From assembly GCA_018303845.1 (NCBI GenBank), contig JAGVXH010000004.1, forward strand, positions 1 to 64,000: a stretch of DNA of 64,000 nucleotides, given 5' to 3'. Below the pieces are notes generated by a model. The model ran no database searches and was not told the DNA's origin. It saw nothing but the letters and a program-made list of their open reading frames with translations. A program made the translations under genes and the position numbers. Source of the stretch: Candidatus Pacearchaeota archaeon (lineage in GTDB: Archaea > Nanobdellota > Nanobdellia > Pacearchaeales > GW2011-AR1). This document shows positions 1 through 64,000 of the stretch, one piece after another. Position 1 is the first letter of the stretch; each line of letters opens with the position of its first letter.

Positions 1-121
1 CGCCCGAGACAGGACTAAAAGTTCTTTAGAACTTTTCAGGAAATCGCAAGATTTCCGTTCCGAGTGACTTTGTCACGAAGGTTGAACCGTAGGTTCAAGT
101 CTCCACGCCCGAGACAGGACT
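1..121 (-). repeat. ~105-bp hairpin-rich unit flanked by a 16-bp direct repeat of the tRNA-Arg 3' end
   Basis: cgcccgagacaggact occurs at 1-16 and 106-121; four hairpins lie between (TTGAACC/GGTTCAA, TGAC/GTCA, GGAAATC/GATTTCC, AAAAGTTC/GAACTTTT). Confidence 0.75.
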
Positions 122-264
122 TGAACCTGCGACCCCGGCATTTCTCCTTCTCGCGAAACTTCCACGTTTCGCCAATCCTAGTTCTTTGGGTTTCAAGGAG
201 CCTTTCTTTTTAAGAAAGGGAGCTTTAGGAGTGCCGTGCTCTATCCAAACTGAGCTACCCGGGC
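107..264 (-). tRNA. tRNA-Arg (CCU) with intron (~142-225)
   Basis: Reverse complement GCCCGGGTAGCTCAG...GAGCACGGCA-CTCCTAA (anticodon CCT), then ATGCCGGGGTCGCAGGTTCAAGTCCTGTCTCGGGC; acceptor, D, anticodon and T arms pair once ~84 nt after position 37 is removed. Confidence 0.85.
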
Positions 265-338
265 ATATATAAAACCAGAAATGATAGTATAAAAGATTAA
301 GTATCTAGCTCTAATTTTTTCATAGATTTTTAGAAAAC

Positions 339-492
339 GAAGGTCGTTCGAATCCGGACGAAACCGAAGAATGAGGAGAGAGGATTAAAAGTCCTTCATG
401 GACTTTTAGGAAAGCAAAGCTTTCCGTGTCCGAGCTTCTTTGAAGCGAAGGTCGTTCGAATCCGACAAAAAACCCATGAGGAGAGGAGGATT
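339..492 (-). repeat. Second ~105-bp hairpin unit at the tRNA-Leu 3' end, plus a truncated further copy
   Basis: atgaggagag(g)aggatt at 371-386 and 476-492; gaaggtcgttcgaatccg(g)ac at 339-359 and 447-466; stems homologous to the tRNA-Arg unit. Confidence 0.75.
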
Positions 493-559
493 CGAACCCC
501 CGTAGGCTGAAGCCAACAGATTTTGAGTCTGCCCCGTTTGACCACTCCGGCATCTCCTC
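478..559 (-). tRNA. tRNA-Leu (CAA)
   Basis: Reverse complement GAGGAGATGCCGGAGTGGTCAAACGGGGCAGACTCAAAATCTG...GGGGGTTCGAATCCTCCTCTCCTC; long variable arm; anticodon CAA. Confidence 0.9.
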
Positions 560-596
560 GCGATAGCAAGACAAAAATTAAATCCTTATCAAGCAT

Positions 597-666
597 GCGC
601 GGACAGGGACTCGAACCCTGGTCAACTGGTTGGAAGCCAGTTATTCTGCCACTAAACTATCCACGC
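597..666 (-). tRNA. tRNA-Gly (UCC)
   Basis: Reverse complement GCGTGGATAGTTTAGTGGCAGAATAACTGGCTTCCAACCAGTTGACCAGGGTTCGAGTCCCTGTCCGCGC; full cloverleaf. Confidence 0.92.
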
Positions 667-752
667 ATAAAACAAATATCTAATCAAGGGTTTTAAAGTT
701 TATCATTACCGCGTCCCACAAACTTTAAAACTCCTTCCGGTTTAACTATCAC

Positions 753-1904
753 ATGAAAAAATTCGAAGGATGGTATAATACAAATTACAAAAAATTACTA
801 ATAGTCCCAATTCTTCTAATAATCCTTTTTTCATCCTATATGATATATTTCTACAATCAAAATAATGATTTTACAAAAAGAGACGTTTCTCTTTCTGGAG
901 GAACTTCTATAACTTTACAAACAGAAATAAGCGCAGACGAATTCACCGAAGCCCTCTCCGATGTTTTCCCAGATATAGAGATAAGAACCTTAACAGATAA
1001 CACTGGGAAACAAACCCACCTAATCATTCTTGTCCCAGAAGAAAAAGACAAAATAATTGAAGCTATAGAGTCAAAACTTGATTTAGAAATAACTGAAGAA
1101 AATTCCAGTATTGAGTTTACACAAGGTAGTCTTGGAGACGAATTTTATAGACAGCTAATCGCATCTATGCTTTTTGCTTTTTTATTAATGGGACTAGTCG
1201 TTTTCATAACATTTGGAGAATCAAAAATTATCAAAGCATACGCAACAATATTAACATTAATAGCGATGAAAATTACATTTCCAACAATATTTGCGATATC
1301 TTTTTTGGTAATCTTTGGCATGATAGTCACCCCGATTTACGGACTTTATTTTTCTAGTTCCAAAAAATCTAAATGGATATTGCTTGGTTTGTTCGTATCG
1401 TTTGTCGTCTTCTACATCTTTCCTTATTACCCCATTGTATTCATTATCGCAATTATTTGCCTATGGTTATACGCTAGATATAGCGCCCCAAGTATTGCAG
1501 TTTTAGTTGCGGCATTTGCAGATATTCTTTTTACATTAGCAACTATAAATCTAATTGGAATGAAACTCTCTTCTGGAGGAATAATTGCACTTCTAATGCT
1601 TATAGGTTACTCTGTAGGAACTGACATTTTATTGACTTCCAGAGTATTAAGAAGGAGAAACGAAAGTGTAAATTCTGCATGTTTAGGAGCATTTAAGACC
1701 GGAAGCGCAATGACGCTGACTGCCATTGCGTCCATATTTGTTGGTCTAATGTTTATCTACAGATTTGAAACCGTTTTAAACCAAATATTTATCATAATCC
1801 TAATAGGGTTAGCATATGACTTGCTTAACACATGGCTTACAAACGTCCTGATAATAAAATGGTATGCCGAATCAAAAAATAAATATGACAAGGTAAAAAA
1901 ATAA
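753..1904 (+). CDS. secF: Protein translocase subunit SecF
   Basis: SecF-type membrane topology, SLSGGTSITLQTEI motif, adjacent to secD. Confidence 0.9.
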   Translation: MKKFEGWYNTNYKKLLIVPILLIILFSSYMIYFYNQNNDFTKRDVSLSGGTSITLQTEISADEFTEALSDVFPDIEIRTLTDNTGKQTHLIILVPEEKDKIIEAIESKLDLEITEENSSIEFTQGSLGDEFYRQLIASMLFAFLLMGLVVFITFGESKIIKAYATILTLIAMKITFPTIFAISFLVIFGMIVTPIYGLYFSSSKKSKWILLGLFVSFVVFYIFPYYPIVFIIAIICLWLYARYSAPSIAVLVAAFADILFTLATINLIGMKLSSGGIIALLMLIGYSVGTDILLTSRVLRRRNESVNSACLGAFKTGSAMTLTAIASIFVGLMFIYRFETVLNQIFIIILIGLAYDLLNTWLTNVLIIKWYAESKNKYDKVKK

Positions 1905-1905
1905 A

Positions 1906-3438
1906 ATGAAAGTAACTTGGAGAATTTGGCTTATGATGTTTTTCTTAGGCATGTCTCTTCTAGCCATCTTTGGAAGTGCCCATAGTCCTTATATATCTCT
2001 TTTACAGACCGGAATTTTAATCGACAACGTGAAAGAAAATTCCAGTTTGTTTGATTCTGGCGTTAGAGCCAATCAAATTATTTCTTTCATAAATGATGAA
2101 AAGATAGAGAACTTGAAAGATTATAATAGTGTTATGGAACAATACCACTCCCTTGGGGACGGAGAAACAAAAAAAATTATAATAACAACAAAAGACAAGA
2201 GCGAGTTTGTATTGCTGGCGAGAAATACTATTTCAGAGGAAATCTCTTTGAGTGAGATACCCAAAACAAGAATTCAAACAGGATTAGATATTAGGGGAGG
2301 AGCAAGGGCGCTAGTTGCGGCAGACCGTAAATTAACTGATGCAGAATTAGATGACCTAATATCGATTTCTCAAGAAAGATTAAATGTTTACGGGCTTTCT
2401 GATTTAACAATTAGGAAGCAATCGGACTCTTCTGGAAACAAATATATGGTTGTAGAAATCGCAGGAACTAGTCCAGAAAACTTAGAGGCTCTTATTGGAC
2501 AACAAGGACATTTTGAAGCAAAAATAGGAAACGAAACAGTTTTTGTAGGTGGGAATAAAGATGTAACTCACGTGGGAAGAACGGGCCAAGATGCAATGGT
2601 CACAGAATGTTTTGCAGTTCAAGGAGGAGAATCATGCGAATTCCAATTTACAATTTTCCTTTCCGAAGAAGCAGCACAGCGACACGCGGATATTACAGAC
2701 ACCCTTTCAATCAACGGTTCTTATCTAAGCAAAAAACTAGATTTCTTTATTGATGGCAAATTAACAGAGTCCCTAAATATTGGAAGTTCGCTAAAAGGTT
2801 CCACAACAACACAAATATCAATTTCAGGCTCAGGTCAGGGTGCAACTAGAGAAGAAGCAATAGAATCAGCAAAACAAGAAATGAAACAATTACAGACAAT
2901 TTTAATTACAGGAAGCCTGCCATTCAAACTCGAGATTGTAAAAATAGATAAGATATCTCCGTTCCTAGGAGAACAATTCACAAAGACAATATTTATTGCA
3001 AGTTTTGCTTCATTCCTCGCCGTGTGTTTAATAATAATTTTAAGATACAGGAGAATAAAACTATCTTTTATAATGCTCTTCGTGGCCTTGTCTGAAATAA
3101 TAATGATTTTAGGATTTTCGTCGCTAATGAAAGCAAATCTAGATTTATCTTCTATTGCAGGAATAATTGCAGCCATTGGAACTGGGATAAACGACCAGCA
3201 GGTTATTGTAGATGAAACAATTAGAGGAAAACTTGAATCCATGGGAGTAAGGATAAAAGAGGCCCTATTTATTGTTTTTACGTCTTTCGCGACAATAATT
3301 GCATCTTTATTCCCACTATTCTATGTGGGGGCTGGACTACTTAGAGGATTTGCAGTAACTTCCATAGTGGGAGTAACTATTGGAGTTTTAATTACAAGAC
3401 CTGCATTTGCCGACATGATAAAACAAATGGAAAAGTAA
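1906..3438 (+). CDS. secD: Protein translocase subunit SecD
   Basis: TGLDIRGGARALV motif and C-terminal SecD/SecF membrane domain (GIIAAIGTGINDQQVI). Confidence 0.92.
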   Translation: MKVTWRIWLMMFFLGMSLLAIFGSAHSPYISLLQTGILIDNVKENSSLFDSGVRANQIISFINDEKIENLKDYNSVMEQYHSLGDGETKKIIITTKDKSEFVLLARNTISEEISLSEIPKTRIQTGLDIRGGARALVAADRKLTDAELDDLISISQERLNVYGLSDLTIRKQSDSSGNKYMVVEIAGTSPENLEALIGQQGHFEAKIGNETVFVGGNKDVTHVGRTGQDAMVTECFAVQGGESCEFQFTIFLSEEAAQRHADITDTLSINGSYLSKKLDFFIDGKLTESLNIGSSLKGSTTTQISISGSGQGATREEAIESAKQEMKQLQTILITGSLPFKLEIVKIDKISPFLGEQFTKTIFIASFASFLAVCLIIILRYRRIKLSFIMLFVALSEIIMILGFSSLMKANLDLSSIAGIIAAIGTGINDQQVIVDETIRGKLESMGVRIKEALFIVFTSFATIIASLFPLFYVGAGLLRGFAVTSIVGVTIGVLITRPAFADMIKQMEK

Positions 3439-3449
3439 AATTATTTTTA

Positions 3450-4490
3450 TTAAGAAATCAATGGCCTATAAAAGCTACAATTATCACAAACCTTAGGTCG
3501 CTTGCCATTTTGGAAATCATCTATTATTTCCCTCCATCTTTTACCTTTACAAATTTTCCCAAGAGAATCTTTCGTAATATTACCAATTACTAAATCATCC
3601 TTAAAGGTCTCAAGCACCCGACATCCACAAAGCCTTACATCTCCGTCGGGAAGTACAGATAGCATTAATAATCCCTGACAAGGATAAATTTTAACTTTAG
3701 GCACCCTCTTAAGTTCCTGAATTCCCAAAAGATTTCCCTTTTTAATTTGCCCTCCCCAATTATCATAAGTTTGCAAGAACAAAATGGTACAAATACCTTT
3801 TTTATAAAATTTCCAAAATGCAGTTTTTTTCATATCTTTCATAATCTCACGAACCGGCCTCATCGGACGAAATTCCAGCACAACATTCATCTTAATTTTT
3901 CTCCTATCAATTTCCCCTAAAAATTCCAAAATACCATCAAGCTGATCTTTAGCAGCACTATCACTAATTCCAAAAACCTTCGCACTATATTCAGGAAAAA
4001 CATCGCCAAAATCAAAATGAAGATTATCAATTCCAGACTCAGCTAGTTTAGATATATTATCATTTTTTTTCAATAAAATGGCATTAGTAAAAAGACTGCA
4101 GGAAAGCCCTTTTCTTTTGAGATATTTAACTTTATCAAAAAATCCAGGATCCATAAGGACCTCCCCAAGAGTAGGGGTTAATCCAATAGACTTCCCTCCT
4201 ATTTTTATATAATCATCGACGGCTTTCTTAAAAATATTAAGTGGCATAAACTCTCTCCTTCCTTTAAAAAATTTGTAAGCGCAAAAACTGCAACTTGCAT
4301 TACATGCGGTGGAGGGAATTATGCCAAGTCCGACAGGTTTAATCTCAATTTTACCACGTTTTCTAAGAATGTAATAATTAAACAAACTCTCGATGTCTTC
4401 TCCAATCGTGTTGTATTTAGATAAAGTTTTAGGGACGACTGGCGCAACTTGTTGCATTGTGCCTGAACATAGGATTTGCTGAATTCTCAT
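3450..4490 (-). CDS. Radical SAM/SPASM-like protein
   Basis: CNASCSFC (CxxxCxxC) and C-terminal Cys-rich CGC...CDNC. Confidence 0.85.
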   Translation of the reverse strand: MRIQQILCSGTMQQVAPVVPKTLSKYNTIGEDIESLFNYYILRKRGKIEIKPVGLGIIPSTACNASCSFCAYKFFKGRREFMPLNIFKKAVDDYIKIGGKSIGLTPTLGEVLMDPGFFDKVKYLKRKGLSCSLFTNAILLKKNDNISKLAESGIDNLHFDFGDVFPEYSAKVFGISDSAAKDQLDGILEFLGEIDRRKIKMNVVLEFRPMRPVREIMKDMKKTAFWKFYKKGICTILFLQTYDNWGGQIKKGNLLGIQELKRVPKVKIYPCQGLLMLSVLPDGDVRLCGCRVLETFKDDLVIGNITKDSLGKICKGKRWREIIDDFQNGKRPKVCDNCSFYRPLIS

Positions 4491-4535
4491 AAATTAAGAT
4501 AACTGAATTACTTTTTAAAAGTTGATAATTAAAAT

Positions 4536-4982
4536 TTATTCGTGCTCAGATTGAATTCTTCCGTCCCCTCTTCCATATTCATCTCCAACCCTAATAACAT
4601 CATCAACCTCAGGAGTTGAGGCTTCCATAAAAACAACATCTGTTAAGCAATTCATTCTATGTTTTCTCCCATTGGGAATTGTCCATATAGCGCCAGCTCC
4701 AACCACCTTTTTTTCAATAGAACCTGTATCATTTTCAAAGTAAGCTTCAATGGTCCCTTTTAATATAAAATTCGTTTCAACCTTTTGTGTGTGATATTGG
4801 AAGCTTGTCTTTGTGCCTTTCTCCATATAAAGTTTTTTCATAACATATAATTTTTCCTCATCTCCAACATTCTCACTTTCTCTATAATTAATCCAGACTT
4901 CTTTGCCCCATGGTTTTTTAACAACTTTAGCACTATCTTCAGAATATGCCCATCGTCCATTTGAATCAGATTCATTTACCAT
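4536..4982 (-). CDS. Cupin-fold sugar isomerase/epimerase-like protein
   Basis: KPWGKEVWI...KGTKTSFQYHTQKVETNFILKGTIEAYF...WTIPNGRKHRM cupin motifs. Confidence 0.75.
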   Translation of the reverse strand: MVNESDSNGRWAYSEDSAKVVKKPWGKEVWINYRESENVGDEEKLYVMKKLYMEKGTKTSFQYHTQKVETNFILKGTIEAYFENDTGSIEKKVVGAGAIWTIPNGRKHRMNCLTDVVFMEASTPEVDDVIRVGDEYGRGDGRIQSEHE

Positions 4983-4983
4983 A

Positions 4984-5718
4984 TTAATTACTTATAACAA
5001 GCCCTCCATCTACTATGATTGTTTGCCCTGTAATATAGCTCGATTTATCCGAAGACAAGAATACAATAGTTTCGGCAATTTCCCTAGGTTCAGCCATCCT
5101 TTTCAATGGAATTTCATCAACTTGCCTTTTTATTCTAGAAGACCACGTTTGATTGGTCATTTCAGTTTTGGTAAATCCAGGCGCAACACAGTTCACAAAA
5201 ATGTTGGGAGCATATTGATTGGCCATACTTGCCGTCAAATTTATAACAGCAGCTTTAGATGCAGCATAGGCAGAACTTCCAGCGTTGGAGGGAAAACCTT
5301 TTATGGAGGAAACATTTACTATTTTTCCATACTTTCTTTCTATCATCCCAGGAATTACGGCCTTAGAGAAATTGACAACCCCCAAGACATTAGCGTCAAA
5401 AACTTCTCTCCAGTCCCGTGAATCCAAATCCCAAAAGTTTTTAGATCTGGCAATCCCAGCATTATTTATTAAAATATCTATATTAGAATTTAGAGATTCA
5501 ATTTTTTTAACTACAGAATTTAACTCCCCAGCATCACAATAAATATAATTAGAATCAATTTCTTTAGCAAGCCCCTTTAGTTCACAAGATTCCGTTCTTC
5601 CATGCAAGATTACATTAGCACCATATTCTTTGAAAAGTCTAGCCGTAGCAGCACCAATTCCACGAGAAGAGCCAGTAATAAGTGCAGTCTTTCCTTCTAG
5701 GCAACGTTCTTTATTCAT
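4984..5718 (-). CDS. Short-chain dehydrogenase/reductase
   Basis: TGSSRGIGAA, NNAG, S...YAASKAA, C-terminal ITGQTIIVDGG. Confidence 0.93.
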   Translation of the reverse strand: MNKERCLEGKTALITGSSRGIGAATARLFKEYGANVILHGRTESCELKGLAKEIDSNYIYCDAGELNSVVKKIESLNSNIDILINNAGIARSKNFWDLDSRDWREVFDANVLGVVNFSKAVIPGMIERKYGKIVNVSSIKGFPSNAGSSAYAASKAAVINLTASMANQYAPNIFVNCVAPGFTKTEMTNQTWSSRIKRQVDEIPLKRMAEPREIAETIVFLSSDKSSYITGQTIIVDGGLVISN

Positions 5719-6703
5719 AGTTTTTTATAGTCTCCTTTATGGCTTTTATTATAGACATATGAATGTCTTCGCATGCACCAAGTCTTTTCAGTATATTCTT
5801 ATAGGATTCAGATGAAAAATGATAATGCCCAGCAATTACCCCGCATAAAAATTTATTATTTTCAGTATTATCTTGCAACCATTTTCTCCATTTCTCTCCA
5901 TTCTGAATTTCTTCTAAAAAATCTTCGAAATCAATCCCATATTCCAAGCATTTAGTTATCGTAATCATAGTTTGCACAACTCCCAATTGAGGCGCAATGT
6001 TTAACGCATCCACCAACCCAACCCTTTTTGCAATTTCCTTCTTGGACAAATAGTCAGCATTATGTTCTTTTAACTTAAGATTGTATTTTTTCAAAATACG
6101 AACAACTTTTTCAACAAATTCTTCATTAAAAAATCCAACCTGATTTATCTCCTTAATCAAACTACCAGTTTGAACAACGTAAAATTCAGGAGAACAAAAA
6201 CTAGAAAAAAATCTAGCCTCACTATCAATTCTTCTCAAGTCTTCTTCTTTAAGATTGGTTCCAGAATTAACATCAGTTCCAATCTCTAATTTAATTTTAG
6301 AATTTAATTTTAAACAATATTCTATCGCCTTTTTAGATTCCAATAATTTTTCTTCTTGCGTTCCAGCAAAATTACAAAAATCAATATGTATCAAATCAAA
6401 TCCACAAGAGATATCTTCTTTAATAGTAGCGTAAGTATCATCTAATTCAAATATCCCATTAAAGCCGGGTCCACAATGATCTCTGCAAATCAAGACGTTA
6501 GCAAGAGGATATTTCAACTTCATACTTTCGATAAAATTCATAAATTCTCGGGTAGTCCATCCTTCAACATATCCGCCATTATAATCTATTTGATTTTTAG
6601 AAGCAATAATCATAAGTTGTCTTTTACTCTCTTCAGATGCATAAAAGATTGCTTCAATTATTTCTATGCTCATCGGGCCTACTCCCAAATTAGAATTAAT
6701 CAT
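5711..6703 (-). CDS. Class II tagatose-bisphosphate aldolase non-catalytic-subunit-like (GatZ/KbaZ-like) protein
   Basis: Overall GatZ-like TIM-barrel pattern: IIASKNQID.GGYV, CRDHCGPGF, HIDFCNFAG, LEIGTDVN, KEHNADYLS, APQLGVVQT. Confidence 0.65.
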   Translation of the reverse strand: MINSNLGVGPMSIEIIEAIFYASEESKRQLMIIASKNQIDYNGGYVEGWTTREFMNFIESMKLKYPLANVLICRDHCGPGFNGIFELDDTYATIKEDISCGFDLIHIDFCNFAGTQEEKLLESKKAIEYCLKLNSKIKLEIGTDVNSGTNLKEEDLRRIDSEARFFSSFCSPEFYVVQTGSLIKEINQVGFFNEEFVEKVVRILKKYNLKLKEHNADYLSKKEIAKRVGLVDALNIAPQLGVVQTMITITKCLEYGIDFEDFLEEIQNGEKWRKWLQDNTENNKFLCGVIAGHYHFSSESYKNILKRLGACEDIHMSIIKAIKETIKNYE

Positions 6704-8295
6704 TTTATCCTCCCCATTTCTTTTAGCGCATAATAAAGTTTCATCTTTCCAAAAAAATAAAGCATTAGATCAAATGGTTCATGATGCAAAGGAGACATAT
6801 TCAAAAAAATCAAAGCCCTAATTAGTTTTATCTTGGAAAGATTATATCCTTTCTCTTTAACGAATAATTCAAATTCTTCTCTAGCTTCAATTAAATCATT
6901 CCCAACAATAAAGTTATAATAAACATTTGATCCACTCATATCAAAAGTGAAGTTCCCTTCTTTGATTAGCTTATATGATATAGTAAGTCCGCCATAAAGC
7001 TTGGACAAATCATAATATCTGTCTCCATATTCAATAAGCCCCCCAAGCTCATGTCTCCAATCAATCAATTTAAATTTTCGCAAATTACTAAGAGGATCTA
7101 TTGAAACAATTACATTATCAAATTGCAAGTCTCCATGGAAACCAGAAGATACCCCATTCGTGAGATCATCCCAATCTATACATTTTAACATCTCACTTAG
7201 CGTAGGAATATTCGCTCCATTTATCTTATTCTCGCCATCTACTATTCCAGTTTTTTTATAGAATAAATCTAGTCTATCCATGGTTTTATCTCTGTAAAGT
7301 TTTTCACAAGCAATCTTAAATTCTATCTTTTTCTGACCATCCAATTTAACATCCTTCCAAAGATTACTTTGCGCCCAATACAAAAAGTCCTTAGTGGTCT
7401 GTTTGTCAAGAGAATCATAAACAACTTTCCCTTCAATTTTTTTATATGAATAAAAGTTTCCCATGACAGAGATTATTTCTGGACATAAATTTCCCAATAT
7501 TTTTGCACGCAGATATCTTTTCTTAACAATATCTTCATTCGCAAAATATTTTATCACCTTATCTTCAACGAAATACAAAAACTCATTGCCTTTACTAAAA
7601 TCAAAACTTTTCCCTCCAGAAAAACTCTTATTAGTCTCAATATATGATTCCATTGTTCCAGCATCAAACCATGTAAAACTTTTAGGGACAAGCCTCTGCT
7701 CAATCAGACTATTAAATCCATTTGAAACCTGGATTTCTCCACCAATTAATTCACTGTTTTTTTCAAGAGCATTGAAGAAAATATCGTAGTCTTTAATTCC
7801 AGCAAGACCAATAAACGCAAATTTATTATCACATTTAATTTTGTCATTCAATTCATAAATTAAATTATTTTTTATTTTAACAGTACAATATTTTTCAGTT
7901 TCCTTGACGGGCGCGGTTCCAAACCAATTTTCATATGGTTCAGGAATATCTTCTATTACCAAAGTATCAACTGCAAATAAAACAAATGGACACTGTAGTT
8001 TTTCCTTGCATTTCAAAAGAGAATACCCAGGCCCAGTCCCAGGCCCAATATAATTATCTACTTCAACAAAAGTAAATTTTCTATCTCCATGAGCAAGCGC
8101 TAGATAATCTCTAACCGTATTCCCTTTGTGCCCAAGTGCGATAACAATTTCAATATTTTTATCAAACTTTTCAATTATTCTAGAAATCGTCGCTTTGAAA
8201 TTAATCGGCAAAAGAGCCTTATTTATGTTGTCAGTAACAGGCCCCATTCTATTTCCAACTCCTGCGGCAAGAATGCAAGCCTTATAATTATTCAT
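6700..8295 (-). CDS. Nucleotidyltransferase fused to aminoglycoside phosphotransferase/choline-kinase-like domain
   Basis: N-terminal ILAAGVGNRMGPVTDNINKALLPI; C-terminal GFHGDLQFDNVIV...KLIDWRHE kinase motifs. Confidence 0.85.
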   Translation of the reverse strand: MNNYKACILAAGVGNRMGPVTDNINKALLPINFKATISRIIEKFDKNIEIVIALGHKGNTVRDYLALAHGDRKFTFVEVDNYIGPGTGPGYSLLKCKEKLQCPFVLFAVDTLVIEDIPEPYENWFGTAPVKETEKYCTVKIKNNLIYELNDKIKCDNKFAFIGLAGIKDYDIFFNALEKNSELIGGEIQVSNGFNSLIEQRLVPKSFTWFDAGTMESYIETNKSFSGGKSFDFSKGNEFLYFVEDKVIKYFANEDIVKKRYLRAKILGNLCPEIISVMGNFYSYKKIEGKVVYDSLDKQTTKDFLYWAQSNLWKDVKLDGQKKIEFKIACEKLYRDKTMDRLDLFYKKTGIVDGENKINGANIPTLSEMLKCIDWDDLTNGVSSGFHGDLQFDNVIVSIDPLSNLRKFKLIDWRHELGGLIEYGDRYYDLSKLYGGLTISYKLIKEGNFTFDMSGSNVYYNFIVGNDLIEAREEFELFVKEKGYNLSKIKLIRALIFLNMSPLHHEPFDLMLYFFGKMKLYYALKEMGRIK

Positions 8296-8938
8296 GATTG
8301 CTGTTCCAACATTTATTTATATACCTAGAATATTCAACTAAATCTATAGGTAAATCATCTTGTTTGTCTGCCCATCCTCTACTCGGCCAGTCAGCTATTC
8401 TTAACATTTCTGCAACAGCCTCTTTTTGATCATTGGGGTTCTCAGGATTAAAGGCATAGGGTGTCCCAATTTTCTGGTAATCAGAATCAAAATTTTTCTC
8501 TTCCCTGGCAATATATGTCAAAACGGATTTAACTCTTCTTAGCGAAGTGGGATGGCATACAATAATTAAATTTTTATGAGGCAACTCATTTTTTATAATA
8601 GTATCAATTCCAAAGCGACAACACTCTCCTCCATTACTAGCAGTAGGTTCGATATAAATATTTTTTTTATTAATACCATGAACCATATTCAATAAACCTG
8701 CTTGCCATTTCGCCTCAGGCAAACTCAAATCAATAAGATATCCAGAGTCTTTCCCAATTCCTCCAGTAAACATTGCATAGTCAGCCAATCCCTTGTTCAT
8801 AAGGTCGGAAACAGTTCTAGCAACAAGTGGATCATCCCTGCAAAAAACAAAGGCCCCATTTGCTTTTAGTAACAAGCCAGAGTCATCAGAGGACAGATAA
8901 TCAAACATATCACGAATCTTTTTCGTTTCAACTCTCAT
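8288..8938 (-). CDS. DUF218/YdcF-like protein
   Basis: FVFCRDDPLVARTV...MFTGGIGKD...IIVCHPTSLRRV pattern. Confidence 0.6.
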   Translation of the reverse strand: MRVETKKIRDMFDYLSSDDSGLLLKANGAFVFCRDDPLVARTVSDLMNKGLADYAMFTGGIGKDSGYLIDLSLPEAKWQAGLLNMVHGINKKNIYIEPTASNGGECCRFGIDTIIKNELPHKNLIIVCHPTSLRRVKSVLTYIAREEKNFDSDYQKIGTPYAFNPENPNDQKEAVAEMLRIADWPSRGWADKQDDLPIDLVEYSRYINKCWNSNHE

Positions 8939-8942
8939 TTAA

Positions 8943-9662
8943 TTAATGCGAATGCAGTCCCCCAATAATTTTCATATTACTAAAATCATTCATATCGATA
9001 ATCAAGTGCGGGCTTCTTTCCTTGTTATTATATGCAATCATTGCAGGGTACTCAATTTGAGAAACCATCTTCTCGGTTATAGCAGGATCTCTTGGCTTAC
9101 CATCTTTCTTGGCTCTTTCAATTTTTCTATGAACAGAGATTTCAGGAGAGACATCTAGGAAAATAGAATAATCAAATGGTAAATGCCTCAAGTACATAGA
9201 GGGAACCAGTATAACAGAATTTTTTTCAACTTCATAAGAATCAGAATGTTCAGTTCCATCTTTCTTGTTGTCTAAGATGTTTTCTAATAGCAACCTATTG
9301 GATACAGAAGAAGAGAAATTAAGAGATGATATTTGAGATATCAACTGAGATTCTATTTCTCCAAATTTCCAAATCTTTTTATAAAAATCAAGATCAACAG
9401 GATTTCCAGTCTTCACATTAGTTATCAGTTCATTATAAATTTTCATTGCCGGAGTATATCCAACATGAAAAGCATCTCCTTCTATAGTAATACAAGGAAG
9501 TTTAGACTCATTTAATTTATCACACAAAGCTCCAGAAAAAGTGGATTTTCCAGAATTAGAAAGACCTTCAATAGAAACAGACATAGGCCTGTCCTTGACA
9601 AATTCATTTTTGTAATCGTAAATTTTAGTCGCCGTTCTTGTAAAAATATCTACAAAACCCAT
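8943..9662 (-). CDS. P-loop kinase (uridine-kinase-like)
   Basis: Walker A IEGLSNSGKST, EGDAFHVGY, VHRKIERAKKDGK. Confidence 0.7.
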   Translation of the reverse strand: MGFVDIFTRTATKIYDYKNEFVKDRPMSVSIEGLSNSGKSTFSGALCDKLNESKLPCITIEGDAFHVGYTPAMKIYNELITNVKTGNPVDLDFYKKIWKFGEIESQLISQISSLNFSSSVSNRLLLENILDNKKDGTEHSDSYEVEKNSVILVPSMYLRHLPFDYSIFLDVSPEISVHRKIERAKKDGKPRDPAITEKMVSQIEYPAMIAYNNKERSPHLIIDMNDFSNMKIIGGLHSH

Positions 9663-9663
9663 C

Positions 9664-10854
9664 TTATTCTCCTAAATACCCCTCCCCGTTAGGATAATTT
9701 TTCAAAGCATGTCTATAAGCGCTAGGAACTCCAGTATCAAACCAGGTAAAAACCTCAGCTCTCATTCCTTCTTCTATAAGAGAAGTAAATCCATTTGAAA
9801 CTTGAATTTCTCCCCCAATCAATTCATCATTATTTTCTAAAGCATTCCAGAAAACCTCATAGTCATAAACTCCAGCAAGCCCAATAAACGCATACTTATT
9901 ATCACTCTTAACTTTATCATCAATTCTAATAACCTTATTTCCAGAAACTGAAGCAGAGCAAAATCTAGAAGTGTCAGGAACCTCAGCCAAACCAAACCAA
10001 TTAAAATTAGGCTCAGGAATATCTTCAGAAACTAAAGTGTCAGCAGAAACAAAAATGAAAGGACACTGCAAGTACTGTTTACATTGTAATATAGAATACC
10101 CCGGCCCAGTCCCAGGTCCCTCAAACTTTCCAACATCAACAAAAGTAAGCTTCCTATTAATATAAGTAGAATTCAAGTAATCAATAACCATTCCCTTTTT
10201 GTATCCAACTGCAATAACTATCTCAACGTTCTCTGGAAATTTTTCAATAATATGACATATCGCAGGTTTCCCATTCACAGGGATCAATGCTTTATTAAAA
10301 GTCTTAGTAAACTCTCCCATTCTACTCCCAGTCCCTGCAGCAGGAATACAAACCTTATAATCATTAGAAAAAAACTTGTCATCTATTTGAATACAGGCAT
10401 CACAAACCGCGCCCTCGGCAGAAGCGGACGGAGTAACAAAGTCAGCAGCCTTCTTGGCCTCAATTCTAGCATTTCTAGGGGCAATTCCAAATTTACAATC
10501 CCTCAAAATAGGCGCATCAAAAATTCCATCTCCCATATAAGCAGTATTCTCAAATCCAAATTTTTCCTTAATGTAAGAATATCTATCTTTCTCTGTAATT
10601 AATTCAAGTCTATATCCCATATCAGAAATTCTTTTCTCAGAAATAGAAAATCCTCTTTTGTCAGCAGTGATAAAAACAATATTCAATTTATTCTTTAATA
10701 TTTTTAACCCATCTGCATCATGGGGCCCAAATATTTTATACACCTTCCCTTTCTCTGAATATAAAAACTGCCCCGTAGTCATTACTCCGTCAACATCAAG
10801 AATAAAATTATTTAACATGTTTCCTCCTAGTGAGAAACCGATAACTTTCATCAT
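9664..10854 (-). CDS. HAD phosphatase (KdsC-like) fused to nucleotidyltransferase
   Basis: N-terminal FILDVDGVMTTG...ITADKRG...YMGDGIFDAPIL (KdsC-type HAD); C-terminal IPAAGTGSRMGEFTKTFNKALIPV. Confidence 0.85.
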   Translation of the reverse strand: MMKVIGFSLGGNMLNNFILDVDGVMTTGQFLYSEKGKVYKIFGPHDADGLKILKNKLNIVFITADKRGFSISEKRISDMGYRLELITEKDRYSYIKEKFGFENTAYMGDGIFDAPILRDCKFGIAPRNARIEAKKAADFVTPSASAEGAVCDACIQIDDKFFSNDYKVCIPAAGTGSRMGEFTKTFNKALIPVNGKPAICHIIEKFPENVEIVIAVGYKKGMVIDYLNSTYINRKLTFVDVGKFEGPGTGPGYSILQCKQYLQCPFIFVSADTLVSEDIPEPNFNWFGLAEVPDTSRFCSASVSGNKVIRIDDKVKSDNKYAFIGLAGVYDYEVFWNALENNDELIGGEIQVSNGFTSLIEEGMRAEVFTWFDTGVPSAYRHALKNYPNGEGYLGE

Positions 10855-11068
10855 GTGACTTTATCCCAAAAGATCTTAATCTTCCAGCGACAAAGACGCA
10901 CGTCATAACGCCCTTTCCAAACTTCATTTTATATATAAGCAATCTTGACGAGTATTCGCCCTTATCTGCTTTTAAATTTGAAAACTATAGGCTATATATA
11001 TATATCGGCACTAATTTGTTTATTTCGAAATAGTTAAGATTTATAAAATATAAGATACCTGAATTAAA

Positions 11069-11947
11069 ATGAGACTTAAGAAGAAAAAAGTAGCATTCTG
11101 TTTTTCTGGTCAAGCAAGAACTTTCGATTTATGCTATCCTTACATTAAAAAAAATTTTTTAGACCCATTGGGGGAAAATAAAAAAGATTATGATATTTTC
11201 TGTTGCGTAGAAGACGAAAAAGACGCCGATAAAATACTAGTTATGCAGCCAACAAAAATATTAAAAGTAAAAAGCGAAGATTTTAACGAAAAATATAAAG
11301 ATGTTATATCTCTAAATTATAAAAAATATTTTGCCAGAGGAAACCTGAGCAATCAATTAAACCAGTTAAATAAAATATATCTAGCCAACAATTTAAGAAA
11401 ACAGTTTCAGAAAGAAAATAATATTTCATATAATTTTGTAGTAAGAACAAGGTTTGACATATTTCCGATAAGTAAAATAAATTATTCATCATTAAATAAA
11501 AATAAATTATATCTGCCAAAATCAAAAGACTCCACCCACCCAAATTATAATGACATAATAGCTATAGGAGGAGAAGCAATGTTGGATGTATACTCAGATA
11601 GAATAAAAAAATTTAAAGAGACGTTAGCTTTTTTTCATATTAAAAAAAGCTCTTTCAAAATGCATATATCATTATTTTTAGAAAAGAAATTTATTAATTT
11701 CTTCGAGTTGCTAATAAGAATATCAGAAAAAGATTCAATGAAAGCACGATTTTATAAGAAAGTAATTATTGCGAGATCTCTCTTGGGCTTCATTAGACCA
11801 CCTTTAAAAAATTGTTATACTGCAGAGTCTGGACTATACAAATATTTAGAGAATGAAAAAATAAAGCCAAAAATAATTACAATAGATTTTGCATTAATTA
11901 GGGAAAAATGGGTAGAAAATGGAGTTTGGCTAGATAGACAAAACTAA
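11069..11947 (+). CDS. Uncharacterised protein, possibly glycosyltransferase-like
   Basis: 292-aa ORF; AFCFSGQARTFDLCYPYI and VVRTRFDIFP suggest a GT-A-like fold; located in the glycan island. Confidence 0.5.
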   Translation: MRLKKKKVAFCFSGQARTFDLCYPYIKKNFLDPLGENKKDYDIFCCVEDEKDADKILVMQPTKILKVKSEDFNEKYKDVISLNYKKYFARGNLSNQLNQLNKIYLANNLRKQFQKENNISYNFVVRTRFDIFPISKINYSSLNKNKLYLPKSKDSTHPNYNDIIAIGGEAMLDVYSDRIKKFKETLAFFHIKKSSFKMHISLFLEKKFINFFELLIRISEKDSMKARFYKKVIIARSLLGFIRPPLKNCYTAESGLYKYLENEKIKPKIITIDFALIREKWVENGVWLDRQN

Positions 11948-12379
11948 ATCTTTTGAATAACCCAAGTAATCTCTCTCTTTTGCCATTTTAAAAAACGACC
12001 CCTTTTAACTTCCGTAGAAATATGCTTAAATCCACCCTTGTCTCTAAAGGTAGTAAGCCCCTCTCCTGTGACCGAACGAATGGCATATTCATTAAAATAA
12101 TTTCTATGAGTTATATACAAAAAGCTCCTTTAGATCCCACATGAGGACATTTTATCTTCGCAATTCCTCCAGATTTCAAAATTCTTTTTATTTCTTCAAA
12201 AAATCCGTAGGTCCTTAAGATGCCCTAGGATATGAGATGCTAAGATATAATTAATAGAATTAGATTTAAATGGATAAGGATAAAATATTCAAATCATGTT
12301 TAATATCTGCTCTGTTGAGCAAATCTACATTGAGAAATCCAGCTAGTTTTCCAGCCCCACTTCCCAAGTTTAGTTTAAT
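11947..12379 (-). pseudogene. Degenerate SAM methyltransferase remnant (relative of 28803-29273)
   Basis: Plus-strand text (aacccaagtaatctctctcttttgccattttaaaaaacgacc ... ccacttcccaagtttagttt) parallels 28835-29270, but no open frame remains. Confidence 0.7.
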
Positions 12380-12539
12380 TGTTTTTTGTTTTTGGAATCT
12401 TTATTCAGCACATTTTTAGTTTTCATCTAACTGTCGGATAAAGGTGATTTGTGATTTTTTATCCAGCCAAGGATTTGCTAAAAAATAAGCCAGAAAAGAG
12501 TTAAAAAGAAGTAACGGCAACAAAGGGAGATAATAGTCA

Positions 12540-13907
12540 ATGAAAAATCAAATAAAAGAAGAGGCTCAAGATATAGGCAACGCCCTAAGAAGAATAAGAA
12601 CAAGAAACTTCTCAGGCACAGCAGGTCAAGTAGTAAAGAATTCTACATACCAACTTGCAACGAATCTAACATTCAAATTTGGGAGCATGGCCTTCACAAT
12701 AATTTTAGCACGAATGTTGGGAGTAGAGCTTTTCGGACTTTACACATTAGCACTATCAACGATAGTTTTATTCTCTGCTTTCTCTAGCTTCGGGATAGGG
12801 TCCACGCTTATTACATTTGTTTCAAAATCTTTATTAAAAAATAACCCGCAAAAAGCAAAGTCCTATGTAAAAGGACTGTTAAAATACAAATTATATCTAA
12901 CAACTACATGCTCTCTCTTCCTAATTTTTTGCGCATATTTTTTAGCGAATAATTATTACCAAAAACCAATATTTTACGCATTGCTAGCTGGGGCACTATA
13001 TATCCCAGCAAGCAGCTTAGTGTCATTTCTGGCGACAATATTCCAATCTGATAACAATTTTAAAACTCCAATGATAGAAGAAATTATTTTTCAAATTTTA
13101 AGGCTAACAATTATACCCATTGGAATTTTATTTTTGCTTAAAACATCGGCATCAAACGCCACAATTATAACTATAATTATCTTAATTACAGCCCTTTGTC
13201 ATTTTGTCGGATTAGTATATTTGAAAATTGCCACGAAAAAAGAAATAAATTTTCTGAAAGGAAGCGCTGAACCATTGACGAAAAATGAAGTTAAAGATGT
13301 AAAAAAATTTATATTCCCTCTAGTTTTAACATCTCTAAGCGGAATGTTTTATGGCTACATAGACACAATCATGTTAGGGCACTATATTCCAGATGCATCA
13401 TATATAGGATTATATGGAGTAGCACTAGGATTAATAGGCTCCGCGGGGGCTCTAATCAGCTTTCTCCCAAGCGTGATTCTTCCAACTTTTTCAAGAATGA
13501 AAGGTGAATCACTAGAACACATTTTTTCAAAAGTTCGCAAATTTACATTATTAATAGGAGTCTCGGCAGCAATTTTTACCTACTTAATTGCAAAATATAT
13601 TCTAATGCTTTATGGCCCCGATTTCGCACAGGCAACAATAATATTGCAAATATTATCAATAATGTTAATTCTAGCACCAGTGGCAGGAGTCTACGATGCA
13701 TATTTTACATCAATTAAAAAAACTGAGCTTATCGCAAAACTTTTGATAATATCAACAATAGTCAATGTGATATTAAATATAGTTTTGATAAAATATGGAC
13801 TACAGTTTGGAATGATGCAGGCAGTTTTGGGAGCATGCCTGGCAAGTATATTCTCAAGGGCAGTATATCTTGGAGGATTCCTAATAGCGAAGAAGAGTAT
13901 AGGCTAG
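12540..13907 (+). CDS. Polysaccharide/oligosaccharide flippase (Wzx/MATE-like)
   Basis: Multi-TM protein with AFTIILARMLGVELFGLYTLALS and YGPDFAQATIILQILS motifs. Confidence 0.85.
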   Translation: MKNQIKEEAQDIGNALRRIRTRNFSGTAGQVVKNSTYQLATNLTFKFGSMAFTIILARMLGVELFGLYTLALSTIVLFSAFSSFGIGSTLITFVSKSLLKNNPQKAKSYVKGLLKYKLYLTTTCSLFLIFCAYFLANNYYQKPIFYALLAGALYIPASSLVSFLATIFQSDNNFKTPMIEEIIFQILRLTIIPIGILFLLKTSASNATIITIIILITALCHFVGLVYLKIATKKEINFLKGSAEPLTKNEVKDVKKFIFPLVLTSLSGMFYGYIDTIMLGHYIPDASYIGLYGVALGLIGSAGALISFLPSVILPTFSRMKGESLEHIFSKVRKFTLLIGVSAAIFTYLIAKYILMLYGPDFAQATIILQILSIMLILAPVAGVYDAYFTSIKKTELIAKLLIISTIVNVILNIVLIKYGLQFGMMQAVLGACLASIFSRAVYLGGFLIAKKSIG

Positions 13908-13908
13908 A

Positions 13909-14427
13909 TTACAAAATCCAATGGTAATCGTGAGTATAATCATAATCTCGCTCACTAATCATCTTCAATCCATACTTCTCACATAACTTCAAAGTATCTT
14001 TATTAAAACTCCACCATCCAGGAACAAACTCCGTAGGAACAATCCCAAGTTCTTTTTTCATCCAGTCCATTGATTCTTTAAATAATTTATTTTGCTCTCC
14101 ATAATTCATATTCTTCATAGTAAGACAAAGATGTATGTGCAAACCTAATTTCCCCCAGTTTCTCATTCATAAATATCTCTCCTTCATAATCTTAGAAATT
14201 TCCTCTTTAGATAATTTTACATTAAAAGAATTCTTATAATAAGTATAATTGGTAGGTGTCATTAGATACCAACCCCGAGCCTGTTTCCCATCGCATCTTT
14301 TCTTAATTTCTTCCCAGCAATCATCGTCAACAACCAATTCTGTATGGACAGCAAGTGGCTTAAATCTAGAAACGACCCATCGAAAAGTATTATTAATGAC
14401 CGCAAGATAGTCTTGTTTTAATTTCAT
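13909..14427 (-). pseudogene. Polysaccharide-deacetylase-like protein interrupted by one in-frame TGA (14167-14169)
   Basis: The two ORFs share a frame and match 26610-27158; TGA sits where the paralog has Trp (ERYL*MRNWGKLGLHIHL vs ERYLWMISHGQRLELHAHL). Confidence 0.75.
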
Positions 14428-14476
14428 AATAATTATATTCTCAGCATGTACAACAGATTCACCTCAAAGGACTAAA

Positions 14477-14674
14477 TTAAATATATCCAAGATCCTTCAA
14501 TCTTTCACGAACTTCCTTCTCGTCAACTTCATCCTCAGAATCTTCATCTTCCTCAAGAACTTGATCTAAAATAAAACCAACATATTCTTCAATAGTCTCA
14601 AATCCAAGATCTGCTCCCTTAGTCATCAATTTTCCCTTTTTAGCTTCTGAAATTTTTATATTTACGCTTCCCAT
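14477..14674 (-). CDS. Small protein with C-terminal RERLKDLGYI motif (possibly RHH/CopG-like)
   Basis: 65 aa; paralogous C-terminus in 26244-26474 (KKKLKKLGYI). Confidence 0.5.
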   Translation of the reverse strand: MGSVNIKISEAKKGKLMTKGADLGFETIEEYVGFILDQVLEEDEDSEDEVDEKEVRERLKDLGYI

Positions 14675-15010
14675 AAAAATAATTACACTTATTTCTTTAT
14701 AAAATTATGTATCTCTAGGCTGTAAAAAGATATATCAGCCTTAATAAAAAGTCAAATAAGAATGGTTTTGCGTTAAAAGTTAATGCCTTAATTGCAACTC
14801 CATGATAAATAAAACATTCTTTTATCTCAACTCATATTACAAATCTCTCCCCTTATCCCAATAGATACATTATCGTTACTATTAAAATTAGACCAAACTT
14901 TAATAATTGGTTTTACTATTAGGAAAAATTATTTATATTATTCCCAAAAAGAGTTGATTATGAAATTTTATGAAGTAAAGATTTAATAACCTCTCATCCC
15001 CCAAACTAAC

Positions 15011-15673
15011 ATGGATGAAAAACTAAAAGAATTTCATAAAAAATTAAAAAAAAATTTAGAGAATCAAGAAAAATATTATGAATCATTCATCTATTCTAAA
15101 GAAGCTGGGTTTTATCAAGGGTTCGACAAAATAGAACTTAAGGGCTGCAGATCAAGCGAAAAAAGACTTGAAAGATACGACATAAAAGAATTCTTATCAG
15201 ACAGCAAGAAGGCATTGGATATAGGATGTAATTGCGGATTTTTCACGTTGCTTATTTCGGATCTTGTGTCTAAGATAGATGGAGTAGAAATAAACCCATT
15301 TTTAATACAAATAGCAAGAGACACAAAAGACTTCCTTAAAAATCACAATTCTTCTTTTTATACAACAAGCTTTGAAAAGTTCAGGCCAAAAGAAAAATAT
15401 GATATAATATTTTCATTAGCAAACGACGAAACAGTTGATGGAAACACTAAATTTACTTTTATAGAATATATTTTAAAAATAAGAAATCTATTAAATCCAG
15501 AGGGACTTCTAATCTTCGAAAGTCAGGCATTAAAAGAATCTTTAAACGAATTTCCAGAAAAAAAATATGAACACCTAAAAAAGCATTTTGACATATTGGT
15601 AGAAAAAAAGGTTCCAACAGATTATCCCTATAATGTAAAAGAAAGAGCCTTTTTTGTTCTGAAAAAAAAATAA
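15011..15673 (+). CDS. Class I SAM-dependent methyltransferase
   Basis: ALDIGCNCGFFTLLIS motif I; YDIIFSLAND. Confidence 0.8.
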   Translation: MDEKLKEFHKKLKKNLENQEKYYESFIYSKEAGFYQGFDKIELKGCRSSEKRLERYDIKEFLSDSKKALDIGCNCGFFTLLISDLVSKIDGVEINPFLIQIARDTKDFLKNHNSSFYTTSFEKFRPKEKYDIIFSLANDETVDGNTKFTFIEYILKIRNLLNPEGLLIFESQALKESLNEFPEKKYEHLKKHFDILVEKKVPTDYPYNVKERAFFVLKKK

Positions 15674-15677
15674 TTCA

Positions 15678-16811
15678 ATGAAACAACAAAACATAATAAT
15701 AATCTTACTAGACGGCGCTAGACATGATAGCCTAAAACTCCTTACCTCTTTCAATGCCTGGACAAAAAAGGGAACCACCTTCTCAAAAATGATAACTTAT
15801 GGCCCCCAGACAGTAACGGCCATTCATGCGCTCCTAAGCGGAATGAACGGAAACAGGAGTGGAGCAAACAACTACTACGGCATCCTAAATTTCAAGAAAA
15901 AACTTTGCAAAACACTCCCGCAATATCTCAAAGAATCAAACTACACAACCTCAGCAGACGTCCTACAAGATATAGTCCTTCCAAACCAAGGCTTCGACAG
16001 CATAACACTTCACGATGAAAAAAAAGACGACATAGTCCAAAAACATGTCAACTTAATTAAGCAACATGCAGAGTTAAGAAAACAAAATAAAAACTTCTTC
16101 TTGTTCCTACAATACAGCCCAATTCACACCTATGTAGTTCACGAAGTCCTAAAGAAATATGATTACGACGATTATAATTCCAAATATTTTAACAACCCAG
16201 AAAAAAATCTAGAAGAATACAATAAGATTGTTTCCAATACAGGGAAATACTTAGATAAAATAATGCAAACATCAGAAGAACTAGGTTTATTCAAAGACAC
16301 GCTATTCATTTTATTCTCAGACCACGGAGCAAGCGTAGGGGAGAAAGAAGGCGAACTAGGCTATGGAAGATTCTGCTATGATTATACAATTAAATCTTTC
16401 GCGACATTCATTCAGCCAGAATTCTTTCCAGAGCAAAAGGAGGTAAAAAAACTATCAAGAATAATAGACTTCTTCCCAACAATTCTAGATGTTCTAAATA
16501 TCCCAGAATCCCCAATGCCTCTAAAAATCCAAGGTAAAAGTCTGTTTCCCTTAATTCAAGACGAACCCGACGAAAGAATAGCACTTTCAGAAGCTTCAGG
16601 CGTAGAACAAAAACCAACCAATATCCCACCAAGAATACATTCCATTAGAACTCCAAACTGGAAGCTAATTTATAATACAGAAACAAAAGAAAAAGAAATA
16701 TATAACTTAGAAGAAGATCCAAAAGAAAAACAAAATCTTATCGGAACCAACCCTGAAAAAGAAAAAGAACTTTTCAAAAAACTATTAGAACTTAATCCAA
16801 GTATAAATTAA
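15678..16811 (+). CDS. Sulfatase/alkaline-phosphatase-superfamily protein
   Basis: IIIILLDGARHDSL, FILFSDHGASVGE, C-terminal NLEEDPKEKQNL. Confidence 0.85.
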   Translation: MKQQNIIIILLDGARHDSLKLLTSFNAWTKKGTTFSKMITYGPQTVTAIHALLSGMNGNRSGANNYYGILNFKKKLCKTLPQYLKESNYTTSADVLQDIVLPNQGFDSITLHDEKKDDIVQKHVNLIKQHAELRKQNKNFFLFLQYSPIHTYVVHEVLKKYDYDDYNSKYFNNPEKNLEEYNKIVSNTGKYLDKIMQTSEELGLFKDTLFILFSDHGASVGEKEGELGYGRFCYDYTIKSFATFIQPEFFPEQKEVKKLSRIIDFFPTILDVLNIPESPMPLKIQGKSLFPLIQDEPDERIALSEASGVEQKPTNIPPRIHSIRTPNWKLIYNTETKEKEIYNLEEDPKEKQNLIGTNPEKEKELFKKLLELNPSIN

Positions 16812-18157
16812 AATCTCTTATAAGATTCCTTTGCAATAAATTCCAAGACAGGATGAATAACGTAATAGTCCACTCCTTCATCCAAATTCTGTTTCGAAGT
16901 CTTAACCATGCCACTGTCAGCCAACTGCAAAACACTTTCTACTAAAGCCTCAGATCGAGTAAACGGGTCATAAATTCTCGTAGGGTCGATATCCCCAAAA
17001 GGCAAAGGAAATTTTTTCTGGGAAATAATTTCTCCCTGATCAATTTCGGGCATCATAATAAATGAAGTACACCACCAGCCATCATTTGCCAAGGTAGAAT
17101 AATAAGGGCAAGTGCTTCCCCTGTATTCTGGAAGTTTCCCAGGATGAACATGAATTATTTTTTTCCCAGCATTAAATATTTCCTTAAGAATTCCTCTTCC
17201 AGAAAAAACAAAATAATCCTCACTTCTATTTCCAACTGCCTCAACAACATTTAGGTCATTGCAAGAATTAGCAATAACCACTTCATAAGGAATACCAGCG
17301 TCCTCAAGGGATTTCTTCTCCGAAATAGCAGGATTAAATAAAATGTCTGAAGAACTTTTTGGAAGGCTATCTAAATTCTCTGAAGGTTTATCTGGATCTT
17401 CTAGCAAAATTACATAATTAGGATAAAGACCATGCCTAATCAAATTCTGCAGATAAGCTTTAGACCTATGAGTAGCTTGTAAAAACATCCCAAGGTTTTC
17501 AACAACCCTTTTTTCACAATTTTCTTTTTTATTCTCAGGTTCCCCGCGTTCCAACTTAGAGACATCTCCCAAAACCAAATCAACTAATTCATTCTCTAAA
17601 ATCAAAGCTTTCTTTAAAACTAAATCCACGCCACTTCCAGTATCCCGTCTAGCTATAATAAAATCATTCAGCTTAAGCATTGTAGAAAGCGCTTGCAAGT
17701 ATCCCTTCCCCTTTCTCTTGGCATACATTCCTAGTACCAAAGAAAAATAACAATAATATCTCAATTCTTCTTCCTCTTTAGACAAATTAATAAAATTCTT
17801 GTCATAAGATTTCTTCAACACTTTTAAATCAGCTTTCTTAAGAATTCTAAAAAAATGCCTCAACTCCTCTTTGGAAAAATCATCCCCATTCTCCAGAACA
17901 AAATACAATTGAAAAATAATCCTCTTAATTTCAAATTCCCCCCCACTTTTCAACTCTTCCTCGCAATAAACCTCCTCATCAAAATCTCTAGTGACACCAT
18001 TTTCCAATTCATTAATAACTCTAGTTCTTTTATTTCTATATACTTCCAAAAAATCTTCACTAAAATCAACAAAACCATAAGTCCCCTTCAATGATTGTTT
18101 TTCTTTCAAATCCCACGGATAATCTGTTTCGTTCATATGTGTAATTATACTTAACAT
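16808..18157 (-). CDS. Formyltransferase-domain protein with uncharacterised N-terminal region
   Basis: C-terminal IIHVHPGKLPEYRGSTCPYYS...PEIDQGEIIS matches the formyltransferase core; no recognised motif in the N-terminal half. Confidence 0.75.
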   Translation of the reverse strand: MLSIITHMNETDYPWDLKEKQSLKGTYGFVDFSEDFLEVYRNKRTRVINELENGVTRDFDEEVYCEEELKSGGEFEIKRIIFQLYFVLENGDDFSKEELRHFFRILKKADLKVLKKSYDKNFINLSKEEEELRYYCYFSLVLGMYAKRKGKGYLQALSTMLKLNDFIIARRDTGSGVDLVLKKALILENELVDLVLGDVSKLERGEPENKKENCEKRVVENLGMFLQATHRSKAYLQNLIRHGLYPNYVILLEDPDKPSENLDSLPKSSSDILFNPAISEKKSLEDAGIPYEVVIANSCNDLNVVEAVGNRSEDYFVFSGRGILKEIFNAGKKIIHVHPGKLPEYRGSTCPYYSTLANDGWWCTSFIMMPEIDQGEIISQKKFPLPFGDIDPTRIYDPFTRSEALVESVLQLADSGMVKTSKQNLDEGVDYYVIHPVLEFIAKESYKRF

Positions 18158-18220
18158 TATTTAAGCCTTGTCCGTAGATTACATACTTAATTATTTAAAC
18201 AATATCCAGCTTCTCTACTT

Positions 18221-19057
18221 ATGAACAACCATAAACTCCTAGAAGGAAACCCCCCATCTAAAAGAGTTCTAGCCCAAATAAAAAAAAACATTAAAGAAAA
18301 AAAACTAAGCATCTGTTTAGCAATTATTCTAATAGGAGATAATTCAGCATCTAAAAAATATATAGAAATGAAAATGGCAGCCTGCAAAGAAGTAGGGATA
18401 AAAACAAAGTTTCTAGATTACACAGAATTTAACGAAGAAGAAATTATAAAAAAAATTAAAAAACTAAACGAAGATAAAAAAATAACCGGAATACTAATCC
18501 AACTACCTCTATTAAAAGAACTGGACACGGAAAAAATAATAAATACCATCGACCCCAAAAAAGATGTAGACGGATTAACAAAAATAAACGAAAGAAATCT
18601 GGAAAGCGGAAAAGAAACATTAGCTCCAGCCACACCAAAAGGAATACTAAAACTTCTAGAAGGTTATGGCATAAAACTAGAAAATAAAAAAATAGTTTTA
18701 GTGGGCATGGGAAAACTTGTAGGATACCCATTATCGATAATGCTAAAGAATAGAAAGTTAAATTTTACAGCCTGCGACGAGTTCACAGAAAACACAAAAG
18801 AAAAAGTAAAGGAAGCAGATATCCTAATAACGGCAACAGGAATTCCTCATTTAATAAAAGAAGATTGGGTAAAGCAAGGATCCATTGTGGTAGATGTAGG
18901 GTATTCAAAATTAAACGGAAAAGTAGTAGGCGACGTAGATTTCGAAAACGTAAAAAATAAAACGTCTTTCATAACTCCAATATTCGGAGGAGTTGGACCA
19001 ATGACAATTGCAACATTAATAGAAAATTTATACAATATAAAAAATAATTTAATCTAA
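18221..19057 (+). CDS. folD: Methylenetetrahydrofolate dehydrogenase/cyclohydrolase FolD
   Basis: ILIQLPLLKELD, DPKKDVDGLT, FGGVGPMTIATL. Confidence 0.93.
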   Translation: MNNHKLLEGNPPSKRVLAQIKKNIKEKKLSICLAIILIGDNSASKKYIEMKMAACKEVGIKTKFLDYTEFNEEEIIKKIKKLNEDKKITGILIQLPLLKELDTEKIINTIDPKKDVDGLTKINERNLESGKETLAPATPKGILKLLEGYGIKLENKKIVLVGMGKLVGYPLSIMLKNRKLNFTACDEFTENTKEKVKEADILITATGIPHLIKEDWVKQGSIVVDVGYSKLNGKVVGDVDFENVKNKTSFITPIFGGVGPMTIATLIENLYNIKNNLI

Positions 19058-21055
19058 AGGAAATTTTTTACAAAGCTCTATAACTTTTTTCTTAACTCTC
19101 TTCAAGACGTCTTCACTGTCATAATTTTCAAGAACATCCGCAATCATTCCAGCAATCTCTTTCATTTCATTCTCCTTCATCCCTCTAGTTGTAATAAATG
19201 GAGTACCAAGTCTAATCCCACTAGGGTTAAAGGGACTTCTAGTTTCTCCGGGAATCGTATTTTTATTAAGAGTTATGTTCGCAGAATCAAGCGCATTTTC
19301 AGCCTCTTTGCCCGCACACTTCATATTACTCAAATCAATAAGTATCAAATGATTATCAGTTCCTCCACTAACCAAACTTAAACCAAGTCTCTTCAATTCT
19401 TCAGCCAAAACTTTAGCATTTTTTACAACCTGATTGCCATATTCCTTAAAACTATCCGAAGAAGCTTCTCCTAAAGCAACTGCAATAGCAGCTGTAGTAT
19501 TATTGTGAGGACCGCCCTGAAGCCCGGGAAAAACAGCTTTATCTATCTGCTTAGCATACCTTTCTTTACACATAATCATAGCACCACGAGGACCTCTAAG
19601 TGTTTTATGAGTCGTTGTAGTTACAACATCCACAAACGGAAACGGAGAAGGATGATTCCCTGAAACAATCAGCCCAGCAACATGCGAAATATCTGCCATG
19701 CAAATAGCTCCAACCTCTTTAGAGATTTCAGCAAATTTCTCAAAGTCAATTTTTCTAGGATATGCGGTGGCGCCACAAACAATTATTTTAGGTTTTTCCT
19801 TCAATGCAAGAGCCCGAATTTTTTTATAATCTAAAAGACCAGTTTCAACATCTACCCCATAATGTACAAAATTATAAACCTGCCCAGTAAAACTAGCAAA
19901 ATGTCCATGTGTTAAATGCCCCCCTTCAGTCAAACTCATGCTCATAATTTTATCACCAGGTTTAACAAAAGCAGAATAAACTTCCAAGTTAGCAGGAGAG
20001 CCAGAATAAGGTTGAACATTCACGTGCTCTGCATTAAACAATTTCTTTGCTCTCTTAATTGCAAGTGTTTCAATTTTGTCAATAATCTTATTTCCACCAT
20101 AATATCTTTTCCCCGGATATCCTTCAGAATACTTATTCGTTAAAATGGAACCCATGGCCGTTAAGACAGCTTTGCTAACATAATTTTCCGAAGGAATAAG
20201 TTCAAGAGATTCTTCTAATCTCTCTTTTTCTTCATCAATCAATTTATCTATTTCCAAATCAGCATAAGAAAATTTTTCAATATTATAGAACCTTTCGAGA
20301 GTCCCCTCTTCCATCCATTTACACCCTAATTCATAATCCTCAACGGTATCAAACTCCATCCACCCTCGCTTTACCCGAACAGCTCTAACATCCAATCCCT
20401 TGTCTATTAATTCTTGCATAAAGTCAGTCATATAAGCCTTCTTAAAAGATTTAGAAGTATGCCAAGGAGTCTCCCATGATTCCTTAACTGCATTATCATA
20501 AATTTTTTCAATTATAGGGAGTGCGCCCCTGGAGAATTTTATCATCCCGACATACCGAGCATCCATATCTTTTTCAGGAGGGTTTGATACTCCAAGAGAA
20601 ATCATTTTATCATTCTCCCCAATAATAAAGCTTTCCGAATCTTCCTTCCAACTTCCAATTCTAGCAGTCCAATAATCCTTCCAATCCTCATCGCCAACAA
20701 TTCCAACATCAGCATCAGTTTCCATTAATTTCCTCAAAATTCTAGATTCAAATAAAACATCTCCATAAGAAAGAATAATATCATCATCAAACTCATCTCT
20801 AGCCTTAAATAATCCAACAACCATATGTGTATCATAATCAGTCTCATCAATATACCTAACTCCAGGAACCTGAATTTTTTCTGCAAGATGTTTCCTAACA
20901 ATAATAATATCATTAATCCCACAAGCACGAAAAGTCTCAACTTGCCTCTCAACCAAACTCTTCTCCGCAAATTCCAACATACATTTAGGAAGATTTTTGG
21001 TGTACTTCCCCAATCGAGTTCCCATCCCGCCAGCAAGAATTATAGCTTTAACCAT
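19049..21055 (-). CDS. Fusion: Cj1416-like cytidylyltransferase domain + serine hydroxymethyltransferase
   Basis: N-terminal IILAGGMGTRLGKYTKNLPKCMLEF...AYMTDFMQELID...GWMEFDTVED; C-terminal SHMT LIPSENYVSKAVL, YPGKRYYGG, VTTTTHKTLRGPRGA, FPGLQGGPHNN. Confidence 0.9.
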   Translation of the reverse strand: MVKAIILAGGMGTRLGKYTKNLPKCMLEFAEKSLVERQVETFRACGINDIIIVRKHLAEKIQVPGVRYIDETDYDTHMVVGLFKARDEFDDDIILSYGDVLFESRILRKLMETDADVGIVGDEDWKDYWTARIGSWKEDSESFIIGENDKMISLGVSNPPEKDMDARYVGMIKFSRGALPIIEKIYDNAVKESWETPWHTSKSFKKAYMTDFMQELIDKGLDVRAVRVKRGWMEFDTVEDYELGCKWMEEGTLERFYNIEKFSYADLEIDKLIDEEKERLEESLELIPSENYVSKAVLTAMGSILTNKYSEGYPGKRYYGGNKIIDKIETLAIKRAKKLFNAEHVNVQPYSGSPANLEVYSAFVKPGDKIMSMSLTEGGHLTHGHFASFTGQVYNFVHYGVDVETGLLDYKKIRALALKEKPKIIVCGATAYPRKIDFEKFAEISKEVGAICMADISHVAGLIVSGNHPSPFPFVDVVTTTTHKTLRGPRGAMIMCKERYAKQIDKAVFPGLQGGPHNNTTAAIAVALGEASSDSFKEYGNQVVKNAKVLAEELKRLGLSLVSGGTDNHLILIDLSNMKCAGKEAENALDSANITLNKNTIPGETRSPFNPSGIRLGTPFITTRGMKENEMKEIAGMIADVLENYDSEDVLKRVKKKVIELCKKFPLD

Positions 21056-21633
21056 TCCTTAGAACCCCCATTCTCTAAAAATTTATCAACCACCTTATCA
21101 TAAATTTTCTCATCTCTTTCAGGATGCCACATAATTCCAATAACTTTCTTGTCAGAGTGATAAATCCCCTCGATACTTCCATCTTCCCCAAGGGCGAAAA
21201 CTTTCAACCCCTTTCCTAGCCCAGATTTATGAAATCCAAGATCATGATAACTATTTACATTTTCTTTAGCCCCATTAATTTCAACATAATGGTTTTTGGC
21301 AACATGCCCCTCTATTCTCTCCAATTTCCCGCCAAAAAACAAATTAATAAATTGCATTCCCTTGCAAATTCCCAAAACAGGAATATTCTTATCTATGGCA
21401 GTTTGCAAAAGTTGCGTCTCTACATAATTTCTATTTTTAGAATCAGCCCCTCCAGATAGTATCAAAAAATCAGGATTCAATTCAAAATATTTCCCAACAT
21501 TTTTCATAGAATTTGGAATCGCAACAAGTATAACATCTTTTTTCCCAAAATAAGAAGAATAAGCCGACTCTAAAACATCAATGGAATTTCCAAAATTATT
21601 TTCTTCCTCTCGTTGACTTATCAAGGCTATCAT
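21040..21633 (-). CDS. Class I glutamine-amidotransferase-like hydrolase (Cj1417/peptidase C26-like)
   Basis: ILSGGADS, LGICKGMQ nucleophile elbow, NSYHDLGF, GIMWHPERD. Confidence 0.85.
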   Translation of the reverse strand: MIALISQREEENNFGNSIDVLESAYSSYFGKKDVILVAIPNSMKNVGKYFELNPDFLILSGGADSKNRNYVETQLLQTAIDKNIPVLGICKGMQFINLFFGGKLERIEGHVAKNHYVEINGAKENVNSYHDLGFHKSGLGKGLKVFALGEDGSIEGIYHSDKKVIGIMWHPERDEKIYDKVVDKFLENGGSKEWLKL

Positions 21634-21678
21634 ATTATAAAAACCCCATAAATATATTTAAATCTTTATCAATCCCCA

Positions 21679-24039
21679 TCAAGCCCAAATCCTCCCACTC
21701 TCGCAATCCAGCGTCACCTTAGCCCCATCAATCAACTTATCATAAATAACCCCGCATCCAATAGCCGCAGGAAGCCCAAACTCTGCACACCGAATCGACA
21801 TATGAGAAGCAACTCCACCATATTTAGTGATAAGTCCAGCGATCCCCTTAGTAAAAATCCAGTCATATCCAGGATCCCCACTTTCAATCAAGACAATCTT
21901 ATTCTTTATGTGGAATTTCCTCTCATTCACGTTCTTTAAATTAACCACGTTCTTTGTTATCTTTTTATTGGTAATATAATTAGGCTTAGGAGAATATTCT
22001 TTAACAACATCCAAATCCTTTTCGGTAAAAATTATAGAAGGTAAAAATAACTTATCATTAATAGCTTTTCTTTTTTTATTCATAGAAATATTTCTTTTCC
22101 AATAATTCGTCAAGCCATTCCTATTTTTTATATTAGCAAAAATATCTTCAATAGAAAGAAAAGACATTTCTTTTCTCGTAAATCCCATTTCTTTACCCGC
22201 AATGGCAATTAGCTCAATAGCGTCACTCAAATTCTTTGTAAATTCAAATTTAGATAGTTCTCTAGCTTTAGTGGCATTCTCTATAAAATTAAATAAAAAT
22301 TTAGCATCAAACTTTAGGCCAGATTTTTTCAATGCAGCGTTAACACTACTCTCCGATTTTTTAGATAAACAAAATCTTTTGCTCTTCGCTTCTTGCATAT
22401 GAATACCATGACTAACTTCTAAGAGAGATTTGTTCTGGTCATATCTTTTGCTGGTTATATCATAAGTTCCAGGTCGCAAATGTCCATATTTTTTCAAGAA
22501 AGATTCTTCATCTAATTTCCCCTTTACTAGTTTATTAAAATCATTACTAAACTCTGTGGCAACAGTATTAATCGATTCAAAAAACGAATCAGCCTCTTCT
22601 CTAGAGAGGGCGCCCTCATCACAAAGAGACTTTAACAAAATTTTTCCAATAAACCCGAGTCTTGCAAGTCTAGAAAATTGTACAGTCCCATGTTCTTTGC
22701 ATTCATTTAATAAAATTTTAGCATAATCTAAAACCTGAAATACAATATCCTTTTCATAAATAATTTTTATTTTATTTCTAGTCTTAGATAAATCTTTAGA
22801 AGAGGAAATGTCATTTTCTATGTTTTTTTTAGAATTGATTATCAAAGAATTGGTAAGGCACATTAGGGCATTCTTTAATTCCCTAATCTCCTGTTCATTA
22901 AAATTTTTAGCACGCAAATTCTCAAATTTTTTCTCCAAAGAAAAATCATAACAAGTAAACAAAATATTGAATTCAACCTTATCCTGATATTCGGGATTAC
23001 TAGCCAGACTGTCCAAATAATAATTTACTAATTTTCTTCTCAATCCAGGAGAAATATCTTTTGGGACAAAAGAATTAAAGGTTCTTCTAACATCAACATA
23101 GGGTTTGTTTCCAAATAAATAAACTAATCTTCCATCTCCAACATCGTAATACCCTTGAGTCTGTCGAGCAATACTCCAAGCCCTTTCGGTTATAATATAA
23201 TTATAAAGAGAATAATCTAGTAATCCAGAAGAGTCCCCGATTATTTCAGCGGGATTCCAATCCGGCATATCTGCCAAAATTGTGTGATTACCCTCTAGCC
23301 CTTTAATTTTTTTATTTAATTTCCTAAAACCTTTCTTTATTTCCTCAATTTTTTTAAAATACACTTCATCCCCGAATTTAATATTTTTAGTAACAAGTGG
23401 CCTAGCTTGAAAAATTATAACATCAAAATTTTTATTAATTCCAAATTCTATATCTATAAGGCTAGAATTAAATAAATTCTCTATCTCCCTAACGGATTCA
23501 ATCAATTTGTCAAATATTTTGTTGCCTATTCTTTTGCAATTCCTTATAATTTTTATTGATTTATTTTCAATTCCAGATGTAACACTTTCGGTAGAGCCAC
23601 TAGAGTCATCATAATTAATAATATAATAAGGAGCTCCATTTTCACTTCCGCGAGTAAAAACAACCCCACTCATAATAATTTCTCCAGACTGATTTTGCAC
23701 TAAGACTTGATTAAAGGCACTTTGGGATTTTTTATTATGATAAGATTTTATGACTTTTACTATAGCTTCTTTAATTTCCCGAACATTTTGAGAATCTACA
23801 TTCAAAACAGAGTCAAAGAATCCAGCCATAGAACTCTCAGCAGTATCCTCGGAAATAGCCGAACTTCTAACAACTATCCTATCTCCAAATTTCTTTTTTA
23901 TGTGTTTTACTATACTTTCTGGATTATTTCTCCAAGCAGATTCACTAAAAAAAAACGAGGGCTCAATAATGGATTTCTTCAATCTTTTTTCCAATATCTT
24001 TAAGGTGTTGGCCTTAGTGGAAAACTTTTCATATTGCAT
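21679..24039 (-). CDS. PEP-synthase-like phosphotransferase, candidate L-glutamine kinase (Cj1418-like)
   Basis: N-terminal VRSSAISEDTAESSMAGFFDSVLNV (PPDK/PEPS ATP-grasp); C-terminal swivelling His domain GLITKYGGVASHMSIRCAEFGLPAAIGCG. Confidence 0.8.
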   Translation of the reverse strand: MQYEKFSTKANTLKILEKRLKKSIIEPSFFFSESAWRNNPESIVKHIKKKFGDRIVVRSSAISEDTAESSMAGFFDSVLNVDSQNVREIKEAIVKVIKSYHNKKSQSAFNQVLVQNQSGEIIMSGVVFTRGSENGAPYYIINYDDSSGSTESVTSGIENKSIKIIRNCKRIGNKIFDKLIESVREIENLFNSSLIDIEFGINKNFDVIIFQARPLVTKNIKFGDEVYFKKIEEIKKGFRKLNKKIKGLEGNHTILADMPDWNPAEIIGDSSGLLDYSLYNYIITERAWSIARQTQGYYDVGDGRLVYLFGNKPYVDVRRTFNSFVPKDISPGLRRKLVNYYLDSLASNPEYQDKVEFNILFTCYDFSLEKKFENLRAKNFNEQEIRELKNALMCLTNSLIINSKKNIENDISSSKDLSKTRNKIKIIYEKDIVFQVLDYAKILLNECKEHGTVQFSRLARLGFIGKILLKSLCDEGALSREEADSFFESINTVATEFSNDFNKLVKGKLDEESFLKKYGHLRPGTYDITSKRYDQNKSLLEVSHGIHMQEAKSKRFCLSKKSESSVNAALKKSGLKFDAKFLFNFIENATKARELSKFEFTKNLSDAIELIAIAGKEMGFTRKEMSFLSIEDIFANIKNRNGLTNYWKRNISMNKKRKAINDKLFLPSIIFTEKDLDVVKEYSPKPNYITNKKITKNVVNLKNVNERKFHIKNKIVLIESGDPGYDWIFTKGIAGLITKYGGVASHMSIRCAEFGLPAAIGCGVIYDKLIDGAKVTLDCESGRIWA

Positions 24040-24135
24040 TTAATAATTATGTATAATTACTTTTTAAATATTATTATAATCAATTTTTTCATCAAAACTC
24101 CATAATCTTAAAAAACAGCAAATCCTAAAACATTT

Positions 24136-25521
24136 ATGAAAAAACCAAATATTATTTTTATAATGATTGACGCTCTAAGGGCAAGAAATTTAGGTTGTTA
24201 TGGATATGATAGAAATACCTCTCCAAATATAGATACGCTTTCAAAACAAGGAACAAGATTCACAAATGCATTTTCTACCAATAATTCTACTAATAAATCG
24301 TTGATGGCAATGCTTTCTGGAAGGCATATTCCACTAGACAAAGAAAAAAATATTTTAGTTACCAAGTCGGAATTAAATTCATTTTCAAACTCAGGCGGGA
24401 AATTCCTATCAGAAAGATTAAAAGAACATGGCTATAAAACTTATTGGTTAAATGATTTATACGGATGGCAAAAGAGAGGATTTGATTTTTATTTTTCAAA
24501 TAATAAAAAAAATCAACCCATATCCCTTTTTCAAAACATAAAAGATTCATCAAGATTAAGATCAGTGACAAGAACCTTTTTTCATTATATGCCTAAAAAA
24601 ATGTCAGACAATATAAAATTAAAATATGGAAGAAACAACGGAGAAATGGCAACGGAAAAAGCAATCCAAATAATTAAGGAAGAAAAAGATCCATTCTTTT
24701 TATGGATATATTACAATAGCCCACATATACCATATAATCCAAAGCAATTTACAAATAAATTTGTAGCACCAAAAACAAAGAATTATTTCTTTAAGGAACT
24801 AAAAAAGCACAAAATAAAAAAAGAAATGGTAGGATTTTTCAAAGGAGCATTCTCAAAATATGCAACATTTGAAGATATAATCGCAAGGTACGATTCAGCA
24901 ATTTATCATGATGATTATTTGATAGGGCAAGTAATAGAAGCACTAAAGGAAAAGGGGATTTTTGACAACACGTACATATTCCTATTCTCAGATCATGGAG
25001 AAAGTTTTGATACACAAAATGTGTTCTTTAGTCACCATGGATTATATGACGTATGCACAAATTTCCCACTTATAGTCACAGGTCCAACAATCCCAAAAAA
25101 TAAAATTAACGAGTCATTCGTAAAGCATGAAGATATGGTTCCGACAATTTTGGATTTATTAAAAATAAGATATTCTTCATTAGAGTTTGACGGCAATAAT
25201 CTTTTATCAAAAGAAAAATTAAGTTATACCACAGCAGAAGAAGCAGGTTATCAGAATAAGAGGTCGATAAGGACAAAGGACTTCAAATATATAGAACCAG
25301 TTTCAAAAGAAGATGTTGTCTGCGAACTTTGCAATGAAATTCACGGAGGAAAGTTAGAGCTTTATGATTTAAAAAAAGATCCTGAAGAAAAAAATAACAT
25401 AGCCAGCGAAGATACCAGCACACTTACTGAAATGAAAACTCTATTGGAAAAACATTTGAAAGAGGAAAAACAAATTAACGAAAGGAGAAGGATAGCACAT
25501 AAGTTGAAAAATTCTAATTAA
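24136..25521 (+). CDS. Sulfatase/alkaline-phosphatase-superfamily protein
   Basis: PNIIFIMIDALRARNLGCYGYDRNTSPNID, LFSDHGESFD, LYDLKKDPEEKNNIA. Confidence 0.9.
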   Translation: MKKPNIIFIMIDALRARNLGCYGYDRNTSPNIDTLSKQGTRFTNAFSTNNSTNKSLMAMLSGRHIPLDKEKNILVTKSELNSFSNSGGKFLSERLKEHGYKTYWLNDLYGWQKRGFDFYFSNNKKNQPISLFQNIKDSSRLRSVTRTFFHYMPKKMSDNIKLKYGRNNGEMATEKAIQIIKEEKDPFFLWIYYNSPHIPYNPKQFTNKFVAPKTKNYFFKELKKHKIKKEMVGFFKGAFSKYATFEDIIARYDSAIYHDDYLIGQVIEALKEKGIFDNTYIFLFSDHGESFDTQNVFFSHHGLYDVCTNFPLIVTGPTIPKNKINESFVKHEDMVPTILDLLKIRYSSLEFDGNNLLSKEKLSYTTAEEAGYQNKRSIRTKDFKYIEPVSKEDVVCELCNEIHGGKLELYDLKKDPEEKNNIASEDTSTLTEMKTLLEKHLKEEKQINERRRIAHKLKNSN

Positions 25522-26215
25522 TTTTCTTGGCTTTAATGTGATAAAATCCACCAAGAAAATTGGGAAACATTTTCGCGATCAGGAATTGCATCTTTTTGGA
25601 CAAAAACAATCCCAGGCTAGCTCCAATAAATAATTTTAACTTGGTTACAAATGAAATATCTTTTCTAATATCAGAAAATCTAGCGCTAATAATTTTAGGG
25701 GCAATAATATTATCAACAATCTCAAACCCATTCTCCTCCAGTATACATTTCAAATAAGAATAATTTATTCTTCTAACATGATGTTCCCCATCTGGCGTCA
25801 TATTGGGCTGTCCTAAATATAAAATCCCATTCTTTTTTAGACTCTTATTTATCTCGCTTAAAACAATAGAGGGGAAGTGGATATGCTCAAGAAATTCATT
25901 GCAAATAACAAAATCATAATTTCCATCCCGTGTGGGCCAACTATCCCTCATTAGGTCGCACTTTATAGTCTTGAATCCAAACTTGTTCCGAGCTAATTTT
26001 AAGCCAGAATCACTTACGTCAATAAGCGTGACATTTTTCAGTCCAAAATAGTCACTAAGCTGTCCGCTTCCACCTGCAACATCTAAAACCTCTTTTCCTT
26101 TTCCAAAGTTATAAAATTTTTTAACTAGCCCATATAAATTATCATAGTATGCCTTTCTTCCTTCAATAGAATTTTCCCAGTAATTTTCATAATCATATAC
26201 CATCAAGGAAAACAA
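25514..26215 (-). CDS. Class I SAM-dependent methyltransferase
   Basis: VLDVAGGSGQLSDYFG; DFVICNEFLEHI. Confidence 0.85.
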   Translation of the reverse strand: MFSLMVYDYENYWENSIEGRKAYYDNLYGLVKKFYNFGKGKEVLDVAGGSGQLSDYFGLKNVTLIDVSDSGLKLARNKFGFKTIKCDLMRDSWPTRDGNYDFVICNEFLEHIHFPSIVLSEINKSLKKNGILYLGQPNMTPDGEHHVRRINYSYLKCILEENGFEIVDNIIAPKIISARFSDIRKDISFVTKLKLFIGASLGLFLSKKMQFLIAKMFPNFLGGFYHIKAKKIN

Positions 26216-26243
26216 TTAATATTATTAATAAGTCTTCCCGTGC

Positions 26244-26474
26244 CTAGATATATCCCAATTTCTTTAACTTCTTCTTTATATCCTCTTCGGTCACTTCAGA
26301 AAATTCTTTATCGTCATAAGACAAAACTTGCCTAAGAATATAAGACACATATGCCGACACAGAAGGTAGCCCTGTTCCTTTTATTTTTTCTTTAATTAGT
26401 ACAATTAAGGGAAGAGGAAGTGAGATAGTTCCATATTTAACTTTATTATCAGCACTTCTTTTTTCCTTTTTCAT
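26244..26474 (-). CDS. Small RHH-like protein with C-terminal KKKLKKLGYI
   Basis: 76 aa, YGTISLPLPLIVLIKEKIKGTGLPSVSAYVSYILRQVL; related to 14477-14674. Confidence 0.55.
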   Translation of the reverse strand: MKKEKRSADNKVKYGTISLPLPLIVLIKEKIKGTGLPSVSAYVSYILRQVLSYDDKEFSEVTEEDIKKKLKKLGYI

Positions 26475-26609
26475 GGTACTATAACCAGATATGGATATAA
26501 AAGATTTGTGGATTTAAAAAATATTTGCAATACAGTGGCATATGCCGCTTTTTTGTACACAATCTAAAAAAATAAGTTTTACCAATCATATTCTACTTAG
26601 AATGACATA

Positions 26610-27158
26610 CTATTTTTGAGTATTCACGAAATCAACAACAGGATAATAATCATGTGTAAAGTCATAATCTCTTTGTCCAATCATTTTCAAATTAAGTTTT
26701 TTTAGAATTTTCAAAGTATCATTATTGAAAGACCACCATCCGGGAACAAATTCTTTTGGAGTCACGCCGATTTCTTTTTTCATCCAATAATAAGAGTTTT
26801 TCAAAATTTTTTCTTGTTCTTGAAAGGACATATTCTCCATAACCAGACAGAGATGCGCATGTAGTTCCAGTCTTTGCCCATGACTGATCATCCAAAGATA
26901 TCTTTCCTTCATAATTTTTGACAAGTCAGAGGTAGACATTTTAATATTAAAAAAAGATTTATAATAATCTATATTTTCAGGGGTCATAACATACCATCTA
27001 GAAACTCTGCCGCGAGCTACTTCCTTTTTGATTTCATTCCATACGGAATCAATCATAATAGCTTCGGTGTGAACTGTAAGCGGTTTGAATCTTATTACAG
27101 TCCATTCGTAAAATTTTCTAAAAATAGAAAAAATATTTCTTTGAAGTTTCATATTCAA
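26610..27158 (-). CDS. Polysaccharide-deacetylase-like protein
   Basis: LELHAHLCLVMENM...VPGWWSFNNDTLKILKKLNLKMIGQRDYDFTHDY; intact paralog of 13909-14427. Confidence 0.6.
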   Translation of the reverse strand: MNMKLQRNIFSIFRKFYEWTVIRFKPLTVHTEAIMIDSVWNEIKKEVARGRVSRWYVMTPENIDYYKSFFNIKMSTSDLSKIMKERYLWMISHGQRLELHAHLCLVMENMSFQEQEKILKNSYYWMKKEIGVTPKEFVPGWWSFNNDTLKILKKLNLKMIGQRDYDFTHDYYPVVDFVNTQK

Positions 27159-27253
27159 ATAAGAAAAAAAGTATTTATAAGTATTTATAAATTTAAAATT
27201 GCAGGAAAACCTTATAAAGTTCCATCTTTCTTAAAAAGTCAATTTAAAATAAA

Positions 27254-28162
27254 ATGAACAAAAAAATAAATGCATTTAAGGAATTAAAACAATTCGAAAT
27301 TTGCACGGGGATTGGCTGTAAAAATATGTGCAAGTATTGTCCACAAGACACAATTATAGAAGCATATAAATGCAGGGAAAAAATGATGAGTTTGAATACA
27401 TTTAAAGTTTGTGTAGATCAAATACCAAAACACATAAGGATAGTATTTGGAGGGATGTCCGAACCATTCCTGAACAAAGATTGTATAAAGATGGTGGAAT
27501 ATGTGCACGAAAAAGGATACAAGATAGATATTTTTACAACTGGGGTAGGAATAAAAAAGAAAGATATAGAATTGTTTAAAAGAATACCATTTCATGCATT
27601 CGAATTACATCTACCAGACAACGACGGGAATACAACAATTGAACCAACAGAAGAATATTTAGATATTGTTAAGGGAATTAGAAAAAATGTTCCGAATATG
27701 GAATATAAGATGTTCGGGAAACCCCATTTTAAAATTCAAAAAGCATTAGGAGAGGAGATAGAAGATCTCTCAAGAATTCTTCATAATAGGGCCGGAAATA
27801 ATATTCACATGAAGAGCCAATATTGTGCAGGAATAATAGAATGCAGATACGCAGGAAAATTTCTTAATAACAATGTCCTTCTACCCAACGGAGACATAAC
27901 ACTTTGTGATATGGATTACGGTTTGAAATATGTTTTTGGGAATTTAATAGAAACTCCATATAAAGAATTATTAGATTCCGAAAAGTTTCAAAAATTTATA
28001 AAAATTTTGAATACAAATAACGGAGAAATTCTTTGCAGACATTGCGCTTATGTTAGAAGGATGAACACTCAATTAGATAGAATAAGGGCGAGATGGGATG
28101 ATAGTAGTACAAAAATGAAAATTTATAAAATTTACAAAAAAGCAAGAAAAATATTAAAATAA
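27254..28162 (+). CDS. Radical SAM/SPASM protein
   Basis: CKNMCKYC (CxxxCxxC); C-terminal LPNGDITLCDMD...CRHC. Confidence 0.88.
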   Translation: MNKKINAFKELKQFEICTGIGCKNMCKYCPQDTIIEAYKCREKMMSLNTFKVCVDQIPKHIRIVFGGMSEPFLNKDCIKMVEYVHEKGYKIDIFTTGVGIKKKDIELFKRIPFHAFELHLPDNDGNTTIEPTEEYLDIVKGIRKNVPNMEYKMFGKPHFKIQKALGEEIEDLSRILHNRAGNNIHMKSQYCAGIIECRYAGKFLNNNVLLPNGDITLCDMDYGLKYVFGNLIETPYKELLDSEKFQKFIKILNTNNGEILCRHCAYVRRMNTQLDRIRARWDDSSTKMKIYKIYKKARKILK

Positions 28163-28168
28163 ATTTAA

Positions 28169-28801
28169 CTAATTCTTTTTTGCTTTAATTATTAAAACTT
28201 CTCCTAATGAGGGGGGGCATTTTGTCAAAAGTATTTTTGAATGAGTAACGATTCCATTAGAAGTGATATCCTCAATATCAAAGCCACTCACCGTGAGAAC
28301 TTCACAAATAGATTTCAGATTAAAATCATTTTGATGTTTTTCTGGATCTTGTTGATGTTCAGAATCCCACGCAATAGAACAGTATGCAGGGAGTTGACCA
28401 AACAGCATTTTAATTCGATTTACAAAAGAACAAACATTGGGAACGGTAACAATTAATATTCCTTTCCGTTTTAATACTCTGTGGAATTCTCTCGCAGTTC
28501 TATATGGATTATTCAGATGTTCCATTACCTCGCCAGCAATTACGATATCAACTTCTTCGTTGTTCAGGGGGATTCTATCTCGGTTTAAGTCGCATATCAA
28601 ATCAGGATTAGCCTCTTTTACAATATCTAATTTTAAAACTTTCTTCGCATTAATAGTATCCGATAAGGCAAGGTTATTTACCCCAATATCCAAGATTATC
28701 TTTAACTTCGCATTTCCTATAAACTTTCCTACAAGTTCAATCCTTTTTTCGCTTTGTTCGTTTAATACTTTTTTATTAGAATTTTTCACTTTGTTTGCCA
28801 T
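28169..28801 (-). CDS. Class I SAM-dependent methyltransferase
   Basis: ILDIGVNNLALS; VDIVIAGEVMEHLNNPYRTAREFHRVLKRKG. Confidence 0.85.
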   Translation of the reverse strand: MANKVKNSNKKVLNEQSEKRIELVGKFIGNAKLKIILDIGVNNLALSDTINAKKVLKLDIVKEANPDLICDLNRDRIPLNNEEVDIVIAGEVMEHLNNPYRTAREFHRVLKRKGILIVTVPNVCSFVNRIKMLFGQLPAYCSIAWDSEHQQDPEKHQNDFNLKSICEVLTVSGFDIEDITSNGIVTHSKILLTKCPPSLGEVLIIKAKKN

Positions 28802-28802
28802 G

Positions 28803-29273
28803 CTATTTTTCTTGTAAAAATATTTTTTCTACAACCCAAATGATTTCTCTTTTTTGCCATCTGAAAAATCTTCCACGAGTAACCCTCTTTTCGATTAATT
28901 TAAAACCCCTACAGGTGCTATTGTCCTCACTGGTAATTATGGTAGGGCATAAGCTATCAATTGCATTTTCATGAAAATAACTCCGATGTCCAAAACAAGC
29001 ATAGGCTCCAATCGATTTATAGTGCGGAACTTTTACTTTTATTCTAGCTCCCAATTTTAATATTCTATGTATCTCGTGCCAAAATCTTTCAGGCTCCTTT
29101 AGATGTTCAAGGGTGTCGTCACAATTAATATAATCTATCGAATTGCTTTCCCATGGATAAGGAAAATTGTTCAAATCCACTACAATATCAACGTTTTTAG
29201 TTTTTATATAATCAGAATTAATAAATCCCTTAAGCGGCTTATCTCCACATCCCAAATTGAGTTTAGTTTTCAT
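28803..29273 (-). CDS. Class I SAM-dependent methyltransferase
   Basis: KLNLGCGDKPLKGFINSD; INCDDTLEHLKEPERFWHEIHRILK. Confidence 0.88.
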   Translation of the reverse strand: MKTKLNLGCGDKPLKGFINSDYIKTKNVDIVVDLNNFPYPWESNSIDYINCDDTLEHLKEPERFWHEIHRILKLGARIKVKVPHYKSIGAYACFGHRSYFHENAIDSLCPTIITSEDNSTCRGFKLIEKRVTRGRFFRWQKREIIWVVEKIFLQEK

Positions 29274-30289
29274 TGTGATTTAGATTTTTTTAGACAAATT
29301 AGTTGTGAAGATGGAAATTTTTTACGACGTATAGCAGAAGGAAGAGACGAGGCAGCAAAAGGGAGTAATAAAAATAAAGAGAAAGACTTCCTGATAAGAT
29401 TATTTTTTATTGAAGCTATCTTGCTAGCTAGAGATTGGGATTCTTTTGTTTTCTGAGAATACTTCCAGAAAGCTATGTCTTTAAGAGATTGGAGTAAAGT
29501 AGGATAATATAATGTATACTCTTCTATTGAAAAGCCATGCCTATCTCCTAATTTTTTTAAGGAAAGTCTATTCCATCTTCCAACATGGGTAGGAGGGTAT
29601 GCGATGGCATTTATTTGAGTTTCCATAAAAGCGATACTTTCTTCAGGCGTAGTAGCTATATAAATTCTACCATCATTATCTACAATTTCAGATAATTTTT
29701 TGAAAATGAGATTAGGGTTATCCATATGATGAAGGACTGAGAAAAAACAAATTACGGAAAATTTATCCTTCGTTTTAAATTTTTTAATATCTTTATTAAA
29801 ACAAGTTAATCCATGATTTTTAATTTCCTCTATGCTTTTATCAGAGAATTCAAAACAAGTCACATTATGTTTTCCTATGATATCTGCAACCTTTTTTGCA
29901 AAAACTCCATTTCCAGCTCCAACTTCAAGATATTTGATATTTTTATTTTGAAGTTTTTTTATATTGTTAAGTATAAGATTATATTCTTTTCTCCAAGTAG
30001 GATATTGGAGGTTGTCATATATTATAGAATAATATTTTTCAGTTCCAGATTTATGAGGTATAGAGTAAACAAAATAACATACATCGCATCGAATTACTTT
30101 GCATTTATTCCCGCCCCAAATAGATTCAATTTCCTTTTTTAGTATAGAGTATTTATTCTTTTTAACTTGAGAAATCGCGGCATCATGACTGTTGATTTCG
30201 AATAGTAGCTTCCCTTTCTTTGAACAACATGCGGGACAGATAGAAGGGATATTTTTGAGCATATATTTCATAAAATTAAAACATAACAA
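29270..30289 (-). CDS. SAM-dependent methyltransferase with N-terminal Cys pair
   Basis: CPACCSKKGKLLF; YLEVGAGNGVFAKKV; FSVLHHMDNP. Confidence 0.85.
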   Translation of the reverse strand: MLCFNFMKYMLKNIPSICPACCSKKGKLLFEINSHDAAISQVKKNKYSILKKEIESIWGGNKCKVIRCDVCYFVYSIPHKSGTEKYYSIIYDNLQYPTWRKEYNLILNNIKKLQNKNIKYLEVGAGNGVFAKKVADIIGKHNVTCFEFSDKSIEEIKNHGLTCFNKDIKKFKTKDKFSVICFFSVLHHMDNPNLIFKKLSEIVDNDGRIYIATTPEESIAFMETQINAIAYPPTHVGRWNRLSLKKLGDRHGFSIEEYTLYYPTLLQSLKDIAFWKYSQKTKESQSLASKIASIKNNLIRKSFSLFLLLPFAASSLPSAIRRKKFPSSQLICLKKSKSQ

Positions 30290-30358
30290 TATTTTAAAAA
30301 GTTTGTCATATATCCCGAATTCGCAAGGATTTATAAATTATTTATAGAATATAAACAT

Positions 30359-31195
30359 ATGAAAGATAAAATATCTGTAGTAACAGTAATCCATAATGAG
30401 GAAAATATAATAAAAAGATGTCTGGATAGCGTAAAGGATATAGCTGACGAAATACTAATTGTTCACGATGGCCCATGTAATGATAAGACAATAGAGATTT
30501 GTAAAAAATATACCAAAAATATTTTTGTTCGTACTCATAAGGGTCTTCCAGCAATGCATTTGGCATATCTATTTAGAAAAGTAAAAAATAATTGGATTTT
30601 AAAAATAGATGCAGATGAATTTTTGTCAAAACCATTGCAAAAGGATATATTGAATTTAATAAAAAACAAAAGGGCGGATGCATATGAGTTTAATTGGCCA
30701 TATTGGAATGGGGAAAAGTATGCAACAAGAGATTGGCCAAAAAAAATTGCGCTATATAGGAAATCCAAAATATCATATTTGGGATTTCCCCATTGGGATA
30801 CTCCAGAAATAAATGGGAATATTATAAAGAGCAATTATCAACTTGAGCATAGGCATTTTACATCGGGAGCAATACCAACATGGAAAGAGTTTAGGGAAAA
30901 GGCCATAGGGAGGTATTTAAGATTGCAGGCAGAATATACAATTAAAGATTTTAAGGAGTTAGATAGTTTTCAGTATTCCAAGAAAGATTTCCCCATACAA
31001 ATGAAAATAAGGAGAAATTTTCCACTTTTATCGGCATTCCCATTCGCAATAGGAGCAGGACTCAAAATATTATTATCAAAAAATGCATGGAAAGAGGGAC
31101 CCCCTGTCTTTGCAGAAGCATTTGGATGTGTAATATACTATTTCTATTTAGGGGTATATATACATAAATTAAAAACTAAATCCCAGAAAGATTAA
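30359..31195 (+). CDS. Glycosyltransferase family 2
   Basis: ISVVTVIHNEENIIKRCLDSVKDIADEILIVHDG; WILKIDADEFLS. Confidence 0.9.
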   Translation: MKDKISVVTVIHNEENIIKRCLDSVKDIADEILIVHDGPCNDKTIEICKKYTKNIFVRTHKGLPAMHLAYLFRKVKNNWILKIDADEFLSKPLQKDILNLIKNKRADAYEFNWPYWNGEKYATRDWPKKIALYRKSKISYLGFPHWDTPEINGNIIKSNYQLEHRHFTSGAIPTWKEFREKAIGRYLRLQAEYTIKDFKELDSFQYSKKDFPIQMKIRRNFPLLSAFPFAIGAGLKILLSKNAWKEGPPVFAEAFGCVIYYFYLGVYIHKLKTKSQKD

Positions 31196-32210
31196 TAGCA
31201 GAGAAATACTTTTTTTCATATAAATCAATTATTTTCCCCCATTCAAATTTTTGTTTGACGAATTTCCTTGCATTGCCCCCAATCCTTTTAATCTCGCCAG
31301 GATTGGAAATGAGGTAGTTTAATTTTTTTTCAAACTCCTCAATATTGTTAGGTTCAACCAGAATTCCGGTTTTGGAGTCTTCAATTTGTTCAGGAACCCC
31401 TCCAATCTTAGAAGCGATAACAGTTAGCCCATAAGACATTGCCTCTATTATAGAAGTGGGAAAATTGTCTAGGATAATTGAAGGAAAAATTAAGATACTG
31501 GAATTTTCATAATATTCCTTGGGATTTTGGAACCCCTTAAAGTCAATATTTTTAAATTTTGATATTAGTTCTTTTTTAAGGGGGCCTACCCCCAAAATGA
31601 TCACATTATAATTATTAATCCTATTAAGAATTGGAGCCACTACCTGAAGACCTTTACCTTCCGTAAGACTTCCAACGAATAGTATCTGTTTTTTGTAGTT
31701 TGTAATTTTTTTTGGTATGGTGATTCCGTTCGGGATAACAGCTACTTTAACATTAAGATATTTTTCAATATCTTTTGCAAGAATTTTTGTGGGAGACACA
31801 AAAATAATTCTTTTATCGGATAAAATTTTTCTATGCATGGCTCTTTTAGCCCCTCCAATGATATTTCTAAAAGAATTATTTTTCTTGGGAAAATATAGAA
31901 AGTCATGAAGCGTAAGAATAACAGGAATTTTCATATCCAAAGCTGCAGTGACAACTGATGGAGATAAAATTCTAGTACAATTATGCACATGGATAATATC
32001 TGGATGAAATTCTTCAATTTTTTTTGCAACTTTCCGATACCATTTCTGGCTATTCCATCTGGAAAATAGAGAAGCTAAGTCTTCTCCCCTCTCTGAACCA
32101 TATACACAAACTTTATGTCCCCTTTTCTCCAAAGAAGACTTTAAATTATAAATAAAAGTTTCAGTCCCGCCAACTTTTTTCAAATAATCGTTTATCATTA
32201 ATATTTTCAT
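31176..32210 (-). CDS. Glycosyltransferase family 4
   Basis: GGTETFIYNL; PSIILDNFPTSIIEAMSYGLTVIASKIGGVPE. Confidence 0.9.
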   Translation of the reverse strand: MKILMINDYLKKVGGTETFIYNLKSSLEKRGHKVCVYGSERGEDLASLFSRWNSQKWYRKVAKKIEEFHPDIIHVHNCTRILSPSVVTAALDMKIPVILTLHDFLYFPKKNNSFRNIIGGAKRAMHRKILSDKRIIFVSPTKILAKDIEKYLNVKVAVIPNGITIPKKITNYKKQILFVGSLTEGKGLQVVAPILNRINNYNVIILGVGPLKKELISKFKNIDFKGFQNPKEYYENSSILIFPSIILDNFPTSIIEAMSYGLTVIASKIGGVPEQIEDSKTGILVEPNNIEEFEKKLNYLISNPGEIKRIGGNARKFVKQKFEWGKIIDLYEKKYFSAINLSGI

Positions 32211-33298
32211 TTTCTCTCTCTCTCAATATCTATAATCAATTTGTTAAATTTCTTTCTAAAAATCTTCAGTATTTTATTTTTTTGAAATTCTCTCGCGACG
32301 CTTCTAGATTTCTTAGATAAAAGTTTCTTCTTCTTAATATTAGAATTAAAATAACCAAGGACTCTATCAACAATTATTTTTTCATTCAATGGGGTAACCA
32401 ATTCTTCTCCGACTTTTCTAATAGCTTGTTCTGCTCCCGTGTAATTAGACACTATAGTAGGAATTCCAGAAAGCATAGTTTCCAATACATTAATTCCAAA
32501 TCCCTCCCCTCTTCCTAAATGTAAACTTAAAGAGCATTTTTTCAAATAGGGCTTTATGTCTTGAAAACCTTCAAAAAAAACACCATCAGAAAGCCATTCC
32601 TCTTTTATTATCCATTCTCCTAAAATAAATAGTTTAGCGTCTGGAAAAAGTTTTTTTATTTTTATAAAAGAATTAATCATTAAATCAATTCCTTTATAAT
32701 GCCAATCTGGCCCGTGTCCAATAAATAATATATTATGACTTGAAAGTCTTGGAATGTTTTTTTGGAGGGTCATATATCTTTTGTCAGAAACAAAGGCAGG
32801 AATAACGAGTATGTGATTTTTTTTATTAAATTTTCTAAAAAGCCAGGAAGAAAGTTCACTTATGCAAATTGCTCCATCTAGTTTTTTCAAGTTTCTTTTA
32901 ACAATTTGTTTTTGTATGAAGGGATATTTTTGCAATTCTGCCTTTTTGATGTTAAATTTTTTATCAGTATAAAGTTGAAATAATCTTGGGTCGGAAAAAA
33001 TATTAATAATAATTACATGTTTTTTCAGGCATCCAATTGCTTTCAATAAGCTGATATAGTTAAAAAATCCCTCAGTCAGGTAAATGTCATAATCTTTCGG
33101 AATTTTTACAATAGTCTTTAGTGATTCTTTATGGTCTTTTGTGGGATAAACAAAAAAATCGGCATTAATGCTTTTAGCATAACTTTCGTGAAGCCAATGG
33201 GGCGGATTATCACAAATAAACAAAATTTTTTTATCCCCTAGCTCATCTTTCATTACAATAACTATTAAAAAGCATTTAAAAAATTTTGTGGTGCACAA
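32207..33298 (-). CDS. Glycosyltransferase family 4-like
   Basis: LSLHLGRGEGFGINVLETMLSGIPTIVSNYTGAEQ. Confidence 0.85.
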   Translation of the reverse strand: MCTTKFFKCFLIVIVMKDELGDKKILFICDNPPHWLHESYAKSINADFFVYPTKDHKESLKTIVKIPKDYDIYLTEGFFNYISLLKAIGCLKKHVIIINIFSDPRLFQLYTDKKFNIKKAELQKYPFIQKQIVKRNLKKLDGAICISELSSWLFRKFNKKNHILVIPAFVSDKRYMTLQKNIPRLSSHNILFIGHGPDWHYKGIDLMINSFIKIKKLFPDAKLFILGEWIIKEEWLSDGVFFEGFQDIKPYLKKCSLSLHLGRGEGFGINVLETMLSGIPTIVSNYTGAEQAIRKVGEELVTPLNEKIIVDRVLGYFNSNIKKKKLLSKKSRSVAREFQKNKILKIFRKKFNKLIIDIERERK

Positions 33299-33309
33299 GC
33301 AAAACCCTT

Positions 33310-34461
33310 TTACTTCCCAATCGCTTCATAATACAAACTCTCAAACCGTTTAGCCACATTAGAATACTCAAAATTCTTTACAAATTTCAAGCCATTCTTC
33401 CTAATCTTATTCTCGAGTCTCTTATCTGAAAAAAGCAGTTCAATCTTATCCCTAAGCTCATCAACGTCTGGAAACTTAGCAATCAGCCCGTTCTCCCCAT
33501 TCTTCACCAAAGTTGGAAGAGATCCCCTGTCGCTAACAATAACAGGAAGACCTGAAGCCATAGCTTCTATGACAACAATCCCAAATCCTTCCCACGCCGA
33601 AAACAAAACAAAAGCATCGGCAAATGAATATACCTCATTAAGTTGTTTGTCACTAACTTCGCCAAGAAGTTTAACTCTTTTAGAAATACCCAAATCATTC
33701 ACCCTATTTCTTATTCTCTCGCTAAGGTCTGCGTCTCTTCCAGCTATAATAAAATTAAAATCCAAATCTTTAATTGCCTCAACAACATGATGCGCCCCTC
33801 TGGTCTCATGAACTCTTCCGACGTAAAGCAAAGTCTTCTTATCCTCTAGCCCATATTTCTTCAAAAGTTTCTTTCTATCAATCTTCCTAATCTTAAATTT
33901 TTTAGAATCTATCCATGCAGGAATAATTCTAATTTTTTCATCCGGAACCCCAAGTTGAAGATATTCATTTCTTTCAAGTTCTGTTAACGCAGTACAAAAA
34001 ACTATATTATGTAAAGCGCTTTTAAAAAATCTATTATAAAGTTTTTTCACTCTACCATATTTCTTATCATGGAAGAACCCATTGGACGTATATATCACAG
34101 GTTTTTTATTTTTTAAAAATCTCAAGGAATAGTCTGTAGTAAACCTTCCATGCCCAAAGACATGAATAATATCAAAGTCTTCCCATATCTCTTTCAGCTT
34201 TTTCTTAAAGTCCCTAGAATATCCAAACCCCTTAACGAATCTATCATTCTTACAAGTTATAATATTGACACCATCCTTATTCTCAATTGCCTTCCATTCG
34301 TGTCCCTTCTCATACAAATCTGTTTGCAAAATTGTAACATCGTGCCCTTGTTTAGAAATAAAGTGAGATAACTCCCAAATAACTTTTTCAGCTCCTCCCG
34401 GGTATTGAATTCTAGCACTACATATATTCAAAATTTTCAACTTTTTATTCATCCAAAGCAA
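33310..34461 (-). CDS. Glycosyltransferase family 4
   Basis: PGGAEKVIWEL; FSAWEGFGIVVIEAMASGLPVIVSDRGSLP. Confidence 0.92.
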   Translation of the reverse strand: MLWMNKKLKILNICSARIQYPGGAEKVIWELSHFISKQGHDVTILQTDLYEKGHEWKAIENKDGVNIITCKNDRFVKGFGYSRDFKKKLKEIWEDFDIIHVFGHGRFTTDYSLRFLKNKKPVIYTSNGFFHDKKYGRVKKLYNRFFKSALHNIVFCTALTELERNEYLQLGVPDEKIRIIPAWIDSKKFKIRKIDRKKLLKKYGLEDKKTLLYVGRVHETRGAHHVVEAIKDLDFNFIIAGRDADLSERIRNRVNDLGISKRVKLLGEVSDKQLNEVYSFADAFVLFSAWEGFGIVVIEAMASGLPVIVSDRGSLPTLVKNGENGLIAKFPDVDELRDKIELLFSDKRLENKIRKNGLKFVKNFEYSNVAKRFESLYYEAIGK

Positions 34462-34503
34462 GTAGTCAAATACGTTTAAATAACTTAGTTTCCCAAGATT
34501 TTA

Positions 34504-35544
34504 ATGGAGAAGCAAGATAAGACAGCACTAGTAACCGGAATAACCGGTCAAGATGGCGGATATCTTGCGGAGCTTTTGTTGGATAAAAATTACAAAGTCT
34601 ATGGAATGCACAGAAGGGGAAGCACCGATGGGCACTCAGGAAGAATTAATCATTTAAAGGGAAAGTTGGAATTAGTTTGTGGAGAATTAACAGACATCGG
34701 GTCTCTTTCTAAAATAATTAAACAAATAAAACCAGACGAAGTTTATAATCTAGCCGCACAGTCGCATGTGGGGATATCGTTTAGTCAAAAACATTATACA
34801 AATGAGGTAAATTGGTTAGGGGTAGAACGACTTATAGATTGCATAAAAGAGGAAGCTCCAAACGCAAAATTATACCAAGCATCTACAAGTGAATTATTCG
34901 GAGAGGTTTTAGAATCCCCTCAATCAGAAAAAACCCCATTCAATCCGGTAAGTCCATATGCAACTGCAAAATTAAAAGCACATAATGCCATAAAAAGAGA
35001 AAGGGAAAACGGAATGTTTTGTTGCTCAGGAATTTTATTTAATCATGAAAGCCCAAGAAGGGGGCTGGAGTTTGTCACAAGAAAATTTACAGATGGAATC
35101 GCGAGAATTAAACTAGGAATTCCTCAGCGAGAAACTGGAAAGAATTATTTAGAAATGGGAAACTTAGAAGCAAGAAGAGACTGGGGGCATTCAAGAGATT
35201 ATGTTGAGGCAATGTGGAAAATGTTGCAACAAGATTCCCCATCAGATTATGTTATAGCCACAGGAGAAACTCATTCAGTAAGAGAATTTATAGAAGCTGC
35301 CGCAGATGTAGCAGGAATAAAAATTAATTGGCAAGGTCAGGGAGTAGAAGAAAAGGGATATGATCAATCAGGAAATAAAATAATTGCCATAAATCCAAAA
35401 TTTTTCAGACCAAATGAGGTCAATTTTCTTATCGGAGATGCGACAAAAGCCAAAAGGGAATTAGGCTGGGAACCAAAAGTGCGATTCAAAGAATTGGTAG
35501 AAGAAATGGTTCAAGCAGATTTAGAAAAATTAAAAGGCAAATAA
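34504..35544 (+). CDS. gmd: GDP-mannose 4,6-dehydratase
   Basis: ALVTGITGQDGGYLAELLL; YNLAAQSHV; ASTSELFGEV; NHESPRRG. Confidence 0.93.
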   Translation: MEKQDKTALVTGITGQDGGYLAELLLDKNYKVYGMHRRGSTDGHSGRINHLKGKLELVCGELTDIGSLSKIIKQIKPDEVYNLAAQSHVGISFSQKHYTNEVNWLGVERLIDCIKEEAPNAKLYQASTSELFGEVLESPQSEKTPFNPVSPYATAKLKAHNAIKRERENGMFCCSGILFNHESPRRGLEFVTRKFTDGIARIKLGIPQRETGKNYLEMGNLEARRDWGHSRDYVEAMWKMLQQDSPSDYVIATGETHSVREFIEAAADVAGIKINWQGQGVEEKGYDQSGNKIIAINPKFFRPNEVNFLIGDATKAKRELGWEPKVRFKELVEEMVQADLEKLKGK

Positions 35545-36308
35545 TTTTTCAACAATTTCTCATAAGTCAAAACTTTCTTCTTTCCAATCATTTTCAAAAT
35601 TTCTTCAAGTATTCCAAGCCCAGCCAGCCCCTCATAATCAGCGTGAAAATAAAGATTCACATATTTCTTCTTCAATTCATTTCTGTAAATATTCAAAATA
35701 TCATCCGTAGATTTTCCTTCATTCTCTAGCTCCTCAACATTCTTTCCAAAACTTAAAGGAATAATATTTAACCCATGCTTCTTGCAAATTCTAGGAAAGC
35801 AATCATTAACAGCCAGATATTCAAAGCCTTCTTTTTTCAAAATCTCAACTACCTCGTCATTAAACTTCCAGGTTGGAGGAGCAAAGCCTTTAGGCATAAC
35901 GCCAAAGATATCAAAATAAGATTTCTTCATCTTATAAATTTCATCCAAATAATTGACGTTAGAAAAGTTCTTTGACCAAAGTAAATGACTCCAACAATGA
36001 GGGTTTACTTCATGCCCTCTTGCTTTTATTTCCAGGAGCAATTTCCCATGCGAATGTCCAAGCGCCCTATTCATTAAAGTCATCTCAAGCAATTCCCGCT
36101 TAGAATATCTAGAAGAAACTTTTTTATCCTCGTTAGATATTTGTGAACCTTTTCTATATTTCAAAATCTGAAAAATGTTCGCCTCCCTTCCCATGTTCAC
36201 AAAAAATGTAGCCTTGATATTATGCTTATCAAACAGCCTAAGTAAATTAGGTACACCATTAACAAGACCATAATAACCATCAACATGAACTGAAATACTA
36301 ACTGTCAT
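35511..36308 (-). CDS. Polysaccharide deacetylase family protein
   Basis: LFDKHNIKATFFVNMG; EVNPHCWSH; FAPPTWKFNDEVVEILKKEGFEY. Confidence 0.85.
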   Translation of the reverse strand: MTVSISVHVDGYYGLVNGVPNLLRLFDKHNIKATFFVNMGREANIFQILKYRKGSQISNEDKKVSSRYSKRELLEMTLMNRALGHSHGKLLLEIKARGHEVNPHCWSHLLWSKNFSNVNYLDEIYKMKKSYFDIFGVMPKGFAPPTWKFNDEVVEILKKEGFEYLAVNDCFPRICKKHGLNIIPLSFGKNVEELENEGKSTDDILNIYRNELKKKYVNLYFHADYEGLAGLGILEEILKMIGKKKVLTYEKLLKNYLPFNFSKSA

Positions 36309-36338
36309 ATTCTATACAAACCCTAATCATTTATATCC

Positions 36339-36968
36339 TTACCTCTTCAATATTTTACGAGCAAGAGCAACGCCTCTCAAAAATTTCCCAGACCTTTTAC
36401 ATATCATTTGAACATCTCCCTTCAATATAGCTTTCTTGATATCATCAATACTTCGACTCCCAGCCTCAACAACACTCACTCCATTTCCAATTTCAAATAA
36501 AAAATGAGCATCACTACCAGTAATACCAATTCTTCTAATATCTTTAGCCAACCTCTCGGACATATCATTTTCCTTTGCCCCAAGTCGAGCATTAAAAATT
36601 TCAACAACATCAACCTTCTTCAAAACCTCGTCGGTTAAAATATGAAACTTAGCAGGATGGGGCAAGACAATAATTCCTCCTTGTTTCCTTATGTCTTTTA
36701 CAACTTCAAAAAATTTCCTAGTCTCAATCTTCTTCTCTAAAAAAAGTCCAATAATATCCCCATACTCAGTATCAATTTCCTGCCCTTTAATCACAATAAA
36801 ATCCTTATCTATTTTAGAAGCAAGCTCAGCCCCAGCAAATTCTTCATGGTCAGTTATAGCAATTCCATCGAGTCCAATCTTCTTAGCCCTCTTAATAATA
36901 GAACTAATCTTAGAACTAGAATCGTGCGAATATTCGCTATGCACATGCAAATCTAATTTAATTTTCAT
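36339..36968 (-). CDS. PHP-domain metal-dependent hydrolase
   Basis: DLHVHSEYSHDSSS; ITDHEEFAG; GSDAHF. Confidence 0.9.
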   Translation of the reverse strand: MKIKLDLHVHSEYSHDSSSKISSIIKRAKKIGLDGIAITDHEEFAGAELASKIDKDFIVIKGQEIDTEYGDIIGLFLEKKIETRKFFEVVKDIRKQGGIIVLPHPAKFHILTDEVLKKVDVVEIFNARLGAKENDMSERLAKDIRRIGITGSDAHFLFEIGNGVSVVEAGSRSIDDIKKAILKGDVQMICKRSGKFLRGVALARKILKR

Positions 36969-38083
36969 TTTATTATTAATTTGTAAAATGCTCCCACCAT
37001 TCTTATCAGAGTAGGAATAGGATCATTAAAAATATATCCAAAATCACTTTTAGTCTTCTTCCCAAAAAAATCCCTTCCCCAATCCTTCATCGCATCCCAT
37101 TTATTCTTAGCACTCCTTATTCTTATCGTATCCTCCGGCAACACCCATTGGAACCTCCTGCCACTCTCATAATCTAAATTAACAATCTCCTCGCCCTTGG
37201 AAAACCGATACAACAAATATGGAAACTCAATCCCGCATGAAATTGACAAATCTAGTGAACCCCAAAATTTAGGATTAAATTCAATAAAATAATATTTCCC
37301 ATTTTTCTCGTCACAAATAAACTCAACCATACAAACTCCAGTCCATTTCAATTTTCCAATTATTTCTTCACCACATTTCTCAAGATTCTTATCATAAAAA
37401 CTTTCAGCCACAGAACTTACACCTCCGCTCTCAGGATATTGCCTAATCCTTTTATGTTGAAAACTCTGCAACACTTTTCCATTATCACACAATGCAAAAA
37501 AAGCACATCCAAACCCTTCAACATATTCTTGAACAATCTGTGTCCCATGCTCCAATCTCTCTTCTAATTTTACAGCCAAGTCCTTTCCTGATTCAACATA
37601 TTCAACTTTCTCGCCCCTTTCCTCCTCGGCAGATTTTATGGCCATTTTTTTAAGAACAGAGATTTTGCCAATATCTTTTTTATTTTTTACAACATAACTC
37701 TTGGGAAAATTAATTTTAGTGTTATTCAAAATCTCAATCATCTTCTCTTTATTAGAAGCAACAATCATTTTATCATAATCAGCAATAACAATATTGGAAT
37801 ATTTCCGTATCTCTCCAGCAATCTTAGAACATTTAATATTTGACTTATAATCAATAGGCACAACTAAATCAACGTCATATTTTTCCAATTGCTCAATTAA
37901 ATCCCTCTCAAAGTTTTCATTGTCATACCTAAAACTTTTTTTAGAAAAACGAGAAAATTTAGTAGGGCTAAATTTAGCAGAGCCGCTAAGGATATTCAAA
38001 TCATGTTTTCCAAGGCATCTAACAGCGGCGAGCGAATGTTTGTATCTAGAATCAATAACCAGAACATCAAACTTCTCTTTCAC
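36965..38083 (-). CDS. ATP-grasp domain protein
   Basis: Carbamoyl-phosphate-synthase-like ATP-grasp pattern; GVCMVEFICDEKNGKYYFIEFNPKFWGSL. Confidence 0.88.
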   Translation of the reverse strand: MKEKFDVLVIDSRYKHSLAAVRCLGKHDLNILSGSAKFSPTKFSRFSKKSFRYDNENFERDLIEQLEKYDVDLVVPIDYKSNIKCSKIAGEIRKYSNIVIADYDKMIVASNKEKMIEILNNTKINFPKSYVVKNKKDIGKISVLKKMAIKSAEEERGEKVEYVESGKDLAVKLEERLEHGTQIVQEYVEGFGCAFFALCDNGKVLQSFQHKRIRQYPESGGVSSVAESFYDKNLEKCGEEIIGKLKWTGVCMVEFICDEKNGKYYFIEFNPKFWGSLDLSISCGIEFPYLLYRFSKGEEIVNLDYESGRRFQWVLPEDTIRIRSAKNKWDAMKDWGRDFFGKKTKSDFGYIFNDPIPTLIRMVGAFYKLIIK

Positions 38084-39180
38084 TTTAACGCCTCCCCATA
38101 AATCCTCTTTAACTGAGCGTTCCTTCTTCTCAAAGAAAATTTCCCAGACTTAATTTCTCTTAAGCAATTAATCCCCATTTTTTTACGAAGCTTAGAGTCT
38201 TTAATCAAAATTCCAACTTTCTTCTCTATATCATCTACAACATCTTCATCTGCTCCAAGATACTTAGCCATCATCTGAGTAGGCCTATCAACAACAAATC
38301 CCTGCTTCTCATCCTCAACAATCTCTCGCCTAGAGTGCCCGTCAACCGTAACAATCGGAACCCCAAAAGCCATCGCCTCCATATAAACAAACCCAAAAGT
38401 ATCGCTATATCCAGGGTAAACAAATATATCAGCCCTTTGATATAGTTTCAAAACATCCTTATACGGCATCAATTGATAAAACTTCAATTTCTTATTCCTA
38501 GAATATTTTTTAATAACATCTTCCGGAATCGCTCCATTAATAACACCTTTTACATTAGGATATTTTTTAGTAAGCCTATCCATAACCTCCGTAGCATGAA
38601 CTCCTCCCTTCGCCTCAAAGTGTCTTCCGGAAAAAAACAAAACAATATCCTTGCCTTTCTTTTTTTTCATAGGTTTCATTTCAGGCATAGCATAATAAAC
38701 AACTTCAACCTTATCAGCAATCTCGGGGAATATTTCAACAATAGACTTTTTAGTAGCCTCAGTCCAAGCTATTATTTTCTTGCAATGTCTAGACATAACA
38801 ATTTTTCTAGTCATAGAAATTCTACTTTTCGTAGCAGAAACTCCCCCCCACATCTGATATACAGATTCAATATCTGCAACCCAGGGGGATTTATTTAAAC
38901 TAAGGCAGTGCGCACAATGTATTAAATCAAAACTACTTCCATTGGTATAACGTGCGTTAGGGATTGGCAAGGGTATCCTCTCAAGAAAGGTTCTAATTAT
39001 TTTTTTGAAGTTATCAAATCCCCTAAACTTCCTCGTGTTAACAACCATTCCAGTTTTCTTAGATCCAACAAACTCAATTCCCTTAGGTGGATTATCAATC
39101 ATAGACCTATAATATTGCGAATCAGAAACTTTCAAAGGATACTGCAAATAAACCCGAATATTTTTCATAGTCCTACCCAA
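38080..39180 (-). CDS. Glycosyltransferase family 4
   Basis: FFSGRHFEAKGG; IFVYPGYSDTFGFVYMEAMAFGVPIVTVDGHSRREIV. Confidence 0.9.
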   Translation of the reverse strand: MGRTMKNIRVYLQYPLKVSDSQYYRSMIDNPPKGIEFVGSKKTGMVVNTRKFRGFDNFKKIIRTFLERIPLPIPNARYTNGSSFDLIHCAHCLSLNKSPWVADIESVYQMWGGVSATKSRISMTRKIVMSRHCKKIIAWTEATKKSIVEIFPEIADKVEVVYYAMPEMKPMKKKKGKDIVLFFSGRHFEAKGGVHATEVMDRLTKKYPNVKGVINGAIPEDVIKKYSRNKKLKFYQLMPYKDVLKLYQRADIFVYPGYSDTFGFVYMEAMAFGVPIVTVDGHSRREIVEDEKQGFVVDRPTQMMAKYLGADEDVVDDIEKKVGILIKDSKLRKKMGINCLREIKSGKFSLRRRNAQLKRIYGEALK

Positions 39181-39262
39181 TCAAACACGTTTATATCTTT
39201 TCCGCCAAACAATTTTACCTTAGGGCAACAATCTCATATTTTATTTCCGAAGCAGGAAAAGT

Positions 39263-39672
39263 TCAAACAAAGAATATACAGCAGAGTTTATGGTTAAAGT
39301 TCAAAATAGGATTAATAGCCCAATACAACTCCCGAGTCATATTCCAAATTCCAAAAATTAATTCGACACTGCTTACTTTAAACATCCCTTTTTTACAGTC
39401 TACCTCGTGAGAAAGGACATTCTTATCAAAAAAATAAAAAGTAAACGGTGTAAAAAAATCCAATATGTGTAGGATTATCAAAAGCCCCAAGAGAAGAATA
39501 AAACGGAACCCTTATTTTTAAAATATCATCCTTTTTACATATTCTATGTATCTCATGCATCACATTTCTCATTCATTCCCAAGACCGTAGACCCACTCCA
39601 ATATGTCCAGATAAATCACAATTAATAAAACCTTTAATATACTCCTTTCCACATCCCAAATGTAATTTCATT
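39263..39672 (-). pseudogene. Second degenerate methyltransferase remnant (relative of 28803-29273)
   Basis: attctatgtatctc(a/g)tgc and aattaataaa(a)cc...ctccacatcccaaa match 29057-29265; frame broken. Confidence 0.65.
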
Positions 39673-40663
39673 TAAACAACCACCAATCCGTTTTCTTATC
39701 ACACTTTGCACATACAGAAACACAATTTACTCTATCAGCCAAATGCATATCACGAGCCCTCTTCAGTTTTACACCAGTCCAAACTTCTCGTATAGACTCC
39801 TTGTTTAAATCCCCAATTACATCCTCATGATTCCAATCATTACAGCAAAGCACAACCTCTCCGTCCCAATCAACAACCATCATTTGCCACAATAATGCAC
39901 ATGGGTATTTAGTCACAGCTTTCCTTTTTTTAGCTTTCCCAGACCAATTTCTCATATTGATAATGCTTATGGAATCAACCCTATTTATCCACTCATTGTG
40001 AAATTTTTTTAACTCCTTTGTATTTTCATCCATTTCAACAATAGCCAGACTAATGGAAGGAAATTTACTTTTAGCCTTTTTCTTCAGCTCTATTAAACCC
40101 AAAATATTATTCCGAACATCTTTCAAATTTTTTCTTATTCAAATCTTTTCATAGGTTTCTTTATTAGGAGAGTCAAGACTTACAGAAATATTATCAACTT
40201 TATTTTTTATCAACATTTTAGATTTGCTTTCATCCATTTTAGACGCATTAGTAAAAAAAGAAACTCCAAGCCCCTTATTTTTAGCATACTTTATTCTTGC
40301 TTCTAAATCCTTATCTAACATCGCTTCACCAAAAAAAGAAAGTGAAACTTTTTCCATACCACAAGAAACAGCGTCATCAACTATTTTTTTATATAAACCC
40401 ATATTCATAAAACCCATTTTTTTTAAGTGCCTATGTGGACACATTATACAGTCAGCATTACAAACATTCGTAATACCAATTTCTATAGATTTCGGTAATA
40501 CATCCGTATGTAGCTTTGCAGTTCTTTTAATTTTTTTAAAATAAAGTTTTTTGTAAAGAGCAGTCTCGGTAATTTTGCTATCAAAAACATAATTAAGTGC
40601 TTTAAATCCAAGCCTTGAGCTCCTAGCCTTCCCCGCAATTTTCCTTATCATTTTCGTTTCTCC
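39668..40663 (-). pseudogene. Radical SAM/SPASM protein interrupted by one in-frame TGA (40139-40141)
   Basis: Two ORFs in one frame: N half CNADCIMC...NKETYEKI*, C half IRKNLKDVRNNI...WDGEVVLCCNDW...CVSVCAKCDKK. Confidence 0.75.
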
Positions 40664-41292
40664 CATATTCCATAAACTAAAGAATACCCAGGAATCCTTA
40701 CCTGAATTCCAAGTAATCCTCTGGTAACAGGAACTTTCCATGATTTGAGAAGTTTAAAGTCCTTTCTAAATAGGTCTAAAAATTCTTTTTGATTTTTATA
40801 TTCTCGAACATGCGTAGGATCTAAAGCAAATTTTCCATTGCATTTATATTTATACACCGCAAATTTCTTCTTGATAACGGAAGAACAAAATAATACTCCT
40901 TTGGATTTTAGCAGCCTACTCATTTCCTCAACCATTTCTTTGTCAGAAGAAACATGCTCAATGACCTGAGACGAATAAACTAAATCAAACTCCTCCTTTA
41001 ATTTAGTATCACAAACATCTCTAATATAAAATCTACTATTTGGGAATCTCTCTTTAAGTCCAGCAATTCTTCTAGGAGAAATATCTACACCAACAATATC
41101 GACCTTAGGAAATTTTTTTTTAAGAGGGTAAACAAAAATGCCGTCACCACACCCCAAATCAATAACAGATTTGATTTTTCTATTTACCAAGATATCTCTA
41201 ATTTCAACAGAGATTTCAGATTCTCCAATAGGCTGAATAAACCTATTGGAATACTCCGCATTTTTTCTCAAAACATCCTCATTGGACCTCAT
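40648..41292 (-). CDS. Class I SAM-dependent methyltransferase
   Basis: VIDLGCGDGIFVYPL; DLVYSSQVIEHVSSDKEMVEEMSRLLK. Confidence 0.9.
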   Translation of the reverse strand: MRSNEDVLRKNAEYSNRFIQPIGESEISVEIRDILVNRKIKSVIDLGCGDGIFVYPLKKKFPKVDIVGVDISPRRIAGLKERFPNSRFYIRDVCDTKLKEEFDLVYSSQVIEHVSSDKEMVEEMSRLLKSKGVLFCSSVIKKKFAVYKYKCNGKFALDPTHVREYKNQKEFLDLFRKDFKLLKSWKVPVTRGLLGIQVRIPGYSLVYGIWEKRK

Positions 41293-42416
41293 TTCAAAAT
41301 CTCCAAAACCCTTTTCGACACCCCAACCTCGCCATAAGGATTAACAAAATCTTTAACGTCAATCCCACCAGACTCAATTTTCTTAATTAACTTTCTTGTT
41401 TCTGTAACATCAAGCTTAGTCAAAAAATTAATCCCACTATGTAGCCCCTCCTGCCTCTCCGTCACGTGTCGCAAAATCACACAAGGTTTCTTGAAAACCA
41501 AACTCTCTTCCTGAATACTCCCACCATCAGTCACCAAATAACTACAATTCGCAATCAAATAAATAAAAGTATAATAATCAGTCAACGGAGTAATCTTCAA
41601 ATTCTTCATCTTTTCCAATTCCGCCATCAAACCATATGTCTCTAAATAATGTCGCGTATTGTCATGCAACGGCCAAATCGCTTCAAATTTAATCGACTTA
41701 ATAATATCAACAATTTTCTTCATCTCATCCCTACTCCTAAGATGCTCATGCCGATGAACATTAATCAAAGCAAATTTTTTCGGTAACTTCTTTATTTTAG
41801 TTTTCTTCTTAGCATCCTCATAAATAATATGAGCAGCATCAACAATTGTATTCCCAGTATTGTAAATTTTCCCAAACACACCTTTCTTCCGAGATCTCTT
41901 CAAATGCCCCTCACTAAAATCACTAACCGCCAAAAGCGTGTCAGAAAACCTATCACAAATCTGCCTTGAAATTTCCTCAGGAAAAGGTTGCATCAAATTC
42001 CCGCTTCGAAGCCCAGCCTCTAAGTGAACATTATTCCAATTCTTAAAAGGATTCATCATCCTAGAAGAACCAATCGCAGCGACAGCTGTGCTCATCGTAT
42101 CCCCATGATAGATAACATGCCGCGGCTTCAAATCCCTAATTAACCGTTTAATCTTAGGCAACATCGCAAAACACCAAATGATAGAAGAATTATTTATCTT
42201 CGACCAAAATTTAGTAGAGCTCGTGGGCTCCAAGCTTAAAATAAAATCAGGTTGTTTAATTCCAAATTCTCTAGCATTTTCTCTTAAGGGATGCTGCCCC
42301 GTACTCACAAACCAATAATCTTGTCCCCTCTCCTGCAATAACTTCATAATCGGCATACACTTAATCAGCTCCGCCTTAGTCCCAATAACAATCATAATAT
42401 CAGAATGCTTATCCAT
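41289..42416 (-). CDS. wecB: UDP-N-acetylglucosamine 2-epimerase family
   Basis: GTKAELIKCMPIMK; HGDTMST; HLEAGLRSGN; PFPEEISRQICDR; TDGGSIQEES. Confidence 0.9.
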   Translation of the reverse strand: MDKHSDIMIVIGTKAELIKCMPIMKLLQERGQDYWFVSTGQHPLRENAREFGIKQPDFILSLEPTSSTKFWSKINNSSIIWCFAMLPKIKRLIRDLKPRHVIYHGDTMSTAVAAIGSSRMMNPFKNWNNVHLEAGLRSGNLMQPFPEEISRQICDRFSDTLLAVSDFSEGHLKRSRKKGVFGKIYNTGNTIVDAAHIIYEDAKKKTKIKKLPKKFALINVHRHEHLRSRDEMKKIVDIIKSIKFEAIWPLHDNTRHYLETYGLMAELEKMKNLKITPLTDYYTFIYLIANCSYLVTDGGSIQEESLVFKKPCVILRHVTERQEGLHSGINFLTKLDVTETRKLIKKIESGGIDVKDFVNPYGEVGVSKRVLEILK

Positions 42417-45160
42417 TAATCCCTATTCCCAAAATCCAAGTCATCCAAAGACCCATACTCTCCAGTAGAAGCTTCCTTAAATTCAGGCACAACTTTAATT
42501 CCCTCAGGAATTTCACTAACATCCCAAATCTTTATAGGACCCCTAAATCCCTGATAATAAACAAAATCGCCAAGTGGAACGCCTTGCGCTTTCAGGCTCG
42601 CAACAACAGGGTCGTCCTCGGTATGCACAAGTTCCAATGTCTCATACTCTCCAAATGCATCGTCCAACAAAAACAGCCTAGCAAACAAGCTCTTAGAGAC
42701 CGTCTGAGATAAGTAAATCGCAGCACCCATCTGATTTATACTGTTTCCTGTAAATGCTGGAATAATATCAATAACAACATCAAGCCCACTCCCAAAATCA
42801 ATAAGCCCTCCATTCACATAAACATATCGAACAGGAATCCTGGTCTGAATATTGTTATAAATATAAACTGCCTGAGGTTGCCTCAAAGAATTTCCTTCTA
42901 TATTCATAATAACACCAACAACAGCCGCTTTCTCCGCTGGCAAAAATATATCCTTCCCATTCATGTTATAGTTAATATCTTCAAATAAATACATTCCTCC
43001 ACTAAAAACAATCATAGTTCCATTCGCAGTTTCTACAGTCTGCTTAGGATCATTAGGCATCACAGGAATAGCGGCATATCGATCAACTCCATCGGGTCCA
43101 CTCCCAATCCTACTATATGCAGGATATTTTCCTAAGTCAGTTTGGTCAATCAGAAGATAATCAACATCCATAGTCTTAAAAAAACTAAGTGCAGTTTCAG
43201 GTTGTGGAGTAGTTAAAACATATCTTCCTATCTTATGGTTCCCATCATAAATTGTTTGTATTTGTCCTCCGTCCGCCACAGTGGCTCTCCCCCCAAGAGT
43301 TTGAACCCAGTATCCATAATCCCACCAATGAGAAAAAACAGCACTTGTGTCGGTATTATTTCTAATCCAAGACATCGCTCCCTGCCATTGCCAGTCTGCC
43401 GAAGGTCCAGTATGCCGAGCTTGATCAGAAATTAAAAGATAAGAACCATAAATACTGGTTCCTCCGACTACAACAGAAACGATTAAAACGCCAATAAGTA
43501 TAACCCCAGAAATTTCTTCAAATCTATTTTTTTTGTAGTATTCAAAGATTTTTGCAATAAAATATGCCGAAGAGAGACAGATAAATGGTGTAATGAAAAA
43601 AAGCATACGAATTGAAGATCTCGCCGTTATAAGAGTCACAATGGCCCATGCAGATAATATCAAAATAGAAGAATCAATTTCTATGCGCCCATCATTATAA
43701 CTTTTAAGAAAAGCATATGCGAAAAACACAAGTCCGCTCAGATAGAGTAGTCCGCCCAAGCTAATAAAATCTTCCCCGCTTAAAATTGAACTAGGAGAAA
43801 TTCGAGTAAACAAAATTCCAGACATCATGGCTACAAACCCAACAATTAATAAATATCTGTTTTTTCGCGATTTAATTTTTTTCGCGAATTCAATTCCCAT
43901 CATAACTAGCCCAAGAAAGAATAGCCAAAATAACTGAACCCCAACTCCTCCAATTAAGTCAGAAAGATACATCTGAGAATTTTCTGCAACGGTAAATCCA
44001 TGTCTACCCCCATCCCCAGAACCAACCCAACTAGGATTAACCATTTTATTTAAGGTTATCCAAACAATTTCAAAAAAATTCATTTTAATAAGAGGCAGTA
44101 ATATAATGCCAAGAATTATTAAAACAGAAATTACATAATAGATACGATGTTTTTCATTATACCTACTTTTCATATATTTGGAGAAATAAATAATTAATCT
44201 ATCTACGATAATAAAAGCCAAAACAGCTACGCTGATAATTGAACTAGGGCCAAGAAGATATCTCTGGATGAAAAAAGACGGAAGAATTCTTGATGGAAGA
44301 ATAAAAAGAACACTAGAGATTAACCATGCTGAATAAAAAAGAAGACCTGTATCCTTAAAGTCGCTATCTGGTTTTTGTAATTTTATTATCCAAAGAGCAA
44401 AGAAACTAATAGGAATAATCATAAAAATAAATGCACCAACTCCCCCCCAAAAAAGAATACTAGCATCCGTTATCCCGCCAACTATTATTCCAGCGACTAC
44501 AGCTCCAATCAAATTTTTCTTTTTTGCCCCATCTAAATATTTCATAGCCAAAGCAAAAGCTAGCATAACAGCAAAAAATCCCATCATGCCAATTGCGTCA
44601 TGGTCACTGGATCCAGCCAAGGTTCTAAACAAATAAGCAGGAACAAAAGCCAAAAAAGTACAGGATAAAATGCTAGCGGTTTTAGATTTCGTCAAAACAT
44701 ATGTTAAAAGAAAAAAAAGTATTAACGCAACTCCAAAAAAGAAGACGGGAGAAAAAACATTAATTGTTCTTAGGCTATAATCCCCAAAAATACTAGATGC
44801 CTTCCACATCCAGACAATAACCTGTGGCGAAATTTCATAAGTCCATTCCACATTAAAACCAGGAACTCTCATATAGTCAATCTCCCCTATATTGCCGTTT
44901 GTTTCAACAAGAGTTTCTGCAATTCTTAAAAAATAATAGGAGTCAAGATCGCCAGGAATCATCCCCCCAGTAGTACGGTCAGTAAATAAATCCCAATTAG
45001 AAAGCCGAATTGAAGAACTTAGCATCAAAATGGCAAAAAAAACAACAATAGTAGCAGCCCATTGATACTTCTTATTGGAAACAACTTCCAAAACAAAATC
45101 CTTAATCTCGTTGTAACTCATATCCAAAAACATCAAACCCACTTTAAAAAACTTCCTCAC
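42416..45160 (-). CDS. aglB: Oligosaccharyltransferase (STT3/AglB family)
   Basis: SHWWDYGYWVQTLGGRATVADGG (WWDYG); multi-TM N-terminus; true start probably 45121-45133. Confidence 0.92.
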   Translation of the reverse strand: MRKFFKVGLMFLDMSYNEIKDFVLEVVSNKKYQWAATIVVFFAILMLSSSIRLSNWDLFTDRTTGGMIPGDLDSYYFLRIAETLVETNGNIGEIDYMRVPGFNVEWTYEISPQVIVWMWKASSIFGDYSLRTINVFSPVFFFGVALILFFLLTYVLTKSKTASILSCTFLAFVPAYLFRTLAGSSDHDAIGMMGFFAVMLAFALAMKYLDGAKKKNLIGAVVAGIIVGGITDASILFWGGVGAFIFMIIPISFFALWIIKLQKPDSDFKDTGLLFYSAWLISSVLFILPSRILPSFFIQRYLLGPSSIISVAVLAFIIVDRLIIYFSKYMKSRYNEKHRIYYVISVLIILGIILLPLIKMNFFEIVWITLNKMVNPSWVGSGDGGRHGFTVAENSQMYLSDLIGGVGVQLFWLFFLGLVMMGIEFAKKIKSRKNRYLLIVGFVAMMSGILFTRISPSSILSGEDFISLGGLLYLSGLVFFAYAFLKSYNDGRIEIDSSILILSAWAIVTLITARSSIRMLFFITPFICLSSAYFIAKIFEYYKKNRFEEISGVILIGVLIVSVVVGGTSIYGSYLLISDQARHTGPSADWQWQGAMSWIRNNTDTSAVFSHWWDYGYWVQTLGGRATVADGGQIQTIYDGNHKIGRYVLTTPQPETALSFFKTMDVDYLLIDQTDLGKYPAYSRIGSGPDGVDRYAAIPVMPNDPKQTVETANGTMIVFSGGMYLFEDINYNMNGKDIFLPAEKAAVVGVIMNIEGNSLRQPQAVYIYNNIQTRIPVRYVYVNGGLIDFGSGLDVVIDIIPAFTGNSINQMGAAIYLSQTVSKSLFARLFLLDDAFGEYETLELVHTEDDPVVASLKAQGVPLGDFVYYQGFRGPIKIWDVSEIPEGIKVVPEFKEASTGEYGSLDDLDFGNRD

Positions 45161-45180
45161 CGCGTCAAATCTTCACATCT

Positions 45181-45372
45181 GCCAAGTTCGCGAAATAAAA
45201 TTTTAGGTGCAGGAGTCCAGCCCAAAGGAAGAGGACAGCAATGTTAAGAAATTTTATTTCGCATTAAATACTATAATTAAAAATTGATTTTTCATAGAAA
45301 ATTAATTTTTAATTATAGCTAACTAAGTTTTGATTCCAGAGAACCTTTTTCTAAAAGGGAGCCTATCACATC
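45181..45372 (-). repeat. Structured intergenic element, copy 1 (upstream of aglB)
   Basis: Stem gcgaaataaaattt/aaattttatttcgc, variable AT-rich hairpin, conserved gctaactaagttt; flanked by TCACATC direct repeats (45173-45179, 45366-45372). Confidence 0.7.
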
Positions 45373-46291
45373 ATCAAAAATCCAATCAGAATAAACAAAA
45401 TCTGAAACGCGTGAATCAAATAAACAACTTTCTTCTCAGTTGCACTTTAGTCGGAATCCCAAACGAATGCTTTTTTAGCCCACCTCGCACTTTCAAAATA
45501 ACTTCCAAAACATACGGAATAAAAACGACGAAGGCAATCTTTTCAAAATTACCCAAAATCGCCATGCCTGCAATCAACGCTCCAACGCCATAAGTCATAA
45601 CATCCCCAGGAAAAACTTTCGCTGGCACTTTGTTAAAAATCCAAAATCCAAGTAAAGCCCCAACCATACAAAGTCCAACAATTCCAAGCCAAGCCGAACC
45701 AGTGGCATAAGCAACAAAACTCAAAAACGAGAGAATCAAAATACCTTGTCCCGCCTCAAGCCCATTATACCCAGCTAAAAAATTATAAGTAGTACTCGCT
45801 CCAACAACAGCTAACGGAATCAAAAACAAAGGATACAAAATACCAAAGTCGACAATTCCAATAAACGGCAGATTCATAAAATGGGTACCGGCATTAATTA
45901 CAATCAAAGGAATAGAGGCGGCAATAGCAAGTAAAATCCGAATTCTTATGGGCAAACCATTGTTCTTCCATCCGAGCAAATCATCAACAAGTGCAACAAT
46001 CGCTAAAATCAAAATAACCGTAAGTAAGGCAAAAATTTCCAAAGCCTTACTCTGTCCACCAAACAAGAAAGTTTTCAAAGCAATATAACTCAAAACCCCC
46101 AAAATAAAAGCCATAATAACAATAACTCCACCACTCGAAGCGATATTCTTAGGGTGCCCGAATTTATTCATATCTTCCCATGTAAGCTTCAATCTTCGAC
46201 AAGCATGAATCCACATCGGCAAAAAGGTGACACATAAAACAAAACTTATCAAAACCGAAACGAGCAACACATATTCCATAAATAAACCCAC
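45366..46291 (-). CDS. GPT/MraY-like phospho-glycosyl transferase, apparent 3' frameshift near 45440
   Basis: LVDDLLGW, FLAGYNGLEAGQG, VFPGDVMTYGVGALIAG; annotated ORF stops at 45416, but the adjacent frame continues TEKKVVYLIHAFQILFILIGFLMM* to 45366. Confidence 0.85.
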
Positions 46292-46318
46292 AAATCATGC
46301 CTTAAAAATATTTATATC
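46211..46318 (-). repeat. 108-bp direct repeat A (promoter and 5' coding region of GPT gene)
   Basis: Matches 46495-46602 with two mismatches. Confidence 0.93.
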
Positions 46319-46339
46319 TAAAAGAAAATAGCAAAATTC

Positions 46340-46501
46340 GCCAAATCCGCAAATTAAAAATTTAGGTTCAGGCGCCCGGCTCCAAAGGAGAGAGGGCGGA
46401 ACCGTTAAGAAATTTTAATTTGCATTAAATACGAAAGGTCAGTTTCGCTAACTAAGTTTTTCTCCCAGGTGTCTTTTTTTTAAAAAGAGCCCTTCCACAT
46501 C
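46340..46501 (-). repeat. Structured intergenic element, copy 2 (upstream of GPT gene)
   Basis: Aligns end to end with copy 1; stem gcaaattaaaaattt/aaattttaatttgc; same conserved loops. Confidence 0.7.
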
Positions 46502-46602
46502 GGCAAAAAGGTGACACATAAAATAAAACTTATCAAAACCGAAACGAGCAATACATATTCCATAAATAAACCCACAAATCATGCCTTAAAAATATTTATA
46601 TC
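46495..46602 (-). repeat. 108-bp direct repeat B, encoding a truncated 27-aa N-terminal fragment
   Basis: Duplicate of 46211-46318; ORF MEYVLLVSVLISFILCVTFLPMWKGSF* (46480-46563). Confidence 0.93.
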
Positions 46603-47496
46603 CTAAAAAAGCAAAGGAGTCAAATACACTTCCATCAAAGCCGCCAAAATCAAAATAACAATCGCGATAATAATCATCAAAAGTGAATCCTGCAAAATCC
46701 TCCAAGTCCCTTCTCCCTTCAAATCCTTCCGAATCACAGCAACCGAAACAATCCCGCCTGCCAAAGCCCCAATAAAATAAGCCCCAATCTCAGGAATCCC
46801 ATGAATCATATATCTCATCAAACCAAGTGGCAATTGACTCAAAGTCTTATCCGTAAAAATACCAATAGCGGCAGCAATCACCGAAGCATTCCAAACCAAA
46901 ATAAACATAGCCCCAGCGCCAAATGCAAGAGAAAACAAAATAGTAAAAATCAAAACATAAATATTATTCGCAAAAATTCCCAAAACGGCGTCACTTCCAG
47001 TCGCTTGTCCAGTCCCCACCGGAATCCCATGTTGCTCAACACAATAATCAAAATGTGAAGGATTGTTTATCGCGCAGAAAGTTTTAATTTGAAAATTGAA
47101 ATTCGGACCAACCGCTTCAGGCGCAATAGCATACCAAAAAGAAAAAGCAACAATGAAACCCATAAACATCCAAAGCAAAGCCTGCACAGCCCTAGAATGC
47201 TCCCATATCAACTTCCCAGAATCACTTATTTCGATATCCTTTCCTTCTTCAAGTTTAATAATATAATACATAAACGGCATACAACAAATCACCGTAAAAA
47301 TAACAACCAACAATCCGCCACCTTCTTTCAAAATAGAATCCTTCCCAAAAACAAACACAACCAGAGCAAGCGAAACACTGGCCCAAATCATCCCTATAAA
47401 AAACATTTCCCATGGCTTTCTCTCAGCTCTTTTAGGTTTCATAAACAATTCTATCATAGCCTCACCGTTCTCCCATATAATCGAATACATAAACAT
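46603..47496 (-). CDS. SpoIIM/DUF95-like membrane protein
   Basis: FANNIYVLIFTILFSLAFGAGAMFILVWNASVIAAAIG; MIHGIPEIGAYFIGALAGG. Confidence 0.8.
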   Translation of the reverse strand: MFMYSIIWENGEAMIELFMKPKRAERKPWEMFFIGMIWASVSLALVVFVFGKDSILKEGGGLLVVIFTVICCMPFMYYIIKLEEGKDIEISDSGKLIWEHSRAVQALLWMFMGFIVAFSFWYAIAPEAVGPNFNFQIKTFCAINNPSHFDYCVEQHGIPVGTGQATGSDAVLGIFANNIYVLIFTILFSLAFGAGAMFILVWNASVIAAAIGIFTDKTLSQLPLGLMRYMIHGIPEIGAYFIGALAGGIVSVAVIRKDLKGEGTWRILQDSLLMIIIAIVILILAALMEVYLTPLLF

Positions 47497-47526
47497 CTTT
47501 TTAAAGTTTTATCAACTCTTTTGTTT

Positions 47527-48354
47527 ATGAAAAAGGTGATAAATAGCACGCTCTTCAATTCAATAATTTCCGACATCAAATCAGTAAAGATTCAAGGCGC
47601 AGAAAACATATGTAAGGCCGGAATAAAAGCCTACTTATTGCAGCCTAACAAATCTTCCGCAAAGCAAATTCTTCTCACGCGTCCAACAGAACCTCTTCTT
47701 CAAAATGCCTTAGTCGCCATACAAAAGTCGACTAATCCAAAGCAAACCGCAAAAAAATTCTTAAAAGATCTAGAATCTTCCCATAACAAAATATCAAAAT
47801 TCGGAGCCTCCCTAATCAAAAACGACATGAATATCTACACTCACTGCCACAGCTCAACGGTTATGGATATTTTAAAATTAGCAAAGAAACAAAAGAAAAA
47901 ATTCGTAGTTTATACAACTGAAGTCGAACCACTTTTACAAGGTCACAAAACAGCAATTGATTTAGCAAAATCCAAAATTCACACAATCGTCGCCCCGGAT
48001 TTAGCAGCCGAACACTCTTTGGCCAAGTGCGACATCTTCTTCTTCGGAGCAGACGCCTTTTCAAAATCTGAAGTCGCAAACAAAATAGGGACATCAACTC
48101 TCGTCAAACTAGCAAAACTACATAACGTTCCAGTCTACTCCTGCGGAGTTTCTCTAAAATTCACAAAAAAAATAATTATAGAATCTCGTTCCCCAAAAGA
48201 AGTCTGGGACGAACGAAACAAAAACATCGAAGTCTTAAATATACCATTCGACAAAGCAAAACTAAAAGACTTAACCGGTATAATCTCAGAATTCGGAATC
48301 CTAAAACAAAAAGAATTTATAAAAAAAGCTAGCAACAAACTAAAGAGCCTGTAG
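47527..48354 (+). CDS. eIF-2B alpha/beta/delta-like (ribose-1,5-bisphosphate isomerase-like) protein
   Basis: YTTEVEPLLQGHKTAIDLA; FFGADAFSKSEVANKIGTSTLVKLAKLHNVPVYSCG; start set at the ATG at 47527. Confidence 0.85.
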   Translation: MKKVINSTLFNSIISDIKSVKIQGAENICKAGIKAYLLQPNKSSAKQILLTRPTEPLLQNALVAIQKSTNPKQTAKKFLKDLESSHNKISKFGASLIKNDMNIYTHCHSSTVMDILKLAKKQKKKFVVYTTEVEPLLQGHKTAIDLAKSKIHTIVAPDLAAEHSLAKCDIFFFGADAFSKSEVANKIGTSTLVKLAKLHNVPVYSCGVSLKFTKKIIIESRSPKEVWDERNKNIEVLNIPFDKAKLKDLTGIISEFGILKQKEFIKKASNKLKSL

Positions 48355-48697
48355 AAACATCAGAATAAGCATATCTATCAAATATTCCAGAATTAAAAAT
48401 AGCCCCACTATTCAAAATCATATTAGACAAATTGTTATTTCTTGTGCCTTTATGCTCGTCGCATAAACGAGCAGCCATTTTATGAGAAATCATAGCATCC
48501 GGATTTGATTCTTTGTATTTCCTGGTATAATCAATTAGTTCCCTTGGGTTATCAATCTCCGTCTCCACAAGTCCATTAACATAATCCTGAGTCCATTTTT
48601 TTATCGCCTTATTCCTTTCCATCTCAAGCTTCTCAAGCCCCTTATAATAAGAATCTGATACTTGAGGCCTTCTTCTAACAACTCCCATGTCTGTCAT
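48329..48697 (-). CDS. Hypothetical protein
   Basis: 122-aa ORF, no recognised motif. Confidence 0.5.
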   Translation of the reverse strand: MTDMGVVRRRPQVSDSYYKGLEKLEMERNKAIKKWTQDYVNGLVETEIDNPRELIDYTRKYKESNPDAMISHKMAARLCDEHKGTRNNNLSNMILNSGAIFNSGIFDRYAYSDVSTGSLVCC

Positions 48698-48741
48698 ACA
48701 AATACATTAGAATATACTTTAAAAAAATTTAGATACTCTAG

Positions 48742-49128
48742 TTAAGCTTTAGTCTCAGGGATAATGCACCCGGCTTTAACCCACTCATTAAACTCTTCCA
48801 GGCTCTTCCACATAATCTTAAATGAGTCCCCATCTCCATTTCTCTCACAATTCTCTGACGAATACTCCCTGCAAATAATCGGCCTCTTCTCATAATAACC
48901 ACACCATCCATCTTCTTTCAACTTTTTACACTTGTTATTCACTTGCATATTCCAACTATCATCATTATCAATAAAAACCCAAACATTCTCATGTAGCAAA
49001 AACCACCTAATCTGGTCGTACTCTTTTTCAGTTTCAGGCGCATCAATTTCGACTGCAACGTGCCGACAACACAAATCACAACCATCACACGGATTTTTTC
49101 CAACCATCTTCACTAACAACCTATTCAA
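48742..49128 (-). CDS. YkgJ-like zinc/iron-chelating cysteine-cluster protein
   Basis: NPCDGCDLCCRHVAVEI; CKKLKEDGWCGYYEKRPIICREY. Confidence 0.85.
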   Translation of the reverse strand: MNRLLVKMVGKNPCDGCDLCCRHVAVEIDAPETEKEYDQIRWFLLHENVWVFIDNDDSWNMQVNNKCKKLKEDGWCGYYEKRPIICREYSSENCERNGDGDSFKIMWKSLEEFNEWVKAGCIIPETKA

Positions 49129-49131
49129 TTT

Positions 49132-49611
49132 TTAAATCTTCGCTATCCTATTTACATCGTCTATAAATTTTAATTTTTTATACTTAAAATAATCATAAAC
49201 AATAGAAAGTTTATCGATTCGTCCTCTCCACGACACCTGATGAATCCAATCCAAAATCAAATGAAACAAAAATCCTGCCGATACAAAGTAAAACAATTCC
49301 CAAATAAAATACCCAACTAACCAAGTAAGAACCACAACCTCAATCCCATGTAAAAACCAAAACCCACTATAAATCCCACTTCTTTTCTTCTTGCTCATCT
49401 TCATAAAAACCTCTCCCTTCTCAATAAACCAAGTAGCCGCCCTCCTCAAATTCCAATCCTTCTTCCGATAAGCATAATACAAATAATGGTCCACATCAAT
49501 TCCTATGGTCGCAATCAAAAAAACTAAACACCCAAAAATTCCAATCTCAAACCCAAAATATAAAACAATAGCAGCAACTACTCCAAGCAAAAAATGACTT
49601 TTCGGCAACAT
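49132..49611 (-). CDS. Membrane protein, metal-dependent hydrolase-like (DUF457-like)
   Basis: SHFLLGVV...IGIDVDHYLYY...FLFHLILDWIHQ. Confidence 0.6.
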   Translation of the reverse strand: MLPKSHFLLGVVAAIVLYFGFEIGIFGCLVFLIATIGIDVDHYLYYAYRKKDWNLRRAATWFIEKGEVFMKMSKKKRSGIYSGFWFLHGIEVVVLTWLVGYFIWELFYFVSAGFLFHLILDWIHQVSWRGRIDKLSIVYDYFKYKKLKFIDDVNRIAKI

Positions 49612-49664
49612 GAAAACAAAAGTAAAAATTTCTTTATAATTCTTCTTATAATAACATTACTTTT

Positions 49665-50171
49665 TCATTCAATAAACTCAACCAAATCCAAAAATTCAAC
49701 CTCTTCTCTAGTCTCCTTTAAATCCCGAAGCGTAAACTCATGACTTTCCTTATCTAAAGCAACACAACAATCCCGAATCACTTTAATGTCAAAATCCCGA
49801 TCATATGCCTCCTCAACAAAACTCCGAACACAAAGATTAGTCAAAATCCCACAAACTATCACCTCATCAACACCTTCCAACTTCTTTCCCATATCAGTAT
49901 TAAAAAAAGAACTGACTCGTTTTTTTTCAACAACAACATCAGAATCTCGAAACCCAATTCCATCAATAAATTCAACTCCAGCAGTCCCCTCAATAAAAGC
50001 GTCGCCATCTTCTTCAATATGCCGAACAAAAATTATTACATATCCCTTACCGCGACAAAACTCAACTAGCTGATTAACCCGCTTCACAAAATCCCCAACA
50101 TCTCCAACAAAATAATCCGAATCATCATCAAAATATTCCTTCTCAATATCAATCAAAACCAATGCTTTCAT
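49665..50171 (-). CDS. Isochorismatase/nicotinamidase family hydrolase
   Basis: ALVLIDIEKEYF; VIVCGILTNLCVRSFVEEAYDRDFDIKVIRDCC. Confidence 0.9.
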   Translation of the reverse strand: MKALVLIDIEKEYFDDDSDYFVGDVGDFVKRVNQLVEFCRGKGYVIIFVRHIEEDGDAFIEGTAGVEFIDGIGFRDSDVVVEKKRVSSFFNTDMGKKLEGVDEVIVCGILTNLCVRSFVEEAYDRDFDIKVIRDCCVALDKESHEFTLRDLKETREEVEFLDLVEFIE

Positions 50172-50217
50172 CTAATATTAAACAAAAAGATATTTTTAAT
50201 CTTTTCTCTTGTCAGCT

Positions 50218-50267
50218 AGTCCATGAGGAATACAGCGTCAAGGACGACGCAATTTTTCATGGAAACA
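50218..50267 (-). repeat. Small hairpin element, copy 1
   Basis: gtccatgaggaatacagcgtcaaggacgacgcaatttttcatggaaac; aligns with 52351-52397. Confidence 0.6.
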
Positions 50268-50268
50268 A

Positions 50269-50316
50269 TCTAAAACCTAATCTCTAAAACCTAATCTCTA
50301 AAACCTAATCTCTAAC
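50269..50316. repeat. Tandem repeat, 14-nt unit ctctaaaacctaat, ~3.5 copies
   Basis: tctaaaacctaat/ctctaaaacctaat/ctctaaaacctaat/ctctaac. Confidence 0.9.
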
Positions 50317-50330
50317 ATCTCTAAAAGTTG

Positions 50331-50747
50331 TTAAGCAACTTTTAGCACTTTTCTTAAAATAATACTCGCCACAATACTATACCCCAAATAATACCAAATC
50401 CACAAAGGAAAAATCCACCAAGACCCAGGAATAGCAACACTATAAACACTCTTTAGCCAAACAAATAAAATAATAAATGGAATAATAGTCACAAACATTG
50501 GCTTCATCGAACTCTTAAACATAACACCAGTGAGCTGCATCATTTCTAAATTCAACTCTTGCATAACACTCGGTTCTTTCGTCTTTCGAATCTCCGCCTG
50601 AATCTCCTTTTGCCTCTTCTTTAAGCTCTTCAGATGCTCCTGATCAGTAAAATATTTTTGAACTAAAGTAGAAATCAGCGTCACAACAACTGAAAATACC
50701 GCAAGCGAAATCTTAGGGTTCGCAACCATCATCTCTGTTACACTCAT
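50331..50747 (-). CDS. DUF106 (EMC3/TMCO1/YidC-related) membrane protein
   Basis: N-terminal TM, coiled coil (QKEIQAEIRKTKEPSVMQELNLEMMQLTGVMFKSSMKPMFVTIIPF), near secY as in many archaea. Confidence 0.8.
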   Translation of the reverse strand: MSVTEMMVANPKISLAVFSVVVTLISTLVQKYFTDQEHLKSLKKRQKEIQAEIRKTKEPSVMQELNLEMMQLTGVMFKSSMKPMFVTIIPFIILFVWLKSVYSVAIPGSWWIFPLWIWYYLGYSIVASIILRKVLKVA

Positions 50748-50925
50748 AATCTAAATCACCAATTTATCTATATAAAGTTACGCCCTTAATTCATAACAAG
50801 TCTGCAAAATATGATTTTGCTTCAATAGATATTTCGAAGGGGAGTCACGTCTCGCCGTAGAAATGTATCTAAATTTTTTGCAAAAATTTTCCAACGATTT
50901 TTTCAATAGAAAAATGTTGATTTTT

Positions 50926-52293
50926 TTACGCCCCAAAAAATCCCTTCAACGCAGGATTCATATCAACCGCATGCTGCTGCGCAATATTTCGATACAATTG
51001 GTAAAGAATCATAACAGCCAATAAAATAGCAGTCCCGCCAACTAATGCCCCAAGTAAATCAGCAACTGAAGCCAATAGCCCAATCGCAACACCGCCCATA
51101 ATCGTCAACGGTCCAATATATCTTTTCAAAATTGCCTCCAAAACCCTTTCATCCTTTCTAAATCCAGGCATACTCATACCAGAATTAACAATCTTCTTGG
51201 CTTGACTTTGCGCATCCATCCCACTAGTAGTAACCCAAAAGAAAGCAAATAAAACTGAAAACAAAACATAAAACAAAACATGGAAAAAAGCCTGAGCCGC
51301 ATAAATCCATCTAAAACTTCCAGTAATAATCAGTTCAAGTAAAGGGGTAGAATGAATCCAAAATGCAAGCCCGCTATCAGGTTGCCCCGCACTACTAAAT
51401 CCACCTAAGAAAGTAGCATAGCCTAACCAGTTCTGTAACAGTGACGCAAACAATTGTAAATTAGCCACTAAAGCAGAAACCAAAATAACAGGAATAACAC
51501 CAGCATAAAAAAACTGCAAAGGCCACTTAACAGAATGCCCACGAATTCTATCAAACGCCAATGGAATTTCAACTTTCAAACTCTGTGCAAATACAACTAA
51601 CAAAAATAAAGCAGCCGTAGTCAAAATAGGAAACAATGCCCGAGCAGCGCCAGTCCCGTCGCCATTAATCACCGAAGCAATAATTGCTAAAACATGACCA
51701 CTAGCTTCAAATCCACCAGTCGGACCAATAAACTGGAATAGTGTAGCAAAAAGCCTCCAACCAATACCAGCCGCAATAAAGAGCGAAACACCCGAACCAA
51801 AACCCCATTTCTGGATAACTTCGTCCATAAAGATAATCAAGAGTCCACCAACGCATAACTGAAAGATAACAAGACCAGTAAATCCAGGCTGAGCCGCAAT
51901 ACCCTTCATCAAAACATAAACCATCGCTTCAAAAATCACAAATGCAAAAGCAAGCACCTTCTGTAAAGCCTGAAAAAATTTCTTCCCTTCAGTGGTATTC
52001 GTATCAATACTCAAAATCTGCGCCCCATTAAGTAACTGCAAAATAATGGAAGCCATAACAATCGGACCAATACCTAGACTAATAATAGAACCAAAAGAAG
52101 TTCCAAGTAAAATAGCCAAATACTCAAACCTAGCTAAACTCCCCTCGGTAATTCCAAATAACGGAATATTAGACAAAATAAAATATCCAGTCAAAATAAC
52201 AAGGGTCCACTTTAGCTTAACATTAAAGCCAACCTTTTTCTCTGCAGGCGCCCGAACCTCAGGCAAATTATGCAACAAATCTCTCAAAGCCAT
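50926..52293 (-). CDS. secY: Protein translocase subunit SecY
   Basis: SecY TM pattern; end of ribosomal operon. Confidence 0.93.
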   Translation of the reverse strand: MALRDLLHNLPEVRAPAEKKVGFNVKLKWTLVILTGYFILSNIPLFGITEGSLARFEYLAILLGTSFGSIISLGIGPIVMASIILQLLNGAQILSIDTNTTEGKKFFQALQKVLAFAFVIFEAMVYVLMKGIAAQPGFTGLVIFQLCVGGLLIIFMDEVIQKWGFGSGVSLFIAAGIGWRLFATLFQFIGPTGGFEASGHVLAIIASVINGDGTGAARALFPILTTAALFLLVVFAQSLKVEIPLAFDRIRGHSVKWPLQFFYAGVIPVILVSALVANLQLFASLLQNWLGYATFLGGFSSAGQPDSGLAFWIHSTPLLELIITGSFRWIYAAQAFFHVLFYVLFSVLFAFFWVTTSGMDAQSQAKKIVNSGMSMPGFRKDERVLEAILKRYIGPLTIMGGVAIGLLASVADLLGALVGGTAILLAVMILYQLYRNIAQQHAVDMNPALKGFFGA

Positions 52294-52347
52294 ATCCTAT
52301 CAATATTAAAATCTTTTATAAATTTATGTACAATTAAAATCCCCTTA

Positions 52348-52400
52348 GGAGTCCACGCGAAATGCAGCGTCGAAGACGCTGTAATTTTGCATGAAACCAA
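52348..52400 (-). repeat. Small hairpin element, copy 2 (upstream of secY)
   Basis: gtccacgcgaaatgcagcgtcgaagacgctgtaattttgcatgaaac; perfect CAGCGTC-ttc-GACGCTG stem on minus strand. Confidence 0.65.
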
Positions 52401-52427
52401 AATATAGTATAATATTAGCGCTTATTT

Positions 52428-52661
52428 TTATAGAGTTACCAGCTTTACCAGAAGTTCTCTAAGATTTTTTTCTTCTCTTTTATACTTTTCTTGTATTCCC
52501 AGAAGTTCTATTCTAGCATCATGAAAAGATTTCAAACACTGAAGTAGCTCCTGATTCTCTCCAGAAGATTTTATTGCCTTAGTATATTTTTCTAGCAACT
52601 CTTCCGGATAGTCATTAGAGTTAAGATAAAGACAAGCTGCAGTATATTTATTATTCCCCAT
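52428..52661 (-). CDS. Hypothetical small protein
   Basis: 77-aa ORF between secY and L15; charged, helical. Confidence 0.5.
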   Translation of the reverse strand: MGNNKYTAACLYLNSNDYPEELLEKYTKAIKSSGENQELLQCLKSFHDARIELLGIQEKYKREEKNLRELLVKLVTL

Positions 52662-52720
52662 TCAAAACAAAACCAGATTCTATTTATAAGTTTTATATCA
52701 GAAGAGTAATCAAATCAAAA

Positions 52721-53203
52721 TTATTTTTTCTTCTTACCTTTCTTCTCTTCTTTCTCGGGCACTTCCTTTACAATATGTTGCCTAACATCTTCTTTCTCAG
52801 CCGATACAATAATATTTCCGCCAGCCTTTTTCATTTTCTCAATAGCCAAAGTACTAGCACTCATTGCCACAATCTCAGCCTTAAATCCATTACCAGTTCC
52901 AAGAATTTTATATTTACTCAAATTAATCTTCTGCCCATCTTTCTTGAATAAATTATCTTTAATAGCATAAAGATTAATCTTATCAGTCTTATCAGCGGCA
53001 GTACCTCTCGAAGTTATACCTTGCTTTCCAAAGTAAGTTCCTTTCTTAACAGCCATTTTAGTAGATTGTCTTTTATGCGCGTTTGAACCAGCCATACCAA
53101 ACCCACCCTTATTCCCATGTCCCTTATGCTTCTGTCTAAAACCATATCCGCAAGTCCTAGCTCCACGAATTCTAGAATTCTTTGGTCTCTTGTGCACTCT
53201 CAT
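52721..53203 (-). CDS. rpl15: Ribosomal protein uL15
   Basis: KNSRIRGARTCGYGFRQKHKGHGNKGG. Confidence 0.9.
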   Translation of the reverse strand: MRVHKRPKNSRIRGARTCGYGFRQKHKGHGNKGGFGMAGSNAHKRQSTKMAVKKGTYFGKQGITSRGTAADKTDKINLYAIKDNLFKKDGQKINLSKYKILGTGNGFKAEIVAMSASTLAIEKMKKAGGNIIVSAEKEDVRQHIVKEVPEKEEKKGKKKK

Positions 53204-53502
53204 AGTTTGCCCCCCAAAAAGTCTCGATACTCACGATATTTAGAATTATTAGGCGTAATAAAAGAAATATTACAACGTCTGAACTTACCCATTTCAACAT
53301 CATAATCATTAATTTTAGCACTCATTAATTCTATATCTCCAGCCCCATCAATTCTCGCAGTTCCAAAAGAACTCCCATTCTGAATAACAACTTGCTTTTT
53401 CCCATTATACAAAATAACGGAGTCAAAAACTAATTTTTCCAACTTATCAAATCCAGGCACAAATTCATAAACAGTCCTAGCGCATCCATCTTGTTCGCAC
53501 AT
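53200..53502 (-). CDS. Hypothetical protein between L30 and L15
   Basis: 100-aa ORF overlapping L15 by 4 nt; no known motif. Confidence 0.65.
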   Translation of the reverse strand: MCEQDGCARTVYEFVPGFDKLEKLVFDSVILYNGKKQVVIQNGSSFGTARIDGAGDIELMSAKINDYDVEMGKFRRCNISFITPNNSKYREYRDFLGGKL

Positions 53503-53846
53503 TACAACATCCTCCCAACCAATTTAACCAAATCTTCATGCTTTCCTAAAATCCCTTTTGGCGTAGGTAGCCTAGAACTTTTCTTAAATCCGCCACGAGC
53601 AGGATGTAAAAAATAAACCCCATTCTTAGCAGGTCTCTTCTCATCCAATTCCTTAATAAATTCTTCATTAACCTTTCCATAAGCAACCATGTGAGCAACA
53701 GCCTTAACCATCCCCATTCTAACACTGTCGTCCTCTTCAACAAAAATAGAAGCAAATTTCTTCTCAATCTTCAACCTTTTCAAAGTCTCATTGTCTTTCC
53801 TATTATTTCCAGCTTGCCCCTTAATCCTAACAACAAAATATACCAT
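53502..53846 (-). CDS. rpl30: Ribosomal protein uL30
   Basis: Position and FLHPARGGFKKSSRLPTPKGILGKHEDLVKLV. Confidence 0.85.
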   Translation of the reverse strand: MVYFVVRIKGQAGNNRKDNETLKRLKIEKKFASIFVEEDDSVRMGMVKAVAHMVAYGKVNEEFIKELDEKRPAKNGVYFLHPARGGFKKSSRLPTPKGILGKHEDLVKLVGRML

Positions 53847-54670
53847 TAAATCCTAATCTCCCCAATTTTATTTAAAGCAGCAAGACATGCTTTCCCGGAG
53901 TTAAATGTGGTTCTAACTTTTCCAGAAGTATTAGTGTAAATATCTTTAATCCCAACAGCTCGCAAAACCTTCTTCAGTTCATCATTAGCAACTAATCCAG
54001 TCCCTTGGGGAGCAGGCATTAACTTAACAGTTACCGAAGAACATTTCCCTTCAACTGCCACAGGGATACTATGATTCTCTTCACACGAACAGTCAAATGA
54101 AGCACAGCCTAATTGGATTTTAGTGATACTTAACTTAGCCTTTCTCAAAGCTTTCTCTTTAGCTGGCAAAGTTTCAGCAGCCCTACCATATCCAATTCCA
54201 ATATGCCCCTTCCCATCGCCAACAACAGCCATAACACCAAAAGTCAAAACACTTCCTTCTTTGGTCTTCTTCTGAGTCTGTCTAAAAGGCCTTCTTTTCC
54301 CTCCACCAAATTTACCTTTAGCCTGACCAATAAATAAAGTATCACTCTTCAGTCCAGGAATTAATAAATCAACAATCTCAGGTTCCATAATTTTTTGTCC
54401 AGCACTCAAAACCAAATCAATGTTAGTTACTTTTCCAGCTCTAACCATTCGACCTAATTCAGTCTTAGGAATCCATTTTTCCAACTTCTCTTTATCTTCT
54501 CGAGCAATCTTATCTTCAAAACTTTCTCGTGGTCCATTTCCTCGTCCGCCTCGTCTTTCCGTAGCCCTAGCATTAGCATCAAATTCTTTAGAAACTTTAT
54601 CGTCTTCTTTCCTCTTTCTGTCTTCAACAATCCTACTCATTTCTTCTAATTGTTTATTAGCATCTGCCAT
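53846..54670 (-). CDS. rps5: Ribosomal protein uS5
   Basis: RPFRQTQKKTKEGSVLTFGVMAVVGDGKGHIGIGYGRA. Confidence 0.93.
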   Translation of the reverse strand: MADANKQLEEMSRIVEDRKRKEDDKVSKEFDANARATERRGGRGNGPRESFEDKIAREDKEKLEKWIPKTELGRMVRAGKVTNIDLVLSAGQKIMEPEIVDLLIPGLKSDTLFIGQAKGKFGGGKRRPFRQTQKKTKEGSVLTFGVMAVVGDGKGHIGIGYGRAAETLPAKEKALRKAKLSITKIQLGCASFDCSCEENHSIPVAVEGKCSSVTVKLMPAPQGTGLVANDELKKVLRAVGIKDIYTNTSGKVRTTFNSGKACLAALNKIGEIRI

Positions 54671-55173
54671 TACTTCAATCCTCCTTTAACTTTACTAACC
54701 ATATCTTTCAAGCCAGCATGCTCGCCCAATAGTCTAGCCTCAACTGGGAAAACTTTAGCGTCAGCAGGAATATCCAAACCACCTTCAATCAATCCAGCAA
54801 GAACGGAGAAAACACGTCCGCCCTTTAATGTCCGAGCCATTCCTAAATCCATAATATATTTATTCTTTGTCCCCTGTTTCCCCTTGTTTGCCATCAGACG
54901 TTTAGCCATAAGCAAACCAGTTAAATATCCAGCAGGAATAGATTTCAAACTTCCAGCTTTCTTAGCTTCCCATCCATTCTTCAAAAGATCCTTAGATGTA
55001 ATAGTCACAATAACCTTATCTTGAGCCTCGACACTTTCAACAGCCTGCACAATAAAATGTTTATTCGTCATCCTAACAACAATCCTAGGAAGACCTGGCA
55101 ATAACAAAATCCGACGAGCTTTGTAATCTGTCTTATTTTCTCTTCTCCTTCGTTTCTGTGTTCTAAGTCCCAT
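54670..55173 (-). CDS. rpl18: Ribosomal protein uL18
   Basis: RRRRENKTDYKARRILLLPGLPRIVVRMTNKHFIVQ. Confidence 0.93.
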   Translation of the reverse strand: MGLRTQKRRRRENKTDYKARRILLLPGLPRIVVRMTNKHFIVQAVESVEAQDKVIVTITSKDLLKNGWEAKKAGSLKSIPAGYLTGLLMAKRLMANKGKQGTKNKYIMDLGMARTLKGGRVFSVLAGLIEGGLDIPADAKVFPVEARLLGEHAGLKDMVSKVKGGLK

Positions 55174-55175
55174 GT

Positions 55176-55574
55176 CTAATTCTCCAAACTCTCCTTTAAC
55201 TGTCTTTTGCTTTTGAATTTTCGAGCTCGAATTTGCTTTCTAATTTCCTTTTTATCGTCGGCATTAATTTTCCCAGTCCTAAAAAGCCCTCTAACAAATG
55301 CTCGTAATTTTCGAGTAATTATTACATATTCAGTTTTTCTCGTATTAACACTTTTCTTTATTTTTCCAACTCTTCGTCTATTTTTCCGTTTAACAATTTT
55401 CTTCCGGCCAGAAACCTCTCGAATAGTAATGGCTCCACTCTTATGTAAATCATTAATGTCCATTCTGCTAATAGCTTCCTTAATCTCGTTAAGCCTGCCC
55501 TCTGCAAAAACAATTCTACCCTTCCCAACGCCTAAAACCTTAGCTGCCAAATCCTTTTTCCTAGCTAGATTCAT
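55176..55574 (-). CDS. rpl19e: Ribosomal protein eL19
   Basis: NLARKKDLAAKVLGVGKGRIVF. Confidence 0.92.
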   Translation of the reverse strand: MNLARKKDLAAKVLGVGKGRIVFAEGRLNEIKEAISRMDINDLHKSGAITIREVSGRKKIVKRKNRRRVGKIKKSVNTRKTEYVIITRKLRAFVRGLFRTGKINADDKKEIRKQIRARKFKSKRQLKESLEN

Positions 55575-55960
55575 TTCGCTTCCTCCTTCTTCATATAACG
55601 ATTCAAAACCTTAACACCCATCTCTTTAGCCTTTTCTAAAATACTCAACTTTTTCCTAGCTCCAACTTTCCCAACAATAATTCCGCTTCCCTTCTTCACA
55701 TTTGCAAGTTCCTTTAAGTTTTCAACTCGAACAGCTTCAATTCCAGCAACAAAACCTTTCGTGCTTCCACTAGCTCCCCATCCAACTTTTGGTGTTTGTA
55801 TTCTCCCTTTTCTACCAAGCCTAAGCTTATTATGTCTTCCAATAGCTGAATGCCATTTCTGATTCTTCTTAACCCCTTTACCAAGCTTAATTTTTTTATG
55901 AGACTCAACTCTCAAAAACTTCGGTTTCTTTCTCTTTGTTGTTGTTTTAATATTTGCCAT
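55571..55960 (-). CDS. rpl32e: Ribosomal protein eL32
   Basis: KPKFLRVESHKKIKLG...WHSAIGRHNKLRLGRKGR. Confidence 0.88.
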   Translation of the reverse strand: MANIKTTTKRKKPKFLRVESHKKIKLGKGVKKNQKWHSAIGRHNKLRLGRKGRIQTPKVGWGASGSTKGFVAGIEAVRVENLKELANVKKGSGIIVGKVGARKKLSILEKAKEMGVKVLNRYMKKEEAK

Positions 55961-56502
55961 TAAATAGTCCTATATGGTTTTTTAGTTATAAATATCCCAT
56001 CTTGAAAAATTCGCCTATCTCGTCCAGTAAGTTTAGTGGCTTTCTCCAAATTCGCCGCAGTCTGTCCAGCAGCCTCGATATCATGTGAACTAACTACAAT
56101 CTTGTTCCCATTGATATCAACCTTAACGCCATCCAAAACCTTAGATTCACGAACCACTTTCTCTCCCAAAAAACTTTTTATTACAATTTTATTTCCTTCT
56201 ACTTTTACATTCATCGGGAAATGAACATTGCAAACTTCCAACTCGTAAACAAAATCTTCGTTAGCTCCATTAATCATATTATTCAAATGCGCCCAAATGG
56301 TTCCAATCATCTTAGCTTCTCGCTTACTAGCACCCTTTGCTTTCAAGACAACTTCCTTGCCTCTAACTTCAGCCTTAATCTTTCCAATTTCAAATGTCCT
56401 CATAATTTCTTTCCCATTTCCCCTGACAACAAATACCTTACCTTCAATAGAGACACTAACCCCGTTCGCAATCTCAATGGTCCTTTCCAAATCTTTATTC
56501 AT
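55960..56502 (-). CDS. rpl6: Ribosomal protein uL6
   Basis: GTIWAHLNNMINGANEDFVYELEVCNVHFPMNV. Confidence 0.92.
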   Translation of the reverse strand: MNKDLERTIEIANGVSVSIEGKVFVVRGNGKEIMRTFEIGKIKAEVRGKEVVLKAKGASKREAKMIGTIWAHLNNMINGANEDFVYELEVCNVHFPMNVKVEGNKIVIKSFLGEKVVRESKVLDGVKVDINGNKIVVSSHDIEAAGQTAANLEKATKLTGRDRRIFQDGIFITKKPYRTI

Positions 56503-56503
56503 G

Positions 56504-56881
56504 TTAATAGAAATAAGCGATAACGCCCCCTCCTAAATTTTCTTTAACAGCTTCCTGGTGGTCCTTCATTCCCCTATTCGTAGAAATAATTAAACTACCA
56601 AAATTTCTTGACGGCAAAAATCGTCTCAAGTATTTATCAATTTCTCCAACCTCAACAAAATATCTAGGCTTCACGGCTCGACACTCATTCAATTTTATAA
56701 TCTTAACACTAACGGTTCTGGCTTCACTATCAACTTCATAATCAATATGCCCTCTAGTTTTCATCATTTCAAGCAAAGCAAGCAAAACCTTGCTATATTT
56801 CTTAATAACAAGCTCTCGCTTTCCAATCCGCTTAGCGTTCATAATTTGGTTCAATCCATCCGCAACAACATCTTGACTCAT
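56504..56881 (-). CDS. rps8: Ribosomal protein uS8
   Basis: PSRNFGSLIISTNRGMKDHQEAVKENLGGGVIAYFY. Confidence 0.92.
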   Translation of the reverse strand: MSQDVVADGLNQIMNAKRIGKRELVIKKYSKVLLALLEMMKTRGHIDYEVDSEARTVSVKIIKLNECRAVKPRYFVEVGEIDKYLRRFLPSRNFGSLIISTNRGMKDHQEAVKENLGGGVIAYFY

Positions 56882-57108
56882 AGTTTGGCCCCCCTGTCTT
56901 TTAATATAACAGCAAGTCCATCAAGAGAACCCTTTAAAGATTCATGGGGAACATTGTTGGTAATGTTATCATATGCTTTCTTGGCAGCATTATAGAATGT
57001 AACGGCATAAACGATATCTTCTTCATTATCTGTGGCTAGCATGTAAAACCCATTAGACAAAAATTTATGAAAGTCTCCAATTTTTTTAACTAAGTTTTCA
57101 TTTCCCAT
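56878..57108 (-). CDS. Hypothetical small protein between S14 and S8
   Basis: Likely start MGNENLVKKIGDF just after the S14 stop; ATGA overlap with S8. Confidence 0.65.
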   Translation of the reverse strand: MGNENLVKKIGDFHKFLSNGFYMLATDNEEDIVYAVTFYNAAKKAYDNITNNVPHESLKGSLDGLAVILKDRGAKL

Positions 57109-57109
57109 T

Positions 57110-57340
57110 TTAACTGTATTTCTTGAACCCCAATTCAACTGCCAATTCTCTAAAGCAATGTCGGCATAAATTTAGATTATAAGATGAAACCCTAGCCCCA
57201 TGTCGTCCGCAAACCTCACACTTGAAACTAGCAATACCAGTTGTTCGAACCTTTGGCTTATTATGTTTTAAAAATTTCTTAAGCACAGCTGGTTTACTCC
57301 TCAGTTGCCTTGTTATTTTTCTCCAATCACTTGCTGTCAT
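57110..57340 (-). CDS. rps14: Ribosomal protein uS14
   Basis: CEVCGRHGARVSSYNLNLCRHCFRELAVELGFKKYS. Confidence 0.9.
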   Translation of the reverse strand: MTASDWRKITRQLRSKPAVLKKFLKHNKPKVRTTGIASFKCEVCGRHGARVSSYNLNLCRHCFRELAVELGFKKYS

Positions 57341-57882
57341 TATTCCTTTTCCTCCACATTTTTCCTTTTCTTCTTTACAATTTCAGTCTTAAAATTAGTC
57401 ACTAGATAATTTTCGATTTCTTCCCGACTAACAGTCAATCGATGAGATTTTCCCCTTTTAACCTTTTTCTTTTCAACAGATTTCCCAGCTCTAGTAAATA
57501 CAACAGTAACCTCAAATCCCATAATTCCAACTTCTCTAATGTATTCCATTCCCGGAATTTCAATATACTCATGAATTCCAAATGAAAAACAATTTGGTTG
57601 GATCTGTTTCTCTTTCAAAATATTATCAACTGCAGGGAGTAATCTTTTAACCATCTTCAAAGCATCTTCTCCTCGAAGTGTAACTTTAATACCAACTTCC
57701 AAGCCAGGCCTAACATTCCATGTAGGAATTCTTTTTGTAGCCTTAACTTTAATTGGCTTCTTTCCAGAAACTGTCTTTAATAAAATCTCGCCCTTCTCCA
57801 GCTTCTCACCAACTCCACCGATATTCAAAATAACTTTCTCTAATTTAATTTCTCTCATTGGGTTCTCTTGTCCTTTATTCAT
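57340..57882 (-). CDS. rpl5: Ribosomal protein uL5
   Basis: MREIKLEKVILNIGGVGEKLEKGEILLKTVSGKKP. Confidence 0.93.
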   Translation of the reverse strand: MNKGQENPMREIKLEKVILNIGGVGEKLEKGEILLKTVSGKKPIKVKATKRIPTWNVRPGLEVGIKVTLRGEDALKMVKRLLPAVDNILKEKQIQPNCFSFGIHEYIEIPGMEYIREVGIMGFEVTVVFTRAGKSVEKKKVKRGKSHRLTVSREEIENYLVTNFKTEIVKKKRKNVEEKE

Positions 57883-58544
57883 CCTACCACCAAGATAGTC
57901 TTGTAAGGCAACATAGTAGTTCCCGTCGACAATTTAATTTCATAATTTCTACCTCGAACCAATTCTTCAAACCCAACCAGCTCTCCACTTTCTCCCGCAT
58001 GCTTTCCCGCAATAATTTCAACCTTAGCGCCTTTCTTCAATCCTAAAATCTTCGAAACAACATTCTTCTTGGTATCAAGAACAACCGAATCCCCTACGCT
58101 AAACTTCAAGTCACTCAAAAAATTCTGACCATCTCGCAAATTCATTTGAACTTTTCCTCCACTCAAAACTTTCTTCCCAATAATCTTAACAATCTTAGAA
58201 GTACTTTCCTTCTCGCTAACTTCAACCAAAACAAATTTTTTGTTCACAATCTCTAACCTATAAAATTTATTACTTCCAGCAACACTCAAATTAACAACAT
58301 CAAGAACATTAACGGGGAAATTCTCATCGTGCCTAACTTTATTGTTAATCTTTACCATTCCATTCAAAGTCATATGCCTAGCTTCTTTTCTCGTAGATGC
58401 AATCTTCAAAATATCCCGAAGCAAAAACAATAAACTAATTCCTTTGTTTAGTCCATGACTAGGCACAGCTATGAATCTTTTCCTTTTTCCCTTTCTTGGA
58501 ACCGGCCAACTCTTCGGCATTTCTGTTTTCTTTATGTGAGCCAT
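57879..58544 (-). CDS. rps4e: Ribosomal protein eS4
   Basis: GISLLFLLRDILKIASTRKEARHMTLNGMVKINNKVRHDENFPVNVLDVV. Confidence 0.92.
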   Translation of the reverse strand: MAHIKKTEMPKSWPVPRKGKRKRFIAVPSHGLNKGISLLFLLRDILKIASTRKEARHMTLNGMVKINNKVRHDENFPVNVLDVVNLSVAGSNKFYRLEIVNKKFVLVEVSEKESTSKIVKIIGKKVLSGGKVQMNLRDGQNFLSDLKFSVGDSVVLDTKKNVVSKILGLKKGAKVEIIAGKHAGESGELVGFEELVRGRNYEIKLSTGTTMLPYKTILVVG

Positions 58545-59044
58545 TATTCGTTTTTCTCCTTAGCTATTTTTTTAGTACTAGTTTTAACCTTTGCGGTTTT
58601 AGAAACAATCTTCTTTTTTTCAGCAGTTTCTTTAACCTCTTCAGCTTTTTCTTCAGCTTTTGCATTTTCAACCTTAGCTTTTTTCAACCTTCGTTTGTCG
58701 TCGGCATTTAAAATAATTATCTTAACACTAGACGGGTGAAACCAAGTAATCATTTTATCTCCACCAATCTTGGCCCTCTGAATTCCATCAACTTGAATTC
58801 TAGTATTCTTAATATCAACAACCCCAACCTTTCCCTGCTTGCCACTAAACTTTCCTCGCATAATCTTAACCTGGTCGCCTTTTCTAACTTCAACACTCCT
58901 TCGTCCATACTTCTCTCTCAAAGCTTTATCCAAATTAGCTCCCATAAAAGTTCTCTTAATATGAGCAGGCGCATTGGCTCTAAACTTAACTTGCTTTCTG
59001 GGCTGAACACTTCTATTCCAAGATTTATTAAATTCAGCTTTCAT
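58544..59044 (-). CDS. rpl24: Ribosomal protein uL24 with charged C-terminal extension
   Basis: LREKYGRRSVEVRKGDQVKIMRGKFSGKQGKVGVVD; Lys/Glu/Ala-rich tail. Confidence 0.92.
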   Translation of the reverse strand: MKAEFNKSWNRSVQPRKQVKFRANAPAHIKRTFMGANLDKALREKYGRRSVEVRKGDQVKIMRGKFSGKQGKVGVVDIKNTRIQVDGIQRAKIGGDKMITWFHPSSVKIIILNADDKRRLKKAKVENAKAEEKAEEVKETAEKKKIVSKTAKVKTSTKKIAKEKNE

Positions 59045-59445
59045 TAGTAAACACTCCCCGCAATTTTAGCAACTTCTTTCCATCGTTCCTGAACCTCTCG
59101 AGCAACTGAACCTTTAATCTGAGTCCCTTTAGGATTCCCCTTCTCATCTTTCAATAAAGCAACAGCATTATCACTAAAACAAACTCGTTCTCCAGTATTT
59201 CTCTTCCACGGCTTTCTCTGCCTTACAAGAACCGCATCGAAAATCTCGCCTTTCATCTTAGGGTCTCCTTTTCGAACCGAAATCTTAACCTGGTCTCCAA
59301 CTTTAGCATAAGTCATCTTCCCTTTACTAGTCTTACAATGCTTAACTCCAACAATCTTACAAATTCTAGCACCCGAGTTATCACAAGCTTCCAAAAGACT
59401 TCCAATATTTAATCCCTTAGTCGTCCTAGCGCTTACAGCCTTCAT
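59044..59445 (-). CDS. rpl14: Ribosomal protein uL14
   Basis: GSLLEACDNSGARICKIVGVKH; DNAVALLKDEKGNPKGTQIKGSVARE. Confidence 0.93.
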   Translation of the reverse strand: MKAVSARTTKGLNIGSLLEACDNSGARICKIVGVKHCKTSKGKMTYAKVGDQVKISVRKGDPKMKGEIFDAVLVRQRKPWKRNTGERVCFSDNAVALLKDEKGNPKGTQIKGSVAREVQERWKEVAKIAGSVY

Positions 59446-59732
59446 CGCAAAACAGCTCCATATTTATTTATCAAATTTCCTTCAGCAACAAACAAGTGAT
59501 TTCTTAGTTTAGCAGTATGTTTCCCAGCCCCATAAGTATTTTCATATTCCTCTAGTCTACCTTGTGCGTTTTTTACATTATGATAAACAACAGTGGCCAT
59601 GGGTTTCTCTGCCCCTTCTCCGCGAAGAATTTTTGTCTCAAGGGGCATGCCTTCCTCTGCAAACTGATTTGCAAATCTAACAGTAAATAAGACATTCTTT
59701 GCTAAGTCAATGAAATTATTTTCTTTTTTCAT
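59442..59732 (-). CDS. Hypothetical protein between S17 and L14
   Basis: 96-aa ORF with 4-nt overlaps to both neighbours. Confidence 0.7.
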   Translation of the reverse strand: MKKENNFIDLAKNVLFTVRFANQFAEEGMPLETKILRGEGAEKPMATVVYHNVKNAQGRLEEYENTYGAGKHTAKLRNHLFVAEGNLINKYGAVLR

Positions 59733-60130
59733 TCTTTCGCCCCCCTAACAACATTTTTTCTAACAACTTTACTAACAACAAAACGAATCATCTTAGAAAT
59801 CGGTCTAGTCTCTGCAATTTCAATTAAATCCCCAACGGCAACGTCATCCTTCATGCAATCTGGCAATCGAGCATGAACCTTAGTCTTCCGCTTCTCATAT
59901 CTTTCATATTTAGCTAACTTTAACATTCGTTCGAATTGAATTGTAAGTCGTCCAGGTAAAACTTTGATAACTTCCCCCTGAAACGTTCTGCCTCGCATCT
60001 TCAATTTCTTATCTCCATGTTTAGGGCAAAGTCTATCTTTGCATGTAACTACTGTTTCCACTGCTTTCTTAGTCTTACCAGTAATTTTAGTTTCCTGTTT
60101 CACTTTTTCTGTTTCCTTTTTTGCTGCCAT
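59729..60130 (-). CDS. rps17: Ribosomal protein uS17
   Basis: CKDRLCPKHG...RGRTFQGEVIKV...YERYEKRKTKVHARLPDC. Confidence 0.92.
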   Translation of the reverse strand: MAAKKETEKVKQETKITGKTKKAVETVVTCKDRLCPKHGDKKLKMRGRTFQGEVIKVLPGRLTIQFERMLKLAKYERYEKRKTKVHARLPDCMKDDVAVGDLIEIAETRPISKMIRFVVSKVVRKNVVRGAKE

Positions 60131-60131
60131 T

Positions 60132-60431
60132 TTAATCTTTAATTTGCTCCTCGGAAAACCCTTCCGAAACCAAAATTGGTTTTATGAAGCCTTTGTGATT
60201 TCCTTGTAATTCGATCATTTTGTTTTTCGTCGTCCCACCGCAAGCTCGTTTTTCTTTGAGCTTTTTTGCGATTAGTTTGAGATCAACTCCGTCGTCGAAT
60301 CCTGAAATTATTGTGTTAACTTTTCCAAAGCGTCTTTTCTCAGTTTTCACCTCGATGTTCTGTTGTGTCTTAGCAATCTCGCCACAAACACAAGCAGCCT
60401 CGGGCAAACCACACTTTGGGCAAATTTCCAC
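60132..60431 (-). CDS. Translation initiation factor aIF1 (SUI1) with N-terminal zinc-binding motif
   Basis: CPKCGLPEAACVC; GGTTKNKMIELQGNHKGFIKPILVSEGF. Confidence 0.9.
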   Translation of the reverse strand: MEICPKCGLPEAACVCGEIAKTQQNIEVKTEKRRFGKVNTIISGFDDGVDLKLIAKKLKEKRACGGTTKNKMIELQGNHKGFIKPILVSEGFSEEQIKD

Positions 60432-60596
60432 TTAAACTTTACCCTCCACTGATTTAATCGAATTAGCCATTGTCAAAAGTCGCGCAATTTCCTTTTTAAC
60501 TCTTCCTCTCTTCGTAGGACTTTTCAATAATTCAATTTTCAATTCGCTAACTTTCTTCTCAATTTCTTTCTCGGTCAACATTTTTTTATCTGCCAT
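60432..60596 (-). CDS. rpl29: Ribosomal protein uL29
   Basis: 54 aa, below the supplied ORF cutoff: MADKKMLTEKEIEKKVSELKIELLKSPTKRGRVKKEIARLLTMANSIKSVEGKV. Confidence 0.85.
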   Translation of the reverse strand: MADKKMLTEKEIEKKVSELKIELLKSPTKRGRVKKEIARLLTMANSIKSVEGKV

Positions 60597-61282
60597 TACC
60601 TCATAGCCTCCTTTCGCTTAGCTTTAACTTTCTTAACAGTCTCTTCAACTTCTTTGAATGTAGTATTCTTCCGAACAGCTTCAAGCATTTCTTCGTCAAC
60701 CGTAATTTGGTCACACATCTTAATGCCAGGTGCCAAAATCGCAACTTTAATACCGATAACACCTTGCTTTGTTTGAGCAATTGTCTCAGCTCTGTCAACC
60801 ATCTTAGCAGCATCTCCAGTCTTCTTCAAATAGCCAAATGCAAATCTCCAAGCCTTAGCTCGATCACTTGGTAACTTTCCAGCAGTCCTAATCTCAGCAC
60901 CAAGAGCTCCACCATTTTTAATTCTAGACAAAGCTCGATAACTTGCAGCCTTGTATTTAGAAGAACCGAATCTTTCAAGTGTAATAGCAATATCATCGGC
61001 GACAAGTTGAGAATCAAATTCAGGATGAGCAATCTCTTCAATGTCAACATGCGGATTCTCCATCTTAAATCGCTTCTTCAAAATCTCGGTTAATTCAGCA
61101 ATCTTCTCTCCCTTTCTCCCAATAATCCAACCAGGCCGGTGAGTCGAAACAACAATCCTTTCTCCAACGGGCGTATACTCAATTGTAACTCTCGAAACCT
61201 TTCCCTTTCCAAACATCAACTTTACAAACTGCTTCACATTATATTCGTCCTTTCTAACGCCAATAAATTTCTTCTCTTCCAT
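60596..61282 (-). CDS. rps3: Ribosomal protein uS3
   Basis: HRPGWIIGRKGEKIAELTEIL; ITVDEEMLEAV. Confidence 0.92.
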   Translation of the reverse strand: MEEKKFIGVRKDEYNVKQFVKLMFGKGKVSRVTIEYTPVGERIVVSTHRPGWIIGRKGEKIAELTEILKKRFKMENPHVDIEEIAHPEFDSQLVADDIAITLERFGSSKYKAASYRALSRIKNGGALGAEIRTAGKLPSDRAKAWRFAFGYLKKTGDAAKMVDRAETIAQTKQGVIGIKVAILAPGIKMCDQITVDEEMLEAVRKNTTFKEVEETVKKVKAKRKEAMR

Positions 61283-61283
61283 A

Positions 61284-61829
61284 TTATTTCTTTGCCCCCT
61301 TGTTAGCTCTCTTTGCAATCTTCATCTTTCTCTCTTCTATCATTTTAACATTATCCCTAATCTCAATATGAATATGCGCTCTTTTGCCCTTTGACCCACC
61401 TCGCCTAAATGGAGCAGGAGCTTGATCACTCTTAGCAATAGAAACAACAGGATTCTCAATTCCAGCAACAACAGCATTAGCAGCAGCCTGCTTCAGAATC
61501 TCCATAACACCTTTACATGCATTTTTAGGGAATCTGGCTCCAGCCAAACCCTTCCCTTTTCTATGTGCAACTTCCAAACCAGCCATAGGAATAGGTCTTT
61601 TTTCATCAATAACGGCTTGCAATCGTGCAATTCCAGCTTCAGGATTTTTCCCTCGAATAACACGACAAATATATTTGCATTGTTTAGGAGAAATTCTCAT
61701 CCCGAATCCATTAGCCATAGCGACATCTCTAACTTTAACATTAGTTTTCTTTTTCTTAACTTCAACTTTTTCAGTTTTAACTTCTTCTTTCACAACTTCA
61801 GCATCAATAATTTTATTTTCTTCTGCCAT
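61284..61829 (-). CDS. rpl22: Ribosomal protein uL22
   Basis: MRISPKQCKYICRVIRGK; APAPFRRGGSKGKRAHIHIEI. Confidence 0.92.
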   Translation of the reverse strand: MAEENKIIDAEVVKEEVKTEKVEVKKKKTNVKVRDVAMANGFGMRISPKQCKYICRVIRGKNPEAGIARLQAVIDEKRPIPMAGLEVAHRKGKGLAGARFPKNACKGVMEILKQAAANAVVAGIENPVVSIAKSDQAPAPFRRGGSKGKRAHIHIEIRDNVKMIEERKMKIAKRANKGAKK

Positions 61830-62222
61830 TTACTTCAATCCCCCTTTCTTCTTTCCAAGCGAAGTATGCTTAGCTATTTTTCTAGTCATTGAAAACTCGC
61901 CCAATCTATGACCAAGCATTTCGTGAGTAATAACAATCTTAACAAATTCTTTCCCATTATAAACCCCAATTGTCTTGTCAAGCATTCGCGGAACAATAAC
62001 AAGTGCCCTGTCATGAGTCTTAGGTAATTTCCCCTTAGCAGACCGTTCCTCAACTTTCTTAGCAAAAGCCTCAATAACATCATAGTTTCTCAAGATGGCC
62101 CTTCGAGCTCTAGATTTAACTAGCTTAGCAAAATTCCTAGTATCAATTGCTTTCAACTCCTCAACATTTTGCCCTCGGAAAAAACGATCTTTACTCTTCT
62201 TTACCAATTCTTCTACTGCCAT
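61830..62222 (-). CDS. rps19: Ribosomal protein uS19
   Basis: KTHDRALVIVPRMLDKTIGVYNGKEFVKIVITHEMLGHRLGEFSMTR. Confidence 0.93.
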   Translation of the reverse strand: MAVEELVKKSKDRFFRGQNVEELKAIDTRNFAKLVKSRARRAILRNYDVIEAFAKKVEERSAKGKLPKTHDRALVIVPRMLDKTIGVYNGKEFVKIVITHEMLGHRLGEFSMTRKIAKHTSLGKKKGGLK

Positions 62223-62923
62223 TATCTTTTCTTCCTCCCAGTCCTACTAGGTCTAATATGCCCAACTTTCTTACCAGGCGAAGCATTTCGTTTAGCAATC
62301 TTACTCTTAATTCTCTTTCCTCGACCACTACCAAATGGATGGTCAATCTTATTCATCTTAACCGCAGAAACCCTAGGCCAAAGCTTAGACTTCATCCCCA
62401 TAATATGAAACTGCTTACCAGCCTTCAAAATTGGCTTACTAATTCGTCCCTCACCAGCAGCTCGACCAATAGTTGCCTTACAATTAACCCCAAACTTCTT
62501 AACTAATTTTGACGGCATAACAACCTTAACAATATCTCCTTCCTTGGCCATAATCATTGCAGCGCTTCCCCCAGTCCTAATAAACTTTCCTCCGTCACAC
62601 GGATTATGTTCCAAATTAAAAATCTCAGTACCATTCTTCAAATCCCCAATCTTTGCAATATCTCCTTCTTTATTCCCACCGATTGTAATCTTCTGTCCAA
62701 CATAAAGTAAGTCAACAGCAAAATTAAAAAATTCTTTTCCTTCTTTATTCCTAAACTTTGCAATAGGGCACGAATGTCCAAGGCTAGAAATCAACTTCAC
62801 GCATTCAAACTCACCTTTCATATCACTCAGCAAATATCCAGGCCTAACTCTACTCGCTTTTTCTCTAATCTTATAAGTATTTCCACCTCTTCCTCGTCTC
62901 TGCTGAATAATTCTCTTTCCCAT
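62222..62923 (-). CDS. rpl2: Ribosomal protein uL2
   Basis: RRGRGGNTYKIREKASRVRPGYL; NKIDHPFGSGRGKRIKS. Confidence 0.92.
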   Translation of the reverse strand: MGKRIIQQRRGRGGNTYKIREKASRVRPGYLLSDMKGEFECVKLISSLGHSCPIAKFRNKEGKEFFNFAVDLLYVGQKITIGGNKEGDIAKIGDLKNGTEIFNLEHNPCDGGKFIRTGGSAAMIMAKEGDIVKVVMPSKLVKKFGVNCKATIGRAAGEGRISKPILKAGKQFHIMGMKSKLWPRVSAVKMNKIDHPFGSGRGKRIKSKIAKRNASPGKKVGHIRPSRTGRKKR

Positions 62924-63178
62924 TTACATCATCCCTAGCTTCGTCGCAAGATCAACCGCCGGGTACTCCGATTTTAATTTAACATAAGCCAATTTTTTAT
63001 TTTTCATGGTGTGCGTTCGAACCTTCTCAACTTTAACATCAAACAAACTCTCAACTTCCGCCTTAATCTCTGGTTTACTAATAGCTCTATCAACAACAAA
63101 AACCAAAGAATTGTCAACCTCAATCTGTTTAACAATTTTTTCAGTAGACTTTATCTTTTCCAAAATTATAGTCTTCAT
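62924..63178 (-). CDS. rpl23: Ribosomal protein uL23
   Basis: LVFVVDRAISKPEIKAEVESLFDVKVEKVRT. Confidence 0.92.
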   Translation of the reverse strand: MKTIILEKIKSTEKIVKQIEVDNSLVFVVDRAISKPEIKAEVESLFDVKVEKVRTHTMKNKKLAYVKLKSEYPAVDLATKLGMM

Positions 63179-63960
63179 GCAAATCGACCCCCTAATTCTT
63201 CAACAGCCTTTTCCGAATAACAAACTAACCTACCAGCAACACCATTAGGAGCCAAATCCTTAACGGCCAAATCATTAACTTTCACAACTTCAATACCTTT
63301 CCTTTTCATTTCCTCTTCGTTTCCAACAACAAACAACAAGCCAGCATTAGACTTATACTTTCGACCTCTCATCTTTCCAATCCCAGCTCGAACACTCTTA
63401 TGTTTCAAGACAGAATCAAACGACTCGCCAAAAACAGCTTTCATAGCAATAACAAAATCCTTAGTCTTGGCCTCCAAAATCTCATTGTCAAAAACCCCAC
63501 CCATCTCCATCTTCCGCTGATACTTTTTTTCTAAAGCTACAGCATTAAAAGTTCCCGCCATTGCAGACTTCATCGCAATAACCAATTCCTTTTTGTTAAC
63601 TTTCTTAAACAAGTTCTTTTCCGACCTTGGAGCATGTGGTTTTCGTCCACCTCGTGTATTCGAAACAGTCGCACCAACCCAATTAAAACTAGAACCATGC
63701 CTAGACATAATCTTCCTCGGAACTCTAGAAATTCCCTTACCATAAGTTCCCTTCCAAACATGTCTTCTCTTCTTAGAAATACCCGAAGCCGAATATTGCG
63801 CACCAGCCCCTTCCAAAGAACCATAAGCCTGAGAAAAAACTCCTTTCTGTGTCTCAAAAACTTTTAACAAAATATCAGCTCTAATTCGCGCACTAAAACA
63901 TTTGGGCAAATTAACGCTCCCTTTTACACTGCCTGTCTTATCATAAAGCTTAGCCTTCAT
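63175..63960 (-). CDS. rpl4: Ribosomal protein uL4
   Basis: YGKGISRVPRKIMSRHGSSFNWVGATVSNTRGGRKPHAPRSEKN. Confidence 0.92.
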   Translation of the reverse strand: MKAKLYDKTGSVKGSVNLPKCFSARIRADILLKVFETQKGVFSQAYGSLEGAGAQYSASGISKKRRHVWKGTYGKGISRVPRKIMSRHGSSFNWVGATVSNTRGGRKPHAPRSEKNLFKKVNKKELVIAMKSAMAGTFNAVALEKKYQRKMEMGGVFDNEILEAKTKDFVIAMKAVFGESFDSVLKHKSVRAGIGKMRGRKYKSNAGLLFVVGNEEEMKRKGIEVVKVNDLAVKDLAPNGVAGRLVCYSEKAVEELGGRFA

Positions 63961-64000
63961 CGTAACTCAAGCACCTCTAACTTCTTCTTTGCAATCCCCT
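63957..64000 (-). CDS. Partial 3' end of upstream gene, probably ribosomal protein uL3
   Basis: GIAKKKLEVLELR* ends at an ATGA overlap with uL4; L3 identity inferred from gene order. Confidence 0.4.
   Translation of the reverse strand, partial: GIAKKKLEVLELR

Follow-up and report, generated by a model that had tools for sequence, protein, structure and literature searches.

P-N chemistry in glycans is known from Campylobacter. The C. jejuni route was reportedly established by the Raushel group; it starts with a glutamine kinase and leads by way of CDP-glutamine to CDP-NH2 (cytidine diphosphoramidate) and 3'-phospho-CDP-NH2. This phosphoramidate route has been reviewed in part (PMC6429109). 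For the archaeal Borg elements an O-methyl phosphoramidate (MeOPN) cluster was predicted in 2025 (PMC12660748). As a prediction, the occurrence of phosphoramidate in archaea is thus not wholly new, and a preceding sequence-only reading of our DNA, which knew of no described archaeal phosphoramidate glycan, is incomplete in this respect.

The locus of the present study belongs to a DPANN archaeon and is located in the window, i.e. the whole stretch of 64,000 nucleotides that was analysed. Like the MeOPN genes Cj1415-Cj1422 of C. jejuni, it combines genes of the glutamine kinase (GlnK), hydrolase and cytidylyltransferase types in a surface-polysaccharide region, the likeness being one by family. 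Unlike the C. jejuni system, it features a cytidylyltransferase fused to serine hydroxymethyltransferase (SHMT), adjoining genes for FolD and a DUF-formyltransferase protein and a candidate transferase of the alkaline-phosphatase superfamily, and no Cj1415-like kinase was found at the window. With the Borg cluster it shares the archaeal host, the surface-decoration region and a CTP:phosphoglutamine cytidylyltransferase-like gene; the Borg cluster differs in that it resides on an extrachromosomal element of methane-oxidising archaea and was assigned by structure, and SHMT, FolD and formyltransferase are not mentioned in the accessible part of that report (PMC12660748).

Gene content of the locus

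The source assembly is a draft MAG of 1.09 Mb and about 80% completeness, and absences from the genome are therefore provisional. Glycosyltransferases and many methyltransferases across the window characterise it as a surface-polysaccharide region, in which the genes for GlnK, the class I amidotransferase (GATase) and the cytidylyltransferase (19049-21055) follow each other tightly packed on the minus strand (Table 1). GlnK and GATase genes are separated by 45 bp, and GATase and cytidylyltransferase genes overlap by 16 bp. All three neighbouring ORFs were found where the sequence-only reading had placed them, and the motifs AYMTDFMQELID and GWMEFDT that it had quoted are both present in the cytidylyltransferase domain; the C-terminal SHMT of 19049-21055, FolD and the formyltransferase had escaped it. 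FolD and the proteins designated Sulf377 and MT220 are encoded on the opposite strand and therefore do not form a single transcription unit with the trio. ORFs 14167-14427 and 26610-27158 (minus strand; 86 and 182 aa) have similar N-termini (RFKPL.VHTE) and are apparently duplicated, truncated copies on either side of the cluster. Another protein (9664-10854), adjoining sugar-synthesis genes, unites a KdsC-type phosphatase domain with a nucleotidyltransferase domain.

Table 1. Features of the locus and their positions in the window.
Feature	Position	Strand	Basis
Glutamine-kinase-like protein GlnK, 786 aa	21679-24039	-	NF004508, PF01326 + PF00391, invariant motifs
Class I GATase, gamma-glutamyl-CDP-amidate hydrolase-like (Cj1417-like), 197 aa	21040-21633	-	NF045546, alignment
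LicC-like cytidylyltransferase domain (Cj1416-like), fusion residues 1-262	20270-21055	-	PF12804, 1jyk match
Complete SHMT domain fused to cytidylyltransferase	19049-20269	-	PF00464, 537 bits
FolD, methylene-THF dehydrogenase/cyclohydrolase	18221-19057	+	PF02882/PF00763
All-helical domain of unknown function (DUF), N-terminal part of fusion	17509-18157	-	own profile DUFx, 39 bits, residues 8-198
Formyltransferase-fold domain (FMT)	16808-17508	-	own profile FMTx, 198 bits, residues 217-447
Alkaline-phosphatase-superfamily protein (Sulf377), candidate phosphoramidate transferase	15678-16811	+	PF00884
Class I SAM methyltransferase (MT220), candidate O-methyltransferase	15011-15673	+	Pfam methyltransferase families
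Second alkaline-phosphatase-superfamily protein, arylsulfatase-like	24136-25521	+	PF00884, 171 bits

Two Pfam domains only are recognised in GlnK. One is the PPDK_N ATP-grasp domain, with a score of 55 bits; the other, with 50 bits, is the PEP-utiliser mobile domain, which contains the phospho-histidine His746, the swivelling histidine noted in the sequence-only reading. The central domain is family-specific (motifs ADMPDWNPAE and KFEFTKN), and a Pfam search of GlnK for the PEP/pyruvate TIM barrel gave no match. The best curated family is NF004508/PRK05849, which presumably includes Cj1418: GlnK reaches 852 bits over the full length (cut-off 501), compared to 63 bits for the PEP synthase family. 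A plain PEP synthase, the best hit that would have spoken against the sequence-only reading, is thus not what the search returned, and identity of GlnK with PEP synthase is contradicted by these scores and the missing barrel. Separate and much stronger PPDK_N proteins are encoded in the same genome at C2:200533 and C6:233498. Most DPANN relatives of GlnK carry an additional TagD-like cytidylyltransferase domain at the N-terminus and many bacterial ones an NTPT-like domain (L036, L044-L054, L065); GlnK of the window has neither.

The GATase has an intact triad of Cys90, His170 and Glu172 in the alignment, and the catalytic residues of the trio as a whole are intact. Its best NCBIfam model is NF045546, gamma-glutamyl-CDP-amidate hydrolase, with 103 bits, which is far under the equivalog cut-off of 250 (runner-up 58 bits). 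Six further trio GATases, of archaeal and bacterial origin, were tested; the same model was best for each of them, again under the cut-off (89-131 bits).

The closest PDB match of the cytidylyltransferase domain is a CTP:phosphocholine cytidylyltransferase (1jyk), and the domain is 44-48% identical to trio-linked archaeal relatives. Related cytidylyltransferases also serve phosphonates and other substrates, as in PEP-mutase fusions of locus L083; fusions of PEP mutase to cytidylyltransferases of this type are also reported for Borgs (PMC12660748). The C-terminal ≈400 residues of the protein constitute a complete SHMT, in frame with the cytidylyltransferase and with intact active-site motifs (PLP lysine in TTHK 481-484, YSEGYPG, DISH and NPSG.RLG). 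It is the sole SHMT match in the assembly. The fusion is documented in one assembly, a draft MAG, and a search of 378 genomes of the class for a second fused frame found none.

Distribution and linkage of the trio

The GlnK cut-off was passed by seven of the 279 genomes of the phylum, including the window's own, and a scan of the genome collection added 42 GlnK loci from archaea (DPANN, marine group I Thaumarchaeota, a euryarchaeote MAG) and bacteria (Patescibacteria, Cohnella, Streptomyces, Verrucomicrobia, Desulfobacterales, Vibrio, Prochlorococcus and others). GlnK is also present on 14 plasmids. None of the loci obtained in these scans came from Campylobacter. With profiles made from the very loci that were scanned, a GATase was detected at 44 of 51 GlnK loci and a cytidylyltransferase-family domain at 47, the latter count including NTPT-like domains that form part of certain kinase proteins. 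Contig ends account for some of the non-detections in this set, and near-duplicates (L061/L107, L046/L076) are included. The trio is linked in most of its unrelated relatives, an arrangement far beyond chance.

In the PMSF tree of GlnK the window falls into a supported clade of 13 rows, 12 of them archaeal, inside a clade of 18 rows with 16 archaea. Genes resembling APS kinase, which we take to be the family of Cj1415, are found at 18 of the 51 loci. The DPANN clusters L060, L061/L107 (L107 being from the genus of the window) and L110 have the same trio as the window, arranged as a consecutive run of kinase, methyltransferase, GlnK, NTPT and GATase; they differ from the window by the APS-kinase-like gene and the methyltransferase, by the absence of nearby FMT, SHMT and FolD, and by their GlnK, which forms a separate clade in the tree. 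Trio loci span at least two archaeal GlnK lineages. A Cj1415-like kinase is present in sister genomes, but the search for one elsewhere in the window's own ≈80% complete genome, as the sequence-only reading had suggested, returned none, with weak 22-bit P-loop matches only. The Woesearchaeota locus L045 (CP070803) shares with the window the trio, MT220, Sulf377, DUF and FMT, with FolD nearby. It differs from the window by a TagD-like domain at the N-terminus of GlnK, by separate genes for DUF and FMT, by an unfused SHMT ≈28 kb away and by the presence of CysD/CysN-like genes.

Several peculiarities of the relatives may be noted. On the L057 contig, labelled Gammaproteobacteria, GlnK falls inside the marine group I clade, and the contig is probably a misbinned thaumarchaeal one. 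Phosphonate genes (a PEP mutase-NTPT fusion, TPP enzyme halves resembling phosphonopyruvate decarboxylase, and a TagF-like gene) are located immediately upstream of the trio in L083:1377-9068 and L085:2640-10328, which places P-C and P-N chemistry within one operon. CysD/CysN-like (sulfate adenylyltransferase) genes adjoin the trio in three unrelated loci (L045:15434-17498, L089:5472-7877 and L065).

Folate-related genes and candidate transferases

The helical DUF and FMT are fused in a single protein here (16808-18157) and encoded by two adjacent genes in relatives. An AlphaFold2 model of the FMT part, predicted from a shallow alignment (mean pLDDT of 69 for the whole model), matched ArnA, Fmt and WbkC in Foldseek with E-values down to 1.3e-11, and the AF2 model of a relative's DUF is helical and had no PDB match at E<=0.001. 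FMT presumably shares the fold of these enzymes, but the catalytic Asn-His-Asp set is not complete: H336-V-H338-P-G stands where NxHP is expected, together with D373, and all FMT members have histidine at the position of the catalytic asparagine while retaining the catalytic histidine and aspartate. Formyl transfer is therefore not assured.

The DUF-FMT pair is present in ten trio loci and lies directly within compact trio operons of unrelated bacteria (L062, L063, L067, L071, L079), for instance in the run kinase-DUF-FMT-GlnK-GATase-NTPT of Cohnella (L062). This six-gene run is carried by Cohnella panacarvi, a cultivable species. Searches for relatives away from GlnK detected neither FMT nor DUF in plasmids and no FMT protein in phages. 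In the window's own assembly the fusion is the only recognisable formyltransferase-fold protein and the neighbouring FolD is the sole FolD match; ThyA and ThyX were not detected in this ≈80% complete assembly. Established enzymology and the lack of other users in the incomplete genome suggest that SHMT and FolD feed FMT, to which we give an even chance. Several trio genomes without FMT near the trio nonetheless carry SHMT and FolD, and the rule that these two occur only together with FMT was dropped. Near the L045 cluster, a FolD has an N-terminus resembling 5-formyl-THF cyclo-ligase (L120:9204-10580).

Sulf377 has an invariant threonine (Thr45, in PQT or PYT) at the nucleophile position, metal-site Asp and His residues and no leader discernible by eye at its N-terminus. 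The C/S-x-P-x-R formylglycine signature is absent at the nucleophile, and a sulfatase reading was rejected on this ground. Relatives directly follow the cytidylyltransferase in L045, L056, L057 and L058, and in Cohnella (L062) a sulfatase-domain protein of 607 aa is encoded immediately upstream of the kinase. Sulf377 is tentatively proposed as the phosphoramidate transferase of the locus. Other loci have instead genes similar to TagF (CDP-glycerol phosphotransferase-like), CDP-alcohol phosphotransferases or sulfotransferases, from which we infer that the transferases differ from lineage to lineage. A pathway role of the second alkaline-phosphatase-superfamily protein, whose linkage to the trio is weaker, is uncertain. 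A relative of MT220 (260 bits) is located between GATase and cytidylyltransferase in L045, and MT220 is trio-linked in further loci. Loci with an APS-kinase-like gene repeatedly have sulfotransferase-like proteins encoded next to the trio (L060, L061/L107, L110, L072, L075, L050); 3'-phospho-CDP-NH2 may serve these proteins as a PAPS-like donor.

Proposed pathway and alternative explanations

The trio probably represents a CDP-NH2 module in the surface-polysaccharide region of a DPANN archaeon, a reading well supported by genomics through the linkage of the trio in most of the 51 relatives. What was observed directly is which genes are present, the families they belong to, the intactness of their active sites and the conservation of their linkage; all substrates named in the following were deduced. 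The reaction would be initiated by conversion of glutamine to phosphoglutamine, followed by formation of CDP-glutamine by the cytidylyltransferase; the hydrolase of GATase fold would then cut off glutamate to yield CDP-NH2. By family scores and linkage this route, predicted already from the sequence, explains the trio best, but its expected companion, the Cj1415-like kinase, was not found in the ≈80% complete genome. The fused SHMT and the neighbouring FolD could provide 10-formyl-THF from serine for the adjacent formyltransferase-fold protein. The phosphoramidate, possibly modified, would be moved from CDP to the surface glycan, perhaps by Sulf377, and O-methylation by MT220 is a possible step. 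In view of its similarity to the known module up to CDP-NH2, the lack of a Cj1415-like kinase and the addition of a folate arm, we read the locus as a kinase-less, folate-linked form of the known pathway. The most speculative parts are the identity of the transferase and the target of formylation, which may be the phosphoramidate or the amine of a neighbouring sugar. That FMT, with histidine for asparagine and supplied with 10-formyl-THF by the SHMT fusion and FolD, formylates the P-N group or CDP-NH2 and so creates an N-formyl-phosphoramidate surface tag in several bacterial phyla and DPANN archaea is an unlikely proposal; we know of no such product. In the literature searched, no paper connected phosphoramidate with Woesearchaeota, or with a formyltransferase alongside adenylylsulfate kinase.

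The trio could also produce CDP-phosphoramidate while SHMT, FolD and FMT serve an independent N-formylation of surface sugars of the WbkC/ArnA type, both being neighbours through a shared glycan. This is a possible explanation, since the fold matches of FMT are sugar and Met-tRNA formyltransferases and the region is rich in glycosyltransferases and methyltransferases. It does not account well for the location of DUF-FMT inside compact trio operons of the unrelated bacteria listed above, nor for the fusion of SHMT to the pathway's own cytidylyltransferase, and FMT deviates from the sugar formyltransferases at the catalytic asparagine.

Doubts about the trio itself carry less weight. An action of the kinase-like protein on another amide or amine, leading to a CDP-activated compound other than CDP-NH2, would agree with the additional nucleotidyltransferase domain, TagD-like or NTPT-like, that relatives have at the N-terminus of the kinase, and with the phosphonate genes mixed with the trio in some loci. 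We regard it as quite improbable because the best curated family of the GATase is a gamma-glutamyl-CDP-amidate hydrolase, because a glutamyl intermediate is implied by the retention of this gamma-glutamyl hydrolase alongside the kinase at most loci, and because the clusters with kinase and methyltransferase reproduce, by family, the MeOPN gene set. Ordinary PEP synthase, PuuD and RfbA/GlmU-type enzymes, adjacent by chance, have the superfamilies in common with the trio, but 852 versus 63 bits for GlnK, the stronger PPDK_N proteins elsewhere in the genome and the conservation of the trio across phyla leave next to no room for them; a PEP synthase/PuuD/RfbA reading was rejected on scores and linkage.

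In 2022 the kinase of the phosphoramidate pathway was still termed specific for C. jejuni (PMC9561416). The present survey finds linked trios among DPANN archaea and marine Thaumarchaeota as well as in many phyla of bacteria. It identifies a helical DUF with a formyltransferase as a recurring partner pair, and in addition a folate arm. Our results suggest that a rare P-N chemistry is widespread in archaea and includes an undescribed variant; if FMT indeed acts on the phosphoramidate, this variant would represent a new class of surface modification.
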